Shown here piece after piece: positions 1 through 64,000 of a stretch of DNA of 64,000 nucleotides. Source of the DNA: Pyrinomonadaceae bacterium (GTDB taxonomy: Bacteria > Acidobacteriota > Blastocatellia > Pyrinomonadales > Pyrinomonadaceae); assembly GCA_014380365.1 (NCBI GenBank), contig JACMJZ010000031.1, positions 1-64,000 of the forward strand, read 5' to 3'. The position numbers were made by a program, and so were the translations under genes. Every line of letters begins with the position of its first letter. Positions within the stretch are counted from its first letter, which is position 1. The notes below the pieces were generated by a model. The model saw only the letters and a program-made list of their open reading frames with translations. It ran no database searches and was not told the DNA's origin.

Positions 1-3000
1 CCCAGGCGTGGATAGTAGAGGTTGAAATCCCCAGACGCTGAGCTAGCTGAGGCTTCGAGATACCCTCAAGCTCGCGCGCGGCGCGGATGCGCTCCCCAAA
101 TGTCTCCGGCTCTCCGCTGGGGTCATGTCCGAGGAAGCGAACGATGGCGGGACGGTAACGTGTCCTTGGCACATCCAGCCCGCGCTCCCATCGCCTGTAA
201 GTCGTCGAGGTCACGCCGAGCTGACTCGCTGCCTCTCGCGAGTTGAGTTCCAGTTCCGTCCTTCGGGCCAGGAATTGGATCGCGAGGTCTTCCTGCGTAA
301 TCCGTCGGCGCCGCACGGTGAAGAAGCCTGAGCTGACTGCTGTTCCGAAAGGCGTCTCGACCGTGATGCGTGCCACTCTCGGCGGTCCGTTGACTTCGGC
401 AGTGACCTGGGTGTCGCTGACTACCGTGAAGGGAGTCGCGAGAACGCCGATACGGACTGCCGTAGTCACATCGAGATTGGCGCCAAAAATCGTCACCGTG
501 TCCTCATCCGAAAACCCTGTGGTCGGGTCAAAGCTCGTGATCTGCGGCCCAGGCAGAGTTTGAACGCCTTCACCAACGAGCGTGTAGGCCAACACGAGTC
601 TGCCGTCGGTGTTACGCAGCCTCACGGCGCTGATAAATTTCCCCTCCGCCGTCGGCGTGAAGGTGAGCGTCAGAGTTAGTGTGGCGCCGGGATCAATTGC
701 GATCGGCAGCGGATCCGGCAAACTGACGGTAAACGGGGCGGCCACTTCAGCTGAGTTGATCGTGATCGTTTCGGACGTATCGTTGATTGCTGTCAGCGTA
801 AGCGACCGGCTGTTATTTATGATCGTGCGAAGAAAGGTCAGGTCAGCGAGGTTCCGCAGTCTGGGCAACATTGCGGCCGCCAAGAGCCGGTTCAAAGCCT
901 CCTTCACGCCTTCGATGAGGTCGGGACCGGCGCCGGTCGGATCGAAGTGGGTCGAGGGTACATGAAGATGTCCCGTCGGCAGTGTCCCAGCGCCTCTGGC
1001 CAACGCCACTCGGTAAAAGATCTCGTTAGACAGATAGTTGCCGCCTGATCCTATCAGCGACGTAGCTCCGGCTTTTGGCTGCTCGTGCAGTTTGGTAAAC
1101 CAAGCTGTCTTATCGGAATCGTTGGTTTGGGGCGAGGGACGAACCTCACCGGCATTTGCCGAATTTGCCCCCACAATCCGAAACGACTGGTCCATGACGA
1201 ACGGTGTAGTTCCTGACGGACCTGGCAATGTTTCTGTGGGGGTAGCGATTACCAGCTCGTAGGGCAGCGTGCTTTCCAGGAACTGCGGCCCAGTGGCGAC
1301 TTTCTCAGGAGCAATTACCCCTCCCGACGTCGCGCCGCCCTTAAAGGCCGCATTATTGTCGGGGATTCCAGTTCCCCTCATTCTGCCGGCCCACCGTTCG
1401 ATGTCGTAGAATTCCCTGCCGGAATTGTCGCTGCAGGTCATGAGCATTACGATTGAGTTCAACACGGAAGGACTCGCGATCTTCTCAATCAGATTACTAT
1501 CGAAGTCGGCATAACGAACCGGAAGGACGACCGACCGGACCTTAACCTGGTCTCCCGGGCCGAAATCTTTGTTGTTGAAGGCGAGCGCGGCCAGCCCGGA
1601 CGGGTTGCTTTGCAAAGGCCTCGTCGGCAAGCTGAACGTGTCGAAACCCGTGAAAACAGCCTTGCGACCGGCAGCCGTGCCGAAGCTGACGCTGCCGTCC
1701 AACTCGAGCCCACGGGACGGCAACTCAAATTGATTGATTATCTCCTGTGAGGGGGCGAGCAAGCCTTTGCGCTTGAAGTACGCGCGGAGCGCCGCCACGC
1801 ATTTGAGGCGCACCCAATAGAGCGGGCGGTCATCCGGGGCGGTCGTCTTGCTTTGTACCTCGGTTACCGCATCTTTCCAAAGCTTCTCGCCTTGCTTCTT
1901 GAGGTAACCTTTGATCTTGCCCATATCAACGCCCTGGTCCGGCAGATCGGCGTCAAAACTAACTTCGAAGTTCTCCAGGTCCGAACTCCGCATAATCTCC
2001 CCTACCTCCTGGAAGACGCGTAGATATTCTTCGAAGGTTTCCTGATTACTGACGATTACATCAAGAGTGTTTTTCTTGACCCTGACCGTCGTTTTGCTGT
2101 TGTTGCTGGTGACGCTCAACTTGACTGAGAGCTTGACATCCCTGTTCCCAACTGCCTTGCCGGGCGGCACGAGTTTAGTGAGTGCGCCCGTGATCGGTTC
2201 TTCCACATTGTTAGGCTTGATGTTAAGGCCTGACACTGCGACCAACTTGCTGACGTCTGCTGAATTAAGATCGATCGTGCCTTTCTTACCCTTTTCAGCT
2301 AGCTCTCCGGTAAAGAACGACGTTGGAGTTGCGCTGTCTCGGCCGCGGTTAAAGTTGATGAGCGGGATACCAACGAGCGGCGCCGACATCGCGGTAGTGC
2401 TCACGGTGAAGGTTAGTGTCTGGTTTTTTGAAACACCGGCACCCAAGCTGATCATGGCAGCGAGGAGATATTGCCGCTGGGGATCGAAGGGCTCGTTTCG
2501 TACGACCTCCGAGACCGCGATTAAATTGGCGTTTTCATCCCGGTAAGCCAGAGTCAGGGTGACGTTAATCGTTCCCGGGAGTGCGCTGACGATGACCGGC
2601 AATGTGCCGGTGCGCACCGCCGGTTCCAGGCCCCGGGCGAGGAAACTAAGAATGTCGAAACCCAGGACACTGCCAGGCCGGAAGGCCGGTCCGCCCTCCC
2701 TAATCACAAGGTCAACATCGAACAGCCTCGCGTGAATAGTGTTCTCGCCCGCCACCTGGGCCAGGGCAGTTCCCGTTCGTAACGCTCCCGGATCCAGGAC
2801 TTCGAGCGACTTCTCAAGATAAAACTCGACCTGAAAGCCCATCTCGGTCACGTCTTTTAGCTCCGCACCCGGGATGGGATGGCCGGCGTCATCAACCGGC
2901 TCAGCCAGTGCCTTGAGGGCGTCGGTTTCCAGGATGTCTAACTCCAGCGGCGGCGGAAAGCCGTCCGGAGTCCGATTCGAAACGACGATGACGTCTATCT

Positions 3001-4921
3001 GATTAGGGCTGGGCGCGGCGTTCAGACAAAAATCGGCGCGGAACCCACCCTGCACCGTTTCCCTCGATCCGCCCGGCCTGAACCGGACTAGTCTCATGTC
3101 GAATTCCCACGGCACGCAGCACTGGCCCGCGGTGTGGACGAAGTAGAACGACTGTTCGTCGCCGGCGAGATCGGTGAAGGTGGTTTGACCATTCTCCTCG
3201 GCGAGCTGGAAGCGGCCACCGCAGGGGCGCAACTGATTTCTCAGCGGGCCGATGCGGGTGTAGTCCACGTCGAAGATGAAGTCGAAGTCTGGTTTGAAAT
3301 GGAGTGACCGGCCGTCGTTGCTGAGGCTGAAGTGTATGCCGACCTGCAGGTTGAAGAAGAAGAGCACTTTCAGTTCCCCACCCGGCTTAACCAGCGCGAC
3401 GACGAATGAAACAAAGAAGTCGATCGAAAACAGGATTACAACGCGAATCGAGATGACGATGGAACCGATGGCAAAGGGGTAGTCGTTAAGGAATTCGTTG
3501 AAGAGATTGAAGGGCGAGAACTGGAACCGAACATTAACGATGAGCACGATCTCGACGTGAATGATGAGCTCGATCCGCAGCGCCACCAGGAGACCCATGC
3601 CACGCAAGCGAAACAACTTTCCGACCTGAGCCAGGACTGGCGTGTCGCTGAGCGCGTCGCCGACGCCGTTATCAAAGAAGGGAATCAGGCGTACTTCGTT
3701 GAAGATCGGGATTCTAAACGTGCGTTCAAATATCCTGATATCGAAGTCGCCAAAGTTGAAGGAAAAGGCAGACAGAGATTGGCCGCGTGCATGGAAGACG
3801 GCGCTATCCTGGGCCGTCGGGCCGAGGAGTTTCTGGCCCGGGATGGGCGTCAGCGTTAGGCTGATGACCCCACCGGAGTCCGCGGGATCGCTCGCAACGC
3901 TTTCATCTGATGTAGACGATTTCGCCGCACTCATGTCCGCGCTCGGTGCGACTGTCATGGCAAACTGGCCCGCTTCGCTGCCGGCGGGGTCAAGCAGCTT
4001 GAGTTGCGCCGACTCCGGAACCGCAGCGCCTTCCGGGAAGCTGACGATAGCGGCGACTGTCTGGTCATCGCTTTTCTGTAAATGGACCAACGCGCCCTGT
4101 CCCAGGTCCAGCGAGCACCCCTCGAGATTCCTGCCAGCCACCATCACCAGGCTCGGCTTGCTGGGATCCAGGTTGGCGGTAAAACCAAGGACCACGGGGA
4201 CTGCCCGCGGGAGCACAAAGAACATCTGGCGGCTGGTCTCGAATACGCCGTCGTTTCCCGCGCCGGGACGGAGACTCGCGAGTACCTGAATGGCCTTCCG
4301 TTCGTGCTGCTCCAGAGGGGGCGTGGCAGTAACGCGCACGGTGAGAGTGAGCAAGTCGATACCAGTTGCTTCGTCAGTGCTGCTCGAAAAGCTGGAGAAC
4401 GTAATCTGGACCCGGGTCGAACCGCGCAGTGCAACTATGCCGTCGTTGTAGGCGGCAATCAGATTGCGACCGCGGAGGGTGATTTCAGATTCGGTATCTT
4501 CGATTATCGCGAGCGGTTCGATGCCGAGCACCTCGGCATGCAGGCTTGCCTCCGTCGTAACGTAAGTGAAGCCGTCCGGCCGGGTGGCGGAGTTGCCATC
4601 GGGATTGACGAGCGTAACGGAAACAGTGCCGGTCTGAGTTGCCGGTGGCAACTTGGCCGTGACCCTGGCGGTGCCCTGGAAAGTGACCTCGGGCGACGCA
4701 GTGTCACCGAAAAAGACCTGCGCGTCCGGCTGAAAGCCTGTGCCGGTAAGCGTGACGTCGGTTCCACCCGCCAAGCCCCCGGCTATCGGGGAAATACTAT
4801 TTATTCTGAGGGGACGTGGAAAGTCATCGTCGCCAGGGGGCCGTTGATCATCAGGCGGTTGCTGTTGGGAAGTGGATTCGGGGGTTTCTGGGGTTTCGGA
4901 GGCAGTCCTGGATTTGGGCAT
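1..4921 (-). CDS. Giant TIG/IPT and ASH-domain protein with C-terminal tandem XRE-like HTH (3' end outside window)
   Basis: One frame stays open from ATG at 4921 to the left edge, at least 1640 codons, with no stop seen. A GAGGA ribosome site lies just upstream of the ATG. The N-terminus is proline- and acid-rich without a signal peptide. Residues about 40-125 form a typical IPT/TIG fold (starts NSISPIAGG). A strikingly hydrophobic beta-type stretch lies at about 435-540. An ASH/choice-of-anchor-like domain lies at about 1360-1455 and a second TIG (SFDPTTGFSDED) at about 1460-1537. Straight after this come two helix-turn-helix units of XRE type: AASQLGVTSTTYRRWERG near 1560, then LAQRLGISTSTIHAW at the window edge. 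TIG and ASH domains normally build extracellular or structural proteins, so the DNA-binding-like end is unexpected. Function unknown. The domain calls come from pattern recognition, while the open frame is read directly. Confidence 0.85.
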   Translation of the reverse strand, partial: MPKSRTASETPETPESTSQQQPPDDQRPPGDDDFPRPLRINSISPIAGGLAGGTDVTLTGTGFQPDAQVFFGDTASPEVTFQGTARVTAKLPPATQTGTVSVTLVNPDGNSATRPDGFTYVTTEASLHAEVLGIEPLAIIEDTESEITLRGRNLIAAYNDGIVALRGSTRVQITFSSFSSSTDEATGIDLLTLTVRVTATPPLEQHERKAIQVLASLRPGAGNDGVFETSRQMFFVLPRAVPVVLGFTANLDPSKPSLVMVAGRNLEGCSLDLGQGALVHLQKSDDQTVAAIVSFPEGAAVPESAQLKLLDPAGSEAGQFAMTVAPSADMSAAKSSTSDESVASDPADSGGVISLTLTPIPGQKLLGPTAQDSAVFHARGQSLSAFSFNFGDFDIRIFERTFRIPIFNEVRLIPFFDNGVGDALSDTPVLAQVGKLFRLRGMGLLVALRIELIIHVEIVLIVNVRFQFSPFNLFNEFLNDYPFAIGSIVISIRVVILFSIDFFVSFVVALVKPGGELKVLFFFNLQVGIHFSLSNDGRSLHFKPDFDFIFDVDYTRIGPLRNQLRPCGGRFQLAEENGQTTFTDLAGDEQSFYFVHTAGQCCVPWEFDMRLVRFRPGGSRETVQGGFRADFCLNAAPSPNQIDVIVVSNRTPDGFPPPLELDILETDALKALAEPVDDAGHPIPGAELKDVTEMGFQVEFYLEKSLEVLDPGALRTGTALAQVAGENTIHARLFDVDLVIREGGPAFRPGSVLGFDILSFLARGLEPAVRTGTLPVIVSALPGTINVTLTLAYRDENANLIAVSEVVRNEPFDPQRQYLLAAMISLGAGVSKNQTLTFTVSTTAMSAPLVGIPLINFNRGRDSATPTSFFTGELAEKGKKGTIDLNSADVSKLVAVSGLNIKPNNVEEPITGALTKLVPPGKAVGNRDVKLSVKLSVTSNNSKTTVRVKKNTLDVIVSNQETFEEYLRVFQEVGEIMRSSDLENFEVSFDADLPDQGVDMGKIKGYLKKQGEKLWKDAVTEVQSKTTAPDDRPLYWVRLKCVAALRAYFKRKGLLAPSQEIINQFELPSRGLELDGSVSFGTAAGRKAVFTGFDTFSLPTRPLQSNPSGLAALAFNNKDFGPGDQVKVRSVVLPVRYADFDSNLIEKIASPSVLNSIVMLMTCSDNSGREFYDIERWAGRMRGTGIPDNNAAFKGGATSGGVIAPEKVATGPQFLESTLPYELVIATPTETLPGPSGTTPFVMDQSFRIVGANSANAGEVRPSPQTNDSDKTAWFTKLHEQPKAGATSLIGSGGNYLSNEIFYRVALARGAGTLPTGHLHVPSTHFDPTGAGPDLIEGVKEALNRLLAAAMLPRLRNLADLTFLRTIINNSRSLTLTAINDTSETITINSAEVAAPFTVSLPDPLPIAIDPGATLTLTLTFTPTAEGKFISAVRLRNTDGRLVLAYTLVGEGVQTLPGPQITSFDPTTGFSDEDTVTIFGANLDVTTAVRIGVLATPFTVVSDTQVTAEVNGPPRVARITVETPFGTAVSSGFFTVRRRRITQEDLAIQFLARRTELELNSREAASQLGVTSTTYRRWERGLDVPRTRYRPAIVRFLGHDPSGEPETFGERIRAARELEGISKPQLAQRLGISTSTIHAW

Positions 4922-5209
4922 GGCAGTCCTCTTCGCTTGGGCAATGAGATTGCAGGGAGACCCTTAACTGGCGGCTCACTTCGATCTGGCAGCGAGGTTA
5001 TGGGAGACGTGAATCGCGAGTACCGTTCAGGCGCGTTTTATCACAGGTGGCCTCGCCATGTCGAGAAATAGTCGGCGCGAAAACGCTCCACATTAGCCCC
5101 GGGCTGGTGGGAATAAGTAAGAACCCCAGCCGAACTGCTCGACTGTGGTCCCGCTTACCTTCGTTTAGTTGAGCCTAATGGCAACCAGTCGGCAGTCAGC
5201 AGCTTTGCG

Positions 5210-5656
5210 TTATCTGACTGTTAAGGAATCGATATTCCCCCCGCTTGATCCGATTGCGGTCAGGCGGATCGTGTTCGTTCCAGCCCCCAGCGACACCGGC
5301 GCAGAGGAGAGGCTCCAATTGGTCCAGGTCCCAGTCGACGGGAATGCAAGACTTCCATTGACGACGGTTTGATTCACTCTCAGCGCGAGCGGCCGGTTGG
5401 TGGTGCCGCCGTTGCCATAACGGAAGTCGAGTGTGTGGCTTCCGGCAGCGGCGACGCTGACTGTCCATTCGATGTGGTCGTTGCTGGGGTTTATATAGTC
5501 AATAAAGCCCGACCCCGTGTAGCCGGCGTGGATAGTGGAAACGACCGCCCCGACCAGGACTGCGTTCTCCGCCTGGTAAACAGTCGAGGTCGCGGTCTTC
5601 GACGGCTTAAGGATGGACGTGTGAAATAAAAGACTGTGACTAACGGGTGCGCCTTT
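5210..5656 (-). pseudogene. Carbohydrate-binding module (CBM6/CBM35-like) remnant without a start codon
   Basis: The frame is open from 5656 to a TAA at 5212-5210 but contains no ATG, GTG or TTG before the domain. From about 5581 it encodes a near-complete beta-sandwich module of CBM6/CBM35 type. The signs are VYQAENAVLVG at the start, GYTGSGFIDYI, NRPLALRVNQ, FPSTGTWTNWS, and GTNTIRLTA followed by NIDSLTV at the end. In intact proteins such a module follows or precedes a glycoside hydrolase or other secreted catalytic domain, and none is present here. I read it as the 3' end of a lost gene, possibly removed by the event that brought in the AT-richer pair beside it. An unusual start or a sequencing frameshift upstream cannot be excluded. 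Confidence 0.7.
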
Positions 5657-5820
5657 TTACGTCAAAGGGCGCCATAAGTCAATCGTTTCGGCAGTGCTCC
5701 GCTAGTGTGTTGATCACAATAAACAGACCGACGAGAGGATGTGCCCCTTACTCGTCCTTTGTGGTTGGTGCTACAAATTTGGGGTTGGTTAGGTTACGGG
5801 TGAGGAATTATTCGTCGGAG

Positions 5821-6597
5821 TTAAATTTGTAAAGCTGCTATCTCAGGCTCGCTTAGGGGTTCAGTCTCGTTAAGTAATTCCAATTGCCCTTTTTCAGGAT
5901 GCTCTTTCGCTTGCGTATGTCTTTCACTTATCAAAACAGTGCGAAAATAGCTCTTAACCGCTTGTACAACATCTCTATGAACGTCTTTCGAGCTCTGATG
6001 ACCGCTAATTATTTCTATCCGCTCGCCCTCAGCCTTTGACTTGTCCAGCGTCAACAAAAAGTTCTTACGAACCTTTTCAAGATTGTCCAGATCTTCATAC
6101 AGTTCTACGTGCCATCGCTGTGATTGCATCCGCTTCATACAAATTGCTGGAGGTACATCTAAGAACAACGTTAAGTCCGGTCGAACTATGTTCCTATTTA
6201 TTTCCCTAATCCACGGGAGTTCTGCATCTACCGATTGATATGCAAGAGACGAATGGTAGTATCTATCGGCAATAACGTGAACCGTGTCCTTGAGCTTTGG
6301 TAGTATTTCATTATGTAAATGATCTGCTCTGTCGGCGGCAAAACACAGTGCCATAGTTGTCTCGTCGGGACGCCTAGGAGTCGCATTGCCATTGTTGGGA
6401 GCGCAGTAGAGACGTTTCGATAAGAACAGTCTGAGCATTAAGCCTAGCGGACCATCTGTTGGTTCCTTCGTATAGTATGCAAATTGCCCCCGTTTCTCCA
6501 TTATCCACTTTGTTAGAAGGTTCGCTTGAGTTGTTTGGCCCGAACCATCAAGACCTTCAAAAACAATGAACTTGCCCTTTTCGGTGTTAATCCTCAT
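5821..6597 (-). CDS. tmk: Thymidylate kinase-like protein with variant P-loop
   Basis: This 258-residue protein has the layout of dTMP kinase, which phosphorylates dTMP to dTDP in the cytoplasm. It shows an N-terminal P-loop (FEGLDGSGQTT), the EPTDGPLG segment, FAADRADHL, the DRYYHSSLAYQS motif and DLTLFLDVPP. The usual P-loop lysine is glutamine (codon CAA, checked on the DNA). Substituted P-loops are known in a branch of bacterial thymidylate kinases, so this need not mean inactivity. About 45 residues at the C-terminus exceed the usual 205-215. The start ATG overlaps the stop of the upstream small gene by four bases, so the two are translationally coupled. Base composition is visibly more AT-rich than the neighbours, which suggests transfer. 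Confidence 0.85.
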   Translation of the reverse strand: MRINTEKGKFIVFEGLDGSGQTTQANLLTKWIMEKRGQFAYYTKEPTDGPLGLMLRLFLSKRLYCAPNNGNATPRRPDETTMALCFAADRADHLHNEILPKLKDTVHVIADRYYHSSLAYQSVDAELPWIREINRNIVRPDLTLFLDVPPAICMKRMQSQRWHVELYEDLDNLEKVRKNFLLTLDKSKAEGERIEIISGHQSSKDVHRDVVQAVKSYFRTVLISERHTQAKEHPEKGQLELLNETEPLSEPEIAALQI

Positions 6598-6809
6598 AAG
6601 CTCTGTCTTCTTAATTCGATAAAGTACGGGCAGGTGTTAGATAGGCGATAAGCACAACACAAAGCTGAATCTTCCCACTTTTCGTCGTCTCTATAACAAC
6701 TACAAAGACGAGACACAAGAGCCTCGCGCGCTGCTTCAAAACCCGCTTGGGCAGTGTCGCGCTCACGCTCTTTAGCTCTTAATTCCGACCAAAGCTCCTC
6801 ATTCTCCAT
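6594..6809 (-). CDS. Small cysteine-rich protein coupled to the thymidylate kinase
   Basis: A 71-residue protein that I do not recognise. The first half is a charged helix (ELWSELRAKERERDTAQ). The second half carries five cysteines in the pattern CSC, CC and a final C (RLCSCYRDDEK, ALCCAY, SNTCPYF), which could bind zinc or an iron-sulfur cluster. It overlaps the thymidylate kinase start by four bases (ATGA), so the two are very likely one transcript. It shares the lower GC content of its partner. No signal peptide or membrane segment is visible. Confidence 0.55.
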   Translation of the reverse strand: MENEELWSELRAKERERDTAQAGFEAAREALVSRLCSCYRDDEKWEDSALCCAYRLSNTCPYFIELRRQSL

Positions 6810-6972
6810 CGTTGCGCGCTCAGTTTATTCGTACTGCGGGATTACGTCAAACCGTAAGTAGTTTTCTTTTCTTGAAACGTTCATATTAAGCGGTGAGCAG
6901 TTCGCGCAACGTCCAAACGTGTCCGGTGATTCCTGATTCTTCTGAGCCCTCCCTGACGATCGGGCTTCTGAT

Positions 6973-8925
6973 TCAGCTCTTCTTGAGGTGCTTATCGAGG
7001 AAGACGAGAATGGCTCTGTAGGCGCGAATTTCGTTCGCCTTCTTGGTAAAGCCGTGACCTTCGTTGTCGAAGAGAACGTATTCCACCACCCCTTTGCGCT
7101 TCCGAATGCTCTCGACGATTTCGTCCGACTCCGGCTTGATCACACGCGGATCGTTTGCCCCCTGCAAAACAATCAGCGGCTTCACGATTTTGTCGGCATG
7201 GAAAAGCGGCGAGGTGGCGCGCAGTTTGTCCAACTCCGTGTTGGGATCGCCAATCTCTTTGTAGAGCGACTTGCGAAACGATTCCCAGTAAGGCGGAATG
7301 GATTGCAAGGTCCTCACCCAGTTTGAAACGCCGAAGATATCAACCCCCACTTCAAACTCATGCGGTTTGAAAGCGAGCGCCGCCAGCACCATGTAGCCTC
7401 CGTAAGATCCGCCCATGATGCCAATCTTGTTTTCATCGACGTAGCCGAGCGAAGCCAGATATTTCTTTGCTTCGACACAATCCCAGAGCGGTTCGTTACC
7501 GTGTTTGCCGTCGTCAGCTGCAAAGAACGTCTTGCCATAACCACTCGAGCCGCGATTGTTTACGCCAAGTATTACGTAACCATGATTGGCGAGATACTGC
7601 GCGACCGCGCTATAGCCCGTGCGCGTTTGGCCGCCGGGACCGCCGTGGATGAGCAACACCGCGGGAACTTTGTTCTTCGCGTTGGCCTGGTGTGGCTTGT
7701 AAAGAATGGAAGGGATTTCCATTCCGTCAAACGACTTGTAACGGATGATCTGCGAGTCGACCAGATCGCCGGCGCTAATCTGAGGGTTAAGACTGTTCGA
7801 GAGCTTGGTGACTTTCCGCGTGGCAAAGGCGTAGACGTGCAGATCGCTGGGACTGCGGTCACCATTCAGATAGAAGGCCATCAACTTTTCGCTGGGCGAG
7901 ATGTTAACGCCGGTGATGTCGCCGTTCGGGAGCTTAGGCAAGGGAACGAGTTTGCCGGTGGCGGCATTGTAAATCTTGATCTTCGTGCGCGCGTCCTGAT
8001 TGATAGCAACGACGCGATACTTTCCGTTGCGCGAATAGTAGGTGTAGGAAATGTCCCACAGCGCTTTCTCGACCGTCGTGGTCTTGCCCGTGGCGAGATC
8101 GTAGCGGGCGATGTATTGAAACTCGCCGCCCTTGTCGGTTGTGTAATCAAGATATCTTGACTTCGCGTCGAAAGCCTGCGGACTGTTGCTGACGTCGCCG
8201 GTGTGCGCGGTGATGTTCTTCAACTCTTTCGTTTCGGTGTTGTAAAGATAAACATCCGAGTCGGCCGGGGAGTCACCATTCTTCTGAAAAGCAATAAACT
8301 TCTTGTCGCTGGAGCCGGCGCCAATGTCCAGGCCCGTCTCGTCCTTGTAAACGAGGGTGGACTTGAAGTCGGCGATAGTCATTTCGAAAATGTCGAAGAA
8401 GCGCGGGTCACGTTTGTTAGTTGAATAGAAAAACGATTTCCGGTCGTGGCTCCAGTCCAGGAAATTTGCTTTGACCTTGTCTCCAGGGGTCAGGTCAATC
8501 TCTTTGCCGTCGATCTCGCGCAAGTAGAGATGGTTGTTTTCATTTCCGCCTTTATCGTAGGTGTAGAGCAGGCGCGCGTCTGCGGGAAAATAAGAGACCG
8601 CGTAGGTGCTCTCTTTAGTGGAGCGGGTTAGCTGCGTGGGGCCGCCCCCGGCGACGGGAACTGAGTGGACATTGAAAATTCCCGTCCGGTTGCTATGAAA
8701 CAAGATCGACTTCTCATCCGCGGAGAACGAACTCCCGCCGATGCGCACGGTGTTCATGAATTGCTCAATTGTGTATTGCCTGACCGCGCGCGCCGATCCG
8801 CGCTTCGCGACGGATCCAGCCTGCGCATGCGCGGCGGCGGGCACTGAAAGAAAAGCCAGTGCGAGGATCAGGGCAGCACCGACGCTGCCGAAGATCGACT
8901 TACCTAGTTCGGGGGTGGTTTTCAT
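6973..8925 (-). CDS. Secreted S9-family (prolyl oligopeptidase-type) serine peptidase
   Basis: A 650-residue protein with a signal peptide (hydrophobic core then AAAHAQ). Residues about 60-380 form a TolB-like beta-propeller with recurring strand motifs such as ILFHSNRTGIFN. The C-terminal alpha/beta hydrolase carries the family motif GGSYGGYM with nucleophile Ser507, Asp592 in GANDPRV and His624 in NEGHGFT. These are read from the translation and fit an active dipeptidyl-peptidase or acylaminoacyl-peptidase-like enzyme that degrades short peptides in the periplasm or outside. The ATG at 8925 has an AAGGAGAA ribosome site. It appears to be a monocistronic gene, followed by a short palindromic repeat. 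Confidence 0.95.
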   Translation of the reverse strand: MKTTPELGKSIFGSVGAALILALAFLSVPAAAHAQAGSVAKRGSARAVRQYTIEQFMNTVRIGGSSFSADEKSILFHSNRTGIFNVHSVPVAGGGPTQLTRSTKESTYAVSYFPADARLLYTYDKGGNENNHLYLREIDGKEIDLTPGDKVKANFLDWSHDRKSFFYSTNKRDPRFFDIFEMTIADFKSTLVYKDETGLDIGAGSSDKKFIAFQKNGDSPADSDVYLYNTETKELKNITAHTGDVSNSPQAFDAKSRYLDYTTDKGGEFQYIARYDLATGKTTTVEKALWDISYTYYSRNGKYRVVAINQDARTKIKIYNAATGKLVPLPKLPNGDITGVNISPSEKLMAFYLNGDRSPSDLHVYAFATRKVTKLSNSLNPQISAGDLVDSQIIRYKSFDGMEIPSILYKPHQANAKNKVPAVLLIHGGPGGQTRTGYSAVAQYLANHGYVILGVNNRGSSGYGKTFFAADDGKHGNEPLWDCVEAKKYLASLGYVDENKIGIMGGSYGGYMVLAALAFKPHEFEVGVDIFGVSNWVRTLQSIPPYWESFRKSLYKEIGDPNTELDKLRATSPLFHADKIVKPLIVLQGANDPRVIKPESDEIVESIRKRKGVVEYVLFDNEGHGFTKKANEIRAYRAILVFLDKHLKKS

Positions 8926-8983
8926 AGATTCTCCTTAACCAAGATAGACGACGCTAAAGGCCGAACATTAACGGCGAGCATCG

Positions 8984-9048
8984 GTAGGACAGGCATTCCT
9001 GCCTGTCCCGTGTTTCAACCAAAGAGACAACAGGAATGTCTGTCCTAC
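8984..9048. repeat. 65-bp palindromic element (gacaggcattcctg type)
   Basis: Arms 8984-9001 and 9031-9048 are inverted copies of gtaggacaggcattcctg with one mismatch. The left arm is itself a nested palindrome (gacaggcattcctgcctgtc). It lies between the S9 peptidase and the lipoprotein gene. A close relative with longer arms lies at 25495-25612, so this is a dispersed REP-like family and not a unique terminator. Confidence 0.8.
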
Positions 9049-9054
9049 ATTTGA

Positions 9055-9600
9055 TTATTTCTTTTCGCCCGGCGGCCAACGCTCCATCTTGTAAATGCGT
9101 TGACCGGCAGGCGCTTTGTCCGTCGCCGGCCAAGTGAGAGTGGCTTTCCATGAGTTCTCCAACTCGCGCTCGAAACGGAATGTGTTTCGCGACTTCACCA
9201 CCGGCTCAAACGTAACTGAGTTGGCGTCTATGGTCGAGGCAGCCGAACGCCTGCCATCCGCGTCGGTGCTGCCAAACTCGCCATCCTTAAGTTCAAACCG
9301 ACTTACGTCGGTCGCTTTATCAAACTTGTCGTCGCCGAAGCTTTCCACCGCGAGCGTAGTCTCGTTCTCAAACTTGTAGCGCTCGTAAAAAGACTTGTCG
9401 ATATCGCCGGTGCCGCGCCATGAACCTTCGATCCAACGTAGCTTCGCGAGATCCGCAGGCGTGATGTTTTTCAGTATTGGTTTCGTCAGCGAGGCGTTTT
9501 GGGCCGGCGCAACGGTTGGGTTTCGCGCACAGCCCGCACTCATGACCAAGCTCGCTGCGAACATGACAACGACAAGTTGGATTCGAGATTTGGATTTCAT
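9055..9600 (-). CDS. Small lipoprotein, DUF6265-like
   Basis: A 181-residue protein with a lipoprotein signal ending MSAGC, cysteine at residue 24. The mature part contains LRWIEGSWRGTG, the kind of opening seen in lipocalin-like DUF6265 or heme-nitrobindin-like beta-barrels. It continues as alternating strands (RYKFENETTLAVESFGD, FRFERELENSWKATLTW). Likely anchored in the outer or inner membrane, facing the periplasm. The biochemical role is unknown and the DUF assignment is from memory of the motif. The start ATG at 9600 is preceded by a weak ribosome site. Confidence 0.75.
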   Translation of the reverse strand: MKSKSRIQLVVVMFAASLVMSAGCARNPTVAPAQNASLTKPILKNITPADLAKLRWIEGSWRGTGDIDKSFYERYKFENETTLAVESFGDDKFDKATDVSRFELKDGEFGSTDADGRRSAASTIDANSVTFEPVVKSRNTFRFERELENSWKATLTWPATDKAPAGQRIYKMERWPPGEKK

Positions 9601-9654
9601 GCGGTCATGGTAAACCGTGGCAGGGGTTCTTGTCAGTACCGCTGCGGCACTGTC

Positions 9655-10248
9655 TCATCGGCACATCTGCCACGCCTTGATCGCATCGATCGAGGAGATG
9701 AGCATCACGATCTCCAGCAGCAGACTGTCTCTGATCCAAAGAATCAAGATCACCTCCACGACTAAGAAGACGATTATTGAGCGGCGCAGGCCCAGGCGTC
9801 GCGCGATCATGAAGCCAATCAGGCAGCAAAGAATGTCGCCGAAGGAATTAACGACAGTGTCGCCGTTGTAGCCCAGCGCGGCCGTCTCCGAGCGATAGCG
9901 ATTGATAATGAAGTTGGTGTTTTCGAAGACCTCCCACAAGGCTTCGACAGCGATGGCCACTACAAGTTGCCAGGCGGGTCGCAATCGCTTGAGGAAAAAC
10001 TTGACCAGCAAAGCTACTAACCAAAAAAACAGGAAGCCGTGAAGCACATGCGTGAAACTGTAGGGGTCCAGGAAGTGTTGTGAGTTGTCAGAGCTACAGA
10101 TGTTGCCTGACCAAAGTTGGAAGTTGCCGCAGGAACAAATCCATAAACGCCCCTCAATCCGAAGCAGGATTGCTGCCCCGACGAAGACCGCGGCGATCGC
10201 GGCCCATGACCATAGTTTTCGTTTATCGAACCCCGGTTTTGTGGACAT
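9655..10248 (-). CDS. DUF2585-family membrane protein
   Basis: A 197-residue membrane protein starting at the ATG at 10248, not at the more upstream in-frame start that would overlap the acyl-CoA dehydrogenase gene. It has about four to five hydrophobic segments. The family signature is clear: SFTHVLHGFLFFWL, EALWEVFENTNFIINRYR and SFGDILCCLIGFMIARRL. Proteins of this DUF are widespread in proteobacteria and acidobacteria but have no assigned function. It begins four bases after the stop of the upstream dehydrogenase gene, so the two are probably co-transcribed. Confidence 0.85.
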   Translation of the reverse strand: MSTKPGFDKRKLWSWAAIAAVFVGAAILLRIEGRLWICSCGNFQLWSGNICSSDNSQHFLDPYSFTHVLHGFLFFWLVALLVKFFLKRLRPAWQLVVAIAVEALWEVFENTNFIINRYRSETAALGYNGDTVVNSFGDILCCLIGFMIARRLGLRRSIIVFLVVEVILILWIRDSLLLEIVMLISSIDAIKAWQMCR

Positions 10249-10252
10249 AAAG

Positions 10253-11929
10253 TTATTGATCGCCGAAGAGCGTGGAGGCGTCCTCCGAGTCGTAGTCACT
10301 GAGTAGATCGATCCCCGAGCCGGCAAACTGTCGTGCCGCCGCTGGGGCGCGGTGGTCAGCCTGATGGTCTTCTGCCCACTGGGCATGATGTATGAGCAGG
10401 GCTAATTCCATGATGCGGCCCAATGTCATAGCGAAGCGACGCGCCCCGGTTTCCAACGCCGGCTGACCCTCTTGCCGGGCGGTCGCGAGCCAGGTTTCCG
10501 CATGCAACAGCGCTGGTCCTGCAACTCGCGCGGCATCCGCGAGTTTTGGCGAGCGTACGCCGGAGAGGCATCGGTCTACTTCCGCGCGAAATACCTGCAT
10601 CCCCGCATCAACCGAACCCAGAGCGCGTAGAACATCCAGCGAGAGCACGTTTGTAGTCCCTTCCCAAATCGGCAGGACCTGGGCGTCGCGTAAGATCGTG
10701 GGGAGCCCTGTATCTTCCACGTAGCCCGCGCCGCCAAAGGCTTCAAGCACCTCGCTGGCAATCGCAACGGCCTGTTTACCCGTGATCAGTTTCATAACCG
10801 GAGTGAGCAAACGCAGCAAGAGCATTTCGGCGTCGCTAGCGTCGCTGGTTTCACTTCGTCCGGTTAGTTCAGCCACGCGAAAGGCGAAGTGAAAAGCAGC
10901 TTCCGTCTCAGCCTGGAGACCGGCGAGCGTGTCCAGGTGGAGAGGTTTTTCTGAAAGGGGCGCGCCGAAAGCTCTGCGCCTGCGCGCGTAGTCAGTCGCG
11001 AGAGCAACTCCGCGGCGCATCAGCGAAACGGCGCTGATACCATTCCACAAACGGGTAATGTTGAGCAGTGGGGCGATATTGCGCACGCCGTCCGTCGTCC
11101 CCATAACTAGTTGCGCGGGAGTTCCATTCAAAGTCAGTTCGGCTGTTGGAACTTTGCGTGTCCCGAGTTTGTCTTTGAGACGGTTGATTTCGATGTTGCG
11201 CAAACGACCGGATTGGTCGCGCAGCTCCAGGTAGAAGAGGGCCAGCCCGCGTCCGCCGGGAGGATTGCCTTCGGGTCGGGCGAGAGTCAAAGCGATCTGC
11301 GAAGTAATGGCTGAGGCGAACCACTTGCTCCCAAATAAGCGCCACGATCCATCAGTGTCCTGGCGTGCAACTGTCTCGGACAAACCCACGTCGGAGCCGC
11401 CTGTGATTTCAGTCATCCATTGGCCGCTGGTCCAAAACTCAGCCGGGTCGCGAGTCGTGAGATGCGGCACCGCGCGATCGATGAGCGCTTGATTACCGGA
11501 GTTCAGCAAGGTTCGGGCTGCTCCGTCTGTCATCGCGAGCGGACAGCTATAGATGTCGGTTGATGGAGTGAAGAGATAGGCGAGCGCGCACTGATGCACA
11601 CGGGAAAACCTTCCATGTCTTTGTTCGTAAGCTGTGGCAACGACGCCGTGCTCGGCGGCGACGCGCTCCGCAGCACGCCAGAGAGGCGTCACCTCGATTC
11701 TGTCAATGCGATATCCCCAAGGGTCCCATTGCGTGAGCGTTGGCTCATTCAGCCGGTCCGCCAACTGCATCTGGTAGAGCTCGCCGCCGGCCAGCCGGCC
11801 CAGTTCTGCGAGCGCTGGTTCTACTTCGCGAAGCATCTCTGGTGGAAGTGTCCGCGTTAAATATGAGCGGAGGACGCGGTCATCTTCATATTGATTACCG
11901 AGAACCGGCGGCTGTTGTTGGAAAGGCAT
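10253..11929 (-). CDS. AidB-like acyl-CoA dehydrogenase family protein
   Basis: A 558-residue flavoprotein of the acyl-CoA dehydrogenase superfamily. The long N-terminal part and the order of motifs match AidB-type members better than short-chain dehydrogenases: WDPWGYRIDRIEVTPLWR, MTEITGGSDVG, GSKWFASA, LKDKLGTRKVPTAEL, EAFGGAGYVEDTGL and LPIWEGTTNVLSLDVLRAL. AidB binds DNA and FAD in the E. coli alkylation response. Whether this protein acts on an acyl-CoA or in DNA protection cannot be read from the sequence. It is followed by the DUF2585 gene four bases downstream. Confidence 0.9.
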   Translation of the reverse strand: MPFQQQPPVLGNQYEDDRVLRSYLTRTLPPEMLREVEPALAELGRLAGGELYQMQLADRLNEPTLTQWDPWGYRIDRIEVTPLWRAAERVAAEHGVVATAYEQRHGRFSRVHQCALAYLFTPSTDIYSCPLAMTDGAARTLLNSGNQALIDRAVPHLTTRDPAEFWTSGQWMTEITGGSDVGLSETVARQDTDGSWRLFGSKWFASAITSQIALTLARPEGNPPGGRGLALFYLELRDQSGRLRNIEINRLKDKLGTRKVPTAELTLNGTPAQLVMGTTDGVRNIAPLLNITRLWNGISAVSLMRRGVALATDYARRRRAFGAPLSEKPLHLDTLAGLQAETEAAFHFAFRVAELTGRSETSDASDAEMLLLRLLTPVMKLITGKQAVAIASEVLEAFGGAGYVEDTGLPTILRDAQVLPIWEGTTNVLSLDVLRALGSVDAGMQVFRAEVDRCLSGVRSPKLADAARVAGPALLHAETWLATARQEGQPALETGARRFAMTLGRIMELALLIHHAQWAEDHQADHRAPAAARQFAGSGIDLLSDYDSEDASTLFGDQ

Positions 11930-11947
11930 GCTGTTTCTCGTGACGGG

Positions 11948-11990
11948 CAGTGGTCAGCCTTCAGTGGGCGATTAGCGATCAGCTATTGCC
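11948..11990. repeat. Degenerate 7-bp tandem repeat
   Basis: The run divides into heptamers cagtggt, cagcctt, cagtggg, cgattag, cgatcag, each a variant of the same 7-base unit. It sits in the gap between the acyl-CoA dehydrogenase start and the FMN-binding protein stop. It belongs with similar heptameric runs elsewhere in this window. Confidence 0.6.
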
Positions 11991-12629
11991 AAACTGTAGA
12001 ACCGACGACGAAACCTCGGTCCCCTCAGGCAAACGCGGATCGGGAACCGGCGTGCCGGCGACAAGACGCAGCGGCAGCACGCCAGCCCAGACTGGGAGCG
12101 CGTAGTCTTCCTCATCGTCGATTGGAGGGCCAGTGCGCACTTTCGCCGAAGCCTCGTCGAGCGGCAGGCTCAGAACCGCGGTGGCCTTGAGTTCTTGATC
12201 CGTCGGCTGGCGCGCTTCGTCCCAACGCCCGGGAATTACATGTTCAGAAAAAGCGCGCAACGCCGCGAGCTTCGATTCCCTATCGTCAACCATCGAAGCC
12301 CGCCCGAAGACCACAACTGAACGATAATTCAATGAGTGGTGAAAAGCGGAACGTGCCAGCACCAGGCCGTCAAGCAATGTCACCGTCACACAGACATCAA
12401 TACCTCCCGCGAGCGTGCGCAGCATGCGGCTGATCTGCGAGCCGTGAATGTACAAACGTTCGTCGACGCGCCCGAAGCCGGTGGGGATTACAAAGGGCTG
12501 TCCTCCAACCGTGAAGCCGACGTGGCAAACGAAGGCTTCATCCAGGATCGGGTAAACGATGTCTCGTTCGTAGACGCCGCGTTTGGGAAGGCGCTTGAGT
12601 GTGGTGCGATCGGTTTTCGGGAAGTCCAT
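11979..12629 (-). CDS. Pyridoxamine 5'-phosphate oxidase-family FMN-binding protein
   Basis: A 216-residue cytoplasmic protein with the split-barrel FMN-binding fold of the Pyridox_ox_2 type. It opens with LPKRGVYERDIVYPILDEAFVC-like sequence, then HVGFTVGGQPFVIPTGFGR and RLYIHGSQISRM, followed by VLARSAFHHSLNYRSVVVFG. Members of this family are usually flavin-dependent reductases or unknown. It lacks features specific for the true PdxH oxidase, so no gene symbol is given. The ATG at 12629 is clear. The reading frame ends within the heptamer repeat region in front of the acyl-CoA dehydrogenase gene. Confidence 0.85.
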   Translation of the reverse strand: MDFPKTDRTTLKRLPKRGVYERDIVYPILDEAFVCHVGFTVGGQPFVIPTGFGRVDERLYIHGSQISRMLRTLAGGIDVCVTVTLLDGLVLARSAFHHSLNYRSVVVFGRASMVDDRESKLAALRAFSEHVIPGRWDEARQPTDQELKATAVLSLPLDEASAKVRTGPPIDDEEDYALPVWAGVLPLRLVAGTPVPDPRLPEGTEVSSSVLQFGNS

Positions 12630-12670
12630 TGGTGAATCGTAAATGGTAAGTTGTGAATCGTAAAGAAGTG
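12630..12670. repeat. Degenerate 7-bp tandem repeat (tcgtaaa type)
   Basis: Heptamers tggtgaa, tcgtaaa, tggtaag, ttgtgaa, tcgtaaa in series directly upstream of the FMN-binding protein start. The same words recur at 38229-38263 and around 41755. Confidence 0.7.
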
Positions 12671-12714
12671 GCTACGGTTCCCCGGGCCGGCATGGGCGCA
12701 ACCAAAGGCGAAGC

Positions 12715-12780
12715 GATCCACGAAATTCCACGAAGAGGACACCAAGCGCAATTCGTGTTGGTTCGCGTGTTTCGTGGATC
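12715..12780. repeat. Inverted repeat of ccacgaa/ttcgtgg type
   Basis: Outer arms gatccacgaaa and tttcgtggatc are perfect inverted copies; the inside holds further ccacgaa and ttcgtg words. A related half-element with ttcgtgtcggttcgtgtgtt occurs at about 48519-48549. It lies in the divergent gap between the FMN-binding protein and the TlpA-like gene. Confidence 0.65.
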
Positions 12781-12894
12781 GTTGATACTTTGAAAGCATT
12801 GCTCACCAGACCGACAATTAGCCGCCGGTTCTGCGGAGTATCGGCGTGCGTGTAGAATGGTCCTCTCTTGAGTGTTTCACCGCATCACTTGTCT

Positions 12895-13488
12895 ATGAGT
12901 TCAATCCCGGCGGCGAAGCTTCGCTGGTTTGCGGTTGGCTTTCTGCTCGCCGTGTCCGTTGCCTCTATTGTCGCGTGCGGTCCTAAATCATCGGACACGG
13001 ATCCAACGCCGGTATTGTCAGGTCCACCGAACACAACTTTTCCGATGCCTCCGCTCAAGGCAGATTCCGAAATGGGCTGGGCGCTTGCTAATGGTGAACG
13101 CGCAAAACTTTCTGATTACCGCGGTAAGGTGTTGGTGCTCGACTTTTACGCGACATGGTGTGCGCCATGCCGCGCGAGCATTCCCCAACTGATTGCTCTT
13201 CAGCAGCAATTTGGGCCGGCAGGATTGGAACTGATTGGATTAAATGTTGGTGGGCCGGACGATCGAATCAAGGTGGCCGCCTTCGCTCGTGAACTCAATA
13301 TCCCATACCCGCTTGGTTTCCCAGATAAGGCCCTGACGGATCTCTTTCTTTCAGACGATCAGACGATTCCGCAGACCTTCGTGTTTGGACGAGACGGCCA
13401 ACTCGCAAAGAGGTTTATTGGCTATGAGGCATCCACCGGAGTTGAGCTGGACAAAGTGATTACCGAAGCGGTAAACCGTAAACAGTAA
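12895..13488 (+). CDS. TlpA-like thioredoxin-fold lipoprotein
   Basis: A 197-residue protein taken from the ATG at 12895, preferred over a TTG nine codons upstream. The N-terminus is a lipoprotein signal with cysteine at residue 28 (SIVAC). The mature part is a TlpA/ResA-type thioredoxin domain: NGERAKLSDYRGKVLVLDFY, active site WCAPC (Cys89 and Cys92), and the cis-proline segment QTIPQTFVF. It should reduce disulfides in periplasmic partners, for instance during cytochrome c maturation. It is the first gene of a plus-strand pair with pyruvate kinase, but the gap of about 200 bases argues for separate transcription. Confidence 0.92.
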   Translation: MSSIPAAKLRWFAVGFLLAVSVASIVACGPKSSDTDPTPVLSGPPNTTFPMPPLKADSEMGWALANGERAKLSDYRGKVLVLDFYATWCAPCRASIPQLIALQQQFGPAGLELIGLNVGGPDDRIKVAAFARELNIPYPLGFPDKALTDLFLSDDQTIPQTFVFGRDGQLAKRFIGYEASTGVELDKVITEAVNRKQ

Positions 13489-13696
13489 CGAGCAGCCGCT
13501 CCCAACTGCAAATGAAGCCCTCCCTGACGGTCAGCCCAGTGCTCCGGCTCGCGACCCGACCGGTAGCCAACATACACTTAGCCCCAGTAGCTGAATTCCC
13601 CGCGACTCTGGTTTTTGGAATTGTGATGTTATGTTGGTTTGTATTTGGCAACATTTTTTTGATTTCAAAGAGTAAGGCGGAGCGATTCTAAGTTCG

Positions 13697-15145
13697 ATGA
13701 GAAAAGCGAAAATTCTGGCGACACTGGGACCTGCCTCGCGCGACCCGGCAGTTATTGAAAGTCTGCTGCATGCGGGCGCAAACGGCGTTCGCATAAACAT
13801 GTCTCACGGCACCCGCGAGGAAAAAACCGAGGACATTGCGCGTGCGCGGGCCGCTGCCAGAAACTTGAACCGCCCTTTGGCCGTGCTGGTTGATCTTTCG
13901 GGGCCAAAGATTCGCACGCGCCAACTCCGGGATGGTCAACCGGTAGTGTTACATGCCGACGACACTTTTACACTTACCACCCGCGATATCGTCGGCGACG
14001 ACAAACAGGTTGCCACGAACTATCCTGATCTTGCTCACGTTGTTGAGCCCGGCGCCAGGCTCTTGCTTGATGACGGTGCAATCGCGCTGGTAGTGGAGAG
14101 CACCACGAAGACCGACGTCGTGTGTCGCGTGATTAATGGCGGCGTGCTGGGTGAACGTAAAGGCATCAACCTTCCCGGCGTTTCTCTTCCCATCGACTCG
14201 CTGACCGAGAAAGATATCGCCGATCTCAACTGGGCGGTCGGGCAAGACGTTGATTACATCGCCCTCTCTTTTGTCCGTCGAGCTGAAGACTGCGCCCGCG
14301 CCAAGGCGTTGATTAGGGAGGCGGGTGGACGCGCGCCGCTGGTGGCAAAGATTGAGAAGGCCGAAGCAATCGATCATCTTGACGAGATCATCGCGACTGC
14401 CGATGCAGTGATGGTGGCGCGTGGTGATCTGGGAGTGGAAACGAGCGTCGAGCTGGTTCCTGTTTACCAGAAGCGGATTATCGCCAGGGCCGTCGAGGCC
14501 GGAAAGATGGTGATTACCGCGACGCAGATGCTGCAGTCGATGGTGACGAATCCGCGGCCCACGCGCGCCGAAGCGTCCGACGTAGCCAACGCCGTCTGGG
14601 ATGGGACGGATGCACTGATGCTCTCCAATGAGACTGCCAGCGGCTCGTATCCGGTGGCGGCAGTGGAGACCATGTGCCGAATTATAGAATCGGCCGAGGC
14701 CGGTCGAGAGATTTCCACGGACAATTTTCTAAAGTGGGCTGGGAAACAGTCGGGCCGCGTCAGCCGCGCGCTTTGCGAAGCTGCCGCCTATGCTTCCGAA
14801 GAGATGGGAACGCGAGTAACCGCGGTTTTGACTGAATCAGGGTTGATGGCGCGCCGCCTTTCCGCATTGAGGCCTGGGCAAAGAATTGTGGCACTAACAA
14901 ATTCAGAGGAAGTGAGAAACGAACTCGCTTTGATCTGGGGAGTTGAGTCGCTCCTCACGCCCCACGCGGACACGACCGAGGAAATGCTCAAACAGGGAGA
15001 GAGAGTTTTGCTGGACAGCAAAGCAGTCGACAGAGGCGAAATGATTGTTGTTATGGCCGGCAGACTCTCTGGCCTGGGGCTATCAAGCTCCGTTACGCTG
15101 TTCACAGTCGGCGGAGATTTGCACGAAACCGCATCTGGCGCGTAG
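13697..15145 (+). CDS. pyk: Pyruvate kinase
   Basis: A 482-residue enzyme that converts phosphoenolpyruvate and ADP to pyruvate and ATP in glycolysis. Recognised by the N-terminal KILATLGPASRDP, the substrate-loop INMSHG, the metal and catalytic segment VAKIEKAEAIDHL, and the signature MVARGDLGVE. Further blocks are ATQMLQSMVTNPRPTRAE and ALMLSNETASG, followed by the C-terminal regulatory domain. Length and motif order match the family. The start ATG at 13697 was chosen because it directly precedes the conserved first strand. The opposite-strand radical SAM gene ends about 30 bases beyond its stop. Confidence 0.97.
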   Translation: MRKAKILATLGPASRDPAVIESLLHAGANGVRINMSHGTREEKTEDIARARAAARNLNRPLAVLVDLSGPKIRTRQLRDGQPVVLHADDTFTLTTRDIVGDDKQVATNYPDLAHVVEPGARLLLDDGAIALVVESTTKTDVVCRVINGGVLGERKGINLPGVSLPIDSLTEKDIADLNWAVGQDVDYIALSFVRRAEDCARAKALIREAGGRAPLVAKIEKAEAIDHLDEIIATADAVMVARGDLGVETSVELVPVYQKRIIARAVEAGKMVITATQMLQSMVTNPRPTRAEASDVANAVWDGTDALMLSNETASGSYPVAAVETMCRIIESAEAGREISTDNFLKWAGKQSGRVSRALCEAAAYASEEMGTRVTAVLTESGLMARRLSALRPGQRIVALTNSEEVRNELALIWGVESLLTPHADTTEEMLKQGERVLLDSKAVDRGEMIVVMAGRLSGLGLSSSVTLFTVGGDLHETASGA

Positions 15146-15172
15146 GAATAGGTGGCTGCTTCTGGTTCGGTT

Positions 15173-16189
15173 TCACTCGGCGCGGAGCACTTCGTGGATG
15201 GTGTCTTGTAAAGAGGTTTGAGGTTTGGTAGCGCCCGGCGCCTGCTGGGGATCGCGCCAGTTGTCGAGGATGCCCACTTGATGTACGCACTGGAGCGTGC
15301 AAGTCGGAGCGCACCACTTCTCAGTTTTGTACTCACGATCAAAATCCGTCATCGTGTAATCCGCAAGCGGGGTGCCAGGATAACCCTTCTGCTGGGAACA
15401 CCAGTGGACCAAACCCTCCTCGCAAATGTAGAGGTAGCGAGCGCCGGCGCGGCAGCGCCACTCGTAAGGCTTGCCTTCGGCGATGCTGTCCTGAAACCAA
15501 TTGAGTCGTGCGTGGTCTTTGTTTCCCATCTTCTTTACTTGCTGGAAGATGTCTTTCTCTTTTGGGGTGAGCGGCTTCAAGGTTCCGTCGCCGTCGTGAA
15601 TAACGCCGACGGTGGTGGAGAATTTTAACTCGACCGCGCGACGCGCGACGGCGAGTGCATCATCCGGGTTCTTGATTCCCCCGCCGATAACGGAATTGAT
15701 GTTCACGTGAAAGTCGGCATGCTCCGCCAGGTAACGCAGCTTCTTATCAAGCACGCGCAAACTCTTACGCGAAATCTCGTCTGGCTCTACGTTGTCAATG
15801 CTGATCTGGAGAGCATCGAGGCCGGCGTTGTTCAGTCGCTTGATGCGGTCGGGAGTGAAGTAGTAACCGTTTGAGATCAGGCCGGCAATCATGCCGCGCA
15901 CGCGAATATGATGGATGATCTCGTCAATCTCCGGATGCATCATCGGCTCGCCGCCTGAAATGGTGACAATAGACGTGCCCAGATCTGCAAGCTTATCTAT
16001 CCGGCGTTTGATCTCTTCAACCGGCACGGGGGTCGACGTGTGGTCGTATTCATTACAGTAGCCGCAGGCAAGGTTGCAGCGGCGCATGGGAATCAGGTGT
16101 GCGAGCACGGGATGGCCGGTGGAAAGCAAAGCGCGGCTGATGAAGCCAGCCTGTCGAAGCTTAAACTTTATGAATTTGCTTTTCCGCAT
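15173..16189 (-). CDS. Radical SAM protein with C-terminal cysteine clusters
   Basis: A 338-residue radical SAM enzyme. The 4Fe-4S site is CNLACGYC (Cys38, Cys42, Cys45), followed by [12 protein letters not shown] and [12 protein letters not shown], typical of the barrel. The C-terminal part has extra cysteines ([27 protein letters not shown]) that could hold an auxiliary cluster as in SPASM/twitch enzymes. The N-terminus resembles HpnH-like and related enzymes, but I cannot name the substrate. No precursor peptide is obvious beside it. It lies convergent to pyruvate kinase and downstream of the LolA-like gene. Confidence 0.88.
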
Positions 16190-16316
16190 GTTGCTGATGA
16201 AATTAGAGACGCTCGCCTCAGGATCCCAGAACTGTTCAGGCCAACTTTAAGTCGCAGGATAGGCGACTCCGGCTTACAAATGCAAATCGGTGCGTTTGGG
16301 CTGGGCGAAATGGAAA

Positions 16317-16346
16317 GGGGCCCTGGTCAAAAGAACCCAGAGCCCC
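16317..16346 (-). terminator. Possible terminator hairpin after the LolA-like gene
   Basis: On the minus strand a GC-rich stem (ggggctctggg pairing with ccagggcccc) closes a nine-base loop, followed by only three T. It lies between the LolA-like stop and the radical SAM start. The short T run makes it a weak candidate. Confidence 0.35.
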
Positions 16347-16373
16347 TCAGGCTTGGTTTTCCGTGGGCGCGTG

Positions 16374-17078
16374 TTAGCCCTTGATTATTTTCACGTTTGA
16401 ATCAAGTTTGATGTTGAACTCATCCGAGGACATCCTCGCATTCCGCTCAACGCGGCTCAAACGCATGGTTGTGGCGTCGCCGTTTTTCTCGACAACCTTT
16501 GTCTGCACCGGCATGCCGGCAGAGTCAACCCAGATTTCGGCGTACTTAAAGCTGGCGCCACCTTTGGGCACGAGTGTCAGATGAATCGTGCTGACGCCGC
16601 CCCACAGAGTTTCCTCGCGAACGTCCTGTACGGGCTGGAACTTCGCTTCGAGCTGCTGCCGCGAAAGATAGAGGTAATCCATCATTCCGCCAGTACTGCT
16701 CTTCACCTTGCTGGATTTCGAGCTACCCGTGTAAGCGACGTTGAGACGCGGCTTCAGCAGCGTGTATTTGCCGTTTGCGACCGCCAAAGTCTCTTTTTGT
16801 GGACTCTGCCAGTCGATTCGGATGGAAGCGTCGCGGCCGCTGGCTGGCATATATAAAATAACGCCCTGGTATTTGTCAGCATCGCGCAGTTGCGCGTTGT
16901 ATTTCTCCATGCTGAGGCTCGCTTTGAGCGACTTAAGCGACCGACGATTACCTTCCATCCGGTTCAAGACCGAACTCACCAGTCCTGCGCTCTGCGCTTT
17001 GGTGACATTAGGGGACGTAACCACTAGGGCACTCGCCAGCATTACCAATAAAAGACTTAGGGGGACCAATCTCTTCAT
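16374..17078 (-). CDS. LolA-like periplasmic lipoprotein carrier
   Basis: A 234-residue secreted protein with a signal peptide (core LSLLLVMLASALVV, cleavage after TKAQ). The mature part has the LolA open-barrel pattern: repeated NRMEGNRRSLKSLKASLSMEK, IRIDWQSPQKETLAV, KYTLLKPRLNVAYTG and FEIWVD-like strands. LolA family proteins carry outer-membrane lipoproteins across the periplasm. With the LolD-type ATPase and the lipoprotein upstream it forms a Lol-like neighbourhood (16374-19475). An alternative is a DUF1571/DUF2092-like relative of the same fold. It starts at ATG 17078. Confidence 0.8.
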   Translation of the reverse strand: MKRLVPLSLLLVMLASALVVTSPNVTKAQSAGLVSSVLNRMEGNRRSLKSLKASLSMEKYNAQLRDADKYQGVILYMPASGRDASIRIDWQSPQKETLAVANGKYTLLKPRLNVAYTGSSKSSKVKSSTGGMMDYLYLSRQQLEAKFQPVQDVREETLWGGVSTIHLTLVPKGGASFKYAEIWVDSAGMPVQTKVVEKNGDATTMRLSRVERNARMSSDEFNIKLDSNVKIIKG

Positions 17079-17161
17079 AACTACTCCTCTGACTGGGGGA
17101 AACTAAGCAAATCCTGCTCTATAAAGACAAGACGCAAAAACTTCGTAATTATAGGGGAAGC

Positions 17162-17494
17162 TCAACGTATGTCAACCTCGTAACCGCGTGTCTTGCCATC
17201 CTTGTCCGCAACTTTTCGAACGTTAACGACCTGTGCCTCCGGGCGTCCGGTCAAGTCGCGTACGACCCGCTCCAATCGCCCCTTATCCTCTACGTTATCA
17301 ACAAGTTCGGCATCAACCAGCAGTGTTGCTGGGGCTGGTCTTTGATGCGAAACCCGGCCACCTCGTTCGCTGTTTTCGAACCAGCTCTTGGGGGTTCCAA
17401 AGATGAAAATAAGAATAAGAACGCAAAGAATGTCCCACTGCCAAGTGTTTCTGGCGTAATTCCAAAAAAAGAGCTTTCGCAATATGGCTAACAA
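17162..17494 (-). CDS. Small single-pass membrane protein
   Basis: A 110-residue protein with one strong hydrophobic segment near the N-terminus (WDILCVLILIFIFG) followed by a soluble basic/acidic domain (ELVDNVEDKGRLERVVRDL, ending GYEVDIR). I do not recognise a family. The soluble part looks like a compact alpha/beta domain of about 55 residues. It sits between the LolD-type ATPase and the LolA-like gene on the same strand, so a role in that envelope set is possible but unproven. Confidence 0.65.
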   Translation of the reverse strand: MLAILRKLFFWNYARNTWQWDILCVLILIFIFGTPKSWFENSERGGRVSHQRPAPATLLVDAELVDNVEDKGRLERVVRDLTGRPEAQVVNVRKVADKDGKTRGYEVDIR

Positions 17495-17605
17495 AGGTTT
17501 TCTCAGCCTTCAAGGGATAACGTGGCAAGAACCTCGCCAAACAGCACGCCAATGGAACACTTTCGTTCCCGCGCAAAACACCTTGTATTCTAACAGGTTA
17601 GCTAT

Positions 17606-18298
17606 TTAGAGTTGAATGCCTGCGGCAGGCTCGACGATGTGACCGTCGCGCATTTGTACTATTCGTCGGCACATTGCTGCGGCTTCCGGGTTATGAGTGA
17701 TCATCACGATGGTCTGATTAAACTGGTAATTCAATTCCTGAAACATATTCAGCACCAGGGCTGAATTCTCCGAATCAAGATTGCCGGTTGGCTCATCTGC
17801 GAGGACGATTGCCGGCCTGGTTACCACTGCCCGCGCCAAAGCCACGCGTTGCTGTTCGCCGCCCGATAGCTCAAGCGGTTTATGCTGCAGTTTATCTTCG
17901 AGCCCCAGCAGTCGCAGCACTTCGCGGCGTCGCTCGGGATCGTCCCCGCCGTTGCCGTGAATGCGTTCGGCCAGGCGTAGATTACCTTCCGCTGTCAGGG
18001 TAGGAAAGAGATTGAAGCGCTGAAAAATAAAACCGATCTTGCGGCGTCTGATGTCGGTTCGCTTGGCATCGGAGGCGGCGGTCAGATCCTCGCCATCGAT
18101 TACAATTCGCCCGCTGGTTGGAGTGAGCAGTCCACCCATCAGGTGAAGCATGGTCGACTTGCCGCACCCTGACGGTCCCATGATGGCGAGGAATTCACCT
18201 TCATGGACCTCCAGCGAAACTCCGCGCAGCGCGGGCACATCAACTTTGCCCACACGATACGTCTTTACGAGGTTTTCGGCTTGTAGGATCGTTCTCAT
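17606..18298 (-). CDS. LolD/MacB-type ABC transporter ATP-binding protein
   Basis: A 230-residue ABC ATPase with Walker [10 protein letters not shown], signature [14 protein letters not shown], Walker [13 protein letters not shown] and the H-loop MITHNP. The sequence [18 protein letters not shown] and the overall length place it in the group that includes LolD, MacB and FtsE. No permease is adjacent, which is unusual for this group. The neighbours are a LolA-like carrier and a lipoprotein with a LolA/LolB-like look, so lipoprotein release is a fair guess. It would work at the inner membrane with permeases encoded elsewhere. Confidence 0.9.
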
Positions 18299-18413
18299 CA
18301 GCAGTCGAAGTCCGATTAGTTTAACTGGCGGCCGGGGCCCGCGAATTAGCGGTTAACTCGCGTCGGCCAGATGTTAATACAGGCAGGGTTTAATAGCTAA
18401 CAGGCGACAACTT

Positions 18414-19472
18414 CTACGGTGAGGAAGTAGCCTTCCTTCGCAGGCGTTCGTCGAGATCGACCTCCGGCAGGTCGCCCTTGTTTTCCAGGATGAAGGCTTC
18501 CGGTCTGAACTCCTTATCCACTCCGACTGTCGCGGGCGACTGGTATGAAATGGTCAACTTGTATTGGTCGTGGGGCCGGGTTATTTCAATGCGCGATGGC
18601 AGACGATATTTTGTTCCTTCGCCGAAAGTGGTTTCATTCGAGTAGGAGACGTCTGTAAGCAACAGACCCTGATCACCGAAAAACTGAACGCGCGCCAGAC
18701 GGATGGTGTTGACTCTGTCAAACCAGAAACGTCGCACGAGACGGGCCTCGCCTGAACTCGGCTGCGTGAATTCTTCCAGCAGGTAGTAACCGCGAACCAC
18801 TCGCGTGTTCTTCTTCGCCCTGGCTGCGGAATCGTTTTCTTCCTGAAAGAATTCGCTCTGAACATAGACCAAACTTGCGTCGCCAGCCGGCTGTATCATC
18901 ATTGCGTCGGTCAGGTGTTGCGGCCGAAGGTTTGACAGCGCGCTGACGGCCTCTTTCTCGGTCGTCTGAGTTGGTTTCTTCGGAGCGTTAGGAGTGGCGG
19001 GAGTGGTCGCCTCTTCCAGCTTGGGGTAGACGGCATTATTTGTGCCCTTGACGAAGCGCTTGTATTTCTCATCTCCGCGTAATACTGCAACACGGAAGCG
19101 TTCGCCATCAGAACTCATCTGGGCAATGTCCACGAAAGAAAACTGGATAACCAGATAAATTTTTCCTGGACGTTGCAAAACGAGAGAACCTTCAGTTTGC
19201 CGGTATTTCTCGACGATGCCGGACTCCGCAAAAGAAGTGTCCTCGAATTGAATGTCAATCTTCCCTTGAATTGACTGCACAGTCGTTTGGCGATTGATCT
19301 CGTTAAGCAAGAGAGCCTTGTTTGCCTCAGCCAGGGGCTTCAACAACTGCGGCACTTGTACCCTTTGAGCCTTGGAGAAAAGCCCGCACGCCGATGTGGC
19401 GATCAGGAGCGGAAATATCAGTAGAAGAATTGATTGCCGAGAGAGCCGGCTGGCGGAAAGTGGGTCAGGCAT
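18414..19472 (-). CDS. Lipoprotein resembling LolB/DUF4292 proteins
   Basis: A lipoprotein of 352 residues from ATG 19472; a TTG one codon upstream is the alternative. The signal ends with TSAC, cysteine at 29. The mature part has curved-strand patterns typical of LolA/LolB-like folds: TTVQSIQGKIDIQFED, TEGSLVLQRPGKIYLVIQF, MSSDGERFRVAVL, and later FWFDRVNTIRLARVQFF and YRLPSRIEITRP. A low-complexity Ala/Pro/Thr insert lies near residues 155-170. It lies in one direction with the ABC ATPase and the LolA-like gene, hinting at a lipoprotein-sorting or outer-membrane assembly role. Family assignment is by fold pattern only. Confidence 0.75.
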   Translation of the reverse strand: MPDPLSASRLSRQSILLLIFPLLIATSACGLFSKAQRVQVPQLLKPLAEANKALLLNEINRQTTVQSIQGKIDIQFEDTSFAESGIVEKYRQTEGSLVLQRPGKIYLVIQFSFVDIAQMSSDGERFRVAVLRGDEKYKRFVKGTNNAVYPKLEEATTPATPNAPKKPTQTTEKEAVSALSNLRPQHLTDAMMIQPAGDASLVYVQSEFFQEENDSAARAKKNTRVVRGYYLLEEFTQPSSGEARLVRRFWFDRVNTIRLARVQFFGDQGLLLTDVSYSNETTFGEGTKYRLPSRIEITRPHDQYKLTISYQSPATVGVDKEFRPEAFILENKGDLPEVDLDERLRRKATSSP

Positions 19473-19648
19473 CAAATGGAGACTCTCGAAGATAACGCAT
19501 ATTCTAAGACATAACGGCTTCTCGAAACTGGGCGTTCAACCTAACAAAGTCGATTTTTCTTGTCAACGCGCGCCTTCAGCGGTCCTGTCCTAATTTCGGT
19601 CTTCTCTGCACAGAGGACGCGCAGAGACTAGTTCAAACGGTGAGTGAT

Positions 19649-20116
19649 CTAATCAAGCACGAGAGCTGGTTTTCCAAATCTGTGCCGCAACTTGTTAATG
19701 GTCTTAAGAATCGCCGGTCTGCTCAATAGCTTAGTTTCAAGTTTACGCCGTCCCGGAAAATCAAGCAGCATTATTCCAAGCAGAATTGTCAGGATCCCCT
19801 GGCCCGGCACGCCCGGCAACGACAAGACAATTCCCAGCGCCACCAGAAGAACACCCAGACCATTCTTTATGACCACTCCCAGGAGGCGGATGGCGGGTGA
19901 ACTGTCCTTCCAGAATTCTCTCGAATGGTTCTTCTGAAAGTAAGTGGCGGGAATCTTGACCAAAATGATGGAGACTATTATTAGATTGATGCTAAATGTG
20001 ACGACGAAGAGCAGAACGCCAAGCAAGACGCTGCGGAGCGTGATAAACCCGAAAACGACTGTCAGCATGTCTTCCATCCGAAATAATCTGAGCTGCGGGC
20101 AAGTAGCCGCTGTCAA
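19649..20116 (-). CDS. PGPGW-type small membrane protein
   Basis: A 155-residue protein with three hydrophobic segments. The motif LPGVPGQGILTILLGIMLL followed by DFPGRRKLETKLL resembles the PGPGW family of small membrane proteins, here with GVPGQG in place of the exact PGPGW. The C-terminus is basic. Function of the family is unknown. It is followed at its 5' side by the HD phosphohydrolase gene with a 13-base gap, so the two are likely co-transcribed. Confidence 0.7.
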   Translation of the reverse strand: MTAATCPQLRLFRMEDMLTVVFGFITLRSVLLGVLLFVVTFSINLIIVSIILVKIPATYFQKNHSREFWKDSSPAIRLLGVVIKNGLGVLLVALGIVLSLPGVPGQGILTILLGIMLLDFPGRRKLETKLLSRPAILKTINKLRHRFGKPALVLD

Positions 20117-20129
20117 GCGTTCGATGTTG

Positions 20130-20702
20130 CTATAGCCGGGTTCGCGCCTCCAGTAGCGACTGTAACACTTCCCTTACGACGTCGTGTGCGATGGCCGGAA
20201 GCTGAAAGTCAGCGTTGTGAGCAACTTCCCAAAACTCATCAAGGCCTTTTGCCCCTGCCTGCTCGAGTGCATGTGCCTGGACCAGCAAGTCGATCACGTC
20301 GGCTGCCTTAACTAGCCGGGCTTCGAGGCTGGTACGTTGTTCGTAATCTTCGTGTAGCTCTGCGTACGCGGCCTCGCTTCCCCCGAGTCCACTGATAATA
20401 TCAGCGAACGCCATTGTCTCAGCGCGCTTCCTCGCCTCAGCGCCAAAGTAATTTGTCGCGGTTCGCGGCATATCGCCTACTCGCATTTCGGCCCAGTCAT
20501 GGAGCAGTGCCATCCGCAACACGCGTTCGCCGTCGACGCTGAGACCGCGCGCTTTGACTTCGTCGGCCAGTAACATCGCCGTAACCGTGACGCCGAAGGA
20601 ATGTGCGGCCACCGACTCGGTTCCATTGGGTTGACCTCGAAGTGTCCAACCGGTGCGGTCGAGACGTTTCAAGCGCTGAAGTTCAATCAGAGTAGCGAGC
20701 AC
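20130..20702 (-). CDS. HD-domain phosphohydrolase, YfbR/HDDC2-like
   Basis: A 190-residue HD-superfamily protein. I prefer the GTG at 20702 because an AAAGGA ribosome site lies just upstream and it gives the family's usual length; a TTG further up would add 17 residues. Metal-binding histidines and aspartates are in GTESVAAHSFGV, LLHDWAEMRVGDMP and the later VKAADVIDLLVQAH. Members such as YfbR remove phosphate from 5'-deoxynucleotides. The cytoplasmic nucleotide-salvage role is inferred from the family. Confidence 0.85.
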   Translation of the reverse strand: MLATLIELQRLKRLDRTGWTLRGQPNGTESVAAHSFGVTVTAMLLADEVKARGLSVDGERVLRMALLHDWAEMRVGDMPRTATNYFGAEARKRAETMAFADIISGLGGSEAAYAELHEDYEQRTSLEARLVKAADVIDLLVQAHALEQAGAKGLDEFWEVAHNADFQLPAIAHDVVREVLQSLLEARTRL

Positions 20703-20793
20703 GACCCGTTTCCTTTCCCCAACTACTCTAACGCGACCGCATCGTCGCCACAAATATCAGGCACTGGTGCAGTTTGGAAGTAGCTACATTCTC

Positions 20794-20888
20794 CTTGCGC
20801 AACTTTGCGTCTTACTTCGCGAACTTTGCGGTCCTTCTTGTGTGTTCACCGCAAAGGGCCGCAAAGAATTCGCAAAGGGCCGCAAAGC
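20794..20888. repeat. tttgcg/cgcaaag inverted-repeat element, copy 1
   Basis: The left half carries several (c/a)tttgcg words on the plus strand and the right half carries cgcaaag words, meeting at ttcaccgcaaagg. Two more copies lie at 27504-27606 and 49087-49181. The element fills most of the gap between the HD protein and the MauE-thioredoxin gene. Confidence 0.7.
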
Positions 20889-20973
20889 AAAACAATTCAT
20901 TCGCGCTCCCATAATCAAGAGCCAAGATTCTGAGCCCTTCCTGACGGTCGGGCTACTGCCCCGGCCCGCCCGG

Positions 20974-21975
20974 TCACCTGTTCTGGTTGTTGCCGTTCGA
21001 GTTTTCGAGAACGGTGTGCAGCAGATTGCGGATTTGGTCGGCGCCGGCGGCGAGTGGGCTTGCGATCCTGCCGCTGGTATTCACCACCACGGCGGTGGGT
21101 GTTACACGAGCGTTGTATTGCACCGCGACCTCGCGTTCCTTTTGCAGAAGCACTTCTCCCAAACTATTCCTGGCAACATTGACGAAATTGTCTTTAATCG
21201 TCCCTTTGCTGATCAAACCGATGGTTAGTTCCTCGCTGTGCGCGTGTTGCCAGTCTTTGATCTCCTGAAATAGCCAGACGCAAGGGCCGCAAGTCGGGCT
21301 GGTGAAAATCAGTAGGAGTGGTTTGCCGGGAGCAAGTAGCTGCGCGAGTGACTTGCTGCCTCCGTGATAGGCCGGCAGTTCAAACGCCGGCGCGATTGAG
21401 TTCAAGGGCAAACCTGTGGGTGTCTCCTCCGCCGTTGCAGCGTCCGCTGCTTGTCGCTTGGTGCGCCGCGCGGAATCAATAAGACTAAACGTGAGACCAA
21501 TGAGCCCCGCAATCATTAACAGCCATCCAATCGGGCCCGATTCAATAATCAGCGGGACAATTGCAGGTACGGGCGCGGTCAGTGTCTGCCACAGCAGCAA
21601 GCCAGCTCCGAGGGCTAAGAGGATGTTGCGAAGGAGCGTGGACCAGCCCAGGGGATGAGAGTGGAGCTGGCCGAAACAGTGGCAATCGTGAGAGCGTCCC
21701 TGCGCCAGATTTAAGCTGATGGCAATAGTAAATAAGCCCAGCAGCAATAGGCCGCCAAGAGCGCCGAGCCATACTGTGCTGTGGACAAGCAGGGTTGCGG
21801 CGACGGCCAATTCGAGGATGGGTAGCAAAAACGCCAGCGCCGGAATCAGCCGTTGGGGTGCACCGAAGTTTCTTAGCGCTTCGCGCGTTCCGCCAAGATC
21901 CAGCAGCTTCGTAACTCCCGCCACGGCGAACAGGGCGCAAAGCGCAAGTCTGATAGGGATGACTAGAAAGGTCAT
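20974..21975 (-). CDS. MauE/DoxX-like membrane domain fused to a thioredoxin-like domain
   Basis: A 333-residue fusion. Residues 1-165 form four or five membrane helices of the MauE/DoxX kind (ALFAVAGVTKLLDL, LNLAQGRSHDCHCFGQL with a paired CxC). Residues about 190-330 are a TlpA/AhpC-type thioredoxin domain with LLIFTSPTCGPCVWLF (CGPC active site) and VTPTAVVVNTSGRI. MauE-like proteins take part in periplasmic disulfide chemistry, so the pair of redox motifs suggests electron transfer across the membrane to the thioredoxin domain. The partner protein is not evident locally. Transcribed on the same strand as the M1-like gene. Confidence 0.9.
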   Translation of the reverse strand: MTFLVIPIRLALCALFAVAGVTKLLDLGGTREALRNFGAPQRLIPALAFLLPILELAVAATLLVHSTVWLGALGGLLLLGLFTIAISLNLAQGRSHDCHCFGQLHSHPLGWSTLLRNILLALGAGLLLWQTLTAPVPAIVPLIIESGPIGWLLMIAGLIGLTFSLIDSARRTKRQAADAATAEETPTGLPLNSIAPAFELPAYHGGSKSLAQLLAPGKPLLLIFTSPTCGPCVWLFQEIKDWQHAHSEELTIGLISKGTIKDNFVNVARNSLGEVLLQKEREVAVQYNARVTPTAVVVNTSGRIASPLAAGADQIRNLLHTVLENSNGNNQNR

Positions 21976-22064
21976 GGAGGCGGCAATTCGGGCTTCAACA
22001 GTCGGCAGTGAAAGCTAGCGCAAATACGTCGCGGGCCGCAAACGGCAAAAAGCACCCAGCATAT

Positions 22065-22136
22065 TTACTGCTGAGCGCTAAATGCTGCGTATGTCATCTG
22101 CCGACTGCCGACTGCCGACTGCCGACTGCCGACTCC
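22065..22136. repeat. 7-bp tandem repeat (ctgccga)
   Basis: Five perfect ctgccga units run from 22098 to 22132. More degenerate heptamers (actgctg, aatgctg) precede them from about 22065. The run ends three bases before the stop of the M1-like gene. Confidence 0.9.
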
Positions 22137-22138
22137 GG

Positions 22139-24199
22139 CTATTGGCTGGCGACGGCGCCTGTTTGTGCTTTCGGATCGTAGGGCGTCACGAGAAACTTCT
22201 TCGCTACTGCCAGTGCATCATCGTAGTTAATTCCCGATTGCACGGCCTTATTGTATTCAGAGATAGCGCGCTCGCGGTTACCTTTCGCATCGTGAGCGTT
22301 GCCTTTTTTGATATGGGCCCAAACCTCGATCCAGGTTGGCTTCATCGTGCCGATGAGCGCGGCGTCAAAATTATCGAGGGCCAGTTGCCAGTTACGCTGC
22401 TCAAGATAGAGCAAGCCAAGATTGTAGTAGACCCACGAATTTGAACGGTCGAGTTTCAGCGCCGCTTCAAACTGCTGTTGTGCTTCGGCGTAAAGGCCTT
22501 CCTTCATCTGCTCTATCCCGCGGCGCGCGATGATCGAAACGCGCAACTCGTCGGACATCCGCAGAATCCTGTGGTTTGGATCGACCACGACTTCGATCGG
22601 CTGGCCATTCGATTCGAAATCAAAGTCCTCGCTCTTGCCTTCGATCACGGTGGTGGTCGTCTGATTGTCGCCTTCGGCGCGCAACATCAACTGCACCGGC
22701 ATGCGCAAAGTGTCCAGCGTCTGCTTGACGGTGCCTCGGGTGCGGAATTTTCCGGCCCGCGTGCGAATGATCTGGTAGTCAATTGTAAACTCGGGGACGC
22801 CCGTGCCTTCGACCCACTGGGCGAAGAAGTAACGCATGGGTCCCACATTGATCTGCGAAGTCAGACGCTCGAAATCGTCGATCGACGCATTCTTTCCACG
22901 ATAGTCTTCCAGAAACTTTCTCAACAGGCGGTCAAACTTTTCCTTGCCCATCGTCTCGCGCAGCATGCGAAAGACCATCGCGCCTTTGTGAAAGACGATC
23001 GACTGGTAAGCGGCAGATTGATCGTCCAACGCGCCCGGCGCGCGCGCGATTGAGGCGGTCTGCTCGAAGGTGAGCGCTCGTTCCTGCTGTTCGCGCTGGG
23101 CTGCGTCCAGCGCGCCCCCGCTTAAGTTTGATTCTCGAAACGCGAAAGCGCTCCACTCCGCCAGGCCCTGCGAAAGCCAGGCCTCATCAAACGACTTCAA
23201 CCCAACGGTCTGGCCCCACCATTGATACGCCACTTCACGCTCGAGTCTCTCCTCGGGCAGCGGACGCGAAGAGTCGAATACCTTTGCCGCGAGAAAAATA
23301 ATTCCGGGTCCCGAGTAGGTGTCCAAACTGTCGTCGTCAACCTGGGCCACGACCAGCCGCGTTCCCATCAGCGGTGCGCCATACTGTTTGGCGTAAAACT
23401 CGATCACGTGACCCATCTTCTCGGCGTAGGAGTTGATTCGGCCTTCGCTACCTGGCTTGGCATAAAACTGAATTTCGTAGTTTCCAAAACGGAGGCTGCG
23501 GGTGATGTACTGTCCGGCGGCAAAGTTTCCGACCAGGACAGGCTGACGGTGAACAAAGCGAAACCGCGCGGCGCCGTCTTTTGGTACAGACTGCGCGACA
23601 ACGGGGTCATCGCTGGTTCCCGCTACCTGCAAACCGGCGGGAACAATTAGCGTGATGTCAGACGTGGCCCTGTCCGCGGCATAGTCGTGGAAGGGAAACC
23701 ACCGCGAGGCATACATCAGGTAAGAACCTTCCGGCCCGACATAGGCCAGGCGTCGGGTTGCGAGTGGGCCACCCTCCGGCGACTGTAGGGCGCCGCTCCA
23801 ACGAAACCGAAGTGTCAGCGGTTGATTCGCCGGGACCACTGCACCAAGATCGACCCTCACGCTGGGCCCAAGCGAGCCGACGCCCACCGCATCCTGGACA
23901 TATCCGGTCAGGGCTTTGCCGTTGTGTTCAATACTCTCGACCTTGAGTGAGCCGTTCAACTCAAAGACGAGCGAACGAGTTGCTTCGAGGGGGACGAGCG
24001 TTATGTCAGCGCCAGCGCGCAACATATGCTGTTCGGGAATAAGTTGGGCTTCGATACGGTAATTCGTAACGTCGTAGCGCGAGCCACCCGCCTGCGGCGC
24101 CGGCTGCGCGCTCGCTGAGCCGGCGGCTATGAACGCGACGGCCGCAAACGTGGCGAGCATCAAGAACATCTGAGGAAAGTACGGCCTGGATATCTTCAT
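22139..24199 (-). CDS. M1-family aminopeptidase homologue lacking all zinc ligands, with TPR tail
   Basis: A 686-residue secreted protein with signal peptide ending GSASAQ. Residues about 40-480 follow the M1 aminopeptidase plan (N-terminal beta saddle, then the catalytic domain). The metal motif HExxH-x18-E reads REVAYQWW...WLSQG: Arg321 and Tyr325 replace the two histidines and Gln344 replaces the third ligand, exactly spaced; Glu322 remains. The GxMEN exopeptidase motif is also altered to YSGPGII. The rest of the fold looks intact, so I call it a pseudo-peptidase. Residues about 555-670 hold TPR repeats (LYYNLGLLYLEQRNWQLAL-like). It is likely a periplasmic binding or scaffold protein. Confidence 0.9.
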   Translation of the reverse strand: MKISRPYFPQMFLMLATFAAVAFIAAGSASAQPAPQAGGSRYDVTNYRIEAQLIPEQHMLRAGADITLVPLEATRSLVFELNGSLKVESIEHNGKALTGYVQDAVGVGSLGPSVRVDLGAVVPANQPLTLRFRWSGALQSPEGGPLATRRLAYVGPEGSYLMYASRWFPFHDYAADRATSDITLIVPAGLQVAGTSDDPVVAQSVPKDGAARFRFVHRQPVLVGNFAAGQYITRSLRFGNYEIQFYAKPGSEGRINSYAEKMGHVIEFYAKQYGAPLMGTRLVVAQVDDDSLDTYSGPGIIFLAAKVFDSSRPLPEERLEREVAYQWWGQTVGLKSFDEAWLSQGLAEWSAFAFRESNLSGGALDAAQREQQERALTFEQTASIARAPGALDDQSAAYQSIVFHKGAMVFRMLRETMGKEKFDRLLRKFLEDYRGKNASIDDFERLTSQINVGPMRYFFAQWVEGTGVPEFTIDYQIIRTRAGKFRTRGTVKQTLDTLRMPVQLMLRAEGDNQTTTTVIEGKSEDFDFESNGQPIEVVVDPNHRILRMSDELRVSIIARRGIEQMKEGLYAEAQQQFEAALKLDRSNSWVYYNLGLLYLEQRNWQLALDNFDAALIGTMKPTWIEVWAHIKKGNAHDAKGNRERAISEYNKAVQSGINYDDALAVAKKFLVTPYDPKAQTGAVASQ

Positions 24200-24535
24200 A
24201 TTATCTCTGCTTTGTCGGATTTTGAGTCCTGATTATACAACTGCGAAGTAGTTACAGAATAACGCTGCTGATTCTAGCCCGGCGCGGGCTGCGCACATCG
24301 GCCCCGGTTTGGAATTAAGTAGCATTCTGCGTCGAGGTTTTGGATGGTAAAGAGCGGCGTCCGGTTGGCTGAGTCTCTTGTCTGAGCCCCGACGAGTCGG
24401 GGTAGCGACCGGGCACCATTGGAATAAGCGCCTGGCCCGCCCGCTACCGCAGGCGTTTCTGACAGTCCTTTAAAGTTTGTTCATATCCGTGATATCTGCG
24501 TTAATCTGTGGCGAATAACTTCGACGGTAACCCAT
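24200..24535. other. Divergent intergenic region with short repeats
   Basis: No gene seen. It holds the promoter space for the M1-like gene and the peroxiredoxin. A hairpin ccccgacgagtcgggg lies near 24388-24403. A stretch near 24480-24510 reads atccgtgatatctgcgttaa followed by tctgtggc, resembling dispersed word-type repeats known from acidobacterial and planctomycete genomes. Confidence 0.5.
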
Positions 24536-25006
24536 ATGAGCAAACAAGACAGCCCCCAGGTTGGCGCGGCGGCGCCTGATTTCACTCTCAAGGATGGCAA
24601 CGGCAACGACTGGCGACTGGGAGACAAACGCGGCGCGGTGGTGGTGCTGCTTTTCTACCCCGGGGACGAGACACCAATCTGTACGCGGCAGATGTGCTCG
24701 GTGAGAGATCGTTGGGAAGACTACTCGGCGACTGGCGCTGAAGTTGTCGGTCTGTCAACTGACTCGGTCGAGTCACACCAGAAGTTTGCCGAACATCATG
24801 AACTTCCCCTGCGTCTGCTTTCGGACGAGTCGGGCGAAGTGGCGAATCTTTACGGCGCGCGTTCGCTGATTCCCGGCAAAGTTGCGCGGTCGGTTTTCGT
24901 TATCGATGCCAAGGGAGTCATTCGTTACCGCGACGTGCGGCCGCTGGGCCTCTTCCGACCCAAAGACGACGAAGTCATCAAAGCGATTGAAGCGGCGAAG
25001 CAATAG
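24536..25006 (+). CDS. Bcp-type peroxiredoxin
   Basis: A 156-residue cytoplasmic thiol peroxidase of the AhpC/TSA superfamily. The block LLFYPGDETPICTRQMC carries the peroxidatic Cys49 and a second Cys54 five residues on, the arrangement of atypical two-cysteine Bcp enzymes. Also visible are VVGLSTDSVESHQKF and the C-terminal ARSVFVIDAKGVIRY. It reduces hydrogen peroxide and organic hydroperoxides using thioredoxin. The start ATG at 24536 gives the usual length. A 134-bp inverted-repeat element begins at the stop codon. Confidence 0.95.
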   Translation: MSKQDSPQVGAAAPDFTLKDGNGNDWRLGDKRGAVVVLLFYPGDETPICTRQMCSVRDRWEDYSATGAEVVGLSTDSVESHQKFAEHHELPLRLLSDESGEVANLYGARSLIPGKVARSVFVIDAKGVIRYRDVRPLGLFRPKDDEVIKAIEAAKQ

Positions 25007-25140
25007 AGCGGGGGCAAGCCCACCTTCCTGACCTGAGAGGAACCACCTGTTCGGTTGATCTAATCTTGAAAGCTTCTCAAGCAAGGATTAAGGCCCAACT
25101 GTGAATAGCTCGTGGTCGGGAAGGTGGGCTTGCCCCCGCT
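25007..25140. repeat. 134-bp element with 22-bp perfect inverted termini
   Basis: Arms 25007-25028 and 25119-25140 are perfect inverted copies (agcgggggcaagcccacctt and two more bases) and the match extends five more bases with one mismatch. The right end runs into a T-rich stretch, so it could also act as a terminator for the peroxiredoxin gene. It looks like a small non-autonomous palindromic element. Confidence 0.8.
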
Positions 25141-25188
25141 TTCTTTTAAGGTGGCAGCAGCTATAATCCCTCACAAGGGAGATTTTTA

Positions 25189-25482
25189 ATGGCCGATACA
25201 ATCAAGTGCAAACATTGTGGAGAGAAGCGCGCGCCGCTTGGGTTCGCCCCTTTTCCGAATGAAATCGGACAGCGCATCGCGACCGAGATTTGTCCGCCCT
25301 GCTGGGCTAGCTGGTTACAGAAACAGACTCAAATCATCAATCATTACGGTCTCGATCTAATGAAGCCTGATGCGCAGGATTTCCTTTTCGACAACCTCAA
25401 GGGCTTTCTTTTCGGCGAAGTGAAACCAGAAGCGACGGAAGCGACAATCGATACTTCGAAAGAGGGCACCGTGAAGTGGTAG
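25189..25482 (+). CDS. YggX-like Fe(2+)-trafficking protein with two CxxC pairs
   Basis: A 97-residue cytoplasmic protein. The central block (FPNEIGQRIATEICPPCWASW, then QKQTQIINHYGLDLMKP) matches YggX, which protects iron-sulfur clusters from oxidative damage. Unlike E. coli YggX, it has CKHC at 7-10 and CPPC at 35-38, so a zinc-ribbon or iron site is likely. It lies right after a peroxiredoxin, in keeping with oxidative-stress protection. An AAGGGAG ribosome site precedes ATG 25189. Confidence 0.8.
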   Translation: MADTIKCKHCGEKRAPLGFAPFPNEIGQRIATEICPPCWASWLQKQTQIINHYGLDLMKPDAQDFLFDNLKGFLFGEVKPEATEATIDTSKEGTVKW

Positions 25483-25494
25483 AGGCAGGGCGCG

Positions 25495-25612
25495 CTGGGA
25501 GCGCAGGCATCCTGCCTGCCTCAAGCAACGAGTTCATTCAACGCAGGCTGAACCATTAGCTCGAACAACGCGGCAACGGCAGTTGATGCAGGCAGGATGC
25601 CTGCGCTCCCAG
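25495..25612. repeat. 118-bp palindromic element (gcaggcatcctgcctgc type)
   Basis: Arms 25495-25519 and 25588-25612 are perfect 25-bp inverted copies; each arm also contains the small palindrome gcaggcatcctgcctgc. It fills much of the gap between the YggX-like gene and the first amidohydrolase paralogue. Related to the shorter element at 8984-9048. Confidence 0.85.
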
Positions 25613-25766
25613 CTGACGCGTTTCGGATTTCTCCGTCCAGAGTTATTTACTTATTCCCGAGTTGTAGGCTAAGCTTTCGCCACTCTTTACAACTAAGTTG
25701 GGTTTGCTGGTGCGCTTCCCTGGCTGGCGAACAACGCCTGAAGATTAAGTGGGGACCCGATCATCT

Positions 25767-27497
25767 ATGCCAAGAGTCTATCCGCGGATTGCCATCGTCA
25801 TGGCAACGTCGATTGTCCTGTTGCCTCTTCTGTCTCTCGCTCCCTCGTCTATCAACGCCCAACGTGGCTCGCTCGACACGTATGCGATCACAAACGCGCG
25901 CATCGTCACTGTCTCCGGAGTTCCAATCGAGCGCGGCACAATCGTAATTCGTGACGGTCTGATAGCGGGCGTGGGCGCGAATGTAACCGCGCCAGCCGAC
26001 GCGCGCATCATTGACGGCGCGGGCCTGACCATCTATCCGGGACTCATCGACTCCAGCACTTCTCTGGGAATCCCACAGGCATTGCCTTCGCCCTCGCCCT
26101 CAGCTGCGCCCGGCGGAGGCGGCGGAGGCTTTGCGCAGTTGCGCCCACAGACCTCGACCACCGTTGCTTTGAATTCAACCCAACCACCGGGTCTGCAACC
26201 GGAAGTCCTGGCCGAAGACTTCCTCCGCCCCGGGGGAGAACAAATCGAAGCCGCGCGCAACGCGGGAATAACGACGGCCTTAACGGCGCCCCGGCAAGGG
26301 ATCTGGATGGGTCAATCGGCCTTGATCAATCTCGCCGGCGACACAACGCAACAGATGATCGTGCGTTCACCGGTGGCGCTGCATGTTGGTTTTACACCGC
26401 TCCGCAGCGGAGTCTATCCAACTTCGCTGATGGGCGTGTTTGCCGCGCTCAGGCAAATGCTGCTTGATGCCGGGCGTTATCGCGACATGCAGCAGGCCTA
26501 TGAGCGTTCACCGCGTGGCACGCGCCGCCCGGATCAGGACCGTTCGCTGGCGGCGTTGTTGCCCGTGCTTGATGGCGCCATGCCGGTGGTGATGTACGCG
26601 GATCGCGAGCGCGAGATTGACCGCGCGCTGGACCTGGCAGAAGAGTTCAAACTGAAAGTCATCATCGCGGGAGGACTTGAGTCGTCCAAAGTTGCGGACC
26701 GTCTGCGTGAACGCAAGGTTCCAGTTTTGCTGTCGCTCAATTTTCCGCGACGAACCACGGCAGCCTTGCCGGAAGCAGATCCGGAACCAATCAGAGTCTT
26801 GCGCGAACGCGTGGAAGCTCCGAAGGCTGCGGCGAGGCTCGTCACAGCGCGCGCCAAGTTTGCCTTTCAGTCAGGCGCGATGACGAACATCGCGGACTTC
26901 CGCGCCAACCTCGTGCGCGCGATTGAGAATGGACTCGCGCGCGAGGATGCTCTGCGTGCGGTGACGATTTGGCCGGCTGAAATTCTCGGCGTTTCGGATC
27001 GGCTGGGGACGATAGAAGTAGGAAAGATCGCCAACCTGTTAGTTACCCGAGGAGACCTGTTCGACCGCAATCGCACGATCACGCACGTCTTTATCGATGG
27101 CCGACCCGTTGATTTGAGGCCGGCTGATCCAACGTCGGCGCCCTCCGTCATCGCTGGCGGCGGTAGTGCAGTGGCGACCGGAACGTGGACGCTCAACATC
27201 AATCTTGGAACCGGCGACCTTGCGGCGACCCTGATTCTGCAGCAGGAGGGTGAACGTTTGAGCGGTTCGATGCAGGGCGGTTTTGGGACCGGCGAAATAG
27301 CTAACGCTTCAACCGGCCCTGGTGGAGAGGTTCGCTTCACGGTGCCCGTTACGTTTGAGGGTCAAACGGCGGAGGCCACCTTCGCGGGAAGAATGACTGG
27401 AAACGAAATGCAGGGATCGGTGACCCTGGTCGGACGCGCCCCCGGCTCGTTCACCGGCACGCGCGCGGCCGCACCAGTGCCGCCGTCAGCGCGTTAG
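25767..27497 (+). CDS. Secreted amidohydrolase-fold protein without metal-site motifs
   Basis: A 576-residue protein from ATG 25767; an in-frame GTG six codons earlier is less likely. Signal peptide ends NAQ. The N- and C-terminal composite-sheet strands of imidazolonepropionase-like amidohydrolases are present (ITNARIVTVSGVPIERG, IYPGLID, DRLGTIEVGKIANLLV). Where active members have HxH after PGLID this one has SSTS (residues 96-99), and the late Asp motif is also absent (FQSGAMTN). The last 100 residues form an extra beta-rich domain (TWTLNINLGTGDLAATL). It is probably a non-catalytic partner of the next two genes, transcribed in the same direction. Confidence 0.85.
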   Translation: MPRVYPRIAIVMATSIVLLPLLSLAPSSINAQRGSLDTYAITNARIVTVSGVPIERGTIVIRDGLIAGVGANVTAPADARIIDGAGLTIYPGLIDSSTSLGIPQALPSPSPSAAPGGGGGGFAQLRPQTSTTVALNSTQPPGLQPEVLAEDFLRPGGEQIEAARNAGITTALTAPRQGIWMGQSALINLAGDTTQQMIVRSPVALHVGFTPLRSGVYPTSLMGVFAALRQMLLDAGRYRDMQQAYERSPRGTRRPDQDRSLAALLPVLDGAMPVVMYADREREIDRALDLAEEFKLKVIIAGGLESSKVADRLRERKVPVLLSLNFPRRTTAALPEADPEPIRVLRERVEAPKAAARLVTARAKFAFQSGAMTNIADFRANLVRAIENGLAREDALRAVTIWPAEILGVSDRLGTIEVGKIANLLVTRGDLFDRNRTITHVFIDGRPVDLRPADPTSAPSVIAGGGSAVATGTWTLNINLGTGDLAATLILQQEGERLSGSMQGGFGTGEIANASTGPGGEVRFTVPVTFEGQTAEATFAGRMTGNEMQGSVTLVGRAPGSFTGTRAAAPVPPSAR

Positions 27498-27503
27498 TGC
27501 ACT

Positions 27504-27606
27504 TTTGACTTTGCGGCCCTTTGCGTCTGCTTTTGCGACCTTTGCAGTTTCGCCTTTTTTCTTACCGCAAAGGTCGCCAAGGACGCGCAAGGGAACGCAA
27601 AGGAAA
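27504..27606. repeat. tttgcg/cgcaaag inverted-repeat element, copy 2
   Basis: Plus-strand tttgcg words (ctttgcggccctttgcg) in the left half are answered by cgcaaag words in the right half after cttaccgcaaagg. It occupies the gap between two amidohydrolase paralogues, upstream of the ribosome site of the second. Confidence 0.7.
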
Positions 27607-27649
27607 AGAGAGTCAGTTTTCTAATACCAACAATGAAAAGGTTGAACTG

Positions 27650-29080
27650 ATGAGACGACTGTTAATTTACCTTGTCGGCTGCTCTTTGTTTGCCGGCTTC
27701 CTACCGGCAGCCACGGCCCAGGATCGCAGCCCGCTGACGGAGACCATCATCCGCAACGCGACGGTGCTGACAATTACGCGCGGCACGCTCACCAACACGG
27801 ACGTGCTGATCCGCAACGGCAAGATCGCCGCGCTCGGGAAAAATCTGAAGGCTGCGGCAGGCGCGCGTGTGATCGACGGGACCGGCAAATACGTCATGCC
27901 GGGTATTGTCGACTGCCACTCCCACTCGATGCTCGACACGATTAACGAAGGCAGTCTATCCGTGACTTCGATGGCCCGGACGCGTGACGTGCTCAACCCC
28001 AACGACATCGATCTCTACCGCGGGTTGGCGGGCGGCGTCACGACGCTGAACCTCCTGCACGGATCGGCAAACGCGATAGGTGGGTTGAATACCGTGGTGA
28101 AGATGAAATTTGGCCGGCCAGTCGAAGAGTTTATCTTTCCGGGGGCGATGCCGGGGATCAAGTTTGCTTTGGGAGAGAACCCGAAGCGCTCCAGTTTTCA
28201 GCCGCAGCCGGGACAGACGCGGCGCTACCCGGCCACCCGCATGGGCGTCGAGGAAGTTATTCGCGATGCCTTCACCCGCGCTCGCGACTACCAGAAGACC
28301 TGGGCCGAGCATCGCGCCGCCGTCGCGCGTCGCGAAAAGAACCTGGTGGCGCCACGCCGCGATCTGCAACTCGAACCACTCGTCGAAGTTTTGGAAGGCA
28401 AGCGCCTCGTCCACGCGCATTGTTACCGCGCAGACGAAATCCTGATGCTGATCAACGTAGCGAACGAGTTTGGTTTCAAGATCAAGACATTCCAGCACAC
28501 GCTCGAAGGCTACAAGGTGGCGAAGGAGATTGCGCAACACGGCGCGGGCGCTTCGATCTTCGCGGACAACTGGAGCTACAAAATCGAGGCCTACGACGCG
28601 ATCCCCTACAACGCCGCGATCATGACGCGCGCCGGCGTAAACGTTTCCATGAATTCCGATTCCGATGAGCGCGCCCGTCGATTGAACATCGAAGCAGCAA
28701 AAGCGATGCGCTACGGCGACCTGAGCGAAGAAGAGGCGCTCAAACTAATCACCTGGAATCCTGCCTGGCAACTCGGGATTCACGATCGCGTAGGCTCGAT
28801 CGAGGTTGGCAAGGATGCTGACGTGGCCATTTGGAACGGTCACCCGCTCAGCGTTTACTCGCGCGTGGACACGACGTTCATCGACGGCCAGGTATTCTTC
28901 GATCGCCAACAGGATCTCGCGCGTCGCGCCGATGCACAGAGGGAACGCGCGGCGCTCGAGGCGGCCGAACCCAACCGTCCACCAGCGGGCGGCGCTTCAC
29001 CGCGCACGCCACGAGGCCGGCGCCCAGCTCATGATGACGATCTCGGCAAGGGAGACACGGGGGAGGTGGAACAGCCATGA
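27650..29080 (+). CDS. Secreted amidohydrolase with intact metal site
   Basis: A 476-residue protein from ATG 27650, chosen because it directly precedes a signal peptide ending ATAQ; the longer frame would translate the repeat upstream. It has PGIVDCHSHSML with HxH at residues 90 and 92, the later histidines in LVHAHCYRADE and FQHTLEGY, and the Asp motif NSDSDERARR, all expected for a metal-dependent hydrolase of the imidazolonepropionase/prolidase-like group. Substrate unknown. The C-terminus is rich in Pro/Gly/Arg/Asp. It overlaps the next gene by ATGA, so translation is coupled. Confidence 0.9.
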   Translation: MRRLLIYLVGCSLFAGFLPAATAQDRSPLTETIIRNATVLTITRGTLTNTDVLIRNGKIAALGKNLKAAAGARVIDGTGKYVMPGIVDCHSHSMLDTINEGSLSVTSMARTRDVLNPNDIDLYRGLAGGVTTLNLLHGSANAIGGLNTVVKMKFGRPVEEFIFPGAMPGIKFALGENPKRSSFQPQPGQTRRYPATRMGVEEVIRDAFTRARDYQKTWAEHRAAVARREKNLVAPRRDLQLEPLVEVLEGKRLVHAHCYRADEILMLINVANEFGFKIKTFQHTLEGYKVAKEIAQHGAGASIFADNWSYKIEAYDAIPYNAAIMTRAGVNVSMNSDSDERARRLNIEAAKAMRYGDLSEEEALKLITWNPAWQLGIHDRVGSIEVGKDADVAIWNGHPLSVYSRVDTTFIDGQVFFDRQQDLARRADAQRERAALEAAEPNRPPAGGASPRTPRGRRPAHDDDLGKGDTGEVEQP

Positions 29081-30648
29081 AAAATGCAGACGGCAGACGG
29101 CAGACGGCAGACAGCAGAATGCAGAAGGCGGACGCCGGGAAGTGCACGTTGCGTTACACGAGCGGCTTTGCCGCCGCACAGTGCGGAAAGGCTCTGCCTT
29201 TCCGTCAACGCCCCATCTTTTTAGCGAGGCTGCGCCTCGCGCCACGAGGCATAGCCTCGGCTTTAATCAAAACCCTACGGAAAGGCGTAGCCTTTCCGCA
29301 CTGTGCGGCGGCAAAGCCGCTTGCATTAACAATTTCGATTCTGTTGATCGCGGGAATTGCTTCGGCCCAACAGCCCGGCAACCCGACCACGCAGTCAGGC
29401 GTTACACGCCCGCGCGGCATCTTCGCCATTACCAACGCGCGCATCGTCACGGTGAGTGGTCCGGAGATCGAAAATGGAACCATCGTAATTCGCGATGGCA
29501 AGATCGAAGCAGTGGGCACGAGCGTCACAGTTCCCGCCGGCGCCCGCACCATCGACGCGCGCGGCCTTTCCGTCTATCCGGGAATGATCGATGCCGGCAC
29601 CGCGATGGGTCTGGTTGAAGTCGGGCAGGGCGCGTCGGGCACGGTGGATACGGCGGAAGTAGGCGAACTGAATCCGAATGCGAAGGCGATCATTGCGGTG
29701 AACCCGCACAGCGCGCACATCGGCGTCACCCGAGTCGATGGTGTTACCAGCGCGATGTCGCTTCCAGTTGGCGGCTTGATCTCGGGTCAGGGCGCACTGA
29801 TCAATTTAGTGGGCACAAGTCCAGCGGAAATGGCCGTCGTCCCTTACGCGGCGCTGGTGATCAACTATCCGCGCACGAGCGCGGGCGGCGGTAGCCCTTT
29901 CTTCAATGAGCTACCGCAAACTATTCTTACGGAAGCTTTAGCGGCTGCCAACCGGCAGGTCGAGCAGATTCGCAAATTCCTGCGCGAGGCTGAGGCTTAC
30001 GGTCGCGCGCAGGATGCTTACGCTAAGGACAAAGCTCTGCCGCGTCCCGCTCAGAATGTTGTTCTCGAAGCCATGGTGCCTTATGTTCGCGGCCAGCGTC
30101 CGGTGATTTTTCGGGCCGATCGCGAAACAGACATGCGCGGGGCAATCAGATTTGCCGAAGAGATGAAACTGAAACCCATCATCCTGGGCGGAGACGATGC
30201 GGGCAAGATTGTTGGTCTCTTGAAGGAGAAGAACGTCCCCGTGATCCTGACCGGCATTCTTGATCTGCCGATTCGTGAAGACGATTTCTACGACACGCTT
30301 TATGAGAACGCTGCCAAGTTGCAACAGGCGGGCGTGCGTTTCGCGATTTCCAGCGGCGACAGTGGGCCCAACGTTCGCAATCTTCCGTACTATGCCGGAA
30401 TGGCGGCGGCCTTCGGTCTACCCAAAGCGGAGGCGCTGAAAGCGGTAACGCTTTACCCGGCGCAGATCATGAACGTCGCCGATCGTCTGGGTTCGATTGA
30501 AGTCGGCAAGATGGCGAACCTGGTGGTGACAGACGGCGACTTGCTGGAAACGCGCACGCACGTGCGACATCTTTTCATTGACGGCCGCGAGGTCCCTTTG
30601 ACCAGCCGTCACACAGAATTAAACGACGCGTTCAAAAACCGAAGATAA
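29077..30648 (+). CDS. Secreted amidohydrolase-fold protein with a repeat inserted in its leader
   Basis: A 523-residue protein. ATG 29077 overlaps the previous stop and has a strong ribosome site (gggaggtgg), so it is the likely start. Residues 4 to about 82 are encoded by a 7-bp tandem repeat (29087-29135) and a 161-bp palindromic element (29161-29321). Only then comes the secretion core LALTISILLIAGIASAQ. The rest matches the paralogue at 25767 (ITNARIVTVSGPEIENG, VYPGMIDAGTAMG, DRLGSIEVGKMANLVV). The HxH motif is replaced by AGT and no late Asp signature of the usual kind is seen, so catalysis is doubtful. It may act with the middle amidohydrolase. Confidence 0.85.
   Translation: MKNADGRRQTADSRMQKADAGKCTLRYTSGFAAAQCGKALPFRQRPIFLARLRLAPRGIASALIKTLRKGVAFPHCAAAKPLALTISILLIAGIASAQQPGNPTTQSGVTRPRGIFAITNARIVTVSGPEIENGTIVIRDGKIEAVGTSVTVPAGARTIDARGLSVYPGMIDAGTAMGLVEVGQGASGTVDTAEVGELNPNAKAIIAVNPHSAHIGVTRVDGVTSAMSLPVGGLISGQGALINLVGTSPAEMAVVPYAALVINYPRTSAGGGSPFFNELPQTILTEALAAANRQVEQIRKFLREAEAYGRAQDAYAKDKALPRPAQNVVLEAMVPYVRGQRPVIFRADRETDMRGAIRFAEEMKLKPIILGGDDAGKIVGLLKEKNVPVILTGILDLPIREDDFYDTLYENAAKLQQAGVRFAISSGDSGPNVRNLPYYAGMAAAFGLPKAEALKAVTLYPAQIMNVADRLGSIEVGKMANLVVTDGDLLETRTHVRHLFIDGREVPLTSRHTELNDAFKNRR
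29087..29135. repeat. 7-bp tandem repeat (cagacgg) inside coding sequence
   Basis: Heptamers cagacgg three times, then cagacag, cagaatg, cagaagg and cggacgc. The run lies within the first residues of the amidohydrolase-like gene at 29077. Confidence 0.85.
29161..29321. repeat. 161-bp palindromic element inside coding sequence
   Basis: Arms 29161-29204 and 29278-29321 are 44-bp inverted copies with two mismatches (agcggctttgccgccgcaca and onward). The centre holds smaller hairpins of gaggc/gcctc type. A sister copy lies at 42746-42912, and a half copy near 41787-41820. The reading frame passes straight through it. Confidence 0.9.
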
Positions 30649-30949
30649 GTCGGGCGTTTACACAGTCATTCAGGGAAGGATATTTCAACGAGCCTGCGAA
30701 GCAGGCGAAAGCATAAAGCCCAGGGTGAAGCGAAGCGGAAACCCTGGGTAGTCGCGAGGGAACGTAATCGAGCCCGTGAAACGGGCGACAGAGGGAGACT
30801 CGAGAGTGTCTCTGCCGCCCGCCTTCGCGGGCTAATGAATCTGAATTGACAATTTACCCAGGGTTCCGCTGCGCTTCACCCTGGGCTTTATGCTTCCGCC
30901 TGCTCCGCAGGCTTATGAAATACAACGTAATTCCACGGAGGGTTTTCTC
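30649..30949. repeat. Large inverted repeat 30691-30913 with 59-bp arms
   Basis: Left arm 30691-30750 and right arm 30855-30913 are inverted copies with three mismatches and one indel. Each contains agcctgcg...gcaggc and cccagggtgaagcg. The interior holds two small hairpins (gcccgtgaaacgggc and gcccgccttcgcgggc). No gene lies in the gap. The right arm ends about 25 bases before the ribosome site of the tricorn-type gene. Confidence 0.85.
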
Positions 30950-33900
30950 TTGTCTAAACAGCACTTCCTTAACTCGATCCGCTTCATTGCCATCGCGCTC
31001 GGCGCGTTCGTTTTCGCAGCCAGCGCTGCGGCGCAAACCAAGCTGCTTCGTTTTCCCGACATCCACGGCGACCGCGTCGTGTTCACTTACGGCGGCGACC
31101 TTTGGACCGCGCCCTCGGCAGGCGGGGCGGCAATTCGCCTCACGTCACATCCGGGAATAGAAGTGTTTGGAAAGTTTTCGCCAGACGGCAAGTGGATCGC
31201 CTTCACCGGCCAGTATGACGGCGACGAGCAGGTCTACGTCGTCTCATCAATGGGCGGCATCCCGCGCCAGTTAACTTTTTATCCGGCGAAGGGTCCATTA
31301 ACGCCGCGCTGGGGTTGGGACCATCACGTGCACGGTTGGAGCCGCGACGGCAAGCGCATCCTCTTCCGCGCGCAACGCGACTCATGGGCCTTGCCCATCG
31401 CGCGTCTCTACAGCGTGTCCGTGGAAGGCGGCCCGGCCGAAGCTCTGCCCATGCCGGCTGCGGGCTCGGGCGATTACTCGCCTGATGGCGCCCAGATCGC
31501 TTATTCACCGCAGTCGCGCGACTTCCGTTCCGAGAAGCGCTATGGCGGCGGCCAGGCAAACGCTCTTTACATTTTTGATCTTAAAACTTTCGCGGCGAAG
31601 AAGATTACTGAGGGCCCGCGACCCACGCGCGATCCGATGTGGGTCGGCAACACCGTCTACTTCAACTCGGATCGCGACGGGCATTTTAATCTTTACGCTT
31701 ATGGCACCTCCGACGGTAAGACCACGCAGGTAACCAACAACAAAACCTGGGACGTTCGCTGGCCCAGTTCCGACAACGAAGGCCGCATCGTTTACGAGCT
31801 CAATGGCGAGCTGCAGGTGTTGGACGCTCGGAGCGGCCGCAGCAATAACATTTCCATCTCCGTCCCGGATGAGGGTTTGGCGCTTCGCCCCAGTCGCATC
31901 CCGGTCGCGAGTTTCATGGAATCGGTTGGCCTGAGTCCCAAAGGTGAGCGCGCTCTCTTCAACGCGCGTGGCGACGTCTTCACTGCTCCGATTGAAAAAG
32001 GTCCGACCCGCAACCTGACGCATTCCTCCGGCGCGCACGACAAGTGGCCTTCATGGTCACCGGACGGTTCGCGCATCGCCTTCATCTCCGACATGAGCGG
32101 CGAGGAAGAGCTTTACATCGCGCCGCAGGACGGCCTGAAGCCCGCCGAGCAAATCACGCGCGGCGGCAAAGCAATGCGTTACCAGCCCGAGTGGGCGCCC
32201 GACGGCAAGCGCATCGCGTTTAGCGATAAAGACGGCAAACTTTATGTCGTCACGCTGGCCGATAAGAAAGTCACCGAGATTGTCGACTCCAAGTACAACC
32301 AGATTCGCGACTACACCTGGTCGCCGCGTGGCAACTTTCTCGCTTACAGCACGCCCGACAACCCGAACCGGAACTCGTCGATTTTCATTTGGAGTGCCGC
32401 GGATGGACGTGTGCGGCGCGTTACCGACGAGATGTTCAATGCCCAAAGTCCTGCGTGGGACCCCGCCGGAAACTACATTTACTACCTGAGCGACCGCGAG
32501 TTTCAGCCGCAGATTTCTCAAATCGAGTTTAACTACGCCACCAATCGCACCAGTTATATCTATGCGATGGCCCTGCGCAAAGACGTGAAGCATCCGTTCC
32601 CGCCCGAGAGTGACGAGGTTACGATCGCGAAGGAAGAGACGGCGAAACCCAAGGGCGAGCCCGGCGAGGATCCGAAGCCGCCCGCGAAGGATATCAATAG
32701 GGAACTGAAAGACCCTGCGAAATCACCGACGCCGGAAGCTTCGCCCGCTCCCGCATCGCCATCGGCCGCCGCGCCGTCACCAGAAGGCGCACCTGCCGGT
32801 CCGAAACCGCCGGCACCAACGTCGATGACGGTCGACTTCGACGGCATCACCGCCCGCGCGGCGCGCGTGCCCGTCGGCGCCGACAACTATGGTGGCCTGT
32901 CCGCGAAGACTGGTCACTTAATCTACGCTGCCGGTTCGGCTTTCTTTTACGGCCGTCAGGGCGACCGTCCCACCAACCTGAAAATTTTCGCATTCAAGGA
33001 TCGCAAAGAGGCGACGATTGCCGAGGACATCCGCGGCTACGTGATATCCGATGACGGCTCGAAGCTGCTTGTGGCCCAGGGCCCGGGCTACAACCTTTAC
33101 GACGCCACGCCCGTGGGCGACAAAACGCGCAAGCCAGTTTTGACGACAGGGCTATTTGTTGATCGGATTCCGTCGGAAGAATGGAACCAGATTTTCCACG
33201 AGGTGTGGCGACGCTATCGCGACTGGTTCTATGTCCCGAACATGCACGGTTACGACTGGGTCGCCTTGCGCGAGCAGTACAAGCCACTGCTCCAGTATGT
33301 GTCGCACCGTTCGGATCTCAACTATGTAATTGGCGAGATGATTTCCGAGCTGACTGTCCAACACGCGTACATCGAAGGCGGTGATTTCACAATTCCGCCG
33401 CGCCCGCGCAGTGGGCTTCCGGGCGCGCGTTTCGAAGTTGAGAACGGCCGTTATCGCGTCGCCAAGATCTTCCAGGGACAAAACGAGGAAGACATCTATC
33501 GCTCGCCGCTCACCGAGATCGGCGTTGACGTCAAAGTCGGCGACTATGTGCTCGCGATTGACGGTGAGGAACTAAAAGCGACGGATGATATCTATCGTCT
33601 GCTACGCAACAAGGCTGACAATCCCGTCAGTCTCACTGTTAACAAGACGCCTTCGATGACGGGCGCGCGCATCGTTTCCTATCGCCCGGTCACCAGCGAA
33701 GAGCTGCTCGTCTATCTTGATTGGGTCAGCAACAATCGCCGCAAGGTGGATCAGGCGACGGGCGGGCGCGTCGGTTACATACACATTCCCGACATGGGCA
33801 ACAATGGCATCCGCGAGTTTATCAAGTGGTACTACCCGCAGATTCGCAAAGAGGGTTTGGTGGTTGACGTGCGCGCCAATGGCGGCGGCAACGTGTCGCG

Positions 33901-34372
33901 CATGCTCATCGAGCGCCTGCGCAGGAAACTGCTGGCGGTAAACTACTCGCGCACCGACGACGAAGCCACCACCTATCCCGATCAGGTCTTCATCGGGCCG
34001 ATGGTCACACTATTAGATCAGAATTCGTCGTCGGATGGTGACATCTTCCCCTACATGTTCCGTGAAGCCGGTCTTGGCCCATTGATTGGCAAACGTTCGT
34101 GGGGCGGCGTGGTAGGCATCCAGGGTCGCGGGCCATTAATCGACGGCGGCACGGTCTTCGTCCCCGGCTCCGGCCTGGCGAGCAAGGAAGGACAGTGGAT
34201 CATCGAAGGCTACGGCGTCGATCCCGACATTGAAGTGGAGAATGATCCGAAGTCTGAAATCGAAGGCCGCGACCCGCAGTTGGAACGCGGCATCAGCGAA
34301 GTAATGGCAAAACTAAAAACCCCGGTGAAGCTGCCCGCGAAGCCGGCAGGACCCGTTAAGACGATCAAATAA
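30950..34372 (+). CDS. Tricorn-type S41 protease
   Basis: A 1140-residue secreted protease. I take TTG 30950 as start: it has a ggaggg ribosome site seven bases upstream and begins a signal peptide ending ASAAAQ. A long TolB/WD-like double propeller follows (FSPDGKWIAFTGQ and WAPDGKRIAFSDKD repeats). A Pro/Ala/Lys-rich linker covers about residues 575-640, then come a PDZ domain (GDYVLAIDGEELKA) and the S41 core. Tricorn-like catalytic residues are seen as QHAYIEGG (His), NSSSDGD (nucleophile Ser) and GYGVDPDIEVENDP (Glu). The Ser next to the His is Gln. It likely degrades peptides in the periplasm. Confidence 0.93.
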   Translation: MSKQHFLNSIRFIAIALGAFVFAASAAAQTKLLRFPDIHGDRVVFTYGGDLWTAPSAGGAAIRLTSHPGIEVFGKFSPDGKWIAFTGQYDGDEQVYVVSSMGGIPRQLTFYPAKGPLTPRWGWDHHVHGWSRDGKRILFRAQRDSWALPIARLYSVSVEGGPAEALPMPAAGSGDYSPDGAQIAYSPQSRDFRSEKRYGGGQANALYIFDLKTFAAKKITEGPRPTRDPMWVGNTVYFNSDRDGHFNLYAYGTSDGKTTQVTNNKTWDVRWPSSDNEGRIVYELNGELQVLDARSGRSNNISISVPDEGLALRPSRIPVASFMESVGLSPKGERALFNARGDVFTAPIEKGPTRNLTHSSGAHDKWPSWSPDGSRIAFISDMSGEEELYIAPQDGLKPAEQITRGGKAMRYQPEWAPDGKRIAFSDKDGKLYVVTLADKKVTEIVDSKYNQIRDYTWSPRGNFLAYSTPDNPNRNSSIFIWSAADGRVRRVTDEMFNAQSPAWDPAGNYIYYLSDREFQPQISQIEFNYATNRTSYIYAMALRKDVKHPFPPESDEVTIAKEETAKPKGEPGEDPKPPAKDINRELKDPAKSPTPEASPAPASPSAAAPSPEGAPAGPKPPAPTSMTVDFDGITARAARVPVGADNYGGLSAKTGHLIYAAGSAFFYGRQGDRPTNLKIFAFKDRKEATIAEDIRGYVISDDGSKLLVAQGPGYNLYDATPVGDKTRKPVLTTGLFVDRIPSEEWNQIFHEVWRRYRDWFYVPNMHGYDWVALREQYKPLLQYVSHRSDLNYVIGEMISELTVQHAYIEGGDFTIPPRPRSGLPGARFEVENGRYRVAKIFQGQNEEDIYRSPLTEIGVDVKVGDYVLAIDGEELKATDDIYRLLRNKADNPVSLTVNKTPSMTGARIVSYRPVTSEELLVYLDWVSNNRRKVDQATGGRVGYIHIPDMGNNGIREFIKWYYPQIRKEGLVVDVRANGGGNVSRMLIERLRRKLLAVNYSRTDDEATTYPDQVFIGPMVTLLDQNSSSDGDIFPYMFREAGLGPLIGKRSWGGVVGIQGRGPLIDGGTVFVPGSGLASKEGQWIIEGYGVDPDIEVENDPKSEIEGRDPQLERGISEVMAKLKTPVKLPAKPAGPVKTIK

Positions 34373-34633
34373 GGGAGCCTCAGGCTCCAGCGTTTCGTAA
34401 GTCGGATTGTAGGGGCGTCCCTCTGTAGGCGCCCCGGGGTTGGGAGTTCTAGCACGCACCCAGGAATAGGGCGGAAAACGGGTCGTCTAGGGGACTCTCC
34501 TGCAAAACTCGTAGTCAGACGACCACATCTTTTCCGATCTTAGGTCCTACGACCATCAACCGCGCTCCCGTCCGTTCGAAGGTTCTGCAAGAGATCGACC
34601 GCTAAACTCCGCGAATCCCTATAAATCGTTTCT

Positions 34634-35455
34634 TTATTCGAGTAGCTTTATTAACCTATCGGCCAATTTCCTGGCGACTGGTTGTAAGATATTGGATTTG
34701 TCGGATTCGGAGTTCCATTCGGCGTCGGCGGGTTCTGACAAACGAACCGTAACGCTAGGAACAATGTGAAACTTATAAGTCACTTTACCGTTAGTTTCAG
34801 ATTGTTTTTCCCCCCACATGTCGAAGGCAACCTGTCGCTCAACTTTGGTTCTGCTCCTCAGACAGTTGTCGAAATCACAGAGGCTAGCATGGAATCCAGA
34901 ATTGCTCGCAAACATTACCACGTCATCCATTGGGTAGGTTTGGGGCTCTATTGAGACACTGTATTCTTTACTAAGGAGCTCTGTGAGTCGATTCTCTATC
35001 TCCCCCTTAGTGAGCGAAGTGGTTATGGTCACTTCATAGGCGTCGTCGAAAAAGGCGCTTGCGCGCGGGTCGTAGTCTATTGACCAAAGAAGACCGTACC
35101 TTCCAGGGCCGCTCTTATATTGAGGAAAGCACATCTTAGTTCGCCGTGCAGTGCCTTTGCTTGAAACAGCGATGAAAGTGTAGGCGCCACCACCACTCTC
35201 GAAAACACCGGTTAACGGATGACGCTTCTGGTCACGGTCCTGGATTAACACGTAACTCGCGTTCGATGCTCGCCAGCCGAATTTAATGGTTGCCTCCAAA
35301 CCTGGATCGTTCGGATTGTCAAATACCTTGTGCAGCAGGCAGTTAACGTCAATAGAGGGCGCTGCAGGCTGGGGAATCGTCGGATCATACGATATGAAAA
35401 GTGCCTGAGTTAGCAGGAGACACACGGTAGCGATTGGAATCCAGTGAGTTCTCAT
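34634..35455 (-). CDS. Secreted protein of unknown function
   Basis: A 273-residue protein with an N-terminal hydrophobic signal (WIPIATVCLLLTQALF). No family recognised. It contains a beta-rich segment (EATIKFGWRASNASYVLIQD) and three or four cysteines in the mature part, including a close CDFDNC pair. It is the last gene of a minus-strand trio with a membrane coiled-coil protein and an ATPase, and shares their lower GC content. Gap to the upstream partner is 26 bases, which supports one operon. Confidence 0.65.
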   Translation of the reverse strand: MRTHWIPIATVCLLLTQALFISYDPTIPQPAAPSIDVNCLLHKVFDNPNDPGLEATIKFGWRASNASYVLIQDRDQKRHPLTGVFESGGGAYTFIAVSSKGTARRTKMCFPQYKSGPGRYGLLWSIDYDPRASAFFDDAYEVTITTSLTKGEIENRLTELLSKEYSVSIEPQTYPMDDVVMFASNSGFHASLCDFDNCLRSRTKVERQVAFDMWGEKQSETNGKVTYKFHIVPSVTVRLSEPADAEWNSESDKSNILQPVARKLADRLIKLLE

Positions 35456-35481
35456 TTGAATCCTCTTCTAAGAATATCCTG

Positions 35482-36414
35482 TTAGCGCGAACGGGTATTT
35501 GTGGGTGTCGCTTGCGGAGCACCAGGGGCATAGTTTGGCTTGTAGCCAAGCGTGTAGAGGTCCTGGTACTGAGCGAACTGCGCTTGCTCAGACTTGGTTA
35601 AGAAGTTTCCGGCTATCGATGAAAGCTCGTTGGCAAAGGCGCCTTGGAAATCCCTGGATTCCAGAGTGTTTACCCGCAACACTTCCAGCCTCTTTGCCAG
35701 GTCAGTGCCTCCTCCCAGTGAAACCATGCCTTCTTCCAGCGATAATATTGATCTACGAAGGGCTTCAAGAACCACGATCCGATATCGCAGATCCTTTATG
35801 AGACCGTGAAATGTTCCATTTCTGATCGGGTGAAGTTCTTTATCACCACTGGCGAGAGCCGACCCCTTGCGTTCGAGGGTGACGATGGTGGCAGGCAATA
35901 ATTTCACATTCTTCAGATTCTCCGGCACTTCAAGCGGACGACTGGCAATAGGCGAGCTACCAACTACTTCTGCGAAGTCCGCACGGGAGATTAGTGAAAC
36001 CAACTCGTTCCCAGGACTCAGGAGGCTTGGTGCGTTATCAGAAATCTGATTCCCCTGCTGTTCTTCCAGAGCAGCCGCGATACGCAGTACTTCGCCATCG
36101 AATCGATAACGCTCGCTGTCATATCTAGCCCTTAATATGGCGAGCAGTTTTGAATACGCAAGAATTTGGTCGGTCTTATCCGTAAACTCCTTTTCACGCT
36201 GCTGAAGGTGGCCAGTTACTTCATTTCTAATGTAATAGGGAATCCCAAGCAGCCCGATCACGGTGACTATGGTTAGAAACAACCCGACGAGCTTCCATAA
36301 GCGTTCTTGGAACTTACTCCAAAGGTCAAGCTCTACATACTTTAGTAGGTCCTCCTTTGAAAGCTCAGTTTTGATTGTCTCTGCCGCCCGTTTGGTTTCG
36401 TTTGTATTTTCCAT
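35482..36414 (-). CDS. Membrane-anchored coiled-coil protein
   Basis: A 310-residue protein with a cytosolic N-terminal helix, one transmembrane segment (LVGLFLTIVTVIGLLGIPYY, about residues 43-62) and a long mostly helical C-terminal part with coiled-coil potential (NEVTGHLQQREKEFTDKTDQ region). A GGAGG ribosome site precedes ATG 36414. I know no family for it. It lies between an ATPase and a secreted protein in a tight minus-strand set. It may link ATPase signalling to the periplasm, which is speculation from gene order. Confidence 0.7.
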   Translation of the reverse strand: MENTNETKRAAETIKTELSKEDLLKYVELDLWSKFQERLWKLVGLFLTIVTVIGLLGIPYYIRNEVTGHLQQREKEFTDKTDQILAYSKLLAILRARYDSERYRFDGEVLRIAAALEEQQGNQISDNAPSLLSPGNELVSLISRADFAEVVGSSPIASRPLEVPENLKNVKLLPATIVTLERKGSALASGDKELHPIRNGTFHGLIKDLRYRIVVLEALRRSILSLEEGMVSLGGGTDLAKRLEVLRVNTLESRDFQGAFANELSSIAGNFLTKSEQAQFAQYQDLYTLGYKPNYAPGAPQATPTNTRSR

Positions 36415-36504
36415 CGGCTAAGGCCTCCCCAGGATCAACAGAGTGCAGAGTAATCGGTCTAATATTAACTTCTAACGCTTTCAATTATTAGCTGTCAGCA
36501 ACAA

Positions 36505-38094
36505 TCATTCCCATAGTGAGGTTTGAGTTGGATTAGACGGCTGAGCGTTCGCTCGTTTGGCTAGCTCTTCATCTTCTTGAAGAATCATCTCAGGATTTAC
36601 ATCTCGACCCGAATCGTCAAAGACTCTTCCGGCCCGCTCCAGACTGTATACCGGAGCTTCGCGAATGCCCGAGCGACGTCGGTTTTCATCAATCTTCCAG
36701 AACTCAACAATTTCAATATCTCGTCTTCGTGGTTCCATGAAGAGGGAAAAATCGAGCGTATATGCCTCGTATCGGCCCGGCCGACCGGAAGCTGCGGAAG
36801 TATCCGGCTCTACGACATGAATAAGCTTGAAATCCATTAACTGCTGAATTAGATCATGCTCCCTGCCGTGCTGTTGAGCGTCATCTTGCGAGATTAGGAA
36901 TGCCGTTTTTCTCTTTTCTTTCAGGCAGAAGTGCAAGAGATCAACGAGAAGCCGGTCAAGTCCTTCTGCGTCTCCATTCGCATCTTCTCGAAGATTACGG
37001 AGCTTGGTTTGATACGCGAGCCGTCCAGCGCCTTTGTAAATATATTTTGGAGTGAGCCACCGAGTCTTCCCCTCGTCAACAGCCGCATCGACAGCGTTCA
37101 CAAAAATATTTAAGAAATCTCGAGGTACACCACCAGAGGTCAAAGTTAACGCTTGAAGCGCTTCGGGGTTGAAAAAGTCTAACAAGAGATTATCAATTCC
37201 TGCCTTCTCGCCAATCGACGCCAGCATTTGGCCAAGATAATCCTGTGTCGCCTCAAGATCCTCCAAGGTTCGGTCCAGATTAATCTCTTCGACATCTTGG
37301 GACAGCTCGATCCCGATCGTATGCGGATGGTTCCGTAAAAGAGTCGTTCTATGCCGAATCGTTGCGATCTTGAGATACAGTTCAGTGTCTCGAAGGAGGC
37401 GGTGAAGGTAGTCGATAACGTCGGGATGCCATTCGCGAGGGGTTAGGTAAAAGTCATCTATCAAGACGCACGCGCGCTTACTCGGCCATTGCTGGATGGT
37501 TTCCGTTATTGCGAACTTGTAATCTCTAAGATGCCTCTCAAGGGTATCAATCTTCCTTTCTCGAAATCGAGACTGTCGGCCCTGCGTTGTATCTTCAAGA
37601 GCTCCCATTGCAGCTTCACCTAGTCCTTCGGCACGAACCGTAACACGCGCATCATTCGCCGAGCGCTGCTGTTGATCTTCCACAATGTCGGATTCATCCG
37701 CCATATCCAAGAGCTGGCGTAATGAAGCAACGTGAACGCGAGTAGGAATTCTCATTCTAAAAAGAATCTTTAGCCAACGCCGGCGAAGTGGTAGGGAGTC
37801 CAGAATCTCAATCAAGAGTCGAATGAGAATATCTGGATAAGTAAGCCGCTTATACTCGTCGGCTAAAATGTAAATCGGAAATACATCGTCTGCATTCGCG
37901 ATGTTCAAGTAGTGAACCAAGAGGCAAGATTTCCCGGAGTCGCGACGGCCAAACACGACTTGATGTTGAGCTGCGCGGATTCGCTCTAGATTACTTCCCA
38001 CATTTACATAAAGAGGCTGCTGATTCTTTCGAACGCGAAAGCTATCCTTTATTAGATTCGTGAGCTTCTTGCACTGTGGACTGTTCAGGGCCAT
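36505..38094 (-). CDS. AAA/STAND-like ATPase
   Basis: A 529-residue cytoplasmic protein with Walker A FGRRDSGKS (residues 48-56), Walker B CVLIDDFYL (Asp213, Asp214) and a sensor-2-like block GVPRDFLNIF typical of ORC/Cdc6-like and STAND ATPases. The C-terminal part looks like a winged-helix region (LIQQLMDFKLIHVVEP). GC content is lower than in the flanking housekeeping genes. Such ATPases with membrane partners occur in conflict and signalling islands; no known defence system is recognised here. It is first in the trio 34634-38094. Confidence 0.8.
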   Translation of the reverse strand: MALNSPQCKKLTNLIKDSFRVRKNQQPLYVNVGSNLERIRAAQHQVVFGRRDSGKSCLLVHYLNIANADDVFPIYILADEYKRLTYPDILIRLLIEILDSLPLRRRWLKILFRMRIPTRVHVASLRQLLDMADESDIVEDQQQRSANDARVTVRAEGLGEAAMGALEDTTQGRQSRFRERKIDTLERHLRDYKFAITETIQQWPSKRACVLIDDFYLTPREWHPDVIDYLHRLLRDTELYLKIATIRHRTTLLRNHPHTIGIELSQDVEEINLDRTLEDLEATQDYLGQMLASIGEKAGIDNLLLDFFNPEALQALTLTSGGVPRDFLNIFVNAVDAAVDEGKTRWLTPKYIYKGAGRLAYQTKLRNLREDANGDAEGLDRLLVDLLHFCLKEKRKTAFLISQDDAQQHGREHDLIQQLMDFKLIHVVEPDTSAASGRPGRYEAYTLDFSLFMEPRRRDIEIVEFWKIDENRRRSGIREAPVYSLERAGRVFDDSGRDVNPEMILQEDEELAKRANAQPSNPTQTSLWE

Positions 38095-38228
38095 TCGATC
38101 TCCGAACCATGTTTAGGTGAACAACGCTGACAGAAGCGGCGCGAGCGGTCGAGCTTTGATCTTAACGGGCTCACTCGATGCGTGAGAAAGCAGACGCGAG
38201 GGAGTGGAGCCAGTCGGTGACGAGGACG

Positions 38229-38366
38229 GCGAATAGTAAATCGTAAATCGTAAATAGTAAATAGTCAGAAGGAAGCCGTCAGCAAACAGTAAACAGCAGG
38301 CAGCCGAACGTATCTCGCAGCCGTTGGCCGCCTGCTGTTTATGGTTCGATGTCTGGTGTTTGCGCC
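38229..38366. repeat. Palindromic element built of 7-bp repeats
   Basis: The left part has heptamers aaatcgt, aaatcgt, aaatagt, aaatagt, then cagcaaa, cagtaaa, cagcagg, cagccga. The right part has the inverted words ctgctgt, ttatggt, tcgatgt, ctggtgt. The core tctcgcagccg is shared with the element at 45573-45656. It fills the gap between the ATPase and the 121-residue protein gene. Confidence 0.8.
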
Positions 38367-38380
38367 TTCTGTTGGCGACG

Positions 38381-38746
38381 TTATTTGTCTTCGGGCGGTT
38401 TGCGCTTGCGGGCTTTGTACTCCGATTTCTTCTTGAGGCCCACTGCCTGCGCTTCGTTAGAGTCTCTCCCAAACTGGGCGACCACCTGGTCCTTCGCGCC
38501 GAGTATCAGGTTGTGAAACTCCCATTCCCTGGCGACCGCGTTGTCTCGCGCGGCCGCCGCTGCGGCGTTGGCTTGCGCTTCAGTCTGTTGATCGGTGCTC
38601 AGGCCGCTATGCACTGTGGTGATAGCGGCGATGGTGAATGCGGGATTCGCCGGCGCGTATTTGTCGTTTGATTGCAAGGCTGCGAAGCTGTCTCTGTCAG
38701 CTTGTAGTTGCGCAGGTGTAATTCGTTTGGATTCGTTTTTTGCCAC
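38381..38746 (-). CDS. Small helical protein of unknown function
   Basis: A 121-residue protein from GTG 38746, chosen because a strong AGAAGGAGGT ribosome site lies just upstream; a longer frame to 38830 lacks one. The protein is alanine-rich and helical (AAAAAARDNAVAREWEFHNLI), ending in a basic tail (KKKSEYKARKRKPPEDK). I recall similar short proteins in acidobacteria, without function. No signal peptide. It is transcribed toward the ATPase trio, behind the minisatellite region. Confidence 0.7.
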   Translation of the reverse strand: MAKNESKRITPAQLQADRDSFAALQSNDKYAPANPAFTIAAITTVHSGLSTDQQTEAQANAAAAAARDNAVAREWEFHNLILGAKDQVVAQFGRDSNEAQAVGLKKKSEYKARKRKPPEDK

Positions 38747-38918
38747 GGTGAAGACCTCCTTCTGAAGTTGAGAATGATTTGGGATGCGAGGTACGCCGCG
38801 GATGTTACGCCACCCACTAATTGACCGCAAGAGGTTTGTTTTGGTGACCGGCGATAAGGAAAACCTTGTACGCTCGGGCGCGAAGAGTTAGTTCAGATAT
38901 GCGATGACAATGAGACTC

Positions 38919-39086
38919 TGCGCTTAGAACGTAGGATGCCGTGCTCAGGGCATCGGATACCACGCTTAGACCATCCGCAGCTATGCTTAGAACGTAAGCG
39001 CAAAAGCTTATGACATAAGCACGCGTGCTTATGGCTAACGCGCTCAACCCTGACCATAGCGCCGAATGCTTAGAGCCTACGCGAGA
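38919..39086. repeat. 21-bp minisatellite, about eight units
   Basis: Units of 21 bases repeat the core gcttagaac or gcttatg at nearly constant phase: starts near 38919, 38940, 38961, 38982, 39003, 39024, a degenerate 39045 and 39066. An open frame across it (38817-39047, minus) reads as heptapeptide repeats and is not credible as a gene. The gap 38747-39097 holds nothing else. Confidence 0.85.
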
Positions 39087-39097
39087 GGACTCAATGG

Positions 39098-40864
39098 TTA
39101 TCCCAGGCGACTAACCATCTCACCTATCGGCCCGACCAACACCGGGCCCAGGATTGCAGCTATGCGCGGTAGAGATTGGGGTAAGGAAAATGCAAGGTCG
39201 TAATTCTGTAGCACCTTTTCTCTTTCAGGCTCAGTTTCTGGCAGATCAGGCAATGACTCGGCACGCGTTTGTAGTATGAAAGCGGCGGGCAGATAAACGG
39301 CAGCTAAAACCAGGGTTAATAAGCCTGCTTCAATAGTCATTAAGCCCGAGAAAAGGGTTGCGGCCGCTTTCTGCCCCTCAGGTGGAATGAAAGCCAATGA
39401 CCATTGAGCTACCGTTCGCATGAGCAGAGCGGCGGCAACCAGCATTAGAGTGCTGACGTATAAAATCAATTGCAAATGCTTCATCCTGATGGAGAGCCGC
39501 TTTAGCTCATCGGGCGTTGAAGAAGCGTTGCCCAGAAACAGAATTGTGCAAACGGCCAATGAGAGTAGAAAAATAACTGCATAACCGAAGGAGGTCAGCC
39601 TCTTCAGCAGTTCAGTAATAGTGGGAACATCGTGGAAAGTTGTTTCCGTAAAGACAGGCCCAACGATCGCCAGGGAGTCGGGTACGTAATAATGTGTCAG
39701 GCCAACTGTTATTGAGACCGCGATGGCCAGGACGAGCCATCGAATCGGATGAATAGTGGTGTGAGCTAACGATCTGATGAGCACGAAACAAGCTATTCCG
39801 CCAGCCATCGTACAGGTTAGAAGATTAGTGATCGCAATCAAGATGAATGTGAGGCGACCGCCGTATATCGACGCAGTGCGTTGGGAGTTCGCAATCGCCT
39901 TCTTTTTTGCATCCCAAACAGGTTCGCCAGGAACTAGTTCTCGGGCTTTTGGATCGTCAGCCATAAGGACTCGACCAATATTCTGACCGATGGCTTCGCA
40001 CTTACCGTCCTTACAACGGACGTAGTCGCGGGCAACATAGCCGAATATCAATACCAGACTGAATAACGAAATAAGGGGAACGCCGGCAATTACAAGCCGT
40101 GTGATCTGAAGTTTCTGCATGGGGTTCCTCCCAGGAATAGCGGTCGAATCTGAGATCAAGGAAAAGAAAACAGTGTGTGGCTGTCGAAGTAGTGGGGACC
40201 ATCGATCCGGCAAGTCCACTAGCTTTTGAGCGTCGTTCACGTTCTGCATGAAAGAGCCGCCGCCTTCCATATTCAGCATCTTGACGACATCACTTAGGTC
40301 GGCATATTGCACAACCGCTTCGGACGCTTTATTGAGTTCGATCATCCTGGGCGTGCTGTGATATTCCACTGCCCACCCTTCGGACAATCCGCCATGACTC
40401 GAATTCGCCTGTCTGGAGATTGGTACGATTCGGAGATAGTTGAAGCCCTTCAGACGCGCGACTCGCCGATTCATGATGTGGTCTAGCACGAAACCACTTA
40501 AATCAATATCCGGAAATGCGCGGATGTAAGCGCGGCGGTAGGCGCTGTAGTCCACGTGAACCCAGACCTGCTTGGGGTGGTGAAGGATTGCCGCACCGGG
40601 ATGACCCCAGATTGTTAAGCGGGCATCTGGTTCATCTGGTTCGTGTGACTCCACGAGCAGTGCTTTATCGGGTGAACGTTGCGCTAACGGTTCGAGGACT
40701 CTGCCGACATAGGTTTCGATAGCGTTTGTATCTCGCGCGGCGACCGGTATGTAAAGGCACGGCAGCAGACCCGAGCTCTGCGGAATGCGTATCGCGTGTT
40801 GATCAATTGGTCTGCGAGTCCTGGACTGATTAACGTTGCGTCGGAGTTGGTCGCGATCGTTCAT
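39098..40864 (-). CDS. Six-TM protein with conserved soluble N-domain of unknown function
   Basis: A 588-residue protein. Residues 1-265 are soluble and contain the block VLDHIMNRRVARLKGFNYLR followed by PISRQANSSHGG, then EYHSTPRMIELNKAS. The order of conserved His, Asn-Arg and later Ser/Asn/Gly/Glu residues is reminiscent of HNH/EndoVII-like nuclease domains but this is only a resemblance. Six hydrophobic segments follow (for example ITRLVIAGVPLISLFSLVLI near 275 and VIFLLSLAVCTILFLG near 440). The start ATG is 17 bases after the stop of the two-TM gene, so they are likely co-transcribed. Function unknown. Confidence 0.75.
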   Translation of the reverse strand: MNDRDQLRRNVNQSRTRRPIDQHAIRIPQSSGLLPCLYIPVAARDTNAIETYVGRVLEPLAQRSPDKALLVESHEPDEPDARLTIWGHPGAAILHHPKQVWVHVDYSAYRRAYIRAFPDIDLSGFVLDHIMNRRVARLKGFNYLRIVPISRQANSSHGGLSEGWAVEYHSTPRMIELNKASEAVVQYADLSDVVKMLNMEGGGSFMQNVNDAQKLVDLPDRWSPLLRQPHTVFFSLISDSTAIPGRNPMQKLQITRLVIAGVPLISLFSLVLIFGYVARDYVRCKDGKCEAIGQNIGRVLMADDPKARELVPGEPVWDAKKKAIANSQRTASIYGGRLTFILIAITNLLTCTMAGGIACFVLIRSLAHTTIHPIRWLVLAIAVSITVGLTHYYVPDSLAIVGPVFTETTFHDVPTITELLKRLTSFGYAVIFLLSLAVCTILFLGNASSTPDELKRLSIRMKHLQLILYVSTLMLVAAALLMRTVAQWSLAFIPPEGQKAAATLFSGLMTIEAGLLTLVLAAVYLPAAFILQTRAESLPDLPETEPEREKVLQNYDLAFSLPQSLPRIAAILGPVLVGPIGEMVSRLG

Positions 40865-40881
40865 GCTGCCTAGCGGTCAAT

Positions 40882-41619
40882 TCATGGAGTGACAACAGCC
40901 GGTCCACTGGTCACTTTTATCGCAAGCATCTTGCGGACGATCTCAACTTTGATTCCGTCCCGCAGTGGCTTGTCTTCAATGGTCTGGGCGATTTCCACGA
41001 GCGCTGCCGCCTCGCGGTATTCTGTGAGGCCCTTGGTTAGATCATCCACCCGCTTATCGAGCCGCCTGGAAGTGCTAAAGAATATTCCGGCGAGAGCGGT
41101 TGGAATGAGGCTGGCAATGGTAGTTGCGATGCCGGTCTCTAATTGGCCCATCAGCAGCACAATCACAGCTGCCGCCACCAGACACATTCCCACGCCAGCC
41201 GCGACCACACTCGCCCTATGCCATGATTTACTCTGTTCCCGAGTCAGGTTATGCATACGCTCGATCTCGGCAGTCATCTGCGCGGTACTCTTAGCGATCC
41301 TATTAAACGCCTCGTCGTATGAAACTTTTGTTTCATCAGGACCTACGTGAACGCCATCCTTAGCAGTGGAAACTGCGATCTCTGCTGTGGGATCAGCCGG
41401 TTCAGCAGTTCGAACGGCAGGAGTTTTAGCAGCGGCCACGCTCCCAGGCAAAACCGGTAAGCTTGGTGCCCCGTGCGGGACACTGGCCGCACTTGAAGTC
41501 GGCCAAAGTGTCGGGAGAGCCTGCAGACCTGCGACTGCCCTTGAGGCTGCCACTTGCACACTGGGCAGTGATATCGAAGGGGAGAAACCCGTGCTGAGAG
41601 ATGTTGCGCCGCTAATCAT
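40882..41619 (-). CDS. Two-TM protein resembling TRADD-N-associated membrane modules
   Basis: A 245-residue protein with a low-complexity Ala/Pro/Ser N-terminus, then a helical block (YDEAFNRIAKSTAQMTAEIE), two transmembrane segments (SVVAAGVGMCLVAAAVIVLL and ATTIASLIPTALAGIFF) and a helical tail (RLDKRVDDLTKGLTEYREAA). This order resembles the two-helix membrane domain found beside TRADD-N in bacterial conflict proteins. The match is by memory of the pattern and needs a profile search. A GGAGGT ribosome site precedes the ATG. It is coupled to the six-TM gene downstream. Confidence 0.65.
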   Translation of the reverse strand: MISGATSLSTGFSPSISLPSVQVAASRAVAGLQALPTLWPTSSAASVPHGAPSLPVLPGSVAAAKTPAVRTAEPADPTAEIAVSTAKDGVHVGPDETKVSYDEAFNRIAKSTAQMTAEIERMHNLTREQSKSWHRASVVAAGVGMCLVAAAVIVLLMGQLETGIATTIASLIPTALAGIFFSTSRRLDKRVDDLTKGLTEYREAAALVEIAQTIEDKPLRDGIKVEIVRKMLAIKVTSGPAVVTP

Positions 41620-41751
41620 TTTGCACCTCCAGGAATAGCGTCGGTGACAGCTAAACCATCAACTCAAGGCGATGAAGCTCACTTGCGTGGATAAACTACT
41701 GCGCGAGGCGTGAGCCGGGTAACGAGGACGGCAGGATGGTAGATCGTCGCC

Positions 41752-41820
41752 GTTGAATAGTAAATGGTAAACAGTGAGTTCCGAAATGAGCCTTCCGCAC
41801 GGAGGGCGGCAAAGCCGCGC
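41752..41820. repeat. Heptamer run plus half copy of the gcggcaaagccgc element
   Basis: Heptamers tgaatag, taaatgg, taaacag, tgagttc, followed by ccttccgcacggagggcggc and aaagccgc, a partial copy of the element at 29161 and 42746. The preceding gaggacggc context is also found next to the repeat at 38229. Confidence 0.6.
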
Positions 41821-41836
41821 GATCGACATTGGGCTA

Positions 41837-42664
41837 TTAGCCTTGGTTCAGATCGGCGAGCTCTTGCAGGTGCCGGGGGTCTGATGTGTTTTTGATGAAC
41901 TCTTCGTTGGTTGGCGTCGAGTCGTCCGGCAGAGCGGGAATGAACATGGACATGATCGGCAGTATCTTTTTGTGATGATCATCCAGTGAGCCGAGTTTGG
42001 TCGAGATCACCACGGCGGGATGACGCTCGGTGAATGGGGCTTCCATCACTCTCACCGGGTGATCTTTGGGATAGAACCGGCGCAGGTATTTTATGAATGG
42101 CTTGAACCTGCCCTTCTTGCTGTGGGCGATATCAACCACCAGCGAGGTGCCAAACCAGCCAATCTGCATAATCAGAGTATCAATGTAAGGATTGAGCTCC
42201 TGATTGAACGCCATCATCGAGGTGGCTTCAAATATCTGAAAGCCGCCAGTATGGATTTCCAAACCGCAGTTTGCGGCCATCGAATCAATCGACGAGATCG
42301 CCGGGAGGATGCGTACATTCAAGCCGCGTTTCTTTCCCCTTCGATAAATGTCCCACGTGACATCGTCGTAATAGGCCGGGTGCCCGTCACCGACCATCAC
42401 CACCCCCGGGCCATTCTTCGCTTCATCCAATACCCGGTTTGCCAATCTCGTGTAAACGTCGGTATCGAGTTCACCCGTCCAATACTCTTTTTCCAGGTTC
42501 ACTACTTGTTTGCAGTACTGCTGCAATTTGCGGTGGTACGAGGTGAGATGGAAGATGATCCGTGCCTTTTTAAATGCGTCAAGAGTTTCCAGAGTTGTTT
42601 GACTAAAGCCGCCGATGCCAACGCCGGTCAGGGCAATGTCGAGGGACTTTCTATTTTTCTTCAT
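41837..42664 (-). CDS. Tetrapyrrole-methylase-fold SAM methyltransferase, borosin-NMT-like
   Basis: A 275-residue protein of the corrin/porphyrin methylase fold, which uses S-adenosylmethionine. Visible blocks are DIALTGVGIGGFSQTTLETL, VVMVGDGHPAYYDD, RILPAISSIDSMAANCGL and FQIFEATSMM. The YGHPG-like loop, the LP(A/G)xSSxD segment and the EYW..DTDVYTR stretch resemble the peptide backbone N-methyltransferases of borosins more than cobalamin-pathway enzymes, and no cobalamin genes are nearby. A separate small precursor would be expected for a split borosin; none is convincing beside it. Starts at ATG 42664. Confidence 0.8.
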   Translation of the reverse strand: MKKNRKSLDIALTGVGIGGFSQTTLETLDAFKKARIIFHLTSYHRKLQQYCKQVVNLEKEYWTGELDTDVYTRLANRVLDEAKNGPGVVMVGDGHPAYYDDVTWDIYRRGKKRGLNVRILPAISSIDSMAANCGLEIHTGGFQIFEATSMMAFNQELNPYIDTLIMQIGWFGTSLVVDIAHSKKGRFKPFIKYLRRFYPKDHPVRVMEAPFTERHPAVVISTKLGSLDDHHKKILPIMSMFIPALPDDSTPTNEEFIKNTSDPRHLQELADLNQG

Positions 42665-42745
42665 AATCTATTTACTCTTGATTAGGTGAGGATTCAAGTT
42701 GTTGTAGGGCTTCATGGTGTAGGTGCGCAATGCCGCAGAAGGGTC

Positions 42746-42912
42746 GCGGCTCTGCCGCCGCACAGTGCGGTAAGGCTCCGCCTTACCGGAATAACTCTCC
42801 AAATGAACTGGAGGCTGCGCCTCCCGATTCATGAGGCGCAGCCTCATAAAAGAATCAACGAGCATATACCGGAAAGGCTTTAGCCTTTCCGCACTGTGCG
42901 GCGGCAAGCCGC
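42746..42912. repeat. 167-bp palindromic element, sister of 29161-29321
   Basis: Arms 42746-42788 and 42870-42912 are inverted copies of gcggc..gccgccgcacagtgcgg with a few differences. The centre has ggaggctgcgcctcc and gaggcgcagcctc hairpins. It fills the gap between the methyltransferase and the endolysin-like gene, and is outside coding sequence here. Confidence 0.88.
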
Positions 42913-42946
42913 AGACTGGACCGGTCTGTCCCACTGCCGATTTGAT

Positions 42947-43840
42947 TTAGCTGTCGCCTTTCAGCAGGGGCAGCAGTTTCGCGAAGAGTGCTTTCCGTTC
43001 GTCGAGGCCATTGAAGCCGCCGTTGATGCGTTTGGTGATCTTACGAATATCGTTGGCGTCAGCGGCGACATTTAATCTGCCGTCCGTCCATTCCTGTAGC
43101 GCGGGTTTCAAAGCATGCTCCGTCTCCGTTACCAGACTCGGGTTGCCTTCAAAATCGAGTCCGCAAGCTTCGCCCATGCGGCGATGGGCTCCGCGGCCAG
43201 TGGTTTGCAGCACGCCGTTGCCACGAAAAGCAAATCCGTCACCCGGCTTGGTGTTGCCAAGTTCGGGGGCCTTGCGGGGATTGCCCAGTCCATACACCCG
43301 TTCGGAAAGAGCTCGTTCATTGTGCGCCAGGGTCGGCGCCTCGGCGGCGGTGACCCTCGCGGAATGTATACCAACGCCGAATATTTCCATGATGCGAGGC
43401 GCCCTGTAGTCCATGCTCTCGCGCAGGATCTTGAAGTTCCCGGTCTCGTGCATGGCCTGGGCCAGGAAGTGCGCCATCCGTAAGGGCGTCGTAATCCCAT
43501 GGTCCTCGAACAATGGTGCGCCGCGGCGGATCGCTTCGAGGTAATTGGGCTTCGCGGAAGGCGACAGACGTTCGACGACGGCGATGGTTCGGGCCATGAG
43601 ATCACCCGCGGAGCCATTTGCGGGCGCCGACACCATCAGGTTCTTGTTGCTGAAGCCTTCGACATCAGCGGCTTCAAATTTTGTCTTAACTTTCCACCAA
43701 TCCGGTTTGGGTGAATCACCGAGCTTCGTGACCAGGTGCCCGTTGGGAAGCAGGACCTTCTTAGTGGCCTCACTGACTACGGGTTCGCTCCTGACCCACA
43801 TGCCTCCTGCGTTTTTTACTTTGAACTTTTCTTCTGCCAT
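42947..43840 (-). CDS. SH3b-GH19 chitinase/endolysin-like protein
   Basis: A 297-residue protein without a classical signal peptide. Residues about 5-68 look like a bacterial SH3 domain (VKNAGGMWVRSEPVVS). Residues about 80-297 are a GH19 chitinase-type lysozyme domain: FLAQAMHETGNF with catalytic Glu132, and FAFRGNGVLQTTGRGAHRRM. Such enzymes cleave peptidoglycan or chitin, and this architecture is common in phage endolysins. The lack of a signal suggests release by lysis or another route. An AAGGAG ribosome site precedes the ATG. It is next to the chitosanase-like membrane protein. Confidence 0.88.
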   Translation of the reverse strand: MAEEKFKVKNAGGMWVRSEPVVSEATKKVLLPNGHLVTKLGDSPKPDWWKVKTKFEAADVEGFSNKNLMVSAPANGSAGDLMARTIAVVERLSPSAKPNYLEAIRRGAPLFEDHGITTPLRMAHFLAQAMHETGNFKILRESMDYRAPRIMEIFGVGIHSARVTAAEAPTLAHNERALSERVYGLGNPRKAPELGNTKPGDGFAFRGNGVLQTTGRGAHRRMGEACGLDFEGNPSLVTETEHALKPALQEWTDGRLNVAADANDIRKITKRINGGFNGLDERKALFAKLLPLLKGDS

Positions 43841-43972
43841 GAGTTTCTCCTTTTAAGTTTGGCCAACCGCTACTGCGGAGGGTTCGGACAACTTTAGTTT
43901 GGTGGCGACCTCAGCAGTCGCAAAGCGCAGGGCCTCGGCCCGGGAAGAGAGCCTTTCGTTTACCGCCTGCTA

Positions 43973-45307
43973 CTAACCGCCGCTTTCCGGGGTGTCCTTG
44001 ACTTCAAACGGCGGCAATAAGTCCCAGTTATTCCGCGCCGCTTGATCGAGAAAGAATTTTGCTCTCTTAACTATCAATCTGGCGGTCATACGGTTTCCCG
44101 CACGCTCAAGGCGCGTTTCCAGAAATGCCTTTATCCACTGCTTTTCGTCAACTCCGCTTCGCGGAGTGCCACCGAGCTGGGTGGCGACATGTTCCGCGAA
44201 GCTTTTGGCGGACGTCCCTTGATGGATCCTGGTATCAACAATGGCCCCAAGCCCAAGCACGGTTTTTACGCCAAGTTCGTCCGCCACTTGCAGCGCCGGG
44301 TTGAGGTATTTGGTCCTATACGCATCCTCAGTTATCGCGTTCATCACCGGATCGGTTGCCATTTTCTCAAGCAATGCCTTGAAAGCGCCGTCACCTCTCA
44401 AACCGGCCGCATTAGTTCTGACCCTTTCCATCCAGGGTTGCAGTTGTTGTTGATAACGAGCTTGAGGATTGCCCAGATAAGCCTCGAGCTCCCCAAGAAT
44501 CTCTTTTGGTCCGAAGATGAGGTTGTCTGTTAACCAGGTAGAGGCGAGATTAATATCTGCCCGACCGGTCTCGTGAATATTGATAACACTCAAAACGCGT
44601 TTTAGCTGAGTGTCGCTTATTTTCGTTAAGCCGCTGAAAGCCATCAGCCTGACGCTGGCGCTTTCCTCCGCATTGTTTTGAATATTCTTTAGCGTATCTC
44701 TGCCCGCTGGGTCGCCCTTCAGTGCGATAAGTCTCGCAGCCCACTCGCCGTGCCCAAAAAAGACGAACATGTCATATCCGAATGTACGGCTCAATGGGTC
44801 GTCAGATTTTACATATTTCAAAAACACTTCAAGTACTTTGGCCAGCTCCAATTTTCTGTCTTCAACAACATTCATCTGTGATCGAGCATAATCTACATCT
44901 TTCTGTCGAGCGGCCCTTGCAGCATCGGTGTCTCTCATCTCCTTCGCCGCCTGGGTCCCCAGGGCCTGAGCATTCAAGTGTTGTTGGTTCTCAATCTCCA
45001 GAAGATTCTGTTTTCGGACGAACTCAAGTGCCTGGGCATCCTTATTCCGCTGCACATCCAGCTGTGTCGCATAAGCCTGCCGAGTCGCGTCGTTAGTTTT
45101 CTGACGGTCCGTATAGTAGTAGGTGAAGTATGATCCTATAAGACCTGTGAGGATAAAGCCGACGATCAATGGCGCCAGCGGATTGCTCGAAATGCGAGAG
45201 AAGCGGGATTGGGCCGCGGGTTTCGGCCCGCCAATCATTTCTCGAACGCGCGCTCTGATGATTTCATCGTCAATCACCTGGCGTCCATCCTGGTCTACTT
45301 CAGTCAT
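43973..45307 (-). CDS. Single-pass membrane protein with chitosanase-like C-terminus
   Basis: A 444-residue protein. One TM segment lies near residue 50 (APLIVGFILTGLIGSYFTYY), then a long coiled coil (about 75-165), a helical region, and a C-terminal domain at about 305-430. That domain reads PVMNAITEDAYRTKYLNPAL, TVLGLGAIVDTRIHQG and GVDEKQWIKAFLETR, resembling GH46 chitosanase-like glycosidases, with IVDTRIH as the candidate acidic site. The likely topology puts the hydrolase in the periplasm. The assignment is by motif only. It is next to the GH19 gene, suggesting a wall-lytic pair. Confidence 0.7.
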   Translation of the reverse strand: MTEVDQDGRQVIDDEIIRARVREMIGGPKPAAQSRFSRISSNPLAPLIVGFILTGLIGSYFTYYYTDRQKTNDATRQAYATQLDVQRNKDAQALEFVRKQNLLEIENQQHLNAQALGTQAAKEMRDTDAARAARQKDVDYARSQMNVVEDRKLELAKVLEVFLKYVKSDDPLSRTFGYDMFVFFGHGEWAARLIALKGDPAGRDTLKNIQNNAEESASVRLMAFSGLTKISDTQLKRVLSVINIHETGRADINLASTWLTDNLIFGPKEILGELEAYLGNPQARYQQQLQPWMERVRTNAAGLRGDGAFKALLEKMATDPVMNAITEDAYRTKYLNPALQVADELGVKTVLGLGAIVDTRIHQGTSAKSFAEHVATQLGGTPRSGVDEKQWIKAFLETRLERAGNRMTARLIVKRAKFFLDQAARNNWDLLPPFEVKDTPESGG

Positions 45308-45693
45308 GGTTACACACTCTCAGGTTTTAGGTAGCGGCCTCACCCCAGTCTGGAAGCCAGGGGTTAGCCCTGACTGTCAGGCCGGTTAGAAATGTTTGTG
45401 AATCCATACCAGGCTGAATTGAAATCTGCTGAACTGGCTCCTCTTGGCTGAACGAGTTATCCAATCCATCCCCAGCAAGAGACTATTACAAAGACTGTCA
45501 ATAACAATGTCATCGTTGGTCGAGACATTTCAGAGGCTTGTGGGTTAGGGCGTGGTTTGAGCGGTAGAAGAGAGTAAACAGCAGACAGTAAACAGCTGAA
45601 GCTCTCCCGCAGCCGCTGACCGACTGCTGTTTACTGTTCGCTGTCTGCTGTTTGCTCGCCGCCGGTTGGGTCTGAGACGCGGATCACCGTCAT
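45308..45693. repeat. Intergenic gap with a heptamer palindrome at 45573-45656
   Basis: No gene seen. Heptamers cagtaaa, cagcaga, cagtaaa, cagctga on the left are answered by actgttt, actgttc, gctgtct, gctgttt on the right, around a core ctcccgcagccg. The element is the closest relative of the one at 38229-38366. The first 250 bases of the gap show nothing notable. Confidence 0.8.
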
Positions 45694-47688
45694 CTAGTTA
45701 GCCGTGGTTTGCCTTAACGCAATCGTGTGATTGTCGGATTTGTTTAGTTCGTCGAACAGCCGTTTCATGTCTGCATAGGTTTCGGGTGGAAAAAGCAGGA
45801 TGCTCTGGCCGCCAAACGAAAAGCTGCGATTGTAGATAAGGGCCGAGTTATCTTTGGTCACTCCCATTCTCACCTTGTATTGGCTGACTCCGGCGTTGAT
45901 TGGTGGTGGGACATCAGCGTTATCCGTGGCGTAGCCTTTCGGGAGCTTGATGGACACTTTGTCTTCCTCAGACCAGGAGAAGTGGAAGTAAATTGGATAG
46001 CGACGGCTGCTCGCCGAGAATAGCGCGCCGATTCCTTTCTGGAAAAAAGCTGGTTGCAGAAAGAGTCGCTTGCCGGTGCGCTGTGCGTAGCCGGGCACTC
46101 GGACGTGATACTTGTAAACGAACGGCTTGGCCGGGTCCGTGACATTCTCAATCACAATGTTCGTCAACTCGGCAGTGCTCAGGCGATTCTTCACCGCCTC
46201 TTTCAGATTCTCCTCGCGTTGGTTTTGTGAATCGTCGTCGTTTAGCGACTTCCTCTCGATGCCCAGATGACCCGTGTACTCGATGGTCACATCGCCTTCG
46301 AGCGTGCCGTTCTCGTCCAGTTGCAACGTCGCAACGCGACTTTCTTTCGAACTCTCGGCCGGAGAGATTGGCGTCAGTACCCAGGCCGGAGAGTCGTCGG
46401 CAACCAACGCAGCGACACCCTCTTCCTGCCAGCGGAACCTTCCGGGTGGGAGGTAAGGCGACCCCGGGTTGAAGAATTTCCAGGTCTTGCCGGCAATGCG
46501 AACTGCGATGTGAGACGGATGAAGCGAACCGGGCATTACCACCGTGGCGTCAAAGAACCTCCGGCCTCGGTCCGGGATCAAAGCCACGTGGGCGTCGAAG
46601 CCGGCGGCGCTGGCAAGCGCTGCAAACAAAAAGTTGATGTCGATCCAGCGACCGACGCCACGCTTGAGAGTGTCAGCAGGCTTCTTGTTCTCTTTTAGTT
46701 TCTCCAGTTCGTCCGCGGTAAATCCGGAACTCTTATCACTTGTGTTCTTGATGTTGGTGCGACAGAAAGCAAAAATCTTCTCCAGTTTCTCTTCAGGCGT
46801 GGTGGCGCTGGCAACTATCTCAGCCGATTTGCGTCTTACTTCGTCGTCAACTTTTAGAAATGGCTGGAAGCTAAGGTACACCTGAGTCGCGGCGCCCTGG
46901 TAGCCGAGCACAGCTCTGAAGAAGTTGAAGTACTCGACCATCGCCCACGACCGCACATTGTCCTCCGGAGGCATGAGCGGCTCTTCGCGAAACGCCGGCA
47001 TGTTCTTAACCGTGGTGGACTGGAACCCATCCTTCTCTTTCTGGAATTCAGGCCGCGGCATATTGAATGGAAGCACGTTGAAAGAGCGCGAGGATCTGGA
47101 AGGTTTGAGGTGATACGTTACTGACTGGATAGGAATCTCGCGCTGGAAATAGAGACGCAGGAAGTTTATGGACGCGCCTGAGATTACCTCTCTCCACTTG
47201 TATTCGATAATTGCGCCGGGTTCGATAGCCGGAAACGCGAAGTTCTTGGATCTCAGTTTCCGGCCGCTCACCTGCACGATTGTTTTCTCGATGATGTCTG
47301 CTTTCGTCAATTCAACGATCGAGCCATCCGGTTTGATGGTGCGCGCGGCGACATCCTTGATCTTAGTGCCGCTCAAAAACGGGATCTCGATCTTGCTCTG
47401 CTTCTCCCGGCCAAGTTCAGTGAAAATCTTGATGCGGATGTAATGCGAAAGCACCAGATCGTCCTGACCGCCGTCATCAACCCGAATGTCCCAAAAGATA
47501 GCTTCCGCATCAGCGTCAGGGTCAACGATGGGAGTCTTCTGAGCAAGGTGGGCTGGGTCTACGGGACGCCACTCTTCACCGCTCGCGAATCCTTGTGGCT
47601 CGCCAACTGTGGCTGTCAGTAGTAACGCGAGCAGGACGAGGGGAATGACAAGCCGCGAAGTTCGATGAGGTGGAAGATGAGATTTCAT
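45694..47688 (-). CDS. DUF3857/transglutaminase-like secreted protein
   Basis: A 664-residue protein with a signal peptide (PLVLLALLLTATVG). Residues about 60-220 are a DUF3857 domain (IKIFTELGREKQSKIEIPF, AIEPGAIIEYKW). A transglutaminase-like core follows (KIFAFCRTNIKN, then GRWIDINFLFAALASAAGF). In active members the segment before the helix carries the catalytic Cys; here the site reads GRWID, so the enzyme is likely inactive, as in other DUF3857 proteins of this phylum. A beta-rich C-terminus completes it. Cell-envelope role inferred; substrate unknown. Confidence 0.85.
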   Translation of the reverse strand: MKSHLPPHRTSRLVIPLVLLALLLTATVGEPQGFASGEEWRPVDPAHLAQKTPIVDPDADAEAIFWDIRVDDGGQDDLVLSHYIRIKIFTELGREKQSKIEIPFLSGTKIKDVAARTIKPDGSIVELTKADIIEKTIVQVSGRKLRSKNFAFPAIEPGAIIEYKWREVISGASINFLRLYFQREIPIQSVTYHLKPSRSSRSFNVLPFNMPRPEFQKEKDGFQSTTVKNMPAFREEPLMPPEDNVRSWAMVEYFNFFRAVLGYQGAATQVYLSFQPFLKVDDEVRRKSAEIVASATTPEEKLEKIFAFCRTNIKNTSDKSSGFTADELEKLKENKKPADTLKRGVGRWIDINFLFAALASAAGFDAHVALIPDRGRRFFDATVVMPGSLHPSHIAVRIAGKTWKFFNPGSPYLPPGRFRWQEEGVAALVADDSPAWVLTPISPAESSKESRVATLQLDENGTLEGDVTIEYTGHLGIERKSLNDDDSQNQREENLKEAVKNRLSTAELTNIVIENVTDPAKPFVYKYHVRVPGYAQRTGKRLFLQPAFFQKGIGALFSASSRRYPIYFHFSWSEEDKVSIKLPKGYATDNADVPPPINAGVSQYKVRMGVTKDNSALIYNRSFSFGGQSILLFPPETYADMKRLFDELNKSDNHTIALRQTTAN

Positions 47689-47755
47689 CGTTGCTGCCCT
47701 TGTACTATGCTTACGTCGACAGGCCTGTAGTTCCCCGCGTGCGTCACAGTTCTTA

Positions 47756-48358
47756 CTACAGTCTCATCCCGTATTTTTTATCCGCGAGTTGCCTGGCTTT
47801 GAGGTTGGGGTTGGGAGTTGTCTTCACATCGATCTTTTCATCGATGTGCTCAAAGCCATCCAGTCCTTTAACGACTAAGAATTCAGCGGTGACTTTACCA
47901 CCTGTCGCGCACAAGTCGTCACCGGCGTATTCGTAAACGCGCATGATCACCGCGAAGGGTACGGTCTTGCCGTTCGCCTGAGCCATGCGCCACTCGACTG
48001 TGTTTTGCTTGAAGTTTCCAGCTTGGGTTACCAAAGGATAGCTGTCAGCTCCCTTCTCAGCAGAAATATGCGCTGAGCAGGCGGAGTAGCCAACGAGAAT
48101 GTCATAGCCGCCAAAGCCCTTGCACCTCGTCGGAAGGTCCGTCCCGCGTTCCTCGGTCTCGCGCTCTTCCCTCCTCGTCATGCCACTGCCGCAGCCGCGC
48201 CCAGTCAAGGAGATGTAACGACTGGAAAAGCGCGAGGTGCTTTGCACTGTCGCGGTTCCTGTCGGCGTTACAGAATCTTTGGCTGAAGACATTGAGGCGT
48301 CGCTGGAGAGCGCCAGGACTATTACGGTAAATGTGCTGAGTAGGAAAAGGGTCTTCAT
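47756..48358 (-). CDS. Secreted protein of unknown function
   Basis: A 200-residue protein with a signal peptide (LFLLSTFTVIVLALSSDA). The mature part has a basic/acidic stretch (MTRREERETEERGTD) and four cysteines, and ends with a charged helix. I recognise no family. It lies about 70 bases upstream of the DUF3857 gene on the same strand, so co-transcription is possible. No lipobox is visible. Confidence 0.65.
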   Translation of the reverse strand: MKTLFLLSTFTVIVLALSSDASMSSAKDSVTPTGTATVQSTSRFSSRYISLTGRGCGSGMTRREERETEERGTDLPTRCKGFGGYDILVGYSACSAHISAEKGADSYPLVTQAGNFKQNTVEWRMAQANGKTVPFAVIMRVYEYAGDDLCATGGKVTAEFLVVKGLDGFEHIDEKIDVKTTPNPNLKARQLADKKYGMRL

Positions 48359-48558
48359 TGGTAAGCTTCGTGTCCTTATAGATTGGAATGCAGAGAAGAG
48401 AGCCCTTACTTACGCGCGGGCTTCCGCTTGATGCGTCGCGTTTTATCACGAACTGCGTGAGGGTGTCGATGTCAATCTTGATCCGAGCCACTAACTGCAC
48501 GAACCAACCCTAAAAATTATTTCGTGTCGGTTCGTGTGTTTCGTGGATTGCAGGCTTC

Positions 48559-49029
48559 TTAACCCTTAACCAGCAGCTTCTCCTGCGGCAACATCGCGGG
48601 CATACCCTTGTGCTGCCAGCAGCGACGAGGTGCCTGGACGCGCCTCGAGCAAGGGGTGCCTTTCCTGGTGCGAGCGCCGCAGAGGTAGACATCTTCTTCG
48701 ACGGTGGCTGCGGAGTTTTGGGCGACAGTTAAACCCAATCCGGATTGCGCAGCTGATGGCGCCAGAGTTGAAATGCGCGGAGCTTGAGCATCGCTGAGAG
48801 GTGAGTCGGCTCTTCTTACGATCGTCAGCGGCGGCGGAGCAGGACGCCGGCTTCGGCCTGCGACATAGCCTGAAACGAGCAGGGCCAGGGCTGTCAACAA
48901 CGAACCCGTCACACGTGCTTTGCGAAACTTGCGCGCGCAGTCGTTGCAAAACTTACGGCTCGTCCAGGAATGCCAGCGCAGGCGCAGCACCTTTGTTCCG
49001 CATTCGGCGCAGAAGTTTGGTTTGTACAT
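48559..49029 (-). CDS. Zinc-ribbon membrane protein
   Basis: A 156-residue protein from ATG 49029; a longer frame to 49251 would translate a repeat element and is rejected. N-terminal zinc ribbon FCAECGTKV...KFCNDCARK, then one TM segment (GSLLTALALLVSGYVAG), an Ala/Ser/Pro linker, and a C-terminal Cys/His cluster CGARTRKGTPCSRRV...RCWQHKG. The terminal cluster occurs as a small metal-binding module in other bacterial proteins. Function unknown. Confidence 0.75.
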   Translation of the reverse strand: MYKPNFCAECGTKVLRLRWHSWTSRKFCNDCARKFRKARVTGSLLTALALLVSGYVAGRSRRPAPPPLTIVRRADSPLSDAQAPRISTLAPSAAQSGLGLTVAQNSAATVEEDVYLCGARTRKGTPCSRRVQAPRRCWQHKGMPAMLPQEKLLVKG

Positions 49030-49404
49030 GATGAGAACTCCGCGGATGACTGGACGCCAGCCACCGATGCCAACGTCGCCCGTATTTCTTTGCGTGACTT
49101 TGCGCGTTCTTTGCGAGCTTTGCGGTAAAACGAAAGCCGAAGCCGCAAAGAGCGCAAAGCAGACGCAAAGGTCGCAAAGACAAAAGCAATCAAACCCAAT
49201 ACGGGTCCGCCCCCTAACGCAGGCGGTTCTGACTTTTTCTTGTCGAAGCAACTCAAATCATGCCGTGCGCGTCCGAAAACAGCTAACGTTTGCAGGAAGG
49301 TCCGAATCTCGCACAATTGCAAAAAGTCTTGCTTGCCGGGATACTCAGTACATCAACACATAAATTCGAACAGTACATAAATACAAAAGGCGACCAGTTT
49401 CTGT
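49030..49404. repeat. Gap with tttgcg/cgcaaag element, copy 3 (49087-49181)
   Basis: Left half: ctttgcgtgactttgcg and ctttgcgagctttgcgg. Right half: ccgcaaagagcgcaaagc and gcaaaggtcgcaaag, with gtaaaacgaaagccgaa between. The rest of the gap, up to the VWA gene start, shows no gene and no clear promoter. Confidence 0.7.
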
Positions 49405-50457
49405 ATGAATCAACTTAATCGCAGCTTTCTTTTTGCGCGGCGTTTGCGACGTAAGCGTTACGCCCAAACGCTGACGCAGGTCATGCTGACCTGTCTGTTA
49501 ACTCTGGGCGGGATATTCCACGCTCAGGCCCAGGAGCCTGAAGATGTGGTTACTGTAAGCACAGCGCTCGTGCAACTGAACGTCGGCGTGGTTGACGCAC
49601 GAGGACAGGCGATCAGATCACTTTCACGAAACGACTTCACTGTCTACGAAGATGGCGTCAAACAACCCATCCTTAATTTCGAACCGACGGAGGCGCCGTT
49701 CAGTTTGGTCCTCTTGTTGGACATGTCCGGCTCGACAGTTAATTTTCGCCCGCAGTTGAAGCAGGCAGTGGGGCGGTTTCTTGATGCGCTCTCTCCCGCG
49801 GATCGCGTCGCAGTAATTCAGTTCAACAAGAAGGTGAAAACGCTTAGTGGGTTTACGGATAACATGGCGAAGACCGCGTACGCGATTAGCATTGCCGAGG
49901 GCGCGGGGGAAACGTATTTCTACGACGCGCTTCGATATGCTTTGAAGGAATTGGAGCAGGAAGGGAAACGCAGAAAGGCCATCGTGGTGTTGACCGATGG
50001 GCTGGATACCGGGATGAGCAATGCCGATCGAGCATCTGCGTCAAAAGCGGAAACTGGTGCAGCCGCCGTCGCTTCGATTGATCCTAAAGCAAGCAGCGAG
50101 CTCAATCAGGTCCTTGCTACAGCTGACAAGCATGGTGTGACTATCTATCCGCTGGCGCTACCATCGGGCGATCCCAAGAAAATAGCTTTGCCGACTCCGA
50201 TCCAAACCGCAATCTACGCGGCGGCGCGCACGCGTTTGCAGAGTCTCGCCGATCGCACCGGGGGCAGGTTGAACGAGATTCAGCGGCTCGATCAAATGGC
50301 GCGACTCTACGCCGAGGTTGCAGCAGATCTCCGTTCACTTTACTCGGTGGCCTATCGTGGTGCGCCAGGGCGAGATGGCAAGTGGCGCGAGATACGGATC
50401 GAGGTAACTCAGCCAGAGTTGATAGCTCGCACACGACCCGGATACTTTGCCCGTTAA
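49405..50457 (+). CDS. Secreted VWA-domain protein, acidobacterial VWFA-related type
   Basis: A 350-residue protein with a basic N-terminus and signal core (VMLTCLLTLGGIFHAQ). After an N-terminal beta domain (LNVGVVDARGQAIRSLSRND) comes a VWA domain with the MIDAS metal motif DMSGS and the later VLTDGLDTG. This layout matches the VWFA-related domain family described from Acidobacteria (TIGR03436 as I recall it). Probably a cell-surface or periplasmic binding protein. A hairpin repeat and then the Y-x10-GD peptide genes follow. Confidence 0.92.
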   Translation: MNQLNRSFLFARRLRRKRYAQTLTQVMLTCLLTLGGIFHAQAQEPEDVVTVSTALVQLNVGVVDARGQAIRSLSRNDFTVYEDGVKQPILNFEPTEAPFSLVLLLDMSGSTVNFRPQLKQAVGRFLDALSPADRVAVIQFNKKVKTLSGFTDNMAKTAYAISIAEGAGETYFYDALRYALKELEQEGKRRKAIVVLTDGLDTGMSNADRASASKAETGAAAVASIDPKASSELNQVLATADKHGVTIYPLALPSGDPKKIALPTPIQTAIYAAARTRLQSLADRTGGRLNEIQRLDQMARLYAEVAADLRSLYSVAYRGAPGRDGKWREIRIEVTQPELIARTRPGYFAR

Positions 50458-50483
50458 CTCAACGGCAAGTTAGTTGGTTGTGA

Positions 50484-50539
50484 TGTCCGATCAGCTTTAG
50501 CTTGTCGTCGGGAGGCGACAAACTGAAGTTTGTCGGACA
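50484..50539. repeat. 56-bp hairpin repeat, copy A
   Basis: tgtccga at the left end pairs with tcggaca at the right; inside, agctttagcttgtcg faces cgacaaactgaagtttgtcg. Imperfect stem with G-U pairs when transcribed. Copy B at 52763-52818 has the same orientation, about nine differences, and flanks the other side of the peptide-maturase operon. Confidence 0.85.
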
Positions 50540-50577
50540 TTTTTGCGCGACTGACCCAAAACTCATCAAGAATTCTC

Positions 50578-50607
50578 TTGACAGGCCTCAGGCAATTGAA
50601 TTATTAA
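50578..50607 (+). promoter_or_regulatory. Putative promoter of the peptide-maturase operon
   Basis: TTGACA at 50578-50583 matches the -35 consensus; TATTAA at 50602-50607 is a 4/6 match to -10 with an 18-base spacer. It lies 80 bases upstream of the first peptide gene. Confidence 0.5.
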
Positions 50608-50686
50608 TCCCGCATTCTCATTGTCCAGTTGCACGCTTTCTCAAAGCCCTTAAGGCTTCTCTAAAACTCAACACCTGGAGACTAGA

Positions 50687-50929
50687 ATGGCAACCCGAAA
50701 AACGACTACCAAATCAACCAGGAAATCGGCGTCTGCAAGTAGGACGTCCGGTGCTGCTGCGGCCATCCGCAGCGGTGCGTTACCTCCGTATGGCGTTCCC
50801 ATTCGTGCAGCAATCGCTCGCGGAGATCAGCGAGAGATGCAAGCGATTGGCGCAGCCACGCGTCAGCACTTGAAGAACGTTCAGTCTGCCCTCGCTAAAC
50901 TCGAGGGGGCATTGGGGAAGAAACGCTAG
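50687..50929 (+). CDS. Y-x10-GD peptide 1 (candidate modified peptide precursor)
   Basis: An 80-residue basic peptide with GGAG upstream of ATG 50687. The first 30 residues are Lys/Arg/Thr/Ser-rich, like a histone tail. The second part holds PPYGVPIRAAIARGDQREM: Tyr35, ten residues, then Gly46-Asp47, followed by a helix and a basic GKKR end. This is the Y_X(10)_GDL pattern (DUF1843-like) with GDQ in place of GDL. Peptides of this class occur beside dedicated radical SAM enzymes; here the enzyme is two genes downstream. What modification it receives, if any, is unknown. Confidence 0.8.
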   Translation: MATRKTTTKSTRKSASASRTSGAAAAIRSGALPPYGVPIRAAIARGDQREMQAIGAATRQHLKNVQSALAKLEGALGKKR

Positions 50930-50990
50930 TTATTCCCTCAGCCTGAGCACAACCTCAACTGAAGTTTTCACCCACTCGAAGGAGGATCCC

Positions 50991-51212
50991 ATGCCAGCTC
51001 GCAAAGCACCCACAAAAGCCGTGAAGACGTCGTCTAAACCAGCAAAGGTCAGCGTTCCTATTGTGGCCCTTTATGCAGTACCCATCTACAACGCCATTAA
51101 ACGCGGTGACGCTGCCGAGATGAAGAAACTCGCAACGCAAGCGCGAAAACACGTTGCCGATGTCACCTCTGCTTTGGCTGCCCTGGACAAGAAACTGGGC
51201 ACGAAAAGGTAG
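50991..51212 (+). CDS. Y-x10-GD peptide 2 (candidate modified peptide precursor)
   Basis: A 73-residue paralogue of peptide 1, with a strong AAGGAGG ribosome site. It reads VALYAVPIYNAIKRGDAAEM: Tyr28, ten residues, then Gly39-Asp40. The two peptides share YxVPIxxAIxRGDxxEM, a later RxH, VxSALAxL and an LGxKR end, while the basic leaders differ. It sits 61 bases after peptide 1 and 19 bases before the radical SAM gene. Conservation from the Tyr onward in both copies implies that region is the part that matters. Confidence 0.8.
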   Translation: MPARKAPTKAVKTSSKPAKVSVPIVALYAVPIYNAIKRGDAAEMKKLATQARKHVADVTSALAALDKKLGTKR

Positions 51213-51231
51213 CCCCCAGAGGGACTAGGCC

Positions 51232-52743
51232 ATGGCTGAGCCCACGCGGTATCTATCTACCGAAGATCGCGCGGCGCTAATACCTGTGCACGCAGTTTGG
51301 GAGATCACGCTCGCGTGTGATCTCAAATGCCAGCACTGTGGCTCGCGCGCAGGTAGTCGTCGCCCGCAGGAACTCTCAACGGAGGAGTGCCTTGATCTCG
51401 TCCGCCAATTAGCCCGCCTCGGTACGCGCGAGGTGACGCTGATTGGCGGCGAGGCCTACTTGCGTCGCGACTGGCTCGACATCATTCGTGAAATACGCGC
51501 CCAGGGCATGGAGTGCGGGATGCAGTCGGGCGGTCTTCATCTAACTGAAGAGCGGATACGTTTGGCAGCCGAAGCCGGTTTGCAGGCGGCCGGCGTTTCC
51601 ATTGACGGCCTGGCTGAGGTGCATGACGAATTGCGCGGAGTGAAGGGCTCGTTTGACGCTGCCTTCAATGCGTTGCGGTCGTTCAAAAAATATGGGCTCA
51701 CCGCCAGCGTCAACACGCAAATCACCTCCTTAGTCATCCCGCAGCTACGCGAACTGATGGATCTCTACATTGAAGCCGGGGCCAGGAACTGGCAGATTCA
51801 GCTCACGGTGGCGATGGGGAGAGCTGCAGATCACCCGGAACTGCTACTGCAACCTTACGAACTACTGGAGTTGATGCCGCTGCTCGCGGAGCTCTACCAG
51901 GAGGGCGCAGATCGCGGCTTGTTGATTCAACCGGGCAATAATATTGGCTACTTCGGTCCTTACGAATCTCTGTGGCGCGGCAGCGGCGACGACCGGGTGC
52001 ATTGGACTAGTTGTAACGCCGGCCAGAATACCATCGGGATAGAAGCTGATGGGACGATCAAAGGCTGTCCTTCGCTGCCTACTACGCCATACGGCGGAGG
52101 GAACATCCGCGACCTGACTCTGGAACACATCTGGCGGCACACCGATGAACTTAGTTTCACCCGCACGCGGACGGTAAACGACCTGTGGGGATACTGTCGC
52201 GGTTGTTACTATGCGGACGTTTGTCGCGCCGGCTGCACCTGGACCACGCACGTGCTGTTCGGACGTGCCGGGAATAATCCTTACTGTCACCATCGCGCGT
52301 TGGAATTGTCGCGGCAGGGACTGCGAGAGCGCATTGTGCAGATAGAGCGAGCGCCGGGGAAGCCTTTCGATCATGGCCTCTTTGAGCTGGTGTTGGAAGG
52401 ATCAGAAGGGCAGGCCCTCCCTATCGAGCACCCCCTGCCTCCAGGAGACGCCACGACGCAGCCGCTCTCTTTAGTTGGCAATTCAATTCCTTTGGGTGGG
52501 AATAGTTTGGTACAGATTCTTCCTGCCAAGAGGCAGCGCGGCAAGTCTCCTGCGAAAGTCCGGCCTTCCGAACCGATGGAGTTGATTATCTGTCGAGGTT
52601 GCAATCGTCATGTGATGATCGGTACGGAAATCTGCCCATACTGCGACGGCGACGTTAAAGCCTCAACCAGGGCCTATGAAAAGGAGCAGCGCGCGACACG
52701 GAAAGCGTACCTGAGGTTACTCAAACTCATGGAGCCAGTTTAG
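51232..52743 (+). CDS. Radical SAM/SPASM maturase of the Y_X(10)_GDL type
   Basis: A 503-residue enzyme. The radical SAM cluster is ACDLKCQHC (Cys29, Cys33, Cys36), followed by TLIGGEAYLRRDWL and VSIDGLAEVHDEL. A SPASM domain lies at about 262-350 with CNAGQNTIGIEADGTIKGC and CRGCYYADVCRAGC, for one or two extra iron-sulfur clusters. The C-terminus adds a zinc ribbon (CRGCNRHVMIGTEICPYC, about 460-477). The two adjacent Y-x10-GD peptides are the presumed substrates, which fits the in-silico Y_X(10)_GDL-associated family. Reaction unknown. Stop is 19 bases before hairpin repeat copy B. Confidence 0.9.
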   Translation: MAEPTRYLSTEDRAALIPVHAVWEITLACDLKCQHCGSRAGSRRPQELSTEECLDLVRQLARLGTREVTLIGGEAYLRRDWLDIIREIRAQGMECGMQSGGLHLTEERIRLAAEAGLQAAGVSIDGLAEVHDELRGVKGSFDAAFNALRSFKKYGLTASVNTQITSLVIPQLRELMDLYIEAGARNWQIQLTVAMGRAADHPELLLQPYELLELMPLLAELYQEGADRGLLIQPGNNIGYFGPYESLWRGSGDDRVHWTSCNAGQNTIGIEADGTIKGCPSLPTTPYGGGNIRDLTLEHIWRHTDELSFTRTRTVNDLWGYCRGCYYADVCRAGCTWTTHVLFGRAGNNPYCHHRALELSRQGLRERIVQIERAPGKPFDHGLFELVLEGSEGQALPIEHPLPPGDATTQPLSLVGNSIPLGGNSLVQILPAKRQRGKSPAKVRPSEPMELIICRGCNRHVMIGTEICPYCDGDVKASTRAYEKEQRATRKAYLRLLKLMEPV

Positions 52744-52762
52744 GGGTAGTATACCTGTTTGA

Positions 52763-52818
52763 TGTCTGACGAGCTTTAGCTTGTCGTTGCATTGCGACAA
52801 ACTGAAGTTTGTCGGACA
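52763..52818. repeat. 56-bp hairpin repeat, copy B
   Basis: Same structure as copy A at 50484-50539, same orientation. It follows the radical SAM stop by 19 bases and precedes the tRNA promoter, so it may also end transcription of the operon. Confidence 0.85.
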
Positions 52819-52842
52819 GTCCCATCGCTGAAACTCGTTCGC

Positions 52843-52871
52843 TTGACACTCCAAAAACCCGCCCTTATATT
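52843..52871 (+). promoter_or_regulatory. tRNA-Arg promoter
   Basis: TTGACA at 52843-52848 and TATATT at 52866-52871 with a 17-base spacer, 18 bases upstream of the mature tRNA. A near-consensus sigma-70 type promoter. Confidence 0.8.
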
Positions 52872-52889
52872 CAAATTTCGCTTTCAGAG

Positions 52890-52966
52890 GCACCCGTAGC
52901 TCAGTTGGATAGAGTACCTGACTACGAATCAGGGGGTCGCATGTTCGAATCATGCCGGGTGCACCA
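52890..52966 (+). tRNA. tRNA-Arg (ACG) with encoded CCA
   Basis: Acceptor arm gcacccg pairs with cgggtgc, discriminator A, CCA encoded at 52964-52966. The anticodon stem cctga/tcagg closes loop ctacgaa, anticodon ACG. The T loop ttcgaat is regular. The 3' 45 bases (52923-52967, counting one base past CCA) recur perfectly at 54402-54446. Confidence 0.97.
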
Positions 52967-52982
52967 ATAAGATCACGCGAAA

Positions 52983-53008
52983 GGGCGTCCAACTCGGACG
53001 CCCTTTTT
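52983..53008 (+). terminator. tRNA-Arg terminator
   Basis: Stem gggcgtcc/ggacgccc with loop aactc, then ttttt. A near copy stands behind the truncated tRNA copy at 54462-54488. Confidence 0.9.
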
Positions 53009-53095
53009 GTTCAGCTTGGGAAGGGAAGCTTGCTTTCGTAACTTTCGCAATCTTGTGATCTGATTACGTTGCATAATCAAGGCCGAGATATATCT

Positions 53096-54394
53096 ATGGG
53101 CAAATACGAACGAAGGTATGCTCTATGGAAACATCACCGAGGACGTTGCTTTTGGTGTGATGAGCCTGTCGGCTTTCAGGAGTTTGAGATTGATCACTTC
53201 ATTCCAGAGCGCCTTGAAGACAATCCATCAGAGTTAAGTAAGGTAAGGGCTGATTTTGGGCTATCAGCCAGTTTTGTTATCAATGACTATTGTAATTGGC
53301 TCCCGTCTCATCGCCGCTGCAATCAGAAAAAAGGTGGCAGAATCCCTAAGCTGACATTGCACGCCATAGAGACTCTGGACAAACTAGCCCGCGATGCGGA
53401 GACGATTCGATCAATAGAACGTGAGATAGAGCAAAAGTTTAGGGATGACAAGCGTTTCGCACAGGCAATGGTTGGAATCAAAGCCGGACTCAACACCAAC
53501 AAATTCACCAAAGACCAAAAGGACGAAATGAAGGCCCTGTTTGCGGATCCAGAACTCGCACAGGACGAAGATATTCAGCTTTTGCGGAAGGAAACCTATC
53601 TCGACATTGATCAGCACTATGTTGACTTTCTGAATCGCAAGCCTGACCCGAATAGCCTCGCGTTCTGGAAGAATCAAATTACGGAAGGACAGCAGTCGAG
53701 TACATCCGACCAAGGTGACGTCCTCGTTAACGTGTCCTCAGCGTTCTTCCTTTCCACTGAGTTCTATGAGAGTGGCTATCTAGTTTACCGAATGTTCAAA
53801 GCAGCCTTCGGCAGTGCCACTGGGGCGTCGACCCTAGGGGGCACCCACATGCTGTCGGTACCTATCGTCCGGCTCAGCGAATTCGTTCCTGCCATTCAGG
53901 AGATTGGACAAGGTGTAATCGAGGGTACTTGCGAGTGGCAAACACAGTTAGAAAGCAACAAGGCGAAATTCATGTTGGAATTTGTTTCGCGTTCCCGATT
54001 CACCTTTGCCTATCCAACGTCGTTGACGCCAGCACAATTCGTTGACGCGCTCTACGTGAACGCTGGAGTTACGCCATCGGCAGCGGAGCGAAACTCAGTC
54101 ATCAACGAATTTGGGGCTGCTACCTCGACCCCCGACACGTCCGCGCGAGCGCGTTCGTTGCGACGAGCGGCGGAGAGTTCTACCTTGGCGCAACAGGAGT
54201 TCAATAAAGCGTTTGTGTTGATGCAGTACTTCGGCTACTTGCGAAGAGATCCCGACGATGCACCGGACACTGACTTTAGTGGCTACGACTTCTGGGTGAG
54301 GAAGTTGAATCAGTTCAATGGAAATTATGTTGAAGCGGAGATGGTCAAGGCATTCATTACCTCTGATGAGTACAGACAAAGATTTGGCTCGTAG
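53096..54394 (+). CDS. HNH endonuclease-DUF4214 fusion protein
   Basis: A 432-residue protein from ATG 53096; a TTG nine codons earlier is possible. Residues 1-90 form an HNH nuclease with HRGRCFWCDEPV, FEIDHFIPE, NWLPSHRRCNQKKGG; both CxxC-type half sites (CFWC, and one Cys in RRCN) and the HNH residues are visible. The C-terminal two thirds carry two DUF4214 units (DFLNRKPDPNSLAFWKNQI with FFLSTEFYESGYLVYRMF, and FGYLRRDPDDAPDTDFSGYD with FITSDEYRQRFG). DUF4214 is usually in secreted surface proteins, so the pairing is odd. Codon use is more AT-rich than neighbours. No signal peptide. Confidence 0.9.
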   Translation: MGKYERRYALWKHHRGRCFWCDEPVGFQEFEIDHFIPERLEDNPSELSKVRADFGLSASFVINDYCNWLPSHRRCNQKKGGRIPKLTLHAIETLDKLARDAETIRSIEREIEQKFRDDKRFAQAMVGIKAGLNTNKFTKDQKDEMKALFADPELAQDEDIQLLRKETYLDIDQHYVDFLNRKPDPNSLAFWKNQITEGQQSSTSDQGDVLVNVSSAFFLSTEFYESGYLVYRMFKAAFGSATGASTLGGTHMLSVPIVRLSEFVPAIQEIGQGVIEGTCEWQTQLESNKAKFMLEFVSRSRFTFAYPTSLTPAQFVDALYVNAGVTPSAAERNSVINEFGAATSTPDTSARARSLRRAAESSTLAQQEFNKAFVLMQYFGYLRRDPDDAPDTDFSGYDFWVRKLNQFNGNYVEAEMVKAFITSDEYRQRFGS

Positions 54395-54401
54395 TTCGAA
54401 A

Positions 54402-54446
54402 TACGAATCAGGGGGTCGCATGTTCGAATCATGCCGGGTGCACCAA
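54402..54446 (+). repeat. Truncated 3' copy of tRNA-Arg (right end of cassette)
   Basis: Forty-five bases identical to 52923-52967, from the anticodon to just past CCA. The 5' half is missing, so it is not a functional tRNA. The HNH-DUF4214 stop codon lies eight bases before it. Confidence 0.95.
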
Positions 54447-54461
54447 CAAGTTCAACGCGAA

Positions 54462-54488
54462 AGGACGTCCAACTCGGACGCCCTTTTT
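54462..54488 (+). terminator. Duplicated terminator
   Basis: Stem aggacgtcc/ggacgccct with loop aactc, then T run. One base differs from the tRNA-Arg terminator at 52983-53008. It now ends the HNH-DUF4214 transcript. Confidence 0.8.
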
Positions 54489-54524
54489 GCTTGGACACGC
54501 TAATTCTCGGCTACCGGGCGCTGC

Positions 54525-55844
54525 TCAATCGATGAGGGTCAGCTCGCACGTGCGGCTTGGACCTTTGTAGTCGAGCCAGACTAATAGATACATACCGATC
54601 GCCGAGTCGCCTTGCTCCTGGTACCCAGAGTACGGCCCATCAGTGAAAAAACAGGTGCCCCATGCGTTTGATACGTGGTTTGTTGCCTTGTTGCCGTCTA
54701 TACCGCTGGCGTCTCCACCACTACCTATATTTGTCCTCCAACGACCGTCAGCTGGTGAGTAGTACAACAGAGCTGTCTGGGAGGCAGTCTCTGTCTCCGT
54801 GTTATTGTCCCAGCGCGTCATCCCCAATCGAAACGCACAACCATCCTGATCGCCACAAAGGTCATTGATTACTTGCTGCGGAATTTGCCTGGTTCGCCCG
54901 CCGTAGGTGGCTGCAGTCAACGAGAGGTGATAGCGGGGGGAGACCTCATACAGTGTCTCAGCCGAATCGTCCCTTTGGTAGCGGCCCTGGGAGCTGAGTG
55001 TCCCTCCAACACGCATATTGCCGGCCACATCCAATTTTGCCTGAGGTGCGGTCGTGCCGATGCCGACATTGCCGCTATCTTTCACGACAAACCGTCCGGC
55101 CACAATCCCCGGGGCATCCACGTTCAGTTCGCCGGTTCCGCCGATGCTCATCGCGGCCACGCCGGCATTTGCGTCAAGCCGCAACGCCGTTGTGACTCCC
55201 CCTGCAACTTGCAGCTTGCTGAACGCCGGATTAGTCGTGCCGATGCCGACGTTGCCGTTGGCTAAATCCACCGCCAGGTGGGTATTTGGCGTAGCGGCGC
55301 CTCCGACGGAATTTCCGGTTGACCCCTGAATGAGAAATTTGCCGCCGGATTTATACAACCAGGCAACTGACCCATCACGGGCAAGCCAGGAATTGTTTGT
55401 ATAATCCACATCAAATCCGAGAGCGATGTTATTCGGTGAATGTGCCAAGACTGAGAGGCTTCCTCCGTTATTGGCGGAGATTCTTAATTGACTTGTAGTG
55501 GCTGGCGTGACTCGTGAGTTGAGTTGCAAGAGATTGCCCGGTGTGGATGTGCCGATGCCGACGTTGCCATCGTTGCTGACAAAAAATGAATCAAGCGCGC
55601 TTTGGCCGAAGACAATCGTGGCACCGGCTAGCAGTACGCCCGCTATGGTGAGAGCGAGCCGCTTCGGAGTCGCACCCCAGTGTTGCTTCCGGGCAACCGT
55701 TTGGCTGGCGTGCCCCGGCACGCTGGCTTCGAGGGCGGCAAGTCTCTGCCTGAGCGCGTCCAACTCTGCGGCTGTAACCGAAGCTTCCGTGGAAGAATTC
55801 GAAAAATCAGTTTCACGGCTTTTAGCTATATCTTGAGTCATCAT
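54525..55844 (-). CDS. Tail-fibre-like protein with GNVGIGT repeats
   Basis: A 439-residue protein. The N-terminus (TDFSNSSTEASVTAAELDAL) is a short helical leader followed by a TM segment (RLALTIAGVLLAGATIVFG). The body contains four GNVGIGT-P type turns (SNDGNVGIGTSTPG, LANGNVGIGTTNP and others), as in bacteriophage-tail-like and cell-surface beta-helix proteins. A C-terminal globular part carries four cysteines. The leader is shared with the gene at 57657. An AAGGAG ribosome site precedes the ATG. It is probably surface-exposed and the last gene of the minus-strand cluster. Confidence 0.8.
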   Translation of the reverse strand: MMTQDIAKSRETDFSNSSTEASVTAAELDALRQRLAALEASVPGHASQTVARKQHWGATPKRLALTIAGVLLAGATIVFGQSALDSFFVSNDGNVGIGTSTPGNLLQLNSRVTPATTSQLRISANNGGSLSVLAHSPNNIALGFDVDYTNNSWLARDGSVAWLYKSGGKFLIQGSTGNSVGGAATPNTHLAVDLANGNVGIGTTNPAFSKLQVAGGVTTALRLDANAGVAAMSIGGTGELNVDAPGIVAGRFVVKDSGNVGIGTTAPQAKLDVAGNMRVGGTLSSQGRYQRDDSAETLYEVSPRYHLSLTAATYGGRTRQIPQQVINDLCGDQDGCAFRLGMTRWDNNTETETASQTALLYYSPADGRWRTNIGSGGDASGIDGNKATNHVSNAWGTCFFTDGPYSGYQEQGDSAIGMYLLVWLDYKGPSRTCELTLID

Positions 55845-55907
55845 TCTCTCCTTTGTGAAAGATCATGAGGCGCGTTCATCGGCGATCGCGATTCGGAGTT
55901 ACGTTAC

Positions 55908-57557
55908 TCAATCCAACTTCTTCAGCGACGCCGTACGGGCGGCGGGCTTGCAGGCGGAAAGCAGCAGCGTCTCGATGGCGGCCAGGCGCTTCTCCTGATC
56001 AGCGAGCTGGCTGCGCAAGGAGGCGTTCTCATCCTGCAAGGCTTTCACTTGCGCGTCTTTTTCTTTTTTGAGTTCCTGCGTGGCCGAAACATTGAGCATC
56101 GCGACGGCGTCATAGTCCAGGGTACGGAAGTCGTTCACCTGTCGGCCAAAGACGAAGACCCTTCCTCCGTCGGGCTTGAAGTCGGTGCGGAACCTGTCTT
56201 TCGCCGCCTCCAGCACTTCATAGACACCTTCGGCCTTCTCAGAAATCAGGCGTACGCGCTCACCTTTTTTCAGATCCGTAGCCAGTTCCACCCAGCCGTC
56301 CACGGACGACGCCCGCTGGTAGATGTCGGGCACCACATCAGTCTGCTTACTTACCGCCTGTGGGAAGACTTTCTCAACCTGCTGCGCAATAAGCTTCTTG
56401 TGAGAGGCATCGCCGTTCCCGATCACGTCCTGGTAGCGATAGTCGGTGACCTCGATGGTGAGCAGCGTGAGGAGATCGTTCGCGCTGTCGGAGCGGCGCT
56501 GGACGTTCTTGAGGCGTCCGTCCGACCGGGCATTAAATTCGCTTGCGCTTATGCGATCCGAGGCCCAAATAGAGTAAGGCTGCACCTGATCACCGGCTGA
56601 ACCAGACCCTCCGCTGGTAAAATACCAGTAGGCCCCAGTAGAGGTCATGACGGATCCATTAATCACCAGCTTCCCCTGTGTTGGCGTGGTCGTCCCGATG
56701 CCTACGTTGCCACCCTTCTCGATCAGCAATCTGACATCTCCGCCAGCACCGCCGTTCTGATTCCCAATCACAAAATCGCCGGTATTGCCCCAACCTCCGA
56801 CACCTGCCACCCAGGCAGTGTTCGTAGTCCGGGCACTAGTGTCAAAAAACCCGATAGTGGCCTCTCCCGCGGTTGCTGCATTATTATTGACTCTCAGCAT
56901 GCCAAAACCGGAATCCGTTGAGAAGATGTCCAGCGCCTTTGCCGGATCCGTTTTCCCGATGCCGACGTTGCCGCTGCTATCCAGGGTAAGTCGCGCCGTA
57001 CTATCTTCTGAGGTAGACCCGGTGAATAATTGCAGCTTGGTACCGCCGGAATCCATGCCTATCGACGCTTTTTGAGCACCGGCTCTGAAAAGCATGTAAC
57101 CATCTCTCCAACCCGATTGGGCATCCTGCGCATAGTTACCACCCGCAGTAGATTTACCAACCGTTACGTTGCCGCCGCTGAAGGTGTAACCAACAGACCC
57201 AGTCTGAGAACCTGAAAAATCCAGGAATCCAGTCGTGGGGTTTCTGCCGAACGTGTAATCAGTGGTACCTGAATTACTTCCAATTCGAATCTGCTGACCA
57301 GCGACAGTGTTAGTTCCATCTATGATGGAAAGACGAGATGCCGGCGCCACCGTGCCGATGCCGACGTTGCCATCTTTGATCGTCAGCGCCTCAGCAGATT
57401 GTTGGCCCTGCGCCACGCCGATGCCGCCGCCAAGGAGGCTTAATGCAACGAGCGCACAACTGAACGCCGCCCATCGGCTGAAACGCCTAACGCCGCGCGA
57501 ACTCCGGTTGCGTGCCGCCAGGAGCATTGGTCGGGATTTTGTGATGAACTTTTTCAT
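55908..57557 (-). CDS. Tail-fibre-like protein with S74 chaperone domain
   Basis: A 549-residue protein with an N-terminal signal or anchor (CALVALSLLGGGIGVAQ). The body has GNVGIGT-P turns (KDGNVGIGTVAPASR, EKGGNVGIGTTTP). The C-terminus from about residue 340 is an S74 intramolecular chaperone: SEFNARSDGRLKNVQ contains the SD..LK signature, then LIAQQVEKVFPQAV, and a long C-terminal coiled coil (QELKKEKDAQVKALQDEN). Such domains trimerise the fibre and then cut themselves off. It works as a surface fibre or adhesin; the receptor is unknown. Cluster gene beside the collar-like protein. Confidence 0.85.
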   Translation of the reverse strand: MKKFITKSRPMLLAARNRSSRGVRRFSRWAAFSCALVALSLLGGGIGVAQGQQSAEALTIKDGNVGIGTVAPASRLSIIDGTNTVAGQQIRIGSNSGTTDYTFGRNPTTGFLDFSGSQTGSVGYTFSGGNVTVGKSTAGGNYAQDAQSGWRDGYMLFRAGAQKASIGMDSGGTKLQLFTGSTSEDSTARLTLDSSGNVGIGKTDPAKALDIFSTDSGFGMLRVNNNAATAGEATIGFFDTSARTTNTAWVAGVGGWGNTGDFVIGNQNGGAGGDVRLLIEKGGNVGIGTTTPTQGKLVINGSVMTSTGAYWYFTSGGSGSAGDQVQPYSIWASDRISASEFNARSDGRLKNVQRRSDSANDLLTLLTIEVTDYRYQDVIGNGDASHKKLIAQQVEKVFPQAVSKQTDVVPDIYQRASSVDGWVELATDLKKGERVRLISEKAEGVYEVLEAAKDRFRTDFKPDGGRVFVFGRQVNDFRTLDYDAVAMLNVSATQELKKEKDAQVKALQDENASLRSQLADQEKRLAAIETLLLSACKPAARTASLKKLD

Positions 57558-57656
57558 GGGCTGTCCTTTCGATGTCTTTGAATGCGTGATTTTTGTTGTG
57601 TGATGCAGTGAAAGTGTGACGCCAAATAACCCGGCTGCTTGATCGTCAGGGTGGCG

Positions 57657-58448
57657 TTAATTCTTTCGACAATAAAGCAGCGCTACGTTCTTTGGGCGAT
57701 TCTCTGGAGCCGTACGAACGACTCTTGAGGCATCAAAGGTGGCTGTAGTTCCGATGCCCCCATCGGGTTTGTAGACATCCTTCCCGCAACAATTGTATTG
57801 ATCAAGGCTATATGCCACATCGAATGCTCCGCTTCTACCCGGGCGGAAGCCCCAATCCCATGCTTTGTTATTCGCGCCCCTGACGCCAGATATTGACCCG
57901 GTTATGTTTTGAATTGCATCTTCCTGCGTGCTTCCGGGAGCACGCTGACCATCCGTATCAATCCTTCCCCCGCTCTTGTCGATACCACGAACGAAACGAC
58001 CATAGGCTGGCGTGTACTCGCTCCATCCTGCCGGACAGCCCGCCAAGTCAAACGCGATAACCGCGCCGGCGGGTGGGGCTGCCGTCGCCTGCGTGGTGCC
58101 GTCGGGAAACCGCACGCTGGCCGGCTTTAACTCCCCATTGATGGTTGCCGTTCTGGCCCTTATTTCTCCATTAACGTCCAGGGTTGCTGAGGGACTGGTC
58201 GTGCCGATGCCGACGTTGCCATTCCTGTCAATTGTCAGTGGGTCGGTCGCGACGCCGCTTTGGCTGTGGACCACGGAGGTCCTCTCTGAAACCATCCACA
58301 CAAAGGCCAACGTTACGAAAATGAGCCCGATCACCTGGAGCGCGGCCAGTCTCTTCCTGAGCGCATCTATTTCCGCGGCCCTGACCGAAGCCACTGCGGA
58401 GGAGTTTGCAAAATCTGTGTCACTGCCTTTGGCTAACTGTTGGTTCAT
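57657..58448 (-). CDS. Short fibre protein with collar-like C-terminus
   Basis: A 263-residue protein. Leader and TM (DFANSSAVASVRAAEIDALR, then LIFVTLAFVWMVS) match the paralogue at 54525. One GNVGIGT turn follows, then a tail-collar-like domain: PAGAVIAFDLAGCPAGWSEY, RFVRGIDKSGGRIDTDGQ and a final NRPKNVALLYCRKN. Collar domains trimerise in phage tails and related surface fibres. It shares its direction with its neighbours and probably the same transcript. Confidence 0.85.
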   Translation of the reverse strand: MNQQLAKGSDTDFANSSAVASVRAAEIDALRKRLAALQVIGLIFVTLAFVWMVSERTSVVHSQSGVATDPLTIDRNGNVGIGTTSPSATLDVNGEIRARTATINGELKPASVRFPDGTTQATAAPPAGAVIAFDLAGCPAGWSEYTPAYGRFVRGIDKSGGRIDTDGQRAPGSTQEDAIQNITGSISGVRGANNKAWDWGFRPGRSGAFDVAYSLDQYNCCGKDVYKPDGGIGTTATFDASRVVRTAPENRPKNVALLYCRKN

Positions 58449-58522
58449 GATTCACTCCTTCTTGATGAAACCGGGCCCAAAGCAAAGTTGTGATCTGATC
58501 AAGGGTGTTCTGCCAGTTGAAC

Positions 58523-60619
58523 TCACGGCTTCGTCTTGATCGTCAAGGTTGCGCCCTGCTTGACGGTGAAACCATTCCCCAGAAACACGCTGCCTGACGC
58601 CGAGAGCGTCGTGTCCTTGTTCACATTGCCGTCAACGCGAAGGTGCGTCGGGCTGGAGATGGAGTCGCTCGGGGTGGGCAACTGGTACGAAGGTATCAGC
58701 GCGGATAACGCGCCATTGTTGCTGTCTTGCGCATAGAGCGTTCCGTCTGAACCGAAGAGCAGTTCCAGGTTGCTGGGAAGTCCGGCGATGTTGCGCGCGA
58801 ACAGTTGCGAGGCGCCCGCCGCATAGCCGTAGAGCGTTCCGTTCTCCCAGAAGAAGACACTGCCCTTCGTGTCCATCGCCAGGTTTCCACCGCTCCACAA
58901 CGCCGAGGCATCCACGACATTAAGCTGCGGCGCAGTATCGCGATGCTCTATCGCCCCGCTTTGACCGTTAATCGATACCAGGCGAGCCGGACTCGATTGA
59001 GCCTGTTTCCACACGACATAGAGCTTCTTGGACTTAAGGTCGCCACTCTGAGGAGGCGCGGTGGCGTCCGGTGCAGGCTGGCTGAAGAGACCCTTCTCCT
59101 CCTTCACCGGACTGATCTCCGCGACGCGATCCCCGCTCACCCCGCTCGGCACATTTTTCACCGTTCGCAGCACTCCGCTGTCCTGGGAGTTAGCGGCGAG
59201 ATAGATGTAGTCAGCCCCGCCCGGATGCTTGATCACGACCGGGTTGTGGAAGGTCGTGGTCTCGGGTGGAAAGAGGAACTTGGTCGGCGTCTTGCCGGTT
59301 TGGGCGTTAATTGCCAGCATGCCGGTCGTTTTTGTTCCCCCGTCACCTGGCCAAATGCCTGTCGCATAGACGAATTGACCATCGGGGCTCAGGGTCATGC
59401 GCGCCTTGGCGGAGGTGCCGATCCCCGTCCGCCAGAGCATCTGCAAATCGGGGTTCAGCGCGTAGAGATCGGTCTCGTCGATCACATAGAGGCTCCCGTC
59501 CGGAGCTGACAACAGCGCTGCGGGACTCTTTGTGCCACTCACTGCGGGTATGTCCTTGAGCTGCTGGGGAGGACCGGCCGTGTTCAACTGATAGACGATG
59601 AAGCGAGTCTGACTCACGATCGTGAGTCTTCCGGAGCCGTTGACAATAACTCGGGCCTTCTGTCCGAGCGCGGCGGGAAGTGGCCTGGTCCACACGACGT
59701 TTCCGAATGGATCCTGCGCGTCCAGGCGCCAATCAGAAGTGTTGTTTTGTGTGTTCGCGTAGGTACGAACCACGTAGGTTAGTCCACCGTACATCGCGGC
59801 ATTGTAGGAGGAGATTTTTGTGCCGTCGACAGCCTGCCTGACTGCGTAGTTGTCCTGCGCCGGGACGTTGGGGTCGGGCATGAAGGGCCGCGGGCTGCGC
59901 ATCGCCACCCATCCGTCGGATTGCGAATCTTGACTCCCCAGTGTCGAAGACCGCGGAACGGTGTAGGTGAGAATCAGTCGCGGCTGGTTGGAGGCATTGT
60001 TGGTCGTGTCGCCGGTGGCCGGATAGTAATTGCGGCCGCTCCGACTCTGCGCAGGCGACAGCAGCAGGGCGATGTATTTTTTGTCTGCTTCACTCCGCAA
60101 AAGAGATCCAGATCCGCCGCTCCAGGTATCGACAGCATCCTTCCCCGTTTTGGAAGACCGGATTCTGCCCAAATGAAAATCCTTCTTATTGTCTTCGTAG
60201 TCCGCGAGACTTTTTGTCCAGTCCCCCCTCGGTATGGAAGCCACGTTTATCACCAGAGCACTGGGATTTGGTTGGTCTCCTGACTGAACGAGCCGCAGAA
60301 CCGCGTCAGTGATTGTGCCGTCTGCGGGAATAGACGCAACGCTGAACTCAAGGTAGCAAGCGGACTTCTTGTTTCCGGGGAAGACATCCGAGACGCCCAG
60401 AGTTGATTTTTGCTCGACGACCTTCCAGGTTCCAGAGGGGTCCTGCTCCTGACACGCCAGCGAACTCGGCAAGAGCGTTGTGATTCTCGTTTCGGTGCGT
60501 TGCGCAAACGCTGCCCCGGCAAGTGCAAGGCCGAGGAGGCTTGCGCTCAGCAAGCGAAGGCAGACCGATGCTGGGGGCGGTTCTTCCTTGCGAATCAGAC
60601 TGTAACTTTGGGTCATCAT
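58523..60619 (-). CDS. Secreted beta-propeller protein
   Basis: A 698-residue protein from ATG 60619, with an AAGGAGC ribosome site; an in-frame start eight codons up is less likely. Signal peptide core LSASLLGLALAGAAFA. The first domain resembles the DNRLRE-type beta sandwich (KSACYLEFSVASIPADG, VLRLVQSGDQPN). A PQQ-like/NHL propeller follows (LLSAPDGSLYVIDETDLYAL, SPDGQFVYATGIW). Last come a tail of short beta turns (GSVFLGNGFTVKQGATLT). Binding or structural surface protein; ligand unknown. Confidence 0.8.
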   Translation of the reverse strand: MMTQSYSLIRKEEPPPASVCLRLLSASLLGLALAGAAFAQRTETRITTLLPSSLACQEQDPSGTWKVVEQKSTLGVSDVFPGNKKSACYLEFSVASIPADGTITDAVLRLVQSGDQPNPSALVINVASIPRGDWTKSLADYEDNKKDFHLGRIRSSKTGKDAVDTWSGGSGSLLRSEADKKYIALLLSPAQSRSGRNYYPATGDTTNNASNQPRLILTYTVPRSSTLGSQDSQSDGWVAMRSPRPFMPDPNVPAQDNYAVRQAVDGTKISSYNAAMYGGLTYVVRTYANTQNNTSDWRLDAQDPFGNVVWTRPLPAALGQKARVIVNGSGRLTIVSQTRFIVYQLNTAGPPQQLKDIPAVSGTKSPAALLSAPDGSLYVIDETDLYALNPDLQMLWRTGIGTSAKARMTLSPDGQFVYATGIWPGDGGTKTTGMLAINAQTGKTPTKFLFPPETTTFHNPVVIKHPGGADYIYLAANSQDSGVLRTVKNVPSGVSGDRVAEISPVKEEKGLFSQPAPDATAPPQSGDLKSKKLYVVWKQAQSSPARLVSINGQSGAIEHRDTAPQLNVVDASALWSGGNLAMDTKGSVFFWENGTLYGYAAGASQLFARNIAGLPSNLELLFGSDGTLYAQDSNNGALSALIPSYQLPTPSDSISSPTHLRVDGNVNKDTTLSASGSVFLGNGFTVKQGATLTIKTKP

Positions 60620-60659
60620 TGCTCCTTTTCTGCCTTTCACCATATGCGAAAGCTGTAAG

Positions 60660-62492
60660 TTACGAGGGAATGAACACGTTCAACTTCGGCGGGGTCTGGA
60701 TGTCCTGGAATAGCGACCAGAAGAACCAGAATCGATTGAACACGATCGACTGCATCAGGAAGGTGTTGCCGCCAAATTGTTCCCAGCCCCAACTAACCGG
60801 ATTGGCTTCCCAGAGAAAGCGGTCGGGGTACAAGCTATAGACCATCGCCGAAAGGGTCGCTGCTCCGGCGTCCGCGTCGTCCTGACTGGCGCCTGCCTTG
60901 GTTTTTGCCTTGAAGGAGCCGGCAAGATGTAGACCATCATCCCAGAAGAGGGTGGCCCCGCTGGGCTGGCCAGGCAGCGGGCCGAGCTCAAAAGCTTTTT
61001 CCTGGTTCCAGGTTACGCCATCCGTCGTTGACCAGAGATCCGTCATGGCGACGATAATGTCAGGATCTTTCGTGCCGCCGTAAATCCACATCTTTTCCTT
61101 TTCAAATCCGGTAACTCCATTGACGACTGGGGTCGCTACCGCGGCGAACATGCAGCGCGCGGGCCACCGGGCCGTGGCTGGCCCTGACCATGTATTCGTC
61201 CTGAAGTCAAAACTCCGCACGTCGTTGAGTGCATTAGAGCCGTCTGAACCGCCCAGAACCCAGAGTTTGCTTTTGAAATCAACGACGCAATGTCCCATCC
61301 GCGCAGGGAAGGGGCCGGGGTTGTTTCGGACCCACTCCCCTTCATTGGTCGCACTTTTTTTATGGTAATACCACACCTCGTTCGAGGTCTTTGTAGGATC
61401 CACCGAGCTGCCGCCGATCAGCCACAGCTTGCCGCCGCTGGCAACGCCGGGGCTGTGGCTCATGTCGCTCAGATGGAATGTCAGGTCTCCGCTCACGACC
61501 TGAATTTCTTTGAAATCCTCTCCTTTTGATTCCATTCTCCAGGGTGGGAAGCCTGTCTCGGAGGAATAGAGCCCAATGGCCCCCGTCGCTGGGTCGACGA
61601 AGACCCCGTAGAGCCGCTCAGATCCTCCCGAAGTGAAGTCGAGTGCCTTCGTCAGCACGGTGGGATACCCTTGCTGCAGCGGTTGCCGGTTCCAGCCAGC
61701 CTGCGCCACTTGAACAGTCAAGGAGCCAACAACGAGGTTACCGTCCTTCAGCAGTTTTTCGCGGTCGTCATTCGCATTACCAGTGCCTCCCCGCGCCTCC
61801 AGGCGGTAGACAGAGGTGATCCCCGGCTTGTCCAGATAGAACAGATTCTTGCTGCCACCATGTGGAGGCCAGACTCTGACGTTGTTCTTGTACAGAGTGA
61901 TGGCAGTCGCCCCAGTGGTGAAAAAGTAGAGCTTAACTTCCTCCTCGTTCTCGTGAAGGACGTAGTCCTTGTCAGCGACGAAATAATGTAGCTGCGGCTT
62001 TCCCGAGCCAGCATCGGGCGGCACTATCACGGCCACGGATTGTTCTGAGAAGGCATCGTCGGTGGTTCTCCGGATCCCGACCAGCACAGTCGCTGTACCA
62101 TCGGGCATCTTTGAAAGCCTGGTCACTTCGATCCGCATCGTTGCGCCTGCATCTACGCTAATCCCACTCGAATCGGTTTCCCAGCAAACCGAAGTCTCAG
62201 GCGGCCTGGGCAAGGAATCATTGCTGAGGAGGTCTATCGTGTTAATGTCCTTCGAATCGGCAGGGCTGCGATATTCAACTTTCGGGCGAGCGCTTTTATC
62301 CGGTAAGAGCAATGTGTTACCTGCTGTCTCCGGTCGGCCGTAAGGAATCGAAAGACGCACGACGATGTCGCCGCTGGCCCATTCGTCGGCCCGGGGATCC
62401 GCTGGGGTGATCTGGATGGCAAACTGATTGCCGGTGTCCTGCGCTTTGAAATCCGCGGCCGCGGGGGAGTATTTGATTGGGTCGTTTGACAT
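60660..62492 (-). CDS. Kelch-repeat protein
   Basis: A 610-residue protein without a signal peptide. The first 260 residues are beta-rich and unassigned (VRLSIPYGRPETAGNTLLL). The C-terminal half has Kelch repeats: GKLWLIGGSSVDPTKTSNE, KLWVLGGSDGSNALNDVRS and KMWIYGGTKDPDIIVAMTDL, with the Gly-Gly and spaced Tyr/Trp pattern of the fold. Kelch propellers bind proteins or sugars. The missing signal contrasts with the secreted propeller next door. Same strand and 21 bases from the large gene upstream, so one operon. Confidence 0.8.
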   Translation of the reverse strand: MSNDPIKYSPAAADFKAQDTGNQFAIQITPADPRADEWASGDIVVRLSIPYGRPETAGNTLLLPDKSARPKVEYRSPADSKDINTIDLLSNDSLPRPPETSVCWETDSSGISVDAGATMRIEVTRLSKMPDGTATVLVGIRRTTDDAFSEQSVAVIVPPDAGSGKPQLHYFVADKDYVLHENEEEVKLYFFTTGATAITLYKNNVRVWPPHGGSKNLFYLDKPGITSVYRLEARGGTGNANDDREKLLKDGNLVVGSLTVQVAQAGWNRQPLQQGYPTVLTKALDFTSGGSERLYGVFVDPATGAIGLYSSETGFPPWRMESKGEDFKEIQVVSGDLTFHLSDMSHSPGVASGGKLWLIGGSSVDPTKTSNEVWYYHKKSATNEGEWVRNNPGPFPARMGHCVVDFKSKLWVLGGSDGSNALNDVRSFDFRTNTWSGPATARWPARCMFAAVATPVVNGVTGFEKEKMWIYGGTKDPDIIVAMTDLWSTTDGVTWNQEKAFELGPLPGQPSGATLFWDDGLHLAGSFKAKTKAGASQDDADAGAATLSAMVYSLYPDRFLWEANPVSWGWEQFGGNTFLMQSIVFNRFWFFWSLFQDIQTPPKLNVFIPS

Positions 62493-62513
62493 GATGATCT
62501 TCTGTGCTCTTTC

Positions 62514-64000
62514 TTATGTGGTGGTGCTCTCCTGAATCTTGATTTTTTTACGGTCCTCATTGCCGGCTTCATCTGAAGCGACCAGTTCGTAGGTCGCATC
62601 TCGCGGCGGTTTCGAGATTTTCCATTCGCGCGGCAGAGGAGAGTCAGACCATTCCCTCACCAGCTTTTGTTCCTTATCAAAAAGTTGAAGCAGTTTCGCG
62701 CCGCGCACCGACCAGGCCAAAGTCATGGAATCGGGTTGGGACGCCTCATCTCGTAACCAGAGACCGAGAACCTGCACCGGATCGATTTTGAGTTTCAACC
62801 AGCCCTCAGAGATGGTGGGCCAACCGCCTGAGAATCCGCCGCGGTCGGTTGCCGAAACCAAATCGCCATGTTCCGCCCACTGGGTGACAGCGGGCCGGTA
62901 AGCCCATGACCACTCGCCGTAATCGTCCGAGGGTTTGGGAATCTGCGGCGTTGCCGGTGTGCCCAATACCGGGGCTGTTTGAAAGAAGACTTCCCGCGCG
63001 CTTTTTGCGCCCGCCGAATCGGAAGGCTGCAACTCGAGGAACACCCTGGGCAGAACGCCGCTCGTAGCGTGAACGCGTGCCTGGGGATCCATCAACAAGG
63101 TAACTTGCAGCGGGTGAAGACAATCCACCGCGAGGTTCTGCGCGTAGTTGAGCACATTCTCAATCGGGGTTCCGCCGAACCCCCAACTGGCAAAGAAGGG
63201 CCGGGGAGCCGCGACCGGATCGCCTACAAAGAAACCGACGAGACCGTCATTGCCGCCGCGACGGTCGCCAAGACGCACAGGCCAGCGGACGTTTTCGACT
63301 CCGCCGGTTTTCAGGAGGTCCCTAAGTTGGTCCTGCGGAAACTGGGTAATGCCGTTGGTCTCGAGTAATTGCCTGATTGCCGAGTCCGGGCCGCTCGCTC
63401 TCCAACTCAAATTCTGATCGAGGGCCGGTAAGCCGGGAATCTCCAGCCGGATCTCGGCACGCACCAGAGCCAGCGGGCGACCGATCAGAACTGAGACGCC
63501 GGGATCTTCATCGGGCACACGCGACTCGGTGGCCGTCAACGCCTGGTCGAGTACACGGGCGAACGCGTCGCCCTGGTCGCCTGTGAGATCAAGGACGTAA
63601 CGGGCGAAATCGCGCAAGTGGAGGTTCTCGATCGTTTTCTCCAAGTGCTCTTCGAGTTTCGCGCTCGTGTCGGCCTCGCTTGAAGTTAGCGATGCCGCCT
63701 GGACAGAACCATCGACTGTTCCGGGAACGTCTACCCAGTAGAAAAAACGCTGCCCGCTTCCAGGCTTCAGCTCAAACTTCTTTTGCAGGGCACCGAGCGG
63801 TTTGCCGTTGGCCCCATACAAAGTCAGGTTCTGATCGAACTGATTCGGCACCACCCATCCGCAGATCGGACTCAATGCCGGCGCGATTGTTGTGGGATTT
63901 CCCGCCGGCGCCGGGTCGAACGTTAATCGCATCGGGCGCACCGACCGCGGGCGAAGCTGAATTGGGCCAGAATTAAGCGACGCTTGATGACCATCGGCAG
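62514..64000 (-). CDS. Large protein of unknown function (5' end outside window)
   Basis: The frame is open to the right edge of the window without a stop, so the in-frame GTG at 63941 is probably not the start. At least 495 residues. No clear domain family. The visible part is mixed alpha/beta with a proline-rich linker (PATPQIPKPSDDYGEWSW), a long helical block (EEHLEKTIENLHLRDFARYV) and a C-terminal fibronectin- or Ig-like strand set (ATYELVASDEAGNEDRKKIK). Its stop is 21 bases before the Kelch gene. It heads the visible surface-protein cluster. Confidence 0.7.
   Translation of the reverse strand, partial: ADGHQASLNSGPIQLRPRSVRPMRLTFDPAPAGNPTTIAPALSPICGWVVPNQFDQNLTLYGANGKPLGALQKKFELKPGSGQRFFYWVDVPGTVDGSVQAASLTSSEADTSAKLEEHLEKTIENLHLRDFARYVLDLTGDQGDAFARVLDQALTATESRVPDEDPGVSVLIGRPLALVRAEIRLEIPGLPALDQNLSWRASGPDSAIRQLLETNGITQFPQDQLRDLLKTGGVENVRWPVRLGDRRGGNDGLVGFFVGDPVAAPRPFFASWGFGGTPIENVLNYAQNLAVDCLHPLQVTLLMDPQARVHATSGVLPRVFLELQPSDSAGAKSAREVFFQTAPVLGTPATPQIPKPSDDYGEWSWAYRPAVTQWAEHGDLVSATDRGGFSGGWPTISEGWLKLKIDPVQVLGLWLRDEASQPDSMTLAWSVRGAKLLQLFDKEQKLVREWSDSPLPREWKISKPPRDATYELVASDEAGNEDRKKIKIQESTTT

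Follow-up and report, generated by a model that had tools for sequence, protein, structure and literature searches.

A DUF1843 operon from a Pyrinomonadaceae bacterium that probably encodes a protein-splicing system, with a zinc ribbon fused to its maturase

Among described radical SAM maturases, the splicease PlpX is reported to excise tyramine at X-Tyr-Gly sites with the help of a partner, PlpY (PMC10533398, PMC11002830). Its natural sites are MYG and LYG, and a tag of the form ...PIRPGYGLPI is described (PMC10533398). This backbone splicing installs a ketoamide, and its described uses are the labelling of proteins and the inhibition of proteases (PMC10533398, PMC11002830). DUF1842 and DUF1843 genes are described as regulated in other bacteria. 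In Chromobacterium, quorum sensing raises DUF1842/DUF1843 genes, with the maturase described as co-expressed (PMC12114271), and a DUF1842 gene is raised by quorum sensing in a further report (PMC10197875). Iron raises a DUF1842 protein in C. violaceum (PMC4216352), and stationary phase raises DUF1842/DUF1843 genes in Burkholderia thailandensis (PMC12322963).

The window analyzed here is a stretch of 64,000 nt from a Pyrinomonadaceae bacterium (contig JACMJZ010000031.1, positions 1–64,000). On its plus strand, nt 50687–52743 encode two small basic proteins followed by a 503-aa radical SAM/SPASM enzyme. Predicted substrate peptide 1 (50687–50929, 80 aa) and predicted substrate peptide 2 (50991–51212, 73 aa) are both DUF1843 proteins, scoring 34.0 and 42.5 bits against the PF08898 cut-off of 23.3. 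The maturase gene follows at 51232–52743. The original prediction had placed such a peptide pair directly before the enzyme in one operon, and this arrangement is confirmed, as are the open reading frames with their starts and stops and the gaps of 61 and 19 nt; the operon reading is supported. The promoter-like TTGACA that it also invoked is visible by eye at 50578, but a consensus scan returned no plus-strand site there, so this element adds little.

Two copies of a dispersed, REP-like palindromic repeat bracket the operon, upstream at 50481–50539 and downstream at 52760–52818 (plus strand; a 59-nt pair, 86% alike). The repeat core has 40 matches in the genome, counted with up to 2 mismatches on both strands, so that palindromic sites are partly counted twice. 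The same genome holds 20 radical SAM matches in all and no further DUF1843 match at E 1 or better. Within 52890–54489 of the window, the 3' part of a tRNA-Arg (acg) and the 35-nt terminator-like stretch that follows it are duplicated, at 54402–54489, and the duplication brackets a single ORF (53069–54394), which matches DUF4214 and, weakly, HNH. The layout resembles an att-type duplication flanking a small insertion; no integrase was seen. The stretch has 27 further DNA matches elsewhere in the genome. On the minus strand, 54525–57557 encodes two neighbouring proteins with repeated NVGIGT motifs, which presumably resemble trimeric tail or adhesin proteins.

By its sequence, the operon is a member of an already named family. 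The enzyme scores 639.3 bits with TIGR03913 (rad_SAM_trio; 'GDL motif peptide-associated' maturase), above the cut-off of 591.75, and the earlier assignment to the Y_X(10)_GDL family was thus right. The runner-up NCBIfam model is TIGR04103, at 502.3 bits and below its cut-off of 725. PF04055 and SPASM also exceed their cut-offs. In an alignment of 30 enzymes, the radical SAM CxxxCxxC cysteines (Cys29, Cys33 and Cys36; 51316–51339) and the SPASM-region cysteines (Cys261, 279, 322, 325, 331, 335 and 352; 52012–52287) are invariant across both TIGR03913 and TIGR04103 types.

We compared 57 DUF1843 copies, 48 of them distinct over the compared stretch; the seed was picked by its Y-motif, and the profile found copies outside the seed as well. 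Tyr is present in 57/57 copies, and it is the only position without variation among the 48 distinct ones. Both window peptides carry the Tyr-x10-Gly-Asp pattern on which the original prediction was built, yet the pattern is less strict than supposed: among distinct copies, Tyr occurs in 48, Gly in 42, Asp in 40 and the following Leu in 35 of 48. (In a set of 22 aligned peptides, the Asp of G-D is constant, as is Tyr.) We rejected strict Y-x10-GDL as the defining signature, since with these counts GDL does not define TIGR03913 membership. The strict GDL tripeptide is absent from both window peptides, which have GDQ and GDA instead; the Gln and Ala, once singled out, are ordinary variation.

Among the 48 distinct copies, the Tyr is preceded by Leu (31), Pro (15) or another residue (2) and followed by Gly (30), Ala (17) or Met (1). 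Peptide 1 has an X-Tyr-Gly site, Pro34-Tyr35-Gly36 (50786–50794), and peptide 2 has Leu27-Tyr28-Ala29 (51069–51077). To follow the pairing of these types, we counted 64 DUF1843 copies in 29 loci (26 of the 80 best relatives described below, the window and two plasmids), with one to four copies per locus. P-Y was followed by Gly in 23/23 copies; the residue after L-Y was Ala in 19 copies, Gly in 17 and Met in one. Of the 29 loci, 28 have one or more Y-G copies; the exception, L012, is cut upstream by the contig end. In 20 of 22 multi-copy loci a P-Y-G copy is paired with another copy, and the window pair is of this common type.

This pairing bears on which peptide would be modified. Ala or Met follows Tyr in 23/64 copies, which places these copies outside the known X-Y-G rule, and they could be unspliced partners. 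One reading has the Y-G copy alone spliced, with the L-Y-A copy binding the spliced copy or the enzyme as a decoy or scaffold. The association of P-Y with Gly and the pairing in 20/22 loci fit it, as does the near absence of YA from the X-Y-G ORFs of sister loci (3, versus 120 YG). Tyr is equally constant in the Y-A copies, however, which suggests that it is used there, and we hold the reading only tentatively; it is a variant of, and compatible with, the explanation that we prefer. By analogy, we predict tyramine splicing of peptide 1 (P-Y-G) and, less surely, of peptide 2 (L-Y-A).

The basic N-terminal part of the peptides had been taken for a leader. Among 22 aligned peptides, however, 13 have no more than 5 to 7 residues ahead of the Tyr, and a conventional leader is thus lacking; within this set, the Lys/Arg/Ala-rich basic start was found in the six peptides from acidobacterial loci. 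Spliceotide precursors have a Nif11 or nitrile-hydratase-like leader; neither kind matched the window peptides, DUF1843 being the sole family above cut-off. In a structure model of peptide 2 (mean pLDDT 71.6, pTM 0.40), residues 1–28 lack regular structure and helices span 29–38 and 41–71, so that Tyr28 directly precedes two helices.

A scan of species genomes yielded 322 relatives, of which we kept the best 80 loci; plasmid matches were considered in addition. A C-terminal zinc-ribbon tail is present in 25 of these 80, and DUF1843 genes adjoin 25/25 of the tail-bearing enzymes. Peptide and enzyme therefore do co-occur in other genomes, a point on which the original prediction had staked itself. 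Among the 55 tail-less loci, DUF1843 genes are present in L027, where the enzyme gene is broken into two ORFs with the ribbon on the second. A protein of L049 matches DUF1843 weakly (18.6 bits, under the cut-off of 23.3), and in the other 53 loci none was found by profile. Six plasmid records match the enzyme at E 1e-80 or better, and all six were inspected. In four of them, two or three DUF1843 genes lie upstream, and the ribbon was found in both of the two checked among these. Of the other two, one has a Nif11 precursor and the second, from Tropicibacter, has no Nif11, DUF1843 or ribbon. On this Tropicibacter oceani plasmid (L109), the related enzyme shares its gene set with another radical SAM enzyme and with two peptidases, one trypsin-like and one of the M23 type.

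Within its phylum, the operon has a patchy distribution. Among 396 phylum genomes sampled, TIGR03913 and DUF1843 exceeded their cut-offs in the same two, that of the window (G000) and G286. Four more had an enzyme match at E 1e-60 or better, below cut-off and without DUF1843, and one (G356), lacking the enzyme, matched DUF1843 at E 9e-4, also below cut-off. Over the compared core, the enzymes of G286 and L007 do not differ, so these may be the same genome. Outside that sample, which is not complete, two more genomes of the genus and family, G399 and G422, also carry the enzyme tail; they appear to be those of L003 and L004. On a catalytic-core tree of 79 rows, built by a quick method, the 27 rows labelled as zinc-ribbon enzymes formed one group with L018, L020 and L049 (SH-aLRT 99). 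This group spans Acidobacteriota, Gemmatimonadota, Bacteroidota, Cyanobacteriota, Myxococcota and Pseudomonadota, and the label needs two changes on the tree. The sister enzymes are 49–62% identical to the window enzyme.

These sister loci point to the chemistry. In 33/55 tail-less loci, a neighbouring ORF on the same strand contains two [LMPIVAR]YG[VILMAGTS] motifs or more, compared with a mean of 1.3 loci in 200 shuffles (at most 5) and with 4 loci for the opposite strand; by this motif, 22/55 lack such an ORF. The cyanobacterial enzymes of L066 and L081 exceed the TIGR04103 cut-off. Together with that of the near relative L064, they adjoin proteins with LYG or MYG motifs, and both cyanobacterial precursors scanned (L064 and L081) match Nif11. 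The described PlpX system is arranged in this way (PMC10533398, PMC11002830). A Nostoc plasmid carries a Nif11 precursor ending SIALYGLPPELF, maturase 3 and a small downstream gene. We take TIGR04103 to be IPR026482, the InterPro entry named for PlpX, so the likeness to PlpX is by family model rather than by its own sequence. From the second-best match to TIGR04103, the Nif11/X-Y-G layout of the sisters, the excess of multi-YG ORFs and the likeness of the sites, we infer the same reaction as that of PlpX.

It seems unlikely to us that the enzyme performs some other radical SAM chemistry on this Tyr, for instance a C-C or C-O cross-link or a mycofactocin-like decarboxylation, with a classical cross-linked product. 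Other SPASM maturases do act on Tyr, the mycofactocin, PqqE and SkfB models match the enzyme at lower scores, and PqqE and SkfB appear both among solved structures matched by sequence and as the best solved structures in Foldseek. But the TIGR03913 and TIGR04103 matches are far stronger (639 and 502 bits, versus 113 for mycofactocin and 98 for PqqE), a second constant position besides Tyr is absent from the 48 distinct copies, and X-Y-G repeat proteins occur at many sister loci. The folds of PqqE, SkfB and SuiB are too general, and we set solved structures aside as a guide to chemistry.

Judging from sequence and analogy, the operon probably encodes a protein-splicing modification system. In the proposed mechanism, the enzyme would cut the core of one Tyr, as tyramine, from the peptide backbone and rejoin the chain. 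The Tyr lies directly before the conserved helix pair, which would stay in the product and probably positions the site, and the substrate would need no classical leader. The chemistry, which had been called undescribed, is probably not so, given that the nearest described relatives are tyramine spliceases and that the peptides' Y-G resembles the splicease recognition site. Splicing of DUF1843-type proteins may even be in print already, in Scott et al. 2022 (Chem 8:2659) and in the 2024 article of Richter et al.

In a structure model of the enzyme (30 sequences, mean pLDDT 83.5), a flexible linker at about residues 394–447 (52411–52572; pLDDT <50 at 398–443) leads to a zinc ribbon at residues 451–474 (pLDDT 87–95 by blocks). 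The ribbon, CRGCNRHVMIGTEICPYC, has Cys454, 457, 468 and 471 (52591–52644) and is followed by a helix at residues 475–500 (52654–52731). The original prediction regarded this ribbon as an addition. The enzyme of L017 matches the 477-position TIGR03913 model through to position 477, and with the tail in 25/80 relatives the ribbon is better seen as part of the family. A RiPP recognition element (RRE) in the tail was considered and rejected, as the modelled tail is a zinc ribbon plus one helix, without the beta3-alpha3 winged helix.

We searched a profile of 26 enzyme tails against the other ORFs of the loci. No second ribbon was found in the 25 tail-bearing loci. Of the 55 tail-less loci, 39 had a match outside the usual tail and 16 had none. 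In L018, L020 and L049 the enzyme is tail-less and the ribbon is encoded by a separate gene, with a 4-nt overlap between its start and the stop of the enzyme gene; in L018 and L020 this gene includes the helix, and in L020 it encodes 75 aa. In 32/55 tail-less loci, most of them from myxobacteria, a single ORF carries the ribbon followed by Y-G motifs; there are 55 such ORFs that are distinct, and in 3 of the 32 loci the ORF is on the other strand. Seven of the 39 have a ribbon with no YG after it (L018, L020, L049, the split L027, L042, L076 and L077).

The ORFs with ribbon and YG, putative substrates, have the ribbon near the start: an ATG or GTG lies at most 35 residues before it in 54/56 stretches. 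Of all 63 ribbon stretches, 50 have a hydrophobic stretch and a lipobox-like Cys after them. In L030, L033, L036, L060, L074 and others, the order is zinc ribbon, hydrophobic stretch with lipobox-like Cys, and an acidic/Gly/Pro-rich YG region. Their sequences suggest that the myxobacterial X-Y-G proteins may be lipoproteins that are spliced and lose the ribbon leader to signal peptidase.

How specific are these ribbon matches? Generic zinc ribbons are common. Beyond the separate and precursor ribbons, matches to the tail profile fall to noise. One apparently unrelated ORF (G009, L100) scored 38.5 bits, above 56 of the 57 YG-followed precursor ribbons listed; the next generic score was 25.7, exceeded by 43 of these 57 among the matches listed. 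The reverse search was cleaner than this forward one. A profile from 16 precursor ribbons alone, run on 59 genomes, ranked three enzyme tails first (38.4, 37.9 and 29.6 bits), with the window enzyme second of the three and other zinc ribbons at 25.0 bits or less, among the matches listed.

PlpY-like helpers were sought as well. A conserved small ORF with LLPRSAW, which is probably PlpY, lies within 175 nt behind the enzyme in 6 of the 8 cyanobacterial-type loci inspected (L062 and L080 being without). A profile of the six probable PlpY proteins found none near the window operon; the best match in the window was at 4434 on the minus strand, with E 0.39. In two Eremiobacterota loci (L078, 2782–3147; L079, 5617–5994), YG proteins start with MEEPLLPRKxW and a likely helix. 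Since these starts resemble the probable cyanobacterial PlpY, the PlpY-like module too may have moved onto a substrate. Such LLPRxxW leaders were seen in only these two related loci, at profile E 5 to 7, and the motif gave 11 matches versus 2.6 in shuffles, 3 of the 11 elsewhere.

These placements could mean that spliceases use a portable docking module in three positions: a separate helper behind the enzyme, an N-terminal leader on the substrate, or the enzyme C-terminus. We regard the case for this as evenly balanced. There would be two unrelated modules, the zinc ribbon plus helix and the PlpY-like LLPRxxW helix. The window enzyme would represent the third form, a leader built into the enzyme, in which ribbon and helix on their flexible linker would replace the PlpY helper of known spliceases. 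A built-in leader would free the substrates from carrying one, so that a splice site can start a folded protein. If so, an enzyme with its own docking module and small leaderless substrates would make a simpler splicing tool, and the three ribbon placements would allow substrate finding by radical SAM maturases to be tested clearly. Among the open-licence papers listed for the zinc-ribbon arrangement, none mentions a zinc ribbon, which says little about print overall; the term 'zinc ribbon' is also absent from a 2025 article on recognition elements (PMC12710340).

In the surroundings of 20 of the 25 tail loci and the window, any non-precursor ORF of at least 90 aa was common to 3 of 12 lineages at most, and nothing there stands out as a dedicated transporter or protease; we dropped a conserved transporter, protease or immunity gene on this count. 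(ORFs antisense to the enzyme gene were excluded from the count.) Hence the products seem to stay in the cell. The proposed mechanism would yield an intracellular electrophilic (ketoamide) protein, and we suggest that it is perhaps a protease inhibitor. That DUF1843 proteins are instead structural and self-assembling, the enzyme having another target, is very improbable: a self-assembling complex was proposed from paralogous repeats in operons, yet the protein is described as a monomer in solution, with no assembly (PMC10994174), and DUF1843/DUF1842 are the only genes found recurring widely beside the enzyme. The DUF1842-DUF1843 crystal structure could not serve as a guide, as its DUF1843 part is described as unresolved (PMC10994174). 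Splicing, if true, would be the first biochemical role for DUF1843, a domain of unknown function.

Compared with known systems, the window operon is closest to the TIGR03913/DUF1843 systems of Azospirillum, Caulobacter, Nitrospirillum and Chromobacterium, which share the enzyme by curated cut-off, the upstream DUF1843, the tail and the Tyr position. It differs from them in its two peptides with a basic Lys/Arg/Ala-rich N-terminal extension, and the DUF1842 fusion carried by L017 is absent. The ribbon resembles an RRE in its putative docking role and in being fused or separate; its modelled fold differs. PlpY, too, is described as excluded from strict RREs (PMC12710340). In the spliceotide system, tyramine excision leaves an alpha-keto-beta-amino acid, an outcome that for the window operon is predicted by analogy. 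With PlpXY and the spliceotides it shares an enzyme 49–50% identical to the TIGR04103-type L066, L080 and L081, and an X-Tyr-Gly site: the ..GYGLPI of the PlpX tag (PMC10533398) resembles PYGVPI and LYAVPI of the window peptides. Unlike PlpXY, the window operon has no Nif11 leader or PlpY-like gene and has a zinc ribbon instead; its site precedes a helical domain that would be retained, and Y-A copies occur.
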